Shown: positions 1-28,715 of the stretch, in pieces | Layout of the letters: every line of letters begins with the position of its first letter | Position numbering within the stretch: the stretch's first letter is position 1 | Origin: a virus | Virus record (IMG/VR): IMGVR_UViG_3300030389_002371 | Span: 1-28,715 of that record | Direction: 5' to 3' (one strand) | DNA: 28,715 nt | Position numbers and translations under genes: made by a program | Notes under the pieces: generated by a model | Told to the model about the DNA's origin: nothing | What the model saw: only the letters and a program-made list of their open reading frames with translations | The model's database searches: none

Positions 1-1
1 A

Positions 2-67
2 TTTGAACGGTACTTTACTGGTTTACGAATAAGTGGACCCGGCAATGTCGCAATCAAAAGGAGTTAA
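2..67 (+). CDS. 3' end of an upstream gene, possibly a head protein (partial)
   Basis: This frame is open from the window edge for 21 codons and ends in TAA three bases before the next start, with that gene's Shine-Dalgarno (AAAAGGAG) inside its last codons. Such overlap is normal for this genome. By position, just before the neck genes, the expected neighbour is the major capsid protein, but the tail seen (ending SGPGNVAIKRS) is too short to recognise. The +1 frame, ending LNGTLLVYE then TAA at 30-32, is an alternative 3' end that I cannot exclude. Confidence 0.35.
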   Translation, partial: FERYFTGLRISGPGNVAIKRS

Positions 68-69
68 CA

Positions 70-291
70 ATGAGCTACTATCCAGCTGCCAAAATTATTA
101 ATGATACTGCTGCACATACAGGTCGATTTGGCTGTATAAAAGCATTACAAGATTCAGTTATCAATACTTTGGTTGCTGAAAACATTACAGGCGATTTAAC
201 GTCTTTGCAGTTTAAATCTAATACTGCCATTGAAGGTGTTATTACAAGTGTCAAGCTTGATAGTGGTACTGTTATTGCTTATCTGATATGA
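70..291 (+). CDS. small structural protein of the head/neck region
   Basis: A 73-residue protein preceded by a good Shine-Dalgarno (AAAGGAG, 6 bases before ATG) and overlapping the next gene by 4 bases (ATGA). It is rich in Thr, Val and Ile and ends in a beta-type pattern (GVITSVKLDSGTVIAYLI). The arrangement G-CIKAL-D followed by the closing SGTVIAY strand resembles small proteins often encoded beside the capsid gene in marine phages. A decoration or virion role is an inference from position; no catalytic motif is visible. Confidence 0.75.
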   Translation: MSYYPAAKIINDTAAHTGRFGCIKALQDSVINTLVAENITGDLTSLQFKSNTAIEGVITSVKLDSGTVIAYLI

Positions 292-641
292 GCCTTGCAA
301 ACGCCTTAAAAAAAGCTGCATCAAAGACACTAAGCAAGCTTGGTGGAGATGTAACCATAAGGCGAGTTAGTACTGGCAGCTACAATACAACCACTGGCGC
401 CATAACAGAGACAACATCTGATACAACCATAAAAGGTGTACTTGATAATGTTTCAAGGTCACAGGTCAATGATTTGATTGAGTCACAAGACAAGATTCTT
501 ACTATATCTGCAAATGACATAACCTTTGTACCTACAACAAAAGATAGAGTTGTCATAAGTAGTGTTGAATTTAAAATTATCAGTATTTCTGTTAATGAAC
601 AAAACAATACACCAATAAGCTTTGAACTGGTACTGAGGTAA
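288..641 (+). CDS. head closure / head-tail adaptor protein
   Basis: 117 residues. After an N-terminal helix (LANALKKAASKTLSKLG) come beta strands (DVTIRRVSTGSY, GVLDNVSRSQV, KILTISANDI, DRVVISSVEFKIISIS). This is the layout of small head-closure proteins such as SPP1 gp16 or lambda FII, which seal the portal after packaging and present the docking face for the tail. The position between the head genes and the gp10-like and tail-terminator genes fits. The family is assigned by fold pattern and order, not a diagnostic motif, so an adjacent adaptor role remains possible. Confidence 0.6.
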   Translation: MSLANALKKAASKTLSKLGGDVTIRRVSTGSYNTTTGAITETTSDTTIKGVLDNVSRSQVNDLIESQDKILTISANDITFVPTTKDRVVISSVEFKIISISVNEQNNTPISFELVLR

Positions 642-643
642 CT

Positions 644-982
644 ATGGCAAGAGAAATAAGATTGTCTGGTATTGGTGAACACTTTGAAGATAAAGTCATT
701 CGTACTGTTAAGAAAGCAACTTTACTTTGGGAGGAGAGAGTAAAAAAAGCAACGCCAGTTGATACTGGTAACCTAAAAGGTTCTTGGCAAAATGATATAC
801 AACCATTTGTCGGGGAAGTTTTTACAGATGTAGAGTATGCTGAACCAGTTGCTTATGGTACAAGTCTGCCACCAAGTTGGGGTGGTCAATTTAGAACAAG
901 ACAACAAACAATAAAAGGTTATCCAGAGCTAATAGGAAAACAACTTGAAGGTTTTATTGAAGATGAATTTAGGAGGGCATAA
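644..982 (+). CDS. HK97 gp10-like tail component (neck/tail completion)
   Basis: 112 residues starting 2 bases after the previous stop. The segment VKKATPVDTGNLKGSWQ is the hallmark of the HK97 gp10-like family (a TPVDTGxLrxS turn after a long helix), followed by strands and an aromatic-rich stretch (VEYAEPVAYGTSLPPSWGG) and a C-terminal helix. Family members work at the head-tail interface or tail tip during tail completion. It overlaps the tail-terminator gene by one base (TAATG), pointing to translational coupling. Family confident; exact position in the virion not. Confidence 0.85.
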   Translation: MAREIRLSGIGEHFEDKVIRTVKKATLLWEERVKKATPVDTGNLKGSWQNDIQPFVGEVFTDVEYAEPVAYGTSLPPSWGGQFRTRQQTIKGYPELIGKQLEGFIEDEFRRA

Positions 983-1389
983 TGGCAGCATTAGATTTAA
1001 ATACAGTAAGATCAACTATTGAAGGAAGACTTGCAACAGAATTAGCATCAAGCCCTGCAATACCTGTTGTATTTGGTAATATGTCTTTTGATTCAACAAC
1101 AGAAGATACATTTGTTCAATGTCTTACAAGCTTCGGTACAGGTAGATACTTGGCTGATGGTGTGAATGTTTTGGTTGGCCTTGTTCTTATTAATATATTT
1201 ACAGAAGAAGGAATTGGTCCTGGGGCAAACTTTACAATTGGCAAAAGGTTGCGTGACCTTTACAATAAAGTGACAGTATCAGATGTTATTTTTGATTCGC
1301 CAGTAGGTCCAGAGGTTTTGACATCTAGTCCAGAAGGTAAGTTTCAAACACAATTAAGAATAACATTTGAGATTTATGAGGAACTTTAA
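982..1389 (+). CDS. tail terminator / tail completion protein (DUF4128-like)
   Basis: 135 residues with a strong Shine-Dalgarno (AGGAGGG). It opens with a helix (LNTVRSTIEGRLATEL), then alternating strands including FVQCLTSFGTGRYLADGVNVLVGLVLINIFTEEGIG, and closes with FQTQLRITFEIYEEL. The helix-plus-sheet plan and the place just before the tail tube gene match lambda gpU-type terminators, which cap the growing tube and fix its length before head attachment. Assigned by fold pattern and synteny. Confidence 0.75.
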   Translation: MAALDLNTVRSTIEGRLATELASSPAIPVVFGNMSFDSTTEDTFVQCLTSFGTGRYLADGVNVLVGLVLINIFTEEGIGPGANFTIGKRLRDLYNKVTVSDVIFDSPVGPEVLTSSPEGKFQTQLRITFEIYEEL

Positions 1390-1391
1390 TT

Positions 1392-1544
1392 ATGGCAAAA
1401 CTTGAAATTACTGAAGATATGCTTGATGCGATAGAAGCAGTAAAGGGTAGAAGAGAGTCACAATACTGGGACCCAGAATGTAGAAAATATTATGAGGCAC
1501 AACAAAATGCCAAAAAAGATGTGAAAAATACTAAAAAAGGTTAA
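1392..1544 (+). CDS. small charged hypothetical protein (50 aa)
   Basis: ATG at 1392, two bases after the preceding stop, to TAA at 1542-1544. The 50-residue product is helical and strongly charged: an acidic N-terminal half (LEITEDMLDAIEAVKGRRES), a WDPEC segment, and a lysine-rich tail (KDVKNTKKG). It fills the gap between the tail terminator and tail tube genes on the same strand, with normal codon use for the window. No family recognised and no membrane segment; a tail accessory role is only suggested by position. Confidence 0.6.
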   Translation: MAKLEITEDMLDAIEAVKGRRESQYWDPECRKYYEAQQNAKKDVKNTKKG

Positions 1545-1569
1545 TATAAAATAAATACTTTTTTTTGTT

Positions 1570-1986
1570 ATGGCTGTAAAAGGTGATGTTGGAAAAATTA
1601 TGTTCCACAATGCTGCTGGTACTGAGGCAGATGTAAGTGATTTAAGGGCATGGTCATTGTCTGTCACTAAAGACACAATGGAAACAACAAAAATGGGTGA
1701 TACCTCTAAAACTTTTGTTGGTGGCCTTATTTCGGGTGAGGGTTCTGCAACCTTACTTTACAACCCATCAGGCAACTCAGATTATCAAGCATTTATTGAT
1801 GATGTTCTTGTAACTGGCGATGCTGCAGACGCATTGTTTGAATTGTTTCCAGACTCTGCACAATCTGCAAAAAAAATTGGTTTTTCTGGAATAGTTACCA
1901 ATGCAGAATATGGTGCAACACTTGGCGAGATACAAGAGGTCAATATAACCTTTATCACAAGTGGTGCCATAACTTCAGCTATATAG
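1570..1986 (+). CDS. major tail tube protein
   Basis: 138 residues. The N-terminus (MAVKGDVGKIMF) and the central segment VTKDTMETTKMGDTSKTFVGGL-SGEGSATLLY are typical of the siphovirus tail tube family: strand, a T-T-MGD loop, then a glycine-rich hairpin. Hexameric rings of this protein stack around the tape measure to form the tube. It lies between the tail terminator and the frameshifted chaperone, the usual lambda order (U, V, G/GT, H). No Shine-Dalgarno is visible; the ATG follows a run of T. Confidence 0.85.
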   Translation: MAVKGDVGKIMFHNAAGTEADVSDLRAWSLSVTKDTMETTKMGDTSKTFVGGLISGEGSATLLYNPSGNSDYQAFIDDVLVTGDAADALFELFPDSAQSAKKIGFSGIVTNAEYGATLGEIQEVNITFITSGAITSAI

Positions 1987-2014
1987 TACATTAGGATAAC
2001 CAACCTAATAATTT

Positions 2015-2365
2015 ATGGCAAAAAGAAATGTCGACCTTATTACTGAAGCCTTTGGCGAGGTAATGAGTAACAGAAGAAAGTATGAACTAAAAAAGCCAAA
2101 TGGCGAACTGTTAAAAGAATTATATTTTCCACCATTAACTAGACACGACAGAATACAAGCACAAGCTGCTGCTGGCTCTGAGGAAGGATTAGTAATATCA
2201 ACAAGACTTCTTTGCCAGCTTGCAGAGAATAAAGATGGATCAAAAGCATTTGCTTCTGCTGATGCTGAAAGCCTTAAAAGGTTTCTTCCTGAAACAGTAT
2301 TAAATGATTTAGAAATATTTATGATGGGTTTAAATGTTGACTTGGGTGCAGCAAAAAACGAATAA
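2015..2365 (+). CDS. tail assembly chaperone, short form (lambda gpG analogue)
   Basis: 116 residues, charged and helical, starting MAKRNVDLITEAFGEVMSNR and containing a YELKKPNGELLKELYFPPLT segment of the kind seen in tail chaperones that bind the tape measure and tube subunits during assembly. It lies directly between tail tube and tape measure genes. The frame ends at TAA 2363-2365, six bases after an AAAAAAC slippery heptamer, and a second open frame continues in -1 (next entry). The short form should be the major product, as in lambda. Confidence 0.88.
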   Translation: MAKRNVDLITEAFGEVMSNRRKYELKKPNGELLKELYFPPLTRHDRIQAQAAAGSEEGLVISTRLLCQLAENKDGSKAFASADAESLKRFLPETVLNDLEIFMMGLNVDLGAAKNE

Positions 2366-2541
2366 AGCGAGACAACTGGTTAAATTTTGAGTTTTTTCTC
2401 GCAACAGAACTTGGTAAGACATTAGTTGAATTAAGAAAAGCTATTACAGAAGAGGAGCTTGTACATTGGGCTGCTTACTATGAAGTTAAATATGAAAGAG
2501 AAAAACAAGAAATGAATCGTCAAAAAGCCAAAACAAGGTAA
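2015..2541 (+). CDS. tail assembly chaperone, frameshifted long form (gpGT analogue)
   Basis: A -1 shift at AAAAAAC (2353-2359) moves ribosomes from codon AAC (2357-2359) into the frame that reads CGA ATA AAG CGA GAC AAC TGG onward to TAA at 2539-2541, adding about 60 residues for a 175-residue fusion. The added part (NWLNFEFFLATELGKT, then LRKAITEEELVHWAAYYE) has the tryptophan and EEL-W-AYY pattern typical of T-domains that recruit tail tube subunits to the tape measure. The second frame has no start of its own, and its only obvious means of expression is the shift. Confidence 0.8.
2353..2359 (+). promoter_or_regulatory. programmed -1 ribosomal frameshift site (A AAA AAC)
   Basis: In the zero frame the codons are GCA AAA AAC, so the heptamer is A AAA AAC, a canonical X XXY YYZ slippery sequence. 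It sits just before the zero-frame stop of the tail chaperone gene, exactly where the -1 open frame carrying the T-like domain begins. The lambda G/GT shift sets the ratio of the two chaperone forms. No strong downstream pseudoknot is obvious by eye. Confidence 0.8.
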
Positions 2542-2566
2542 TATATAATAAAGGTTATTTGCGTTT

Positions 2567-4261
2567 GTGGCACAATCTACTGTCAGATTAATAGTTGATG
2601 CACAAAATGCAATAAGACCATTGCAGCGCACTGATCAGATAACAAGACAACTTAGTAAAAATACAGATAAATTAAAAGGCAGATTAGATAGATCAAATCG
2701 TTCATTTAGAGAGCAGGGAAGATCGGCAAAGGTGGCTGCTGGTGGAGTACAAACATTAACTAGATCATTAGCACCTTTATTAAAAGCATTAGCAGTAGCA
2801 GCAACAGCAAGATTTATATTTGTTAAAACAGCAGAACTACAAACACAAAGAACAGCACTTATACAACTTACTGGCTCTGTAGATTCTGCAAATAAAATAA
2901 TAAGCCAACTACAAGCATTTGGTAATGTTACACCCTTTACAAGTAGTGAATTAATAGAACAGTCAAAACGGTTAAAGGCTTTTGGCTTTGAAACAGAAGA
3001 TTTGGTTGATACTGTAAAAAGATTATCAGATGTTGCTGGTGCTACTGGTGCAGATTTAAGTGGTATATCAACAGCTTTTGGTCAAATATTGGCAAAGGGT
3101 AAGTTACAAAGAGAGGAAGAATTGCAGTTATTAGAAAGAGGAGTTGATATTACAAGTGAATTAAAACGTATTACAGGTCTGCAGGGTGAAGAATTTGAAT
3201 CTGCAATGCGTAAAGGTAAGATTGGTGCTGATTTAGTTAATCAAGCATTAATAAATCTTACAAGTGAAGGTGGTGTATTTTTTGGTGGTGCAACAAAACA
3301 ATCGCAAACATTAAACGGACAGTTATCAACTTTCCAAGATAATGTAGAAACGCTTGCAAGAACTATTGGTGAAGTTTTAACACCAGCATTAATGGGTGCT
3401 TTAAAAACTGCAAATAAATTATTAGGTGCAATAAATAGATTATTTTCTAGTGACTTTCAAAGACAAATATCTGGTTTCAGAGCAAACTTAATAGTTCCCG
3501 GCGGTACCCTAAGTGACTTAAAAAAAATAGAGGACTTTACAAAAAATATACAACCTTTAGGTCTTGATACAGAAGCACTTGATCTAAGGATTAGTCAGTT
3601 ACAAGGAACAAAAAATCAGATAGACACACTTATGAATCAAATGGGTGGAAGAATAAGTCTTGAAGAAATAAATCAATCTTTATCAACACAAGAAGCATTA
3701 ACAAAAAAAATCAATGAGCTAACTGCAAGAAAAAATTTATTACTTGATGGTACTGATAGAAAAGTAAAAAAAATTGAAGAAAGCACTGGTGGTGTAAGTG
3801 ATGCCTTTAAAAAAATTGGCGATAGTATTGCACAAGGTGTATCTGATGCTCTGACAGATGCAATATTACAAGCAAGAACATTAGGTGAAGCTGCAAGAGG
3901 TATTTTAAATATGATTGCACGATCACTTTTACAACTTGGCATAAATACAATTCTTGCTGGATTTGGTGGTCCATTTGCAAATTTACCTACTTTTGCCAAT
4001 GGTGGTAGACCACCTGTTGGCAAACCATCAATCGTGGGTGAGAGAGGTCCAGAATTGTTTGTACCTTCTACTGCTGGAACAATTATTCCTAATCATTCTT
4101 TGGGTGGTGGTGTAACAAATAATATTGTTGTTAATGTAGATGCATCAGGTTCTAATGTAGAAGGAAATGAAAGTCAAAGCAGAGAGCTTGGCCTTGTTCT
4201 TTCTACTGCAATACAAGCACAACTAATACAAGAAAAACGACCCGGAGGTTTACTTGCATAA
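2567..4261 (+). CDS. tape measure protein
   Basis: 564 residues from a GTG start (VAQSTVRLIVDAQNAI). The N-terminal region is a basic coiled coil. Residues about 110-290 carry the tape-measure core: VTPFTSSELIEQSKRLKAFGF, then AGATGADLSGISTAFGQI and LTSEGGVFFGG-TKQSQTLNGQLST. A second coiled region and a hydrophobic stretch follow (about 415-470), then the glycine-rich end (ERGPELFVPSTAGTI, NNIVVNVDASGSN). It sets tail length and is ejected ahead of the DNA. At about 1.5 angstrom per residue it suggests a tail of roughly 80-90 nm, shorter than lambda's. The stop overlaps the next ATG by one base. Confidence 0.92.
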   Translation: MAQSTVRLIVDAQNAIRPLQRTDQITRQLSKNTDKLKGRLDRSNRSFREQGRSAKVAAGGVQTLTRSLAPLLKALAVAATARFIFVKTAELQTQRTALIQLTGSVDSANKIISQLQAFGNVTPFTSSELIEQSKRLKAFGFETEDLVDTVKRLSDVAGATGADLSGISTAFGQILAKGKLQREEELQLLERGVDITSELKRITGLQGEEFESAMRKGKIGADLVNQALINLTSEGGVFFGGATKQSQTLNGQLSTFQDNVETLARTIGEVLTPALMGALKTANKLLGAINRLFSSDFQRQISGFRANLIVPGGTLSDLKKIEDFTKNIQPLGLDTEALDLRISQLQGTKNQIDTLMNQMGGRISLEEINQSLSTQEALTKKINELTARKNLLLDGTDRKVKKIEESTGGVSDAFKKIGDSIAQGVSDALTDAILQARTLGEAARGILNMIARSLLQLGINTILAGFGGPFANLPTFANGGRPPVGKPSIVGERGPELFVPSTAGTIIPNHSLGGGVTNNIVVNVDASGSNVEGNESQSRELGLVLSTAIQAQLIQEKRPGGLLA

Positions 4262-4830
4262 TGGCAACCTTTCCATCATTTACACCAACTTATTCAAGTT
4301 TTAGAAAAAAATCAGAACCAGTAAAAAGACTTGTACGCTTTGCAGATGGGTATGAGCATAGGGTTTTGTTTGGACTAGCTAGTCATCAAAATCCCAAAAT
4401 ATATGATTTAGAGTTTAACGAATCTGAAGAAGATGCAGATGTTATTGAAGCATTTTTAGATAGCAGAGCAAATGACCAAGCAAGCTTTACTTTTACACCG
4501 CACGGAGAAGGTGTATCAAAAACAGGTACTTACAGCCAATCAGGAACCACTGTGACAATCACTGTAACCAAACATGGTATTGCTATTGGTGAAACTGTAA
4601 CTCTTGATTTTACAACTGGTTCTGCAACAGACGGAACATTTATTGTTGCATCTTCTGCTGACCAAAATACTTTCACTGTTACGGCTGGTTCAAGTGCTAC
4701 CAATAGTGGAAATGTATCTGTTACTGTTTCTGGTGCTAAAAAGTTTGTTTGCGAAAGCTGGACAAAAACAATACCTTACAATAATAGAGCCAGAATTAAT
4801 ACAACATTTAGAGAGGTGTTTGAACCATGA
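4261..4830 (+). CDS. minor tail protein, lambda gpM-like, with inserted beta domain
   Basis: 189 residues. Residues 1-85 match the gpM family (RLVRFADGYEHRVLFGL, DLEFNESEEDADVIEAFLDSR, ASFTFTPHGEG), and residues 158-189 match its end (KKFVCESWTKTIPYNNRARINTTFREV). Between them, residues about 86-157 form an extra Thr/Val-rich module that also occurs in the gpJ-like protein of this phage. Lambda gpM is only about 109 residues, so the extra length is this insertion. The protein belongs to the distal tail region. It overlaps the gpL gene by 4 bases (ATGA). Confidence 0.85.
   Translation: MATFPSFTPTYSSFRKKSEPVKRLVRFADGYEHRVLFGLASHQNPKIYDLEFNESEEDADVIEAFLDSRANDQASFTFTPHGEGVSKTGTYSQSGTTVTITVTKHGIAIGETVTLDFTTGSATDGTFIVASSADQNTFTVTAGSSATNSGNVSVTVSGAKKFVCESWTKTIPYNNRARINTTFREVFEP
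4516..4731 (+). repeat. copy 1 of a shared tail-protein beta module (inserted in gpM-like protein)
   Basis: Encodes about 72 residues with the pattern Y-QSGTT-TIT-T-HG, then DFT-GSATDG, then D-NTFTV. The same pattern occurs at 9704-9908 inside the gpJ-like protein. DNA of the two copies has diverged, so the similarity is at protein level. The flanking gpM sequence is contiguous with the family if this block is removed. Ends are approximate. Confidence 0.75.
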
Positions 4831-5402
4831 GCAGTAGTGTTATTAGTGATATTCAATCAATTAATCCTTCATCAATTATTGAATTATTTACTCTTACTAC
4901 AACTGCTGCTTTGCATGGCTCTGCGACAACATATAGATTTCATGCTGGTTCAAGTTTAAATGCTAATGGAGAGATTGTTTGGGCTGGTAATACATACCAA
5001 AGATTCCCTGTACAAGTAGAAGGCTTTGCATATCAAAAAGGGCAAATACCAAGACCAACTTTAACTGTAAGTAATGTTCTTGGAACTATTACATCAATTC
5101 TTCTTACTGTAAATCAAACAACAACTGGTAATGATTTAACAGGGGCAACTCTTACAAGAATACGAACACTTGCTAAATTTATTGATGCTGTAAATTTTGC
5201 TGGTAATGTAAATCCCTACGGCACACCAGACCCAAACGCTGAATTTGCACAAGAGATATATTCGATTGATAGAAAGTCACAAGAAACAAGAGAGGTAGTT
5301 TCTTTTGAACTTGCTGCACCAATTGATCTTGCTGGTGTTCGTGCGCCAAAAAGACAATGTACAAGAGCAGAATTTCCTAGCATTGGCCGAATAAAAATAT
5401 GA
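4827..5402 (+). CDS. minor tail protein, lambda gpL-like, lacking the Fe-S end
   Basis: 191 residues. SVISDIQSINPSSIIELFTL, then WAGNTYQRFPVQVEGFAY, PRPTLTVSN, and SRETREVVSFELAAPIDL-type sequence (here SQETREVVSFELAAPIDLAG) are gpL family features. gpL sits in the tail tip between hub and tube. Lambda gpL is about 232 residues and has a C-terminal four-cysteine [4Fe-4S] domain. Here the protein stops soon after the first Cys (PKRQCTRAEFPSIGRIKI), so the cluster-binding part is missing. It starts in an ATGA overlap and overlaps the gpK-like gene by 4 bases. Confidence 0.88.
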   Translation: MSSSVISDIQSINPSSIIELFTLTTTAALHGSATTYRFHAGSSLNANGEIVWAGNTYQRFPVQVEGFAYQKGQIPRPTLTVSNVLGTITSILLTVNQTTTGNDLTGATLTRIRTLAKFIDAVNFAGNVNPYGTPDPNAEFAQEIYSIDRKSQETREVVSFELAAPIDLAGVRAPKRQCTRAEFPSIGRIKI

Positions 5403-6100
5403 GTTGGAAAGATGTTGCATTGGCTCATGCAAAAGAGCAAGACCCGAAAGAGTCTTGTGGTTTGTTAATAGATATAAAAGGAAAAGAAAAATATTTTGCT
5501 TGTAAAAATTTATCAAATTGGTCAAATCAATGTTTTATTATTGACCCTGTAGACTATGCAAAAGCAGAAGATACTGGGAAAATTCTAGCTGTTATACATA
5601 GCCACCCAACAACACAACCTATTGCAAGTCAAGCAGATATGATAAGTTGCGAAGATTCAAAATTACCTTGGCATATAGTTAATCCAAAAACGGAACAGTG
5701 GGGATATTATGAACCAAGTGGTTACAAGCCACCTCTTATTGGTAGGCATTGGGTTTGGGGTGTTACTGATTGTTGGGCACTAGTAAGAGATTGGTATAAA
5801 GAAACAAAAGGAATAATTTTAAGAGATTGGGAAAGACCAATTACACCTGAGGAATTTATTGCAGACCCTATGTTTGAAAGATGTGCATGGCGTACTGGTT
5901 TCAGGCAATTAAGACCTGAAGAAAAACTTGAAAATGGCGATTTGTTATTTATGTCTATTTTGACCACAGGTTTAAATCATGTGGCGATTTTTATAGATGG
6001 AGATGTTTTACATCATTTAGCAGATAGAATAAGCTGTAAGGAACCATACAACGAATGGTTGTTAAAATGTACTGGCATGAGGTTGCGCTATGCTCCGTAA
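5399..6100 (+). CDS. tail assembly protein, lambda gpK-like (JAMM + NlpC/P60)
   Basis: 233 residues with two domains. The JAB/MPN metalloprotease-like part (about 1-105) has Glu18 in PKESCGLL and the zinc motif HSHPTTQPIASQAD (His67, His69, Asp80). The NlpC/P60 cysteine peptidase part (about 112-233) has Cys125 in GVTDCWALVRDWY and His194 in GLNHVAIFIDGDVLHH. This fusion is characteristic of gpK of lambda-like tails, used in tail-tip assembly and probably local peptidoglycan cutting during entry. It is not the lysis endolysin. Overlaps gpL by 4 bases and gpI by 11. Confidence 0.92.
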   Translation: MSWKDVALAHAKEQDPKESCGLLIDIKGKEKYFACKNLSNWSNQCFIIDPVDYAKAEDTGKILAVIHSHPTTQPIASQADMISCEDSKLPWHIVNPKTEQWGYYEPSGYKPPLIGRHWVWGVTDCWALVRDWYKETKGIILRDWERPITPEEFIADPMFERCAWRTGFRQLRPEEKLENGDLLFMSILTTGLNHVAIFIDGDVLHHLADRISCKEPYNEWLLKCTGMRLRYAP

Positions 6101-6707
6101 ACTTAAACTGTATGGCGAACTAGCCGAGATAACTGGCCATAAGGAATTTGATGTTGCTGTAAATACAACAGCACAAGCTGTAAGCTTTCTTGTAAATAAT
6201 TTTCCACAGTTAGAAAGTCATATGGCAGCTAGGTATTATCAAGTGTTATTAGAAAAAGAAGATGTAGGTATTGATGAATTACATTATCCTATAGGTCAAT
6301 CTGATATTAAATTTGTTCCTGTAGTATCTGGTGCTGGTGGTAATTTAGGAAGAATACTTTTAGGTGGTGCTTTAATTGCTATGAGTTTTGGTGTTGGTGG
6401 TTTATTTACAAATCCACTTACGTTAGGTGGTAAAGGTTTTTTTGGTTTCGCTTCTGCTGGTATGGGTGCAAAAGCTGCTTTTGGTATTGGTGCTGCATTA
6501 GTTCTAACTGGCGTAAGTGGTATGTTGTTTCCAGTACCAAAACTCCCAGAGTTTAGTTCAGAGCAAGATCCAAGATTATCATTTAGTTTTAGTGGAACAC
6601 AACAAACATCTAGGGCTGGAACACCTGTACCAATTGTTTATGGCGAGATTGTTACTGGTTCTGTTGTAATTAGTGGTGGTATAGATACTGAACAGGTACA
6701 AGTATGA
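6090..6707 (+). CDS. tail assembly protein, lambda gpI-like
   Basis: 205 residues. Residues 1-75 form the ubiquitin-like beta-grasp domain of gpI (LRKLKLYGELAEITGHKEF, then DIKFVPVVSGAG). A glycine/alanine-rich hydrophobic middle (about 83-150) and an end ending GTPVPIVYGEIVTGSVVISGG follow, as in gpI proteins, which assist assembly of the gpJ spike and are not kept in the mature virion in lambda. Placed between gpK and gpJ homologues as in lambda, overlapping both (11 and 4 bases). Confidence 0.88.
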   Translation: MLRKLKLYGELAEITGHKEFDVAVNTTAQAVSFLVNNFPQLESHMAARYYQVLLEKEDVGIDELHYPIGQSDIKFVPVVSGAGGNLGRILLGGALIAMSFGVGGLFTNPLTLGGKGFFGFASAGMGAKAAFGIGAALVLTGVSGMLFPVPKLPEFSSEQDPRLSFSFSGTQQTSRAGTPVPIVYGEIVTGSVVISGGIDTEQVQV

Positions 6708-9700
6708 CCGACAAAAGAAAAATTATTCGTGGTTCAAAAGGTGGTTCGCCTCCGCCACCACCGCAACCTACAAGAACACCTGACACTTTACATAGTAAAC
6801 AGTTTGCAACTTTTCTTGATCTGATTAGTGAAGGTGAGATTGAAGGAAGTGCATCTGCTTCAAAAGAAGGGATTACTGATAAAACGTCTACAGCTTACAA
6901 AAATGCGTATCTCAAAGACGTATTTTTAAATGATACACCAATCTTAAGATCAACAGCATCATCAACAGACCCGCAAGATGTTGACTTCAATTTTCAAGAT
7001 GTCACATTTAATTCAAGACACGGTACTGCTAATCAAACAAAAATTGATGGAATAGAAAGTAGCCAATCAACAATTCCAGTAGGTGTAACTGTAACTGCTG
7101 CAAGTCCAGTTACGAGACAGATTACAAATACAAATGTAGATAGAATACGGGTTTCAATAACATTTCCGCAGATACAAATAGCTACAGAGCAAGGGGATTT
7201 ATTAGGAGATACAGTTCAATTTAAAATTTCTGTTCAATATAATTCTGGTGGTTTTACAGATATACATACTGATACTGTTACTGGAAGAACTGCTGACGCC
7301 TATCAAAAAGATTTTTCTGTAAAAGTTACAGGATCATTTCCTGTTGATATAAGGGTCACAAGAATAACAGCAGACAGTACAAGTAGCAGTACAATAAATT
7401 CTTTTCAATGGACAAGTTTTACAGAAATAATTGATGATGCTTCTACTTATGCAAACTCGGCTTACAACGCAATTAGATTAGATTCACAACAGTTTAGTTC
7501 TATACCATCAAGAAAATTTAGGATTCGTGGAATAAAAGTAAGAATACCGGGTGCTGGTGCATCTAGCTCTGGAACACCAACTGTTGATACTGCAACAGGT
7601 CGTATTGTTTACCCGAGTGGTTATATATTTAATGGTGTTATGGGTGCTGCAGTTTGGACTTCATGCCCAGCCATGATTTTATTAGATTTATTGACAAATA
7701 CAAGATATGGATTCGGCGATCATATAACAGACAGTAATCTTGATTTGTTTTCCTTTGTCACTGCAAGTAAATATAGTAACACTCTTGTAGATGATGGCTT
7801 TGGTGGGCAAGAGGCGCGATTTAGTTGCAATGTAAATATTCAAACATCATCTGAAGCTTTTGATCTAATAAATGAATTATCGGGCGTTATGAGATGTATG
7901 CCAATTTTTTCTGCTGGTTCAATTACTATTACTCAAGATTCACCAAAAGATGCAAGTTATCTTTTTAATCTAAGTAATGTTACATCTGAGGGTTTTAATT
8001 ATTCTGGCAGCAGCTTAAAACAAAGACATACTGCTGTAGCTGTTTCATATTTCAATATGGACAGCCAAGAAATAGATTTTGAGGTTGTAGAAGATAGTAC
8101 AGCACAAAGTAAGTTTGGAATAATTACAAAACAAGTAAAAGCTTTTGGTTGTACATCTAGAGGACAAGCTGCAAGATTAGGCAGAGCAATATTATTTGCA
8201 GAGCAAAATGAATCAGAATTAGTAAGCTTTTCCACTTCAATAGATGCTGGTGCGGTAGTAAGGCCGGGTGCGATTATTGATATAAATGACCCTGTTCGTG
8301 CTGGTGTTAGAAGAGGTGGAAGATTATCTGCTGTTGCTTCAACAACAGTAATGACAATAGATGATGTAAATGCTTCTGATTTGGCAACAACAAATTCACC
8401 AACATTTAGTGTTGTTTTGCCAGATGGTACAGTTGAAACAAAAGATGTTAGTAGTATTGATTCTGCTGGTGTTGTTACAGTAAGTTCTGCATTTTCGCAA
8501 ACTCCAAATGTTAATACTGTTTGGCTTTTACAAAATACAACAGTACAAGCACAAAAATTTAGAGTAATAACTGTTGAAGAACAAGATGGCATAAATTTTT
8601 CAATTACAGCACTTTCTTATGTAGAAGGTAAATATGCTTTTATTGAAGATGGTTCATCATTACCAACAAGAACTGTATCAGTTTTAAATCAATTAAAACC
8701 ACCACCTTCTAACCTTTCTGCTGTTGAAACAATAGTTCCAATAAATAACCAAGCTGTTTCAAAAATATTTATAAGTTGGCAACCGATAGTTGGTGTTATT
8801 GAATATCAAGTAAATTATCGTTTTGAAAACAGTAATTTTGTAACTGAAAAAGTTTCAAGACCTGATTTTGAAATAAAGAACAGTCAGCTTGGTACATATG
8901 AAATACAGGTATTTAGTTATAACGTGCAGGGTCAACTTTCTGCTACATCAAACAATCTAACTTTTGAAGCTATTGGTAAAACAGCAAGACCACAAGATGT
9001 AACTAATTTAAGAATAGAACCAATTTCAGATCAATTTGTAAGGCTTCGTTTTGATAAAGCTACAGATGTTGATGTAACGCATGGTGGCAACGTAGTTATT
9101 CGTGCAAGTAACCTTCCAGATGGAACAGCAACCTTTACAAATTCTGTTGATGTCATACCAGCTTTGCCCGGAAACGTAAGTGAATCTATTGTTCCAAATA
9201 TTGTAAATGGTGAATATATTTTAAAATTTAGAGATGATGGTGGCCGATTAAGTGAAGGCGAAACTTCTGTAATTGTTAACAGTCCAGACCCATTACCTAA
9301 ATTAACAGTTTTAACAGATAGAGAGGATTTAGATTCACCACCTTTTGCTGGTACAAAAGTTGACTGTTTTTTTAGTGATGATGTAAATGGTCTTGTTCTT
9401 GGCTCATTAGTAACATTAGATTCTGAGGCAGACTTTGATGCAATTGCGGATTTCGATTTTCTTGGTGCTGTTGACCTTACTGGTGGTTCATATGAGTTTG
9501 CTAATACTTTAGATTTAGGTGGTAAACAACCACTAAGATTACGCAGACATTTTGTAACACAAGGCTTTTATCCAAATGATCTTATTGATAAAAGGTCAGG
9601 AAATATTGATACTTGGACTGATTTTGACGCTGCTACCGCATTTGATGTTGGTGCTTCGTTATTGGTTGCGGTTACTGATTTAGACCCTGATTTATCAACA

Positions 9701-10351
9701 TCAGCAACATATGGGCAAAGTGGAACAACTATAACTATCACAAAAACTGCACATGGATACTCTGTCGGAGATTTTGTTGTTATTGACTTTACTGCTGGAT
9801 CCGCTACAGATGGCAACTATGAAATCACATCAAAAACAGACAATACATTTACAGTAACTTCAGCTACAAATGCAACAATATCAAGTGGTACAGCTTGTAC
9901 TTACGGAGCAAACTTTACAAGATTTAATCCATTTGTAAATGGTACTTATGTTGGCCGTGGTTTTAAATTTAGATGCGAGATGGATTCAGATGATCCTGCA
10001 CAATCAATAGAAATTGACCAGTTAGGATATACAGCAGAATTAGAAAGCAGAACAGAAACAAGTCTTGGTAATGCAGGGGCATCTACTGGAGGGTTTATTG
10101 CATCAGGCACTTCCACAAAGTCAGTTACATTTACAAACAGTTTCTTTACAGGTCAGTCGGGTACTAGCATTGCAGCAAATGAAGTCTTACCATCAATAGG
10201 TATAACAATAGAAAATGCACAATTAGGTGACTTTTTTACATTGTCAAATATAAGTTCAACTGGATTTGATATTGATGTTAAAAACTCAAGTGGTTCTAAT
10301 GTAAATAGAAACTTTAAATATTCTGCTACTGGTTTTGGTCGAGGCTCTTAA
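6704..10351 (+). CDS. central tail tip / host-specificity protein, lambda gpJ-like
   Basis: 1215 residues, close to lambda gpJ (about 1130). The N-terminus (KIIRGSKGG with a proline run, then FLDLISEGEIEG) and the region VWTSCPAMILLDLLTNTRYGFGDHI are typical of gpJ-family tip attachment proteins. Fibronectin-like segments follow at about 670-860 (PPPSNLSAVETIV, WQPIVGVIEYQVNYRF). Residues about 1001-1068 carry the beta module shared with the gpM-like protein. The C-terminal part, which in gpJ contacts the receptor, is rich in Ser, Thr and Gly (GASTGGFIASGTSTKSVTFT). It forms the hub spike and probably sets host range. Confidence 0.92.
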   Translation: MTDKRKIIRGSKGGSPPPPPQPTRTPDTLHSKQFATFLDLISEGEIEGSASASKEGITDKTSTAYKNAYLKDVFLNDTPILRSTASSTDPQDVDFNFQDVTFNSRHGTANQTKIDGIESSQSTIPVGVTVTAASPVTRQITNTNVDRIRVSITFPQIQIATEQGDLLGDTVQFKISVQYNSGGFTDIHTDTVTGRTADAYQKDFSVKVTGSFPVDIRVTRITADSTSSSTINSFQWTSFTEIIDDASTYANSAYNAIRLDSQQFSSIPSRKFRIRGIKVRIPGAGASSSGTPTVDTATGRIVYPSGYIFNGVMGAAVWTSCPAMILLDLLTNTRYGFGDHITDSNLDLFSFVTASKYSNTLVDDGFGGQEARFSCNVNIQTSSEAFDLINELSGVMRCMPIFSAGSITITQDSPKDASYLFNLSNVTSEGFNYSGSSLKQRHTAVAVSYFNMDSQEIDFEVVEDSTAQSKFGIITKQVKAFGCTSRGQAARLGRAILFAEQNESELVSFSTSIDAGAVVRPGAIIDINDPVRAGVRRGGRLSAVASTTVMTIDDVNASDLATTNSPTFSVVLPDGTVETKDVSSIDSAGVVTVSSAFSQTPNVNTVWLLQNTTVQAQKFRVITVEEQDGINFSITALSYVEGKYAFIEDGSSLPTRTVSVLNQLKPPPSNLSAVETIVPINNQAVSKIFISWQPIVGVIEYQVNYRFENSNFVTEKVSRPDFEIKNSQLGTYEIQVFSYNVQGQLSATSNNLTFEAIGKTARPQDVTNLRIEPISDQFVRLRFDKATDVDVTHGGNVVIRASNLPDGTATFTNSVDVIPALPGNVSESIVPNIVNGEYILKFRDDGGRLSEGETSVIVNSPDPLPKLTVLTDREDLDSPPFAGTKVDCFFSDDVNGLVLGSLVTLDSEADFDAIADFDFLGAVDLTGGSYEFANTLDLGGKQPLRLRRHFVTQGFYPNDLIDKRSGNIDTWTDFDAATAFDVGASLLVAVTDLDPDLSTSATYGQSGTTITITKTAHGYSVGDFVVIDFTAGSATDGNYEITSKTDNTFTVTSATNATISSGTACTYGANFTRFNPFVNGTYVGRGFKFRCEMDSDDPAQSIEIDQLGYTAELESRTETSLGNAGASTGGFIASGTSTKSVTFTNSFFTGQSGTSIAANEVLPSIGITIENAQLGDFFTLSNISSTGFDIDVKNSSGSNVNRNFKYSATGFGRGS
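9704..9908 (+). repeat. copy 2 of the shared tail-protein beta module (in gpJ-like protein)
   Basis: Encodes residues about 1001-1068 of the gpJ-like protein: ATYGQSGTTITIT, then TAHGYSVGDFVVIDFTAGSA, then DNTFTVTSATNA. It aligns residue by residue with the block at 4516-4731 (Y-QSGTT, T-HG, DFT-GSATDG, NTFTVT). It sits between the AATAFDVGASLLVAV segment and the FTRFNPFVNGTYVGRG segment of gpJ. Ends are approximate. Confidence 0.75.
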
Positions 10352-10384
10352 ATTATGATAACCTTAAAGAAAAATTAGACTGCA

Positions 10385-12304
10385 ATGGCTACACACGATT
10401 ACGTTATAGACAATAGTACAGGTGCGAACGTTCGTAGTGATATAAATAATGTACTGCAAGCAATATTAACAAATAACAGTAGTTCTTCTGCACCAACCAA
10501 CACAGCAGCATATATGTGGTGGGCTGATACTACAACAGGTATTTTAAAAATAAGAAACTCAGCAAATGATGGTTGGGTAGAACTTTTACAGCTTGACGGA
10601 ACTTTAACTCTTGAAGATGGGTCTGCAAGCACTCCAGGATTAGCTTTTAGGGATGATTTAAATACAGGTATTTTTAGTTCTGCTGCTGATACTTTTAACG
10701 TGGCAACTGCTGGTGTTGAAAGAATGGAACTGGGAGCTACAACAATATTTAATGAAGATGGTGCAGATGTTGATTTTAGGATTGAAGGTGACTCAAAAGT
10801 TAATTTATTTTATCTTAACGCTGGAACTGATCGGATTGGAATAAATGAAGATGCTCCATCAGCATTGTTTCATGTCGCTGGTACTGATGGACAAACAGTT
10901 GGCTCAATAAGTTCTAGTTTACCTTTGCTTGTAAGTAAAAATGGAAATTGCGGTGTTGCAATAATTGGTGCTTCTGATGCAAAATCACTAATTACTTTGG
11001 GCGATCCAGATGATGCCGATGTTGGAATGATTGAATACGATCATTCAAGCAATAATATGTCATTTACAACATCAGCTAGTGAACGTATGCGTGTAGATTC
11101 GTCTGGAAGGGTGCTAATAGGAACTACGTCTGCAAGATCATCAGGAGGTGGCGTAAATGCACATCTTCAGTTAGAAGGTACAAACTCTCAAAGTGCAGAA
11201 TTTTTAATAACTCGTAACTCAGCAGATACTTTTTCTCCAATTTTAGGACTTGTAAAAACTAGAGGAACATCTGTTGGATCAAATACAACTGTTGCAGATA
11301 ATGATGTTTTAGGAACAATTCAATTCAGAGGTGCAGATGGCAGTGATATTTTTTCTGTAGGTGCTTCTGTTTTTGCAAGAGTAAACGGCACACCATCAGA
11401 TGGTACAGATATGCCAGCAGAGTTAGTCTTTGCGACAACTGCTGATGGTGCATCTTCTCCTACTGAAAGGATGTCTATTGACTCGTCTGGGAACGTAGGT
11501 ATAGGTGCAACCCCAAGTGAATTATTACATATTGCAAAAAGTGGAACAGCAAAACTAAAAATCGAAGATTTAAGAACAGCAATCAGTAACGACTCAGAAT
11601 TTGCCACAATACAATTTGCTCAAAAAGATAGTAATGGTGACGGCGTATCTTTTGAAATGGCTGCAACCATGACAGATTCAAGTAACGGTAGTTGTGCTTT
11701 AGCATTTAAAAATAATAGACCTTCTGCTTTTGCTGAAAGAATGAGAATAGATAGTCTTTTCTTCTTGCATGGTTGTACAACTACAACAGGTGGTGCGTCT
11801 AGTGGTGTATATGTACAAGAATATTTAGGCCATGTTTATAACGCTATAAAAATTAGGGATACAGCTAATACTGGCTCTGCTCAAGCAGTAGTTTTTATTA
11901 CTGGCAGTAGTGAAGTTGGTAGTGTAGTTCAGACAGGAAGTGCAACATCTTATAATACAAGCTCTGACTATCGTTTAAAAGAAAATGAAGAAGAGATAAA
12001 TGATGGAATAACAAGATTAAAATTATTAAAACCTTATAAATTTAATTGGAAAAGAGATCCAGATACAAGAGTTGATGGATTTTTTGCACATGAAGCACAA
12101 GAGGTAGTGCCAGAAGCAGTGACAGGTAAAAAAGATGAAATTGCTGCCTGTGATGTTGAAGGTAGGGGTATTACAAAAGGTCAAAAAATATATCAACAAA
12201 TGGATAACGCAAAATTAATTCCTGTTTTAACAGCTGCAATAAAAGAAGCTGTCAGTAAAATAGAGGTGTTGGAAACCAAAGTTGCAGCATTAGAAGCTGC
12301 TTAG
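10385..12304 (+). CDS. tail fibre with C-terminal S74 intramolecular chaperone
   Basis: 639 residues. An N-terminal stretch (NNVLQAILTNNSSSSAPTN, YMWWADTTTGILKIRN) is typical of phage fibre attachment parts. Repeated units of the type ERM-DSSG-V-IGT/IGA then build an elongated beta fibre (about 75-490). The C-terminal about 110 residues are the peptidase S74 chaperone: SDYRLKENEEEI (Ser527 and Lys532 as the likely dyad), LKLLKPYKFNWK, GFFAHEAQEVVPEAV, and a terminal coiled coil. The chaperone trimerises the fibre and then cuts itself off. Likely the side or receptor-binding fibre. Confidence 0.9.
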   Translation: MATHDYVIDNSTGANVRSDINNVLQAILTNNSSSSAPTNTAAYMWWADTTTGILKIRNSANDGWVELLQLDGTLTLEDGSASTPGLAFRDDLNTGIFSSAADTFNVATAGVERMELGATTIFNEDGADVDFRIEGDSKVNLFYLNAGTDRIGINEDAPSALFHVAGTDGQTVGSISSSLPLLVSKNGNCGVAIIGASDAKSLITLGDPDDADVGMIEYDHSSNNMSFTTSASERMRVDSSGRVLIGTTSARSSGGGVNAHLQLEGTNSQSAEFLITRNSADTFSPILGLVKTRGTSVGSNTTVADNDVLGTIQFRGADGSDIFSVGASVFARVNGTPSDGTDMPAELVFATTADGASSPTERMSIDSSGNVGIGATPSELLHIAKSGTAKLKIEDLRTAISNDSEFATIQFAQKDSNGDGVSFEMAATMTDSSNGSCALAFKNNRPSAFAERMRIDSLFFLHGCTTTTGGASSGVYVQEYLGHVYNAIKIRDTANTGSAQAVVFITGSSEVGSVVQTGSATSYNTSSDYRLKENEEEINDGITRLKLLKPYKFNWKRDPDTRVDGFFAHEAQEVVPEAVTGKKDEIAACDVEGRGITKGQKIYQQMDNAKLIPVLTAAIKEAVSKIEVLETKVAALEAA

Positions 12305-12331
12305 TAAAATTAGTTAAATTAGATTAATTTT

Positions 12332-12532
12332 ATGGCAACACCACAAGAACTTTATGACGAAACAAAAACTCGTCTTGATTTAAATATTGCAAAAGCACAA
12401 ATGCTACAAAAAGAAATTCAAGAAAAGCAAGCTGAGTTACAAAAACTAATGCAACCAGTAATGGAAGATCAAGGAGCATTAAAACAATTAGAAAAACTTA
12501 GTGATGTTGTACAACCTGTAGAATCTAAGTAA
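12332..12532 (+). CDS. small coiled-coil protein
   Basis: 66 residues, nearly all predicted helix with a heptad-like pattern (LNIAKAQMLQKEIQEKQAEL, then LQKLMQPV and ALKQLEKLSDVV). Start context TTTTATGGC has no Shine-Dalgarno, like its neighbours. It lies between the S74 fibre and another small tail-region gene on the same strand, so it may be a fibre accessory or chaperone. No family recognised. Confidence 0.75.
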   Translation: MATPQELYDETKTRLDLNIAKAQMLQKEIQEKQAELQKLMQPVMEDQGALKQLEKLSDVVQPVESK

Positions 12533-12555
12533 AATTAAATTAAAGACTTTTTATC

Positions 12556-12894
12556 ATGGCTGTAACTTGGGAAATTAATTCTTTAGATTCAACAAAATCT
12601 GTTGGTTCTTTATCTGATGTAATTACAACTGTACATTGGACAGCAAAAGATGTTGAAGTTGTTGGAAGTGGAGAATCTGCTGTTAATCATATTGGTTATC
12701 GGTATGGAGCAGTTGGTCTTGCTGAACCAGACGCTTCTTCATTTGTTGCTTATAATTCAGTAACAAAAGAAAATGCTATTGCATGGGCGAAAGCTGTTTT
12801 AGGTGCTGATGAAGTAACAGCGATTGAAACAGATATCGCTGCACAAATAACAGAATCTAAAACACCTACTAGGTCTTCTGGTGTACCTTGGTAG
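12556..12894 (+). CDS. conserved small phage protein (DUF7936-like)
   Basis: 112 residues. The pattern TWEINSLDSTKSVGSLSDVI, TTVHWTAKDVE, then a body ending IETDIAAQI and a short basic tail is one I associate with a small protein family often found next to tail fibre genes of marine phages; the domain number is from memory. No signal peptide or membrane segment. Position suggests a virion or fibre accessory role; function unknown. Confidence 0.78.
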   Translation: MAVTWEINSLDSTKSVGSLSDVITTVHWTAKDVEVVGSGESAVNHIGYRYGAVGLAEPDASSFVAYNSVTKENAIAWAKAVLGADEVTAIETDIAAQITESKTPTRSSGVPW

Positions 12895-12997
12895 ATATAA
12901 CAGACAGACCAACATAAAGTGGTGCTAATGCACAGATTCCACAGAAGGTTATAATTGTCACAGGTACTAATGCTTTAGCAAACGCTTCTTTCCACAT
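12869..12997 (-). CDS. possible small membrane protein on the opposite strand (42 aa)
   Basis: An open frame on the minus strand from ATG (12997) to TAG (12869-12871). The product starts MWKEAFAKALVPVTIITF and has one hydrophobic segment (about residues 8-35, with GICALAPLYVGLSVI). It fills the otherwise empty 109 bases between two + strand genes and overlaps the end of one by 26 bases. Its ATG is 6 bases from the next + strand ATG. Support is coding-like composition plus a clean membrane helix; no strong Shine-Dalgarno, so expression is uncertain. Confidence 0.35.
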   Translation of the reverse strand: MWKEAFAKALVPVTIITFCGICALAPLYVGLSVISTKVHQKT

Positions 12998-13003
12998 AAA
13001 AAA

Positions 13004-13225
13004 ATGTTCCAAAAAATTGCAAATGTTTTGAGTATTATCTCATTTCTTATGGTAGCTTCTATGAGTGGTGGAGCGTATCTAGGCTACAAATATGTAACAT
13101 CTGAAAACTTCAAAAGCCAAGTTATGAATGAAATCCTTGCAAATGTACAAGGTATGATGCCAAAAGTTTTAGACAATAGTTTGCCAAAAGTAACTGGTCC
13201 ATCTTTACCATTACCTAAGAAGTGA
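13004..13225 (+). CDS. small membrane-anchored protein
   Basis: 73 residues with an N-terminal hydrophobic segment (about 9-30, VLSIISFLMVASMSGGAYLG) and a soluble tail containing ILANVQGMMPKVLDNSLPK and a proline-rich end (GPSLPLPKK). It looks like a single-pass inner-membrane protein with the tail outside or an uncleaved signal anchor. It overlaps the next gene by 4 bases (GTGA). Similar small proteins are common in marine cyanophages, from memory. Function unknown; a lysis or envelope role is possible. Confidence 0.75.
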   Translation: MFQKIANVLSIISFLMVASMSGGAYLGYKYVTSENFKSQVMNEILANVQGMMPKVLDNSLPKVTGPSLPLPKK

Positions 13226-13845
13226 GTGAAATACCACGTATTAATAAAATAGAAATCAATAAAATACAAGTTTGGCATACACAAGTACCTGAAATAAATA
13301 AACCAATTGTTGATATACCAGCTTGTGTAAGAGTACATAGAAATAATTTAACGAGCCTTATTGATAGTAATAAAGATCAATATGGAACATATACAGAATG
13401 TGGCAACTTTAGTATTCCTAGCTTTGAACCTTTGCAATATAACCCTAACGAATTTGTATATACAGAATCAGAAACACCACAAAATCAAGAGCAAGAATTT
13501 GTACAACCTACAGTAGAACCGCCAAAATATGAACCAAAGAAAAAAAAAGATGAGCCACTTTTTATTGCTTGCCCTAGCTCAAAGGATCAAAGGGTAGGGG
13601 ATTATCGTAACGAATTTAAACTTGAACGTGTTATTGGCCATAAAAAAAGCGAAGATGGTAGTGAATGTATAACTCTCTATGAAGATGTTAAATTCATTGA
13701 GCAATACATACCGAATCCTCCACAGCTTATTAGTACTGCTGCTATTGCTACTGTTGCTGCCACTACTCCATTACTGCTTAATATTGTCAAACCCTTAGTA
13801 AAAAATCTAATAAAGAAGCTAACAAAGAAGAAAAAAGATGTATAA
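13222..13845 (+). CDS. hypothetical protein with C-terminal membrane anchor
   Basis: 207 residues from a GTG start inside a GTGA overlap. The N-terminal half is polar (PRINKIEINKIQVWHTQVPE, then ACVRVHRNN and YTECGNFSIPSFEPLQYNP), the middle is Pro/Glu/Lys rich, then LFIACPSSKDQRVGDYRNE and a RVIGHKKSEDG segment. Near the end a hydrophobic helix (about 170-190, STAAIATVAATTPLLLNIV) is followed by a lysine-rich tail (KNLIKKLTKKKKDV), so it is probably tail-anchored. It ends at a convergent junction with the leftward genes. Not recognised. Confidence 0.75.
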   Translation: MSEIPRINKIEINKIQVWHTQVPEINKPIVDIPACVRVHRNNLTSLIDSNKDQYGTYTECGNFSIPSFEPLQYNPNEFVYTESETPQNQEQEFVQPTVEPPKYEPKKKKDEPLFIACPSSKDQRVGDYRNEFKLERVIGHKKSEDGSECITLYEDVKFIEQYIPNPPQLISTAAIATVAATTPLLLNIVKPLVKNLIKKLTKKKKDV

Positions 13846-13854
13846 TAAATATCC

Positions 13855-13886
13855 GTAGATGAGTTTAATACCCGTGACTTATCTAC
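13855..13886. terminator. hairpin at convergent gene ends
   Basis: GTAGATGAG (13855-13863) pairs with CTTATCTAC (13878-13886), nine pairs with one G-T, loop 14 bases. It lies exactly between the stops of the rightward gene ending at 13845 and the leftward gene ending at 13883. There is no T-run on either side, so it is not a classical intrinsic terminator. Confidence 0.35.
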
Positions 13887-14668
13887 TGGCTAAATTTATG
13901 AGTGTGCGGTATTACTTGATTTGGAGGCGGTTGAACAACGACCCCTTCGCATAATTTTGCAAAATTTGATTTTGGGTCGAAAGAAATACCCTTTAAGTAT
14001 AATTCTCCACAATTTTTCAAACGAGCGATTTCATAATTGAGCAACTTTGCATTTAATTCTTGCTTCTGTAAATTTATTTGTGTGTTGGCTGCATCAAGAC
14101 AAGAATCTTGAAATCTTTTATCTAATGGAATATTGAATGTAAGTGCAAAACCAAAGTTAAGACCTAAAGAATCTTTATTACCACTATAATTTTCTTGATA
14201 ATATAAAACATTGCCAGGATTGTCTGGAACTCCATTATCATCAGCATCTGTAGGGTCATATACAGGGGTATGATAAATATAATCTTGTGGTCTTTTTTGA
14301 TTAAATGATGTGGTTACAAAAGGACTTACTGTCATCTGTGGACCTGAACATTTTATATTATTTCCGTACATATTTTCTACCATTGGGCCACCTAAAACTT
14401 GCGTTGCAAAATTAGAAACAGAACCACTTGCTGAAGCAGAGGGAGCCGCAGTATTTGAGGTATTAGCAAAAACTGGACTCCCAAATAATAATGATACTAT
14501 TGCGAGAATATTGTAGTGGTATCTGTTACGCTTGTACTTTGTATTGACCGAGTTATGTCTGTTACTGATTCTAGGCCTGGGGCTTGATAAACTTCTGTAA
14601 ATTGAAAAGCATCGCCTTGTTTTGTTTGTGTCCAGTTGGGTCGTTGATCTAAATTTAATCCCTGCCAT
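13883..14668 (-). CDS. exported protein, last of a leftward set; start codon unclear
   Basis: The frame is open for 261 codons from an ATG at 14668, but the first 50 or so codons lie within the upstream gene (which ends at 14497) and do not look like protein. The real product probably begins close to the signal peptide, about residues 47-68 (KRNRYHYNILAIVSLLFGSP, cleavage after VFA), yet no ATG, GTG or TTG is present there. The mature part is acidic and polar with CSGPQMTVSPFVTTSFNQK, YHTPVYDPTDADD-NG-PDNPG and two Cys later in DSCLDAANTQ and KNCGELYLKG. Similar exported proteins occur in marine cyanophages, from memory. Role unknown. Confidence 0.7.
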   Translation of the reverse strand: MAGIKFRSTTQLDTNKTRRCFSIYRSLSSPRPRISNRHNSVNTKYKRNRYHYNILAIVSLLFGSPVFANTSNTAAPSASASGSVSNFATQVLGGPMVENMYGNNIKCSGPQMTVSPFVTTSFNQKRPQDYIYHTPVYDPTDADDNGVPDNPGNVLYYQENYSGNKDSLGLNFGFALTFNIPLDKRFQDSCLDAANTQINLQKQELNAKLLNYEIARLKNCGELYLKGISFDPKSNFAKLCEGVVVQPPPNQVIPHTHKFSQ

Positions 14669-14922
14669 GTATGTGTAGTTCCGTTTATTGTTTCACTGAC
14701 AGAAGTGGCTGCTGGTGTAATAGAAGAACCATCATGTTGTATACCTGACCCTGTAACTGAGTAAAGAAACCCAGAATTATACTCTGTTGTTCGTATTGTT
14801 TCTGTAATATTTGTGGTAGTTTCTGTTCGGCTGGTGGAACTACCTTGAGTAAAATTTGGGATAACTGGCACAGCATAACAAGGAGCAGATATAACAAAGC
14901 CAAGAAGAAGTAACCTCCTCAT
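14497..14922 (-). CDS. exported protein, middle of the leftward set
   Basis: 141 residues. A signal peptide is clear (MRRLLLLGFVISAPCYA, cleavage before VPVIPNFTQG). The mature part is Thr/Ser rich with short strands (TETTTNITETIRTTEYNSG, SITPAATSVSETINGTTHTW, SVTDITRSIQSTSVTDTTT). It starts in a 4-base ATGA overlap with the end of the gene to its right and was therefore probably co-translated with it. No lysin or protease motif. Could be a periplasmic or outer-membrane-associated factor or a virion protein; I do not recognise it. Confidence 0.8.
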   Translation of the reverse strand: MRRLLLLGFVISAPCYAVPVIPNFTQGSSTSRTETTTNITETIRTTEYNSGFLYSVTGSGIQHDGSSITPAATSVSETINGTTHTWQGLNLDQRPNWTQTKQGDAFQFTEVYQAPGLESVTDITRSIQSTSVTDTTTIFSQ

Positions 14923-15404
14923 TCGATAGTAAGATCAACGACAAACTGACCTGTCATTACGATACCTGTTCCTGTGCCGGGTGTCAGCGTCATTGTATGG
15001 TTATCAATTGCTACTGCTGCTGTACCGACACTACCAGCACTTGTAGATGTTAAGTCACTAAAGTTTGGTACAGTTCCGACTGTAACAGCACTGCCTGGTG
15101 TTGCATCTCCTTCTACATAAGATTGTGCAAAACTAAACGCTTCGCCACTTGTTGCTTGTGTTGCAGAAGGAAAAGTAACTGCTGGAACACCATTGGTAAC
15201 AGAACCAAATCCACCTAATGTTGCTGCTGAGTTTGAATCAACAGTTGTAATATTATTTCCACTGATGCTATATGAAGAGCCAATTTTATCGGCTGTACTT
15301 GCAGCAGACAAAGATTCAAATTTTACACTTGAAGATATTGAATGGTTCATATCTGCAAAAGCAGCAGATGGAAAAAATAAAAGCAATGCAAATAGTTTTT
15401 TCAT
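14919..15404 (-). CDS. exported protein, first of the leftward secreted trio
   Basis: 161 residues. Signal peptide MKKLFALLLFFPSAAFA with cleavage before DMNHSISSS. The mature part is low in charge, rich in Ser, Thr, Ala and Gly, with strands such as SSYSISGNNITTVDSNSAA and a final hairpin TMTLTPGTGTGIVMTGQFVVD. It looks like an all-beta secreted protein. It overlaps the holin-like gene upstream by 4 bases and the next secreted gene by 4 bases, so the set is an operon. Function unknown. Confidence 0.8.
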   Translation of the reverse strand: MKKLFALLLFFPSAAFADMNHSISSSVKFESLSAASTADKIGSSYSISGNNITTVDSNSAATLGGFGSVTNGVPAVTFPSATQATSGEAFSFAQSYVEGDATPGSAVTVGTVPNFSDLTSTSAGSVGTAAVAIDNHTMTLTPGTGTGIVMTGQFVVDLTIE

Positions 15405-15658
15405 TTAATTCCTACGTTGGTGTCCTTGTTATCCACTATTTTAGCAGCGTTTGTAGGTTTCTTTTTGTTAACGGAGATACCATAGCTGCCTAAAACGCCA
15501 CTGGTCAAGCCGGCTAAAAACGCACCATCATTACGAATCTTGTCCATATATCCAAGAGTCATCATTGCCAAAGACCAGCAAAGAATCATAAATCGGACAG
15601 CATGACCAAAGATTTCGCCCCAATCCGTACCTTCTTTTTCTTCTTGTTCTTCTGCCAT
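15401..15658 (-). CDS. small two-helix membrane protein, holin-like
   Basis: 85 residues. An acidic N-terminus (MAEEQEEKEGTDWGEIFG) precedes two hydrophobic segments: about 20-37 (VRFMILCWSLAMMTLGYM) and about 47-62 (FLAGLTSGVLGSYGIS), with a charged tail. Size, two membrane helices and charged ends fit class II holins, which open the inner membrane at lysis. There is no endolysin next to it, so this is only a candidate. Its ATG follows an inverted repeat by only a few bases (see the 15662-15707 entry) and lacks a Shine-Dalgarno. Confidence 0.75.
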   Translation of the reverse strand: MAEEQEEKEGTDWGEIFGHAVRFMILCWSLAMMTLGYMDKIRNDGAFLAGLTSGVLGSYGISVNKKKPTNAAKIVDNKDTNVGIK

Positions 15659-15661
15659 AAA

Positions 15662-15707
15662 ATACTACCCGAATGAAGACAGGATGACCACCGCTTTAGG
15701 GTAGTAT
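15662..15707 (-). repeat. inverted repeat in the leader of the leftward membrane/secreted operon
   Basis: ATACTACCC (15662-15670) and GGGTAGTAT (15699-15707) are perfect 9-base inverted copies, 28 bases apart. Read leftward, the second arm ends a few bases before the ATG at 15658. It lies in the only gap between this leftward operon and the rightward small genes starting at 15758. It could be an operator or an mRNA hairpin controlling translation. Confidence 0.5.
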
Positions 15708-15757
15708 GTGCCAAATTTAGCAAATACTGTTATGTTTGGAAAGTAACACACAAAATT

Positions 15758-15919
15758 ATGTCTAAATTTTTAATCGGTCTGTTTATTAAGTTTGGTAAAT
15801 CTGAATCATTACGCAAAGCTGCTATAAGTCTTTTAAAAGATTTGGCAGAAAAAAGTGACAATGATGTTGATGATGCAATTGTAAAAATGATTGAAGAAAA
15901 ATTATTTCCAGTTAAATGA
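15758..15919 (+). CDS. small hypothetical protein (53 aa)
   Basis: ATG at 15758 to TGA at 15917-15919, overlapping the next gene's ATG (ATGA). The 53-residue product is helical and amphipathic: MSKFLIGLFIKFGKSESLRK, then ISLLKDLAEKS and an acidic stretch SDNDVDDAIVKMIEEKLF. It has a weakly hydrophobic N-terminus. The coupling overlap and coding-like composition support a real gene. Not recognised. Confidence 0.6.
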   Translation: MSKFLIGLFIKFGKSESLRKAAISLLKDLAEKSDNDVDDAIVKMIEEKLFPVK

Positions 15920-16191
15920 ACGTCAAAAAATTTCTCAACATTGATATAGAACCAGCACCACCAGAGTTGCAGTTATCTGTAGAAATGCGTTGTCGAGAAA
16001 TTATGCAGAGTGAAGATTACGACAATATAAAAAGATACTGTACACATCTTGTGCGACATCAAATGCACCAGGATGTTTTTCTTGCATCTTTACTTGGTAG
16101 ATTGGTTGAACTTGAAGCAAATCTTGTAGTCAAAGAAGTAAGAAAAAAACCAAATATGTTCAATAAAATTAGAAAAAAATTATTTAAGTAA
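15916..16191 (+). CDS. conserved hypothetical protein
   Basis: 91 residues, charged and helical. It starts MNVKKFLNIDIEPAPPELQL, then VEMRCREIMQSEDYDNIKRY, LVRHQMHQDVFLASLLGRLV, and a very basic end (KKPNMFNKIRKKLFK). No transmembrane segment. It follows the 53-residue gene with a 4-base overlap and ends against the leftward operon (8-base overlap with the gene ending at 16184). Resembles small cyanophage proteins, from memory; function unknown. Confidence 0.75.
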   Translation: MNVKKFLNIDIEPAPPELQLSVEMRCREIMQSEDYDNIKRYCTHLVRHQMHQDVFLASLLGRLVELEANLVVKEVRKKPNMFNKIRKKLFK

Positions 16192-16303
16192 TTTGATAAA
16201 GTCTTTGTTTTTCAATAACTTTTTTCATTGACCAATATCTTATAAGGGTTTCAAGTTCGTTTATACGTTTTTTTGCAGCAATAATCTTATCTTTAGTTTG
16301 CAT
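16184..16303 (-). CDS. small basic helical protein (39 aa)
   Basis: ATG at 16303, two bases after the stop of the gene to its right, to TAA at 16184-16186. The product is entirely helix-like and basic: MQTKDKIIAAKKRINELETL followed by IRYWSMKKVIEKQRLYQIT. It continues the tandem leftward gene array and fills a gap that would otherwise be empty. Last gene of the leftward early region. Not recognised. Confidence 0.55.
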   Translation of the reverse strand: MQTKDKIIAAKKRINELETLIRYWSMKKVIEKQRLYQIT

Positions 16304-16305
16304 AA

Positions 16306-16584
16306 CTATGAGTCGTATTTATCTATGTAAGCTTGTATTTCTTTATTTGAAAAGTCTTTTACAAGTTTTTTCTTTGTTTCATCAACTTGGTAATTAAATT
16401 TAACTATGGCTGTTTTTATATGTTCAACAACCCAGCGACCCTCATTTGATACAAGTTGGGCTTTGCCTCTTTCGTTGATAAAAACATAATGGTCATAGCC
16501 TTTTAAAGTATTGTCAAGCAACTCTTTTTCTAAGTTTGCCAAACGCATTTCCTTCAATCTTCTAAGTTTCAAAGAATCACTCAT
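16306..16584 (-). CDS. hypothetical protein of the leftward early operon
   Basis: 92 residues, charged: SDSLKLRRLKEMRLANLEKE, LKGYDHYVFINERGKAQLVS, then GRWVVEHIKTAIVKFNYQVD and a Lys/Asp-rich tail. A short beta segment (HYVFINERGKAQLV) sits between helices. It overlaps the zinc-binding gene upstream by 4 bases (ATGA). No known family seen; context suggests an early accessory protein. Confidence 0.75.
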   Translation of the reverse strand: MSDSLKLRRLKEMRLANLEKELLDNTLKGYDHYVFINERGKAQLVSNEGRWVVEHIKTAIVKFNYQVDETKKKLVKDFSNKEIQAYIDKYDS

Positions 16585-16874
16585 TGTCTCCTCCTTTCTG
16601 GTTTACTTTGTCGTGTTGCTTTGCATTGTTTTTTTTGCCTAGGGCAGCTTGCACTTCTTGGTTTTTTAGAAGTTAAATGCCAGCCATTACCTTTAGGACA
16701 GGCATATGCATAGGTATGGCCTTTACCAAGTCTAAACATATCTGCTGAAACTGTTTTTGCTTCTTGTTCATTTCTGTAACTGATCTTTTGACATTTCCAG
16801 CAGTGGTTTAAAATGATAAATCCCTTATCATCAATGTACTGTTGTAAGTCTTTTAAATCAATCCTTTTTCCCAT
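16581..16874 (-). CDS. small zinc-ribbon protein
   Basis: 97 residues. A likely zinc site is formed by Cys25 and Cys28 (ILNHCWKCQK) with Cys59 and His66 (YAYACPKGNGWHLTS). The order CxxC, a helix with QEAKT-SADMF, then Y-Y-C-P-K-G-GWHLT recalls small phage and actinobacterial zinc-ribbon proteins. The C-terminus is very basic with two further Cys (SASCPRQKKQCKATRQ). Probably nucleic-acid binding; role unknown. Overlaps both neighbours (4 and 17 bases). Confidence 0.78.
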   Translation of the reverse strand: MGKRIDLKDLQQYIDDKGFIILNHCWKCQKISYRNEQEAKTVSADMFRLGKGHTYAYACPKGNGWHLTSKKPRSASCPRQKKQCKATRQSKPERRRQ

Positions 16875-17241
16875 GCGCGCCGTCTTTAAAATCTTTTACA
16901 AATACTTTTTTTATTTGGTTCCAGTTGGCCTTTATCAAGTTGTTTGAAAAGTTGTTACCCGAGATTGTTTCGCAGTCTCTTTCAGAAAATTCATAATTCA
17001 GGAAAAAGTTATCCCAATTAATGAAAATAGCTTTGTTTGCCACCGCATTGGCATATTCAGTAGCATTGTCTATGTTTTCAAAGTCATAACAACGCAAGAT
17101 GCTTACATACAAAATTTCTGTATTCTTTGCATATTGAATAGTTACACATTTAAACTTCGCACCATCAAAAGTACGTTTTACTGTCTTACCCATTAGGTCG
17201 GCATAATCGACTAGAAGCTTCCTACGATTTTTCTTGAACAT
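16858..17241 (-). CDS. hypothetical protein of the leftward early operon
   Basis: 127 residues. Basic start (MFKKNRRKLLVDYADLMGKT), then alternating strands and helices (FDGAKFKCVTIQYAKN, ILYVSILRCYDFENID, NKAIFINWDNFFLNYEF) and a tail with IKANWNQIKKVFVKDF. Rich in Asn and aromatic residues. No catalytic signature seen. Overlaps the upstream gene by 20 bases and the downstream one by 17. Confidence 0.75.
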   Translation of the reverse strand: MFKKNRRKLLVDYADLMGKTVKRTFDGAKFKCVTIQYAKNTEILYVSILRCYDFENIDNATEYANAVANKAIFINWDNFFLNYEFSERDCETISGNNFSNNLIKANWNQIKKVFVKDFKDGAHGKKD

Positions 17242-17581
17242 CTAACTGTTTTTCGATTTCAAATTTTTCATCAAACAGAGCATGTATCTGTTTTGATATT
17301 TTTCTTTGTATAAGAGGATTATCCTCTTTAAATCTTTGTGCCGTTAGTTCTTTGAGTTTTTTATCAATGTTGTAATATCTCAACTCAAGAGACTGTTGTT
17401 GATCTGATGCAACAAAGTCTGGATTAGGCTTTGTCTTGCTTGCTTCAATAGTTACATCTATTGTTATGTGTTTACAAGCTTTTGGCTGTGTTACCGCTTG
17501 TTGTACTGTTATTGGAAAAGGACAAAGCTTTATCCAATCCTCAAGTGCTTTGTTTGTAAAATCTAGTCGCATTCGGGACAT
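17222..17581 (-). CDS. hypothetical protein of the leftward early operon
   Basis: 119 residues. The N-terminus (MSRMRLDFTNKALEDWIKLC) is followed by a strand region with VTQPKACKHITIDVTIEASK, then a long charged helical half (SLELRYYNIDKKLKELTAQR, IQRKISKQIHALFDEKFEIE) likely to form a coiled coil. Overlaps its neighbours by 19 and 20 bases. Not recognised. Confidence 0.75.
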   Translation of the reverse strand: MSRMRLDFTNKALEDWIKLCPFPITVQQAVTQPKACKHITIDVTIEASKTKPNPDFVASDQQQSLELRYYNIDKKLKELTAQRFKEDNPLIQRKISKQIHALFDEKFEIEKQLDVQEKS

Positions 17582-17922
17582 TCAAAGTGTAAAGGTTGTT
17601 CAGTGACCATTGCCGATAAGACCAGCAAGGCCATCTTTGTTGGGGGTTGTTCGTTAGTGAAAGGCATAATTTTTTTGTTTGGCAAATGCAAACCCTCATT
17701 AGAAACAATTAAAGAATTTTCTGCTTGGCAACATTCTTTATGGCTATCATCTAACTGAGAAAAAAGAAGGCCATCACCATATTCTTTGTTGCTGCAAGTA
17801 TGTGGTCTAAAATCAAACCAATTAAGGTCGAAACACTCAAGACCAAGTGCTAAATGGTCTTGAAATATTGCGACATTAAGAGGTAGTTTTGGGTCAGTTA
17901 CTTTTTTTAGTACTTTTGCCAT
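17563..17922 (-). CDS. hypothetical Cys-containing protein of the leftward operon
   Basis: 119 residues, acidic, with six Cys: LECFDL, HTCSN, KECCQAEN and a terminal ECPEC. The region FDLNWFDFRPHTCSNKEYGD and the CPEC end suggest metal binding, but no named family is evident. The last codons overlap the next gene by 19 bases, and the start is 2 bases after the upstream stop. Early-operon context only. Confidence 0.72.
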   Translation of the reverse strand: MAKVLKKVTDPKLPLNVAIFQDHLALGLECFDLNWFDFRPHTCSNKEYGDGLLFSQLDDSHKECCQAENSLIVSNEGLHLPNKKIMPFTNEQPPTKMALLVLSAMVTEQPLHFECPECD

Positions 17923-17924
17923 AG

Positions 17925-18209
17925 TTAAAAAGGTATTTCCTCTTTTTCAGTTTTTGCTACTGAGATGGCACCCGATACAAATGGTGTACCGTTTTTAGAT
18001 TCTTTATGCCAAGCACTAACTGGTACTTTGACAACTTTCTCACCAGCATAGTTGTCCTCGCCTTCTTGTCCTGTAATCCATTCTGCCAATGCCATTGCAT
18101 CTTGCAAAGTGAACTCAATGTTGCCACCAAGGTCAGGAGACTTTGCTGATTTTTTATCAGAATTATTAAAAAGGACTAAACGCCCTGTAAATAAATTTTC
18201 GTAGGCCAT
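17925..18209 (-). CDS. hypothetical protein, possibly DNA-metabolism related
   Basis: 94 residues: MAYENLFTGRLVLFNNSDKK, NIEFTLQDAMALAEWITGQE, then VVKVPVSAWHKESKNGTPFV and SGAISVAKTEKEEIPF. The two beta hairpins around a helix and the KES-NGTPF-SGAIS ending are reminiscent of single-stranded-DNA-binding or OB-fold-type small phage proteins, but this is weak. It lies two genes downstream of the ERF recombinase. Start context AATTATGGC. Confidence 0.72.
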   Translation of the reverse strand: MAYENLFTGRLVLFNNSDKKSAKSPDLGGNIEFTLQDAMALAEWITGQEGEDNYAGEKVVKVPVSAWHKESKNGTPFVSGAISVAKTEKEEIPF

Positions 18210-18211
18210 AA

Positions 18212-18448
18212 TTAGAAAGATTTAATTGGAATGATTGAATTTGTTTCCTCCCAGGCAAGAACCTGTGGAAGTGGGTATCTGATTAGAGGAGAACCCAAAG
18301 CGGTTGCAGTTCGTGGAACTGTATACCACTCGGGACCTTCTTGTTTACCTCTTCTTGTACTTGTTCGCCATTTTTTTATGGTTCTTTGAGTGATTCCGTA
18401 TCGTTCGGCGAGGTCTTTGGTTGATAGATAAGGCTGGTCTTGGTCCAT
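18212..18448 (-). CDS. helix-turn-helix DNA-binding protein (MerR/excisionase-type)
   Basis: 78 residues. Residues 6-30 (YLSTKDLAERYGITQRTIKKW) form a helix-turn-helix of the HTH_17/excisionase type, followed by a wing-like region (TSTRRGKQEGPEWYTVPRTA) and LIRYPLPQVLAWEE, the usual 'R-Y-p-VlaWe' close of this family. No integrase is present, so it is more likely a transcriptional regulator than an excisionase. It directly follows the ERF gene (which ends at 18449). Confidence 0.82.
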   Translation of the reverse strand: MDQDQPYLSTKDLAERYGITQRTIKKWRTSTRRGKQEGPEWYTVPRTATALGSPLIRYPLPQVLAWEETNSIIPIKSF

Positions 18449-19129
18449 TTATTCAAGCACCTTTTTCTTGTTAACAATAAGAGTTTCTAATTCCTCTTTC
18501 TGTGTAAGAGTTAGTTTACCCTTTGCAAAACGAATTGCAATGTTTTTCTTAAAATCTGTTAACTGTTCTACAGACTTTGCTGTATTGATCGCACCTTTGG
18601 CAAGCTGGTAAGTTTTCTCTGTATCAGAATTATTGGAAATTTCCTTTACTTGTTCTCGTAAAGTCTCTATGACTTCGCCTTTATTAATATTTTTTTCTTG
18701 CACTTTTTCTTCTTCTTCCATATTAAAGTCCATATCTGTCTCAAGACCAAGAATCAACTTAATGCTGTATCTTCTTTGATATGTGACCGCACCACCCCAG
18801 AGATGTGTTTGGTTTTTCTTAGGGTTGGCCATATCTCTTTCGGGTAGAAATATTGGCAGTTCACTTTTAATCATGCCACCGCTTTTGTGAATAAGTCTTG
18901 TAACTATAAGTGTTTCGCCAGTAGGGCTACAACCAAAGCCTTGACTTAAACAAAGATCATTCTTTAAAAGTACTGGTGTTACCAAAGAAAGCATTTGTTC
19001 CAAAGGCAAATAACTGTAACCAAAGTTGCCGACACCAACTTGTTTGGTCTTGGCTAAACTTGGAAACTCTGCTTGTGCTTTTTGTAAAGCTGTTGCCACT
19101 TCTTGGCATGGGTGTTGTAAATCTGTCAT
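18449..19129 (-). CDS. erf: ERF-family single-strand annealing protein
   Basis: 226 residues. ERF signature in order: LQKAQAEFPSLAKTKQ, NFGYSYLPLEQMLSLVTPVL, then LIHKSGGMIKSELPIF and the diagnostic GGAVTYQRRYSI (about 112-123) followed by LILGLETDMD. The C-terminal 90 residues are charged and variable, as usual. ERF proteins anneal complementary single strands and work with an exonuclease; here a RecE-like nuclease is encoded just upstream. Expected role: recombination-dependent replication, concatemer formation and repair. Confidence 0.92.
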   Translation of the reverse strand: MTDLQHPCQEVATALQKAQAEFPSLAKTKQVGVGNFGYSYLPLEQMLSLVTPVLLKNDLCLSQGFGCSPTGETLIVTRLIHKSGGMIKSELPIFLPERDMANPKKNQTHLWGGAVTYQRRYSIKLILGLETDMDFNMEEEEKVQEKNINKGEVIETLREQVKEISNNSDTEKTYQLAKGAINTAKSVEQLTDFKKNIAIRFAKGKLTLTQKEELETLIVNKKKVLE

Positions 19130-19141
19130 GTTAAAAAGTAA

Positions 19142-19936
19142 TTAATATGCCCAGCTTGGTAAACTTAGTACCGCTGGTTGTTCATCTGTGTAGCTTGGCC
19201 AATAAGCATCCTCATGGCATTTTGCAATGCCTTGCAATGCCTCCTGGCGTAACTTCAATCCCCAATCAAGAGCAACATCATCTAATTCTGTAATGCTTAC
19301 TGCATATGGGAAAACTTTTTCAACTGCTATGAATACAAATCGCTTTGCACCAATTACTTCTAAGTAATGAGCAGCCTGTAAATGGTAAAGGTATGAAGCA
19401 ACCGATTTAATAAATTTATCGGGATGGCTGTTACCCTCGCCAGTTGTCTTAAGGTCGATAATTGTATCGCCATTTATAAAGTCACATCTTGCCTTGCAAG
19501 ACATACCAGTTTCTTCATCATCTTTAAAAAAGCTTTGTTCTGCATGACCTTTCGCAAGAAGTTTCTTTGCCAAAGGGTGTTCCCATACAGCATTAGCAAC
19601 ATTAGATGCAAGTTCGTATTCAGCAGAAGTTATAGGTTCTATACCTTTTGCTGCCATCTCCTCTGCCTGTGCCTTACCAGCTTTTGTTGATCTGTTAAGA
19701 CAGACACCATATGCGGTTTTTGCACGGTCAGGTTCTAATGTAAAAGCATGACAAAGTTCGCCAGTACGAAAAGCTTTTTTCAAAGCTGGTTCGTGTTCTA
19801 ACTTTTGTTCGCCATACTTAGATTCATAGAAAACTTTGGGACAAGTCTTTTTGAACAGCTTACAATCCGATGCAGAATACTCGGGTCGACCATGGTATAC
19901 CTCTGCTGGTATGTATTCTTTTTTAGTTTTTGGCAT
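19142..19936 (-). CDS. RecE/DUF3799-like PD-(D/E)XK exonuclease
   Basis: 264 residues. Family landmarks: YHGRPEYSASDCKLF near the N-terminus, RTGELCHAFTLEP (His63), GMSCKARCDFINGDTIIDLK (Asp152, Asp161 and Lys163 as the D-x(n)-(D/E)xK metal site), then YLYHLQAAHYLEV (Gln187, Tyr191). This is the 5'-3' exonuclease type of RecE/YqaJ-like proteins that feed single strands to a RecT or ERF partner. Adjacent to and co-oriented with ERF (12-base gap), so a two-component recombinase is likely. Overlaps the coiled-coil gene upstream by 14 bases. Confidence 0.9.
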   Translation of the reverse strand: MPKTKKEYIPAEVYHGRPEYSASDCKLFKKTCPKVFYESKYGEQKLEHEPALKKAFRTGELCHAFTLEPDRAKTAYGVCLNRSTKAGKAQAEEMAAKGIEPITSAEYELASNVANAVWEHPLAKKLLAKGHAEQSFFKDDEETGMSCKARCDFINGDTIIDLKTTGEGNSHPDKFIKSVASYLYHLQAAHYLEVIGAKRFVFIAVEKVFPYAVSITELDDVALDWGLKLRQEALQGIAKCHEDAYWPSYTDEQPAVLSLPSWAY

Positions 19937-20186
19937 TAAGTTTTTGTTCTAGGTTTGCAATACGAAGTTCAAGCATGGTAATTTTTTCTGCTTGTTTAAC
20001 AATAAAGTCTTTCATGATGTTAGATTTTTCATCTGCTTTCACTAAAGTTTCAGCAGTACTTACTGCCAGTTCTTTTACTGTTTGCGAAAGATGTAAGACA
20101 GCATCAATAAGTTGTACTTTATTTAGTTTTTGTTTTTCTTCTTGATCTTGTAAAGTCTCAAGAATCTTTTTCATGTCTCTTACCAC
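19923..20186 (-). CDS. small coiled-coil protein
   Basis: 87 residues from GTG at 20186. I prefer this start because AAGGAGG sits 7 bases upstream; the longer frame from TTG at 20204 would contain that site. The sequence is one long helix with heptads (MKKILETLQDQEEKQKLNKV, VLHLSQTVKELAVSTAET, QAEKITMLELRIANLEQKL). Could be a structural or adaptor partner of the exonuclease whose gene it overlaps. Not recognised. Confidence 0.75.
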   Translation of the reverse strand: MVRDMKKILETLQDQEEKQKLNKVQLIDAVLHLSQTVKELAVSTAETLVKADEKSNIMKDFIVKQAEKITMLELRIANLEQKLNAKN

Positions 20187-20314
20187 TTGGCCACCTCCTT
20201 GCAAGCAAGCTCAATGCCAGCATTGCAATCGATTCTGGTCATGTCTTTAAGAGACGAATCAAAAGCGGTAAACAGAATACTGCCCACCGCTAGATACAAG
20301 AATAAATGTTTCAT
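20180..20314 (-). CDS. small membrane or exported protein (44 aa)
   Basis: ATG at 20314 to TAA at 20180-20182. A hydrophobic N-terminus (MKHLFLYLAVGSILFTAF) looks like a signal peptide or single membrane helix, followed by a short polar part with two Cys (TRIDCNAGIELACKEVAKW). It starts in an ATGA overlap with the 59-residue gene to its right. Its 3' end carries the Shine-Dalgarno of the coiled-coil gene, so the three are probably coupled. Not recognised. Confidence 0.6.
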   Translation of the reverse strand: MKHLFLYLAVGSILFTAFDSSLKDMTRIDCNAGIELACKEVAKW

Positions 20315-20490
20315 ACTCTTGCCCTCTGTCTTAGAAGTGCAGAAAGCATCTTGGTGTACTTAGAAACATTCTTTTTATGCTTACTTAAGTCTGTCCAATC
20401 GGCAGTCGCACAGCAGTAAGCGTAACCATTCTGTGCTTCTTGGAGTTTAGACTTGATGTCGTCTATCTCTCTTTGTAAATCGTTGTTCAT
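20311..20490 (-). CDS. small charged protein, first gene after the early promoter (59 aa)
   Basis: ATG at 20490 to TGA at 20311-20313. The product is helical with MNNDLQREIDDIKSKLQEAQ, then NGYAYCCATADWTDLSKHKK and a basic end (LSALLRQRARV). It lies directly downstream of the strong promoter at 20528-20556 (about 30 bases of leader) and heads the array running to the exonuclease and ERF. First genes after early phage promoters are often host-takeover factors; that is only an inference. Confidence 0.65.
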   Translation of the reverse strand: MNNDLQREIDDIKSKLQEAQNGYAYCCATADWTDLSKHKKNVSKYTKMLSALLRQRARV

Positions 20491-20527
20491 GAATTTTTTG
20501 AGGTTGTAGGCTCTCGCCCTTACTTCA

Positions 20528-20556
20528 ATTATAGTCTAGATTTTCCCCTTTGTCTA
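20528..20556 (-). promoter_or_regulatory. sigma70-type early promoter (leftward)
   Basis: Read on the minus strand: -35 TAGACA (20556-20551), 17-base spacer, -10 TATAAT (20533-20528). This matches 11 of 12 consensus bases. It lies between the stop of the DUF2958 gene and the start of the 59-residue gene and would drive the recombination operon. Expected start of transcription is around 20521. Confidence 0.65.
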
Positions 20557-20559
20557 CCA

Positions 20560-20886
20560 TTATTGACCATTCTTTTTTATCTTTTCCATTAAGGCTTTTT
20601 GTCCTATAGATTGAAAAGTAATATCTCTTTCAATTTTAAGACCAAGAGGTCCAGTAACTGTTTGCAGTTCATTTACATCAATAGAGCCATATTCGTTTTC
20701 AAAACCAATGGTGTATCCGAATGCAATGCCGCTTTCTGGGTCGTATTCTGCTATGTACCAAGTCCAAAAAGACCATGGACAGAATAGTTTTAGATGAAAA
20801 GTTAACTCTTTCTCAGTATCTTCGTGTGCTGCTGAAGAATAAAGTTTTGGTAGTTTTTTTAGAATTTCTTTTGTAAGTAGTTTCAT
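20560..20886 (-). CDS. DUF2958-family protein
   Basis: 108 residues and close to family length. It begins MKLLTKEILKKLPKLYSSAA and has the conserved order KLFCPWSFWTWYIAEYDPE, FGYTIGFENEYGSIDVNEL, VTGPLGLKIERDITF. DUF2958 proteins are small, often on plasmids and phages, with no known activity. The start overlaps the stop of the 45-residue gene to its right (ATGA). It is transcribed before the strong promoter at 20528-20556, so it belongs to a separate upstream transcript or reads through. Confidence 0.88.
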   Translation of the reverse strand: MKLLTKEILKKLPKLYSSAAHEDTEKELTFHLKLFCPWSFWTWYIAEYDPESGIAFGYTIGFENEYGSIDVNELQTVTGPLGLKIERDITFQSIGQKALMEKIKKNGQ

Positions 20887-21020
20887 TTTTTGTAAAGTGA
20901 TTTAAGGTAAGTTGTTTCAATAGTTTTACGAAGCTGTAGGTACATTGCATTGGTCATGTTTTCTTGTAAGTACCGATCATTTAACCTACTTATTGCTTGG
21001 TCAAATTCTTTCTTTGTCAT
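20883..21020 (-). CDS. small helical protein (45 aa)
   Basis: ATG at 21020 to TGA at 20883-20885. Product: MTKKEFDQAISRLNDRYLQE, then NMTNAMYLQLRKTIETTYLK and SLYKK. The start overlaps the stop of the 57-residue gene (TAATG) and its stop overlaps the DUF2958 start (ATGA), so all three are likely translationally coupled. Begins like its neighbour (MTKKE), perhaps by duplication of the start region. Not recognised. Confidence 0.65.
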   Translation of the reverse strand: MTKKEFDQAISRLNDRYLQENMTNAMYLQLRKTIETTYLKSLYKK

Positions 21021-21193
21021 TAAAAAGGTTGACCCCAAGTGTCATACTGTTTACTTGTTATAAGACCCTGTTTACAAAGATGGTCTGTAAAATCATTCCA
21101 CTCTGTTCGCTTGGCAGTTGTATCGCCAGGTCGGTAGTTTGTGAAAGTTTTGTAAAGTACTCTGAAGGCGCTTAGTGCTTCTTTTTTAGTCAT
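21020..21193 (-). CDS. small hypothetical protein (57 aa)
   Basis: ATG at 21193 to TAA at 21020-21022. Product: MTKKEALSAFRVLYKTFTNY, then RPGDTTAKRTEWNDFTDHL and CKQGLITSKQYDTWGQPF. Compact helical composition with three tryptophan/tyrosine-rich turns. It is immediately preceded by a 13-codon open frame (21194-21235, MAIQGRDAHNLFN) whose TAA abuts this ATG and which may be a leader peptide. Coupled to the next gene by TAATG. Not recognised. Confidence 0.65.
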   Translation of the reverse strand: MTKKEALSAFRVLYKTFTNYRPGDTTAKRTEWNDFTDHLCKQGLITSKQYDTWGQPF

Positions 21194-21235
21194 TTAGTTA
21201 AAGAGGTTGTGAGCATCTCTGCCCTGTATAGCCAT
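21194..21235 (-). CDS. possible 13-residue leader peptide
   Basis: ATG at 21235, 13 codons, TAA at 21194-21196 directly touching the ATG of the 57-residue gene. The context ATGGC matches that of many genes here. No Shine-Dalgarno. It could serve translational coupling, or be chance. Confidence 0.25.
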   Translation of the reverse strand: MAIQGRDAHNLFN

Positions 21236-21266
21236 TCTAATCACAATTTTTTAAGATGTACAGGGT

Positions 21267-21893
21267 TTATAAAAGGTTAAAAATACTAAGTTGTTCTATT
21301 GGTTCGGGCAGTTTACTCTCATCTCCCCACTGTTCTGCCATTGCTTTTGCTATACCTTTGTAAAACTTACTGCGCTCCTTACCCTTACCGCTACCAAGCC
21401 ACCAAATTCTCTTTGATTCTTTCTCTGGAAGCTTTTTTGTCTCTTCAAGTACATTATCAGTGTCTTTTAATCTTGGTAGATTCTTTAACCATAGACAAGT
21501 CCTTTTATATTCCATATCGCCAAACTGGTAGGGATTTATAAGCTGGTCTGCCTCTCTTATATGGGAAGAAATAACTGAGACAGGGTTCTCAATACATATA
21601 CGATCTATTGGTGCATCCATAAGTTTTTGTACAAACTCAAGTGCTTTCTTTCTTAAGTGCATTGGTTTTTTACCCTCAGTAAACCATCTTGCGCCCGATA
21701 CAGACAAATGTGTACAGGGTGGATGCGCCACCATTAAATCCCAGTTCATGTCTAAAAAATTCAAGACATCGCCTTTTAAATGCTTTCCTGGGGCTTCTGT
21801 TTCTAAAATATCGCAAGACCAAGCATCATGTCCTTTGGCTGCAAAGGCATCTCTAACAATACCCGAGTATTCACAAGCAACTAAAATTCTCAA
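21267..21893 (-). CDS. small DNA cytosine methyltransferase-like protein
   Basis: 208 residues from a TTG start; no other start lies upstream. The Rossmann N-terminus (RILVACEYSGIVRDAFAAKG), AHPPCTHLSVSGARW (Cys60 in the PPC motif IV) and RICIENPVSVISS (ENP, motif VI, 102-104) match the compact phage proteins annotated as C5-cytosine methyltransferases. The QRR motif VIII and a target recognition domain are not evident, so it may modify another substrate, such as a nucleotide, or need a partner. It is far from the cassette at 24.8-27.8 kb and on the other strand. Confidence 0.8.
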   Translation of the reverse strand: MRILVACEYSGIVRDAFAAKGHDAWSCDILETEAPGKHLKGDVLNFLDMNWDLMVAHPPCTHLSVSGARWFTEGKKPMHLRKKALEFVQKLMDAPIDRICIENPVSVISSHIREADQLINPYQFGDMEYKRTCLWLKNLPRLKDTDNVLEETKKLPEKESKRIWWLGSGKGKERSKFYKGIAKAMAEQWGDESKLPEPIEQLSIFNLL

Positions 21894-22039
21894 GTTTTTT
21901 CTTTATATATATCAGATAACCCCTGGAAAAGACAGGGTATGCACCAGTACAGATACCGAACATTAATAGGGCAACTTGGGGAAAATACCAAGTATATTGA
22001 ATATATGGGAGAGATCCCACCAACCTCAAACTATTAAAA
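21894..22039. promoter_or_regulatory. divergent intergenic region with three inverted repeats
   Basis: Gap between the leftward methyltransferase-like gene and the rightward DUF3085 gene. It contains CCCTG (21921-21925)/CAGGG (21933-21937), ACTTGG (21974-21979)/CCAAGT (21988-21993), and GGGA-GAGA-TCCC (22008-22019). A TATATATAAA stretch precedes the leftward start. No complete -35/-10 pair is convincing for the rightward side. Likely regulator sites or leader hairpins. Confidence 0.35.
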
Positions 22040-22420
22040 ATGGCAACTTTAAAATTTCGTTCTAATCCAACATTAGTTGAATTAGCTAAATTAACCAAAG
22101 AGAATAAGGTATTTAATCAACCTTATGTAAAAGAAACCACAGAGAAAAAAGGCTTTTACTTAGTTAAAGATGATGGCATTTATCTAATGAACGCTTTTAA
22201 TACTAGAAGTGGTAACAACAACTGGGTAATCTACGCTAAAGGTTACAATCCAAATACTTGTAAAGATGTATGGGAAAAAGCTTACAGTGTTTCTCCCGAC
22301 GATTTTGCAGAGTTTATTCCTGTAAGTGAAAAAGCTATTGATTTATTAATCAAAGGCGGTGACATTAAAGTCAAGCTTACAGAAAAAGATATTACTGTTA
22401 CTTGTACAGGTAAAAGGTAA
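22040..22420 (+). CDS. DUF3085-like protein
   Basis: 126 residues: MATLKFRSNPTLVELAKLTK, then GFYLVKDDGIYLMNAFNTR, NWVIYAKGYNPNTCKDVWEK, and DDFAEFIPVSEKAIDLLIKG. The order 'GIYLM - YA-GYNP - W - DDFAEFIP' fits DUF3085, small proteins of phages and plasmids without known activity. It lies alone with a 55-residue gene between two leftward regions. The leader has hairpins and no Shine-Dalgarno. Confidence 0.75.
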   Translation: MATLKFRSNPTLVELAKLTKENKVFNQPYVKETTEKKGFYLVKDDGIYLMNAFNTRSGNNNWVIYAKGYNPNTCKDVWEKAYSVSPDDFAEFIPVSEKAIDLLIKGGDIKVKLTEKDITVTCTGKR

Positions 22421-22587
22421 TGTATATATCAACAACCAACAAGAAAGGTAATTTCAATGGCGATAAGAAAGGCCATGAATTAATTAAATTAATTATAGAT
22501 ATGCAATGGGATTATGACCGCCTTTCCTCTAGTGGACAACAAACACTAGATAAAATCTATAAAATCTTAAATACACCAAACAAATAA
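22420..22587 (+). CDS. small hypothetical protein (55 aa)
   Basis: ATG at 22420, overlapping the DUF3085 stop by one base (TAATG), to TAA at 22585-22587. Product: MYISTTNKKGNFNGDKKGHE, then LIKLIIDMQWDYDRLSSSG and QQTLDKIYKILNTPNK. Helical, no membrane segment. The start coupling and coding-like composition support it. Not recognised. Confidence 0.6.
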   Translation: MYISTTNKKGNFNGDKKGHELIKLIIDMQWDYDRLSSSGQQTLDKIYKILNTPNK

Positions 22588-22667
22588 GAAAAAAGGTTGA
22601 CTAGGTACTATTGTTATCATTAAAGCGTAAGTAATCTTTCCTTAAAGAACCGCCTTACCGCCTTTCT

Positions 22668-22697
22668 AAAAAAACCCTGTACATAGGGTCTTTTTTT
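22668..22697. terminator. bidirectional intrinsic terminator
   Basis: ACCCT (22674-22678) and AGGGT (22685-22689) form a stem with a 6-base loop; a run of A precedes it and seven T follow. Read in either direction it is a hairpin followed by a T-run, so it can stop both the rightward DUF3085 transcript and the leftward RusA transcript. Confidence 0.78.
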
Positions 22698-22719
22698 GTT
22701 TATTGTGTATTATTAATAC

Positions 22720-22809
22720 ATGAGGGAGCCCGATGCCCTTTGCAACACTAGGGCTGAAAGCTGTAATGGCAGGGCGGACTCGTAGAGGTTGTCCGATCTA
22801 TCCCCTCAT
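22720..22809 (+). ncRNA. candidate structured RNA, cloverleaf-like
   Basis: About 90 bases at roughly 55% G+C by my count, in AT-rich DNA and with no long open frame. ATGAGGG (22720-22726) pairs perfectly with CCCTCAT (22803-22809). Inside are AGCCC (22727-22731)/GGGCT (22751-22755), CTG (22761-22763)/CAG (22770-22772) and CGGAC (22775-22779)/GTCCG (22791-22795). A TATTAT box at 22708-22713 would start transcription at about 22720, and TTTTATT follows the closing helix. Strand is inferred from that. No known family could be assigned; it is not a tRNA. It may instead be part of the RusA 3' region. Confidence 0.4.
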
Positions 22810-22810
22810 T

Positions 22811-23239
22811 TTATTCTTCTAGTTGTACTACAAGTATATCTGCACCCACCTCTTCGCCTTCTTCGCAGTACCTTTTCTTAGCAGTGAGAATTGTTACCAA
22901 AGAGTCATCTACAAATGTAATTCCGCTTAGAGCATCTAAACTAGACCTTACAAGTTTATCTAAATCATTTCTTCGGATCGTAACATTTCTAGGAGACCCT
23001 GTACGGAGAGTGCCATTTGAGTAATAATGAGCCTTCGGTCTTCTAAACCTGAAAGTTGCCTCAACATAACAAGCTGTCCTTATCGGTGGTTGTTTTATCT
23101 TGCTGGCCTCTTTCTTTACCAACTCCCGCCATGGCTTCACTCTTTTACTTACTTCAATCATCCGACCCTTGCCAATATACTTTTTACTTCCCTGCGGTGC
23201 AGCCTCAAGTCCATTTACAGAGAATTTAAAAGATGTCAT
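22811..23239 (-). CDS. rusA: RusA-family Holliday junction resolvase
   Basis: 142 residues, normal length. Family landmarks: GLEAAPQGSKKYIGKGRMIE, FRFRRPKAHY, RRNDLDKLVRSSLDALSG (Asp92, Asp94, Lys95, Asp102) and TFVDDSLVTILTAKKRY (Asp111, Asp112). RusA dimers cut Holliday junctions using conserved acidic residues. In phages they resolve branched concatemers before packaging, which fits the ERF plus exonuclease recombination set here. Its start codon sits within 7 bases of, and overlaps, the divergent gene at 23233. Confidence 0.9.
   Translation of the reverse strand: MTSFKFSVNGLEAAPQGSKKYIGKGRMIEVSKRVKPWRELVKKEASKIKQPPIRTACYVEATFRFRRPKAHYYSNGTLRTGSPRNVTIRRNDLDKLVRSSLDALSGITFVDDSLVTILTAKKRYCEEGEEVGADILVVQLEE
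23233..23239. other. overlapping divergent start codons (ATGTCAT)
   Basis: The rightward ATG (23233-23235) and the leftward rusA ATG (23239-23237) lie in one 7-base word, ATGTCAT. Both leaders and ribosome sites therefore lie inside the other gene's coding strand complement, and the two mRNAs would be complementary at their 5' ends. No separate intergenic promoter exists. Confidence 0.8.
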
Positions 23240-24048
23240 TTAATCCCCAGGGGTATCAATTCACTGCATTACCTACAAATCTTAGAGGTAAAATACAACC
23301 AAATCAACTTGCGGTACTTTGGGTTATACAAAGTTATGCCAATAAAGATGATCAGCAATGTTGGCCATCATTAAAGACAATAGCCGAAAATGCCTGCCTA
23401 AGTAAGAGAACCGCACAGAAAGTTGTTAACCAGTTAGTCTCACTTGGCCTCTTAGAAAGAACACACCAAATTGATGAAAAAGGTCAACAGAGCAGTAATT
23501 TATATAAAGTCACTGTTTGGCATCTAGCAAATGTCCCAGAACCTAGTATTGAAAGGCGTGGCAAATCCTGCACCCCTGCACCAAATGCTATGTCCCCAGG
23601 GAAAAATTTGCCATGTCCCATAGCAGCAGATGCCACCAAACTAGATACAATTAAACTAGATACAAAAGAACTAAAGAAAAAAAATACTAAAAAAGATTAT
23701 TCTGATGAATTTCTAGAATTTTGGTTTATGTACTTGGACATTAAAAAAAGAGCCAGTGGCCAAAACAAACCAAAGGCTTGGGAAGAATGGAAAAAGGCTA
23801 TAAAGAAAACTACACCTGTAAATATAAAAATTTCTCTAATTGCTGCCATAAAACAACAAAGAGCAACAGAGAAAGATGGCGGCTTTGCTGTCTGTTTTCC
23901 TAATTGCTTCAGATGGTTACGAGATGAAAGCTATGAAGGTTATGTAAAAGATGAGAAATATGCCCTGTACAAACAGAAAATGACTGATACAACAAAAGAA
24001 AGACCTTGGGAAAAAGATAAACCCACTGGTCAGGATGTACCCTTTTAA
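23233..24048 (+). CDS. winged-helix protein, probable replication initiator/organiser
   Basis: 271 residues. Residues about 20-90 form an HTH_36-type winged helix (IQPNQLAVLWVIQSYANKDD, CWPSLKTIAENACLSKRTAQ, KVVNQLVSLGLLERTHQID), followed by a Pro/Lys-rich linker. The C-terminal domain (EFLEFWFMYLDIKKRASGQ, NKPKAWEEWKKAIKK, then FPNCFRWLRDESYEGYV) has the pattern of the C-terminal part of phage replication proteins that load host helicase. Since no polymerase or helicase is encoded, this is the best candidate for recruiting the host replisome. Divergent from rusA. Confidence 0.78.
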   Translation: MSFNPQGYQFTALPTNLRGKIQPNQLAVLWVIQSYANKDDQQCWPSLKTIAENACLSKRTAQKVVNQLVSLGLLERTHQIDEKGQQSSNLYKVTVWHLANVPEPSIERRGKSCTPAPNAMSPGKNLPCPIAADATKLDTIKLDTKELKKKNTKKDYSDEFLEFWFMYLDIKKRASGQNKPKAWEEWKKAIKKTTPVNIKISLIAAIKQQRATEKDGGFAVCFPNCFRWLRDESYEGYVKDEKYALYKQKMTDTTKERPWEKDKPTGQDVPF

Positions 24049-24054
24049 CCTCTT

Positions 24055-24603
24055 ATGACAGTTAATTACAGAAGAACAGCACTAGATCGAGACACTACAT
24101 TTTATATTCCTAAAGTAGAATGTTTTGCTTGCTATGACTCAGGTATTGTTACCAATGGTGACCAGTTGGTGAATAAATTTATCCCCGATTATGACAGAGA
24201 CAAAAAAGGCAGAATCTGTGGTGGACAAGACTTGGCCATAATCTGTCACTGCAAAGCTGCATATGCTGACTATGAAACTGATGATGATAAAGAAAAAGTT
24301 GGTTTTAGAGATAAAAACGGAAACATAAGAACAACAGATTCAATAAGAGGAGAGCCACAGGCACTTGGTTTTTCTATGGAAAAAGAAAAAATACGACAGA
24401 TACATCTTGAAAGAAAGGCAACTTGGGAAAAAAGTGCTAAAGATATGAACGATATAAGACAAAAAATTATCAAAAAAGAAAAATACGAAACGCCTTACTA
24501 CATTCAAGTTGTAAAGGAAGAGTTAACCAAAGTAGGCGATATGTTTTCTTTTCCTACAGAAAAAGCTATTGTACAAACAATGACAGAACCAAATGACAGA
24601 TGA
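24055..24603 (+). CDS. hypothetical protein with possible zinc site
   Basis: 182 residues. Cys pairs in KVECFACYDSGIVTNGD (CxxC) and LAIICHCKAAYAD (CxC), with an acidic loop between and further Cys in GRICGGQ, look like a metal-binding treble clef. The C-terminal half is long, charged and helical (RQIHLERKATWEKSAKDMN, IRQKIIKKEKY). It follows the replication-type protein by 6 bases and overlaps the next small gene by 11 bases, so it is likely a replication-region accessory. Not recognised. Confidence 0.75.
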   Translation: MTVNYRRTALDRDTTFYIPKVECFACYDSGIVTNGDQLVNKFIPDYDRDKKGRICGGQDLAIICHCKAAYADYETDDDKEKVGFRDKNGNIRTTDSIRGEPQALGFSMEKEKIRQIHLERKATWEKSAKDMNDIRQKIIKKEKYETPYYIQVVKEELTKVGDMFSFPTEKAIVQTMTEPNDR

Positions 24604-24772
24604 AGAATTAAAAGAATTATTTGATGATTACAAAAAGTTAGAATCTTTTTGGAAACTTAATGAAAGTTTAGAAAGTCAAGGTGTTTATGGTTTCATTAAA
24701 ACTGAAACTAAAGTTAAATATATAAAATTTTTTAAAACTTTTAAAAGTAAAATTTTAAACAAAAAAAAATGA
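24593..24772 (+). CDS. small charged protein (59 aa)
   Basis: ATG at 24593, inside the end of the preceding gene, to TGA at 24770-24772. It overlaps the ParB-like start by 4 bases (ATGA). Acidic N-terminus (MTDEELKELFDDYKKLESFW), then KLNESLESQGVYGFIKTETK, and a strongly basic end (YIKFFKTFKSKILNKKK). Fills what would otherwise be a 165-base gap in a tight operon. Not recognised. Confidence 0.6.
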   Translation: MTDEELKELFDDYKKLESFWKLNESLESQGVYGFIKTETKVKYIKFFKTFKSKILNKKK

Positions 24773-25272
24773 CAAAAATCAACGATCTAAAGCCAGACCA
24801 CAAGAACGCAAGGAAAAGAACAGATCGTTCTGCCTCATTAATACAAGAGTCACTCGAAAGATATGGTGCAGCAAGATCAATCGTTATTGATGAAGATGGT
24901 CGTGTACTTGCTGGCAATGGAACTGTAGAAGGTGCAAAGGCTGCTGGCCTAGAGAATGTTCGCGTCATAGAATCTGATGGTAAAGAGATTATTGCGATAA
25001 AACGTACTGGCCTTACAGAAGATCAGAAAGTTGGCCTAGCACTTGCAGACAACAGAACATCTGACTTGTCAGATTGGGATGCATCTATGTTGCATCACTT
25101 ATCAATGGAACATGAGATTGACCCTTGGTTTGAACCCGAAGATTTGACAGAACTTATGGATGATAGAACTGATGCAGAAGCACCAGAGGATTTTAAAGAT
25201 GTCGATGATGACATAGAAACAGAACACAGATGTCCAAGTTGTGGGTATGAGTGGAGTGGTAAAGCAAAATAA
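24769..25272 (+). CDS. ParB-like domain protein, first gene of the modification cassette
   Basis: 167 residues. Residues 1-95 are a ParB/Srx-type domain: INDLKPDHKNARKRTD, LIQESLERYGAARSIVIDED and GRVLAGNGTVEGAKAAG (GNGT at 49-52, the nucleotide-binding loop region). Residues 81-120 (LTEDQKVGLALADNRTSDLS) form a helical HTH-like part. The end has one zinc knuckle (HRCPSCGYEWSG, Cys155 and Cys158). ParB-like proteins of this size are frequently next to DNA methyltransferases in phages. No partner ParA is present, so partition is unlikely; targeting or regulating base modification is more likely. Confidence 0.85.
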   Translation: MTKINDLKPDHKNARKRTDRSASLIQESLERYGAARSIVIDEDGRVLAGNGTVEGAKAAGLENVRVIESDGKEIIAIKRTGLTEDQKVGLALADNRTSDLSDWDASMLHHLSMEHEIDPWFEPEDLTELMDDRTDAEAPEDFKDVDDDIETEHRCPSCGYEWSGKAK

Positions 25273-26071
25273 TATTCGAACTGTTCTACAAGAAATAATC
25301 AAACCATTACCAAATAAAATTTGTGTTGCAACATCAGGTGGTATTGATTCATCATCTGTTGTCATGTCTGCTCTTGATGTAGGAAAAGAGGTAAGGGTTT
25401 ATTCGTTTACTTTTGGAAAACATTTTTCATCAGATTTTGAAGCTGCAAGAAAACTTGCTTGGCAATTTAATCTTACTTTTGTTCCTGTATTTTTACCTTC
25501 AGAACGAGATGAGATTGTTGAGACAGTAAAATATCTTATAAAAAATGTGGGTTGTAAGAAAAAAACTGCCATAGAGTGCCTTTTTCCTTTTTATTACTTA
25601 ATAAAATTAATGAAAGAATTTAAAGATAAAACACTTGTGACAGGTGTTGCCGCAGATGGGCACTTTGGTCTTTCTAAAAAAGCAATGATTCATTACTCAA
25701 AAGATAACCAAAAGTTTAAAAAATTTAGGCAAGATTATTTCTCCAACTTAGAATCTGCTGGCACGAAAAGACTGATTAAACTATGCCAACAAAATAAAAT
25801 ACAACTTTGCAACCCATACTTTGAGCCTTCTGTATTTTCTTTATGGATAGATAAAAACTGGGAAGAATTAAACAAGCCCAGGCAAAAAGAGGTCATTCGT
25901 ATGCATTATCCTGAATTAGATTGCCTTAAAATAAAACCTCATACAAACTTACAGCTAGGTGACAGCAAGATTGCAGAAACAGTTGGCAATGCGGTAATTT
26001 CTAAATATAAACCTAATTCAAAATCTCCCATTGGTATCTATAACAGAATCGCAAAAGGTGTCTATGCCTAA
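25247..26071 (+). CDS. asparagine-synthetase-like PP-loop enzyme, no glutaminase domain
   Basis: 274 residues from ATG 25247 (GTG at 25241 also possible). The PP-loop SGGIDSSS (about 30-37) follows the strand NKICVAT, and LVTGVAADGHFGLSKKAM (about 130-147) resembles the GxGADE(L)FGGY segment of asparagine synthetase. The family activates a carboxylate as an acyl-AMP and lets ammonia displace AMP, giving an amide. AsnB's N-terminal glutaminase domain is absent, so ammonia must be free or come from a partner. Overlaps ParB-like by 26 bases and the methyltransferase by 8. Substrate unknown; a modified base is inferred from context. Confidence 0.82.
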   Translation: MSGVVKQNNIRTVLQEIIKPLPNKICVATSGGIDSSSVVMSALDVGKEVRVYSFTFGKHFSSDFEAARKLAWQFNLTFVPVFLPSERDEIVETVKYLIKNVGCKKKTAIECLFPFYYLIKLMKEFKDKTLVTGVAADGHFGLSKKAMIHYSKDNQKFKKFRQDYFSNLESAGTKRLIKLCQQNKIQLCNPYFEPSVFSLWIDKNWEELNKPRQKEVIRMHYPELDCLKIKPHTNLQLGDSKIAETVGNAVISKYKPNSKSPIGIYNRIAKGVYA

Positions 26072-27122
26072 ACCAGTTTTCAAAATACCTTCTATGGTAG
26101 ATATTGAAGCAACTCCGTGGAATGGGTTTAAAGTTGCTTCTACCTTTTCTGGTTGCGGTGGTTCTTGTCTTGGTTATCGTATTGCTGGCTATAAAGTTGT
26201 TTATGCAAACGAATTTATTGAATCTGCAAGGGAAACTTATAAGGCCAACCATCCAGACAGTTTTCTTGACCCAAGAGACATCAGAAAAATAAATGCAGAT
26301 GATATTTTAGATAAAATAAACTTAAAAAAAGGCGAACTTGATCTATTTGATGGCAGCCCTCCTTGCGCTGCTTTTTCCATTGGCGGTAAAAGGGAGAAAG
26401 GCTGGGGTAAAGAAAAAAAATACAGCGAAACAACGCAAAGGGTAGATGATCTATTTTTTGAATATGCTCGCATACTTGATGGTCTACAACCAAAAGTTTT
26501 TGTGGCAGAGAATGTTGCTGGCCTTGTACAGGGTACTGCCAAAGGTTATTTCAAACGCATACTTACAAAACTTAGGGCTTGTGGTTACAACGTAAAATGT
26601 AAAGTCCTTGATGCTCAGTGGCTAGGTGTGCCACAGATGAGAAAAAGAACAATTTTCGTAGGAGTTAGAAATGATCTCTGCATAGAACCAGTACATCCAA
26701 AACCAATACCATATCAATATTCTGTTGGCGAAGCATTAATAGGTGTTGAAGAATCTGAAGAATATAAACATATTGACCCTAGTACAGAAACCTATAAATT
26801 ATGGAAACTAACAAAACCTGGGGATCAATTTTATAAAGCTGCACTGAAACTAACTGGACAGAATAAATTTTTCTCCCATGTAAAGCAATCGCCATTTCGT
26901 GTTGCGAATACTGTTGTACAAGGAACTATGGATAAATACCATTGGTCAGAACCAAGATTATTTACAATACAAGAACTAAAAAGAATCAGCACTTTCCCTG
27001 ATGATTTTATTTTGCATGGTAATCTGTACCAAAAGTGGGAACGAGTCGGTAGGGCTGTACCACCACTGATGATGGCCAAAGTTGCAGAGACTGTTGCCAA
27101 AGAAATTCTACAAAAAATCTGA
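26064..27122 (+). CDS. C5-cytosine DNA methyltransferase with Arg in motif X
   Basis: 352 residues from ATG 26064, preferred over TTG 26031 because AAAGGTG lies just upstream. All main motifs are present: I (STFSGCGGSCLGYRIAGY, about 26-43), IV (GSPPCAAFS, catalytic Cys101), VI (VAENVAGL, Glu149-Asn150), VIII (QMRKRTIFVGVR), a target domain about 205-300, IX (FTIQELKRISTFPDDF) and X (WERVGRAVPPLMMAKVAETV). In motif X the usual Asn of GN(A/S)V is Arg330 (codon AGG 27051-27053). It should flip and alkylate cytosine at C5; the Arg raises the possibility of a non-methyl donor. Its stop abuts the next ATG. Confidence 0.92.
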   Translation: MPKPVFKIPSMVDIEATPWNGFKVASTFSGCGGSCLGYRIAGYKVVYANEFIESARETYKANHPDSFLDPRDIRKINADDILDKINLKKGELDLFDGSPPCAAFSIGGKREKGWGKEKKYSETTQRVDDLFFEYARILDGLQPKVFVAENVAGLVQGTAKGYFKRILTKLRACGYNVKCKVLDAQWLGVPQMRKRTIFVGVRNDLCIEPVHPKPIPYQYSVGEALIGVEESEEYKHIDPSTETYKLWKLTKPGDQFYKAALKLTGQNKFFSHVKQSPFRVANTVVQGTMDKYHWSEPRLFTIQELKRISTFPDDFILHGNLYQKWERVGRAVPPLMMAKVAETVAKEILQKI

Positions 27123-27776
27123 ATGGACATACCAACCAACTGGACTTTTGAAACCTCGGGTGTTGCCAAAGGTTTTGATCGTCATGTAAGAGAGCAGTTA
27201 CCTTGGTATGACCTAGCAACAAATGCAATACTTCATGTGGCCAGGCATTACATACCAGAAAATGGTCTTGTCTATGATTTCGGTGCATCAACTGGCAACA
27301 TTGGTAGAGCATTAGAACCAATACTGACCAAAAGAAAAGCACACTTAATTGGCATAGAACCTAGTAAAGAAATGATCAAACTTTACAAGGCACCAGGGGA
27401 GATTGTCTGTTCAAAGGCAGAGACATTTATACCAAAAGATTTTGATTTATCAGTTTTATTTTTATGTTTAATGTTTATTCCACCAGCCAAAAGATTTAAT
27501 CTTATGCTAAGACTAAGAGAGAAATGCAAACCTGGAGGAGCAATTATTGTCTTTGACAAGTTAGAACCAATTGGTGGCTACGCTTCAACTGTTTTCTATC
27601 GTCTTACACTTGCTGGCAAAAAAGCATCTGGAACAAACTCAGATGAGATAATTGAAAAAGAATTATCACTGTCAGGTGTACAAAGACCTATTACAGAAGA
27701 TCAACTTGCTGGCGAATTTATTAACTGGTTCAAATTTGGCGATTTCTCAGGGTACCTTATAGAAAAACCAGCATAA
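27123..27776 (+). CDS. CmoA-like class I SAM-dependent enzyme
   Basis: 217 residues. N-terminal NWTFETSGVAKGFDRHV and LPWYDLATNAI match the start of CmoA (WTF-VA-FD/H, P-Y). Motif I is GLVYDFGASTGNIG (about 48-61), then HLIGIEPSKEMI (acidic Glu79), LSVLFLCLMFIPPAKR (CmoA has LNFTLQFI-PP), and CKPGGAIIVFDKLEP. E. coli CmoA (about 247 aa) makes carboxy-SAM from SAM and prephenate. Here the region corresponding to the CmoA 'EI-QKR' helix reads DEIIEKELSL, so residues handling the carboxyl group are not clearly kept. It could be a divergent carboxy-SAM synthase or a plain methyltransferase. Directly abuts the C5-methyltransferase. Confidence 0.78.
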   Translation: MDIPTNWTFETSGVAKGFDRHVREQLPWYDLATNAILHVARHYIPENGLVYDFGASTGNIGRALEPILTKRKAHLIGIEPSKEMIKLYKAPGEIVCSKAETFIPKDFDLSVLFLCLMFIPPAKRFNLMLRLREKCKPGGAIIVFDKLEPIGGYASTVFYRLTLAGKKASGTNSDEIIEKELSLSGVQRPITEDQLAGEFINWFKFGDFSGYLIEKPA

Positions 27777-28099
27777 TGGCAGCATCACAAACCACACAGG
27801 CAGAAACAGAAATGCGTATTGCAAGATGCGCAAGAATAATTGCCAATGGCGGTAGAAGGTCTGATTGTATTCAATACGCTGCAACAAATTGGGGGGTCAG
27901 TAAGAGGACTGTTGATAATTATTTAAAAGAGGCAAGAACACAATTACGAGCAGATTGGGATATTGAAAGGCCACAAATGATTGCTGATTTATTAAGTCAG
28001 TGCAGTACTTTACAGATGGAGGCCAGGAGGAATGGTCAACTTAATATTGCTCTTGGTGCAATCAATACAGCCGCCAAGTTAGCTGACCTTTGCTCATGA
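27776..28099 (+). CDS. terS: terminase small subunit
   Basis: 107 residues. An N-terminal helix-turn-helix is visible (ARCARIIANGGRRSDCIQY, AATNWGVSKRTVDNYLKEA), followed by helical oligomerisation-type sequence (MIADLLSQCSTLQMEARRNG). TerS rings recognise the packaging site and hand DNA to the large subunit. It overlaps the CmoA-like gene by one base (TAATG) and terL by 4 bases, tying the modification cassette to packaging genes in one operon. Confidence 0.88.
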   Translation: MAASQTTQAETEMRIARCARIIANGGRRSDCIQYAATNWGVSKRTVDNYLKEARTQLRADWDIERPQMIADLLSQCSTLQMEARRNGQLNIALGAINTAAKLADLCS

Positions 28100-28715
28100 G
28101 TATTCTTGAAACAGTTAAAAAAGGTCATGTATTATTTGGCGATGGCCTATTTGATATACCTTCTACAAAGGCAGTACAAGATAGAATTACATCCAATCTA
28201 CTACCGCATCAAGAAAAGTTTTGCGCAGATACAAAACATAGAAAATTAGCCCTAGTCTGTGGCTTTGGTGCTGGTAAAACATATGCACTTGTAAGTAAAT
28301 CAATACTGTTGGCATCTATGAATGTTGGTCATATCTCAGCAATCTTTGAACCAACTGCACCAATGCTTCGGGATATTTTAATGAGAACAATGAACGACTT
28401 GCTTGATGAATGGCAGATTCCATATACATTCAGAGCTAGTCCGTTGCCCGAATACCAACTCCAGTTTAAAGAAGGTGTACACACTATCTTGCTAAGAACT
28501 ATCTTGACCTACCAAAGACTGCGTGGTCAAAACTTATGTGCTGTCGGTTTTGATGAGGCAGATACTGTTGCAAAACGGGATGCCGAACAAGCAATGAACA
28601 TGGCACTTGCTAGACTGCGGTCAGGTAATGTTCAACAGTTCTACGCAACTACAACACCCGAAGGTCATTCATGGGCGTTTGATACTTTTGAAAAAAACGC
28701 CAAAGAAGATACTAG
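28096..28715 (+). CDS. terL: terminase large subunit, N-terminal ATPase part (cut by window)
   Basis: Open from ATG 28096 to the window end, at least 206 codons. Walker A is CGFGAGKTYAL (about 55-65), Walker B is LCAVGFDEADTV with Asp153-Glu154, and a coupling-motif region FYATTTPEGHSW lies at about 185-196. The pattern HQEKFCADTKHRKLALVCGF is typical of phage terminase ATPases. The nuclease domain should lie beyond the window. It powers DNA translocation and cuts concatemers. Start overlaps the terS stop (ATGA). Confidence 0.93.
   Translation, partial: MSILETVKKGHVLFGDGLFDIPSTKAVQDRITSNLLPHQEKFCADTKHRKLALVCGFGAGKTYALVSKSILLASMNVGHISAIFEPTAPMLRDILMRTMNDLLDEWQIPYTFRASPLPEYQLQFKEGVHTILLRTILTYQRLRGQNLCAVGFDEADTVAKRDAEQAMNMALARLRSGNVQQFYATTTPEGHSWAFDTFEKNAKEDT

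Follow-up and report, generated by a model that had tools for sequence, protein, structure and literature searches.

A predicted CmoA-CmoX-CmoY-type DNA hypermodification cassette with an exchangeable ligase gene, joined to the packaging genes of a lambda-tailed virus

In the Synechococcus phage S-B43, CmoA makes carboxy-SAM, CmoX makes 5-carboxymethylcytosine (5cxmC) in DNA, and the asparagine-synthetase homologue CmoY joins 5cxmC to glycine, giving 5-glycyl-cxmC (Yang et al., Nat Commun 2025, PMC12783734). In the same work, published in December 2025, ParBc-domain genes were found to be frequent near the CmoX system in related contigs, and a second, glutaminase-bearing class of ligases was reported, for which ammonia was suggested as the nucleophile (PMC12783734). 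A search of the available literature on the CmoX/CmoY system found no paper besides this one.

We analysed a 28,715-b virus record, referred to as the window, whose contig ends inside terL. Phage genes in the window include those of a lambda-like tail and recombination genes (exonuclease VIII and Erf-like); the best relatives of its terL among the matches listed were cyanophages (40-46%). A preliminary description had noted a four-gene cassette running by overlaps into terS, and ORF coordinates and family matches confirmed it: open reading frames for a ParB-like protein, a PP-loop ligase, a C5-methyltransferase (MTase) and a CmoA-like protein are present, followed by terS (Table 1), with overlaps of 26, 8 and 0 b within the cassette and 1 b into terS, using the starts ATG 25247 and ATG 26064. 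The 0-b junction, between the CmoX-like and CmoA-like genes, reads TGA directly followed by ATG. The family matched by terS is that of the ORF immediately before terminase in cyanophage MED4-117. The cassette is real, and belongs to an already published kind of system.

Table 1. Features of the cassette and the adjoining packaging genes in the window.
Feature	Positions	Strand	Basis
ParB-like protein, 167 aa	24769..25272	+	ParB/Srx-fold N domain; phrog_620 E 5.6e-30
CmoY-like ATP-dependent amide ligase (predicted), allele type I	25247..26071	+	ATG 25247; PF00733 Asn_synthase E 4.3e-10
AAGGTG, likely ribosome-binding site of CmoX (ATG 26064)	26055..26060	+	read from sequence
CmoX-like DNA cytosine C5-carboxymethyltransferase (predicted)	26064..27122	+	PF00145 E 2.8e-59
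CmoA-like carboxy-SAM synthase (predicted), 217 aa	27123..27776	+	TIGR00740 E 3.1e-14; phrog_4752 E 1.4e-44
terS	27776..28099	+	1-base overlap with cmoA; phrog_34910 E 1.6e-28
terL, 5' part	28090..28713	+	PF03237 and phrog_2

Compared with S-B43, a 214-kb cyanophage of the Kyanoviridae (MN018232, locus L064), the window has the three homologous enzymes side by side, with the SPPC and Arg of CmoX, a PP-loop-only ligase and the signature residues in common; a carboxylate handle followed by an amide, shown there, is predicted for the window. The order in S-B43 is CmoA-CmoY-CmoX, without an adjoining ParB gene; the 9-kb stretch that was read contains no terminase, and the enzymes are diverged (ligase 34% identical over the aligned part, CmoX about 37%). 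On the basis of gene content, hallmark residues, co-occurrence, fold and allele exchange, all computed here, and of chemistry established by others for homologues, the cassette is probably a DNA hypermodification module of the CmoA-CmoX-CmoY type, with the ligase as its variable part. CmoA would convert SAM and prephenate into carboxy-SAM, with which CmoX would carboxymethylate cytosines of the phage DNA at C5. CmoY would adenylate the carboxylate and join an amine to it, most likely a small amino acid such as glycine, and the resulting amide would shield the genome from host nucleases.

For the MTase, the best PDB match was the structure of S-B43 CmoX (8yf3, E 2.9e-73). Both CmoX hallmarks, SPPC at 109-112 and Arg341 (numbering from the TTG at 26031), are present and are invariant in alignment A1, in which Arg341 aligns with R350 of S-B43 CmoX, the residue that contacts the carboxymethyl group in binding carboxy-SAM (PMC12783734). 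Among cellular control loci fetched by CmoX similarity only, some of them from the same genome, 32 of the 34 with the hallmark Arg had a CmoA no more than 3 kb away, as against 0 of the 21 with another residue (Fisher p=3e-13); of the exceptions, L234 has a more distant CmoA, and L238 has a CmoY and no CmoA in reach. With a C5-MTase domain, SPPC and Arg, and an adjoining CmoA gene, the window MTase is likely to be CmoX-like, and use of carboxy-SAM is predicted. That it is instead an ordinary 5-methylcytosine MTase next to an unrelated SAM-dependent enzyme of tRNA modification or metabolism is very improbable: the fold alone is that of a C5-MTase, and the neighbouring CmoA-like protein scores below its equivalog cut-off, but SPPC and the carboxymethyl-binding Arg are both there, this Arg goes with a CmoA neighbour in the control loci, and family profiles recognised no CmoB-like gene among the window proteins scanned. 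Two Staphylococcus phage loci with CmoA beside a C5-MTase (L067, L071) were left out of the CmoX set, having neither SPPC nor the Arg. A cellular system in Verrucomicrobia genomes with several CmoX cassettes was rejected, since these loci look like prophages: L229, the only one examined closely, has phage replication genes on one side and terS-terL-portal on the other, and this order recurs in the others.

For the CmoA-like protein, the PDB search gave YecO/CmoA as best matches (YecO, E 2.8e-10), and all 27 relatives with flanking DNA adjoin a hallmark CmoX. Its score against TIGR00740 was 53 bits, below the equivalog cut-off of 193, and it is therefore named CmoA-like. The proven, active CmoA of S-B43 also falls below this cut-off (116 bits), so the cut-off is not decisive for phage enzymes, and the score was set aside as evidence against CmoA identity. 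A lost or changed activity is nevertheless possible, since the protein is short (217 aa) and scores lower than the active S-B43 enzyme. The position that we take to be R199 of E. coli CmoA is Glu in both the window and the S-B43 proteins.

Co-occurrence was surveyed in IMG/VR in loci with enough flanking DNA, in sets that favour relatives of the queries. With CmoA as query, 27/27 loci had a hallmark CmoX and a ParB gene; with CmoY, 45/45 had CmoX and CmoA, and 39/45 had ParB; with CmoX, CmoA and ParB were each found in 33 of the 34 loci, together with a PP-loop-only ligase in 13, a glutaminase-type ligase in 7 and no ligase in 14. The co-occurrence of the cassette genes exceeds chance. In 111/155 loci (redundant loci included), a terL was recognised no more than 2.5 kb downstream, and Moraxella phage Mcat8 and a Verrucomicrobia prophage likewise have the cassette before the packaging genes; this position would be compatible with late, pre-packaging modification, the timing proposed in the preliminary description. 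Mcat8 (KR093632, locus L065), the closest of the named phages (CmoA 54% and CmoX 49% identical to the window), has ParB-CmoX-CmoA in the same order directly before terS-terL. No CmoY-like ligase was found anywhere in its complete 40.7-kb record, and plain 5cxmC is therefore predicted there. Streptomyces phage TurkishDelight (NC_073473, locus L066) has ParB-CmoX-ligase-CmoA, with the CmoX hallmarks and a CPxC tail on the ParB-like protein; its ligase, between CmoX and CmoA, has an N-terminal glutaminase domain (PF13522/PF13537), and for ligases of this type ammonia has been suggested as the amine (PMC12783734).

For the window ligase, a sequence search of the PDB with CmoY gave a chance match only, and a fold comparison was required. 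The AF2 model (pLDDT 93, pTM 0.90) matched the synthetase domains of asparagine and beta-lactam synthetases with VIA Z 20-23 (human asparagine synthetase: Z 23, rmsd 3.0 over 258 residues). No GATase match was found in the 276-aa ligase ORF, and the model spans the synthetase domain only; the protein thus lacks the N-terminal glutaminase domain of asparagine synthetase B, and, as in CmoY, is a PP-loop synthetase domain linked to CmoX and CmoA, with a DNA base carboxylate as its putative substrate. Ligases of CmoX cassettes were then compared by class (83 PP-loop-only and 19 glutaminase-type rows, a few of which repeat one sequence). Both classes keep K106, E110, D137, R161, K214 and Q236, whereas C111, S143-K144-K145, H149, N209 and H232 mark the PP-loop-only class, including the window ligase and the S-B43 glycine ligase; the glutaminase type has Ile in place of Cys111, Tyr-Gly in place of Ser143-Lys144 and Lys in place of His232.

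The preliminary description had proposed that carboxy-SAM is used to make 5-carboxymethylcytosine, which the PP-loop enzyme converts into the plain amide, 5-carbamoylmethylcytosine. This pathway is largely right, yet not new, having been published for S-B43: the steps through 5-carboxymethylcytosine to a PP-loop amide agree with the chemistry of the S-B43 homologues, and the diagnostic residues are kept. The plain-amide product is doubtful and probably wrong. Without a glutaminase domain, and with signature residues that match the glycine ligase and not the glutaminase class, the window ligase would more likely use glycine or another amino acid than ammonia as nucleophile, and an amino-acid amide is therefore the likelier product. 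Amidation with ammonia is accordingly an unlikely reading of the window ligase, even though its fold is that of asparagine synthetase, glutaminase-type ligases occur in other CmoX cassettes (TurkishDelight and others), and free ammonia could still be used.

For the ParB-like protein, the AF2 model (pLDDT 87) matched Myxococcus xanthus ParB with VIA Z 8.5 and rmsd 2.4 over 71 residues, and with the phrog_620 match this places the N-domain fold of ParB partition proteins in the window. The likeness to ParB/Spo0J CTPases covers about 70 residues; unlike these, the window protein has only 167 aa, shows no GERRxRA CTP motif by eye, and ends in CPxCGYxW. A CxxC and aromatic tail was present in 122 of 124 distinct cassette ParB-like proteins (CPSCGYEW in the window) and is perhaps a zinc knuckle. 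ParB domains frequently occur as fusions with phage DNA methyltransferases, so the protein could plausibly help to load or regulate the MTase.

The new finding is that the same site in close relatives holds widely differing versions of the ligase, or none. In the window's own lineage (lineage 1), ParB, CmoA and terS are mostly 93-100% identical to those of the window, while CmoY is 94-97% identical in L024, L139, L140 and L007, 85-91% in L013, L141, L142, L144 and L012, 64-75% in L018, L149, L017 and L021, and 54-58% in the type III contigs L028, L151, L031 and L039, and is absent from L026, L036-L038 and L043; the ligase of L018 is of type II. At the nucleotide level, identity is mostly 80-95% in the flanks. 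Just inside CmoY it falls from about 80-90% to 50-70%, the level over most of the gene, and in the last codons it is back at about 90%. The other compared genes of the type III contigs are at least 77% identical to those of the window, except terL of L039 (46%). In a second lineage (lineage 2; CmoA 81% identical to the window), type I, type III and ligase absence are also present, and two of its contigs, L052 and L147, are 99% identical in ParB, CmoX and CmoA and only about 59% in the ligase, which in L052 is of type III.

In the CmoY tree, type III sequences from the two lineages form one group, from which the type I sequences of both are separate, and forcing either lineage together was rejected (AU p 1e-57 and 2.7e-4); in the CmoA tree, the two lineages stay separate. 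On a DNA tree of CmoA and terS with 31 rows, ligase state changed at least 11 times. Chimeric assembly was thought an unlikely source of the swapped ligases, because types I, III and absence recur in several independent contigs. Ligase-less strains carry a different CmoX, about 73% (lineage 1) or 80% (lineage 2) identical to the ligase-bearing forms, which would fit a matching of CmoX to the ligase.

Type III ligases differ from the others in their putative metal site. In 14 of the aligned ligases the PP-loop Asp34 is replaced by Ser or Gly, and precisely these 14 carry Asp at 136, beside the conserved Asp137; 0 of the 69 others show either change. The Mg-binding Asp residues of beta-lactam synthetase lie in the corresponding two loops. 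A dead enzyme, suggested by the missing PP-loop Asp34, was set aside; relocation of the Asp is likelier, because all 14 sequences without Asp34 have Asp136 and none of the 69 others does, and by analogy type III looks like a case of a relocated metal ligand rather than lost activity.

Since the ligase is replaced or missing while most flanks are nearly unchanged, otherwise near-identical phages may differ in whether their DNA bears a terminal group, and perhaps in what that group is. In sister phages, which carry alleles about 54-75% identical or no ligase, selection for diversity may be at work. Tentatively, the ligase slot could be a diversifying module, in which the alleles (I, II, III, none) change the DNA group (e.g. 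to other amino acids or bare 5cxmC) and are kept polymorphic across two lineages by host-restriction selection, like variable surface antigens, the metal-binding Asp of type III having moved from the PP-loop to the neighbouring loop. That the alleles differ only through drift and general phage mosaicism, with one product for all, has a probability not far short of even. Phage genes recombine freely, terL has been replaced too in L039, and K106, R161, N209, K214, H232 and Q236 are nearly constant across all ligase types, so that differing alleles may all use the same amine. Drift and mosaicism account less readily for CmoY being repeatedly the most divergent or missing gene of the compared stretch in several independent contigs, or for the coexistence of types I and III in both lineages, and there is no obvious advantage in retaining such old alleles of an enzyme whose product is fixed.

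From sequence alone, the cassette supports the recently published modification route, here in one lineage of small lambda-tailed viruses whose packaging genes follow the module immediately. Of these results, the exchange of the ligase between strains most merits further work. It provides natural groups of near-identical phages whose main difference is the final step, in which one can test directly whether phages vary their DNA chemistry to escape host nucleases, and the ligase alleles are a ready source of amide ligases, possibly with different amines, for DNA labelling.

The GC motif known for the CmoX of Synechococcus phage S-B43 is not avoided in the window (positions 1-28715), since GpC is over-represented (observed/expected 1.25) and CpG under-represented (observed/expected 0.48).

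Some close relatives of the window (L029, L043 and L142) carry a 152-b insert separating CmoX from CmoA, absent from the window, which in L029 and L142 has one frame that stays open as far as a stop directly 5' of CmoA. At another compared locus (L153), the CmoY-like frame is open for ~600 aa, which suggests an N-terminal fusion or extension. In the relative L039, a distant terL (46%) is substituted downstream of a terS of the same lineage (93%).

Several ParB-CmoX-CmoA cassettes per genome were found in Verrucomicrobia (L208-L231, L239), with a longer CmoX, no recognised ligase in the cassettes, and a phage-like surrounding gene order common to them. In two Staphylococcus phages (L067 and L071), CmoA adjoins a C5-methyltransferase that has GSPC where SPPC is expected and lacks an Arg at the position for carboxy-SAM, pointing to either an alternative carboxy-SAM binding mode or a different use; a CmoY-like ligase is also present in L067.

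In Cyanophage MED4-117 (L266), which has related terS and terL genes, the corresponding position ahead of terS is taken by a ParB-like gene together with genes for an FkbM-type methyltransferase and for a phrog_6059 protein, whose family is named queuine tRNA-ribosyltransferase and which matches Tet_JBP weakly. These genes may form another kind of DNA modification module at this site.

Coordinates of features at the compared loci
Locus	Positions	Feature
L029	5849-6000	152-b insert
L043	5849-6000	152-b insert
L142	8886-9037	152-b insert
L153	6005-7798	CmoY-like frame
L067	3986-6504	C5-methyltransferase and CmoA
L071	4989-6688	C5-methyltransferase and CmoA
L266	2528-4972	Pre-terS genes
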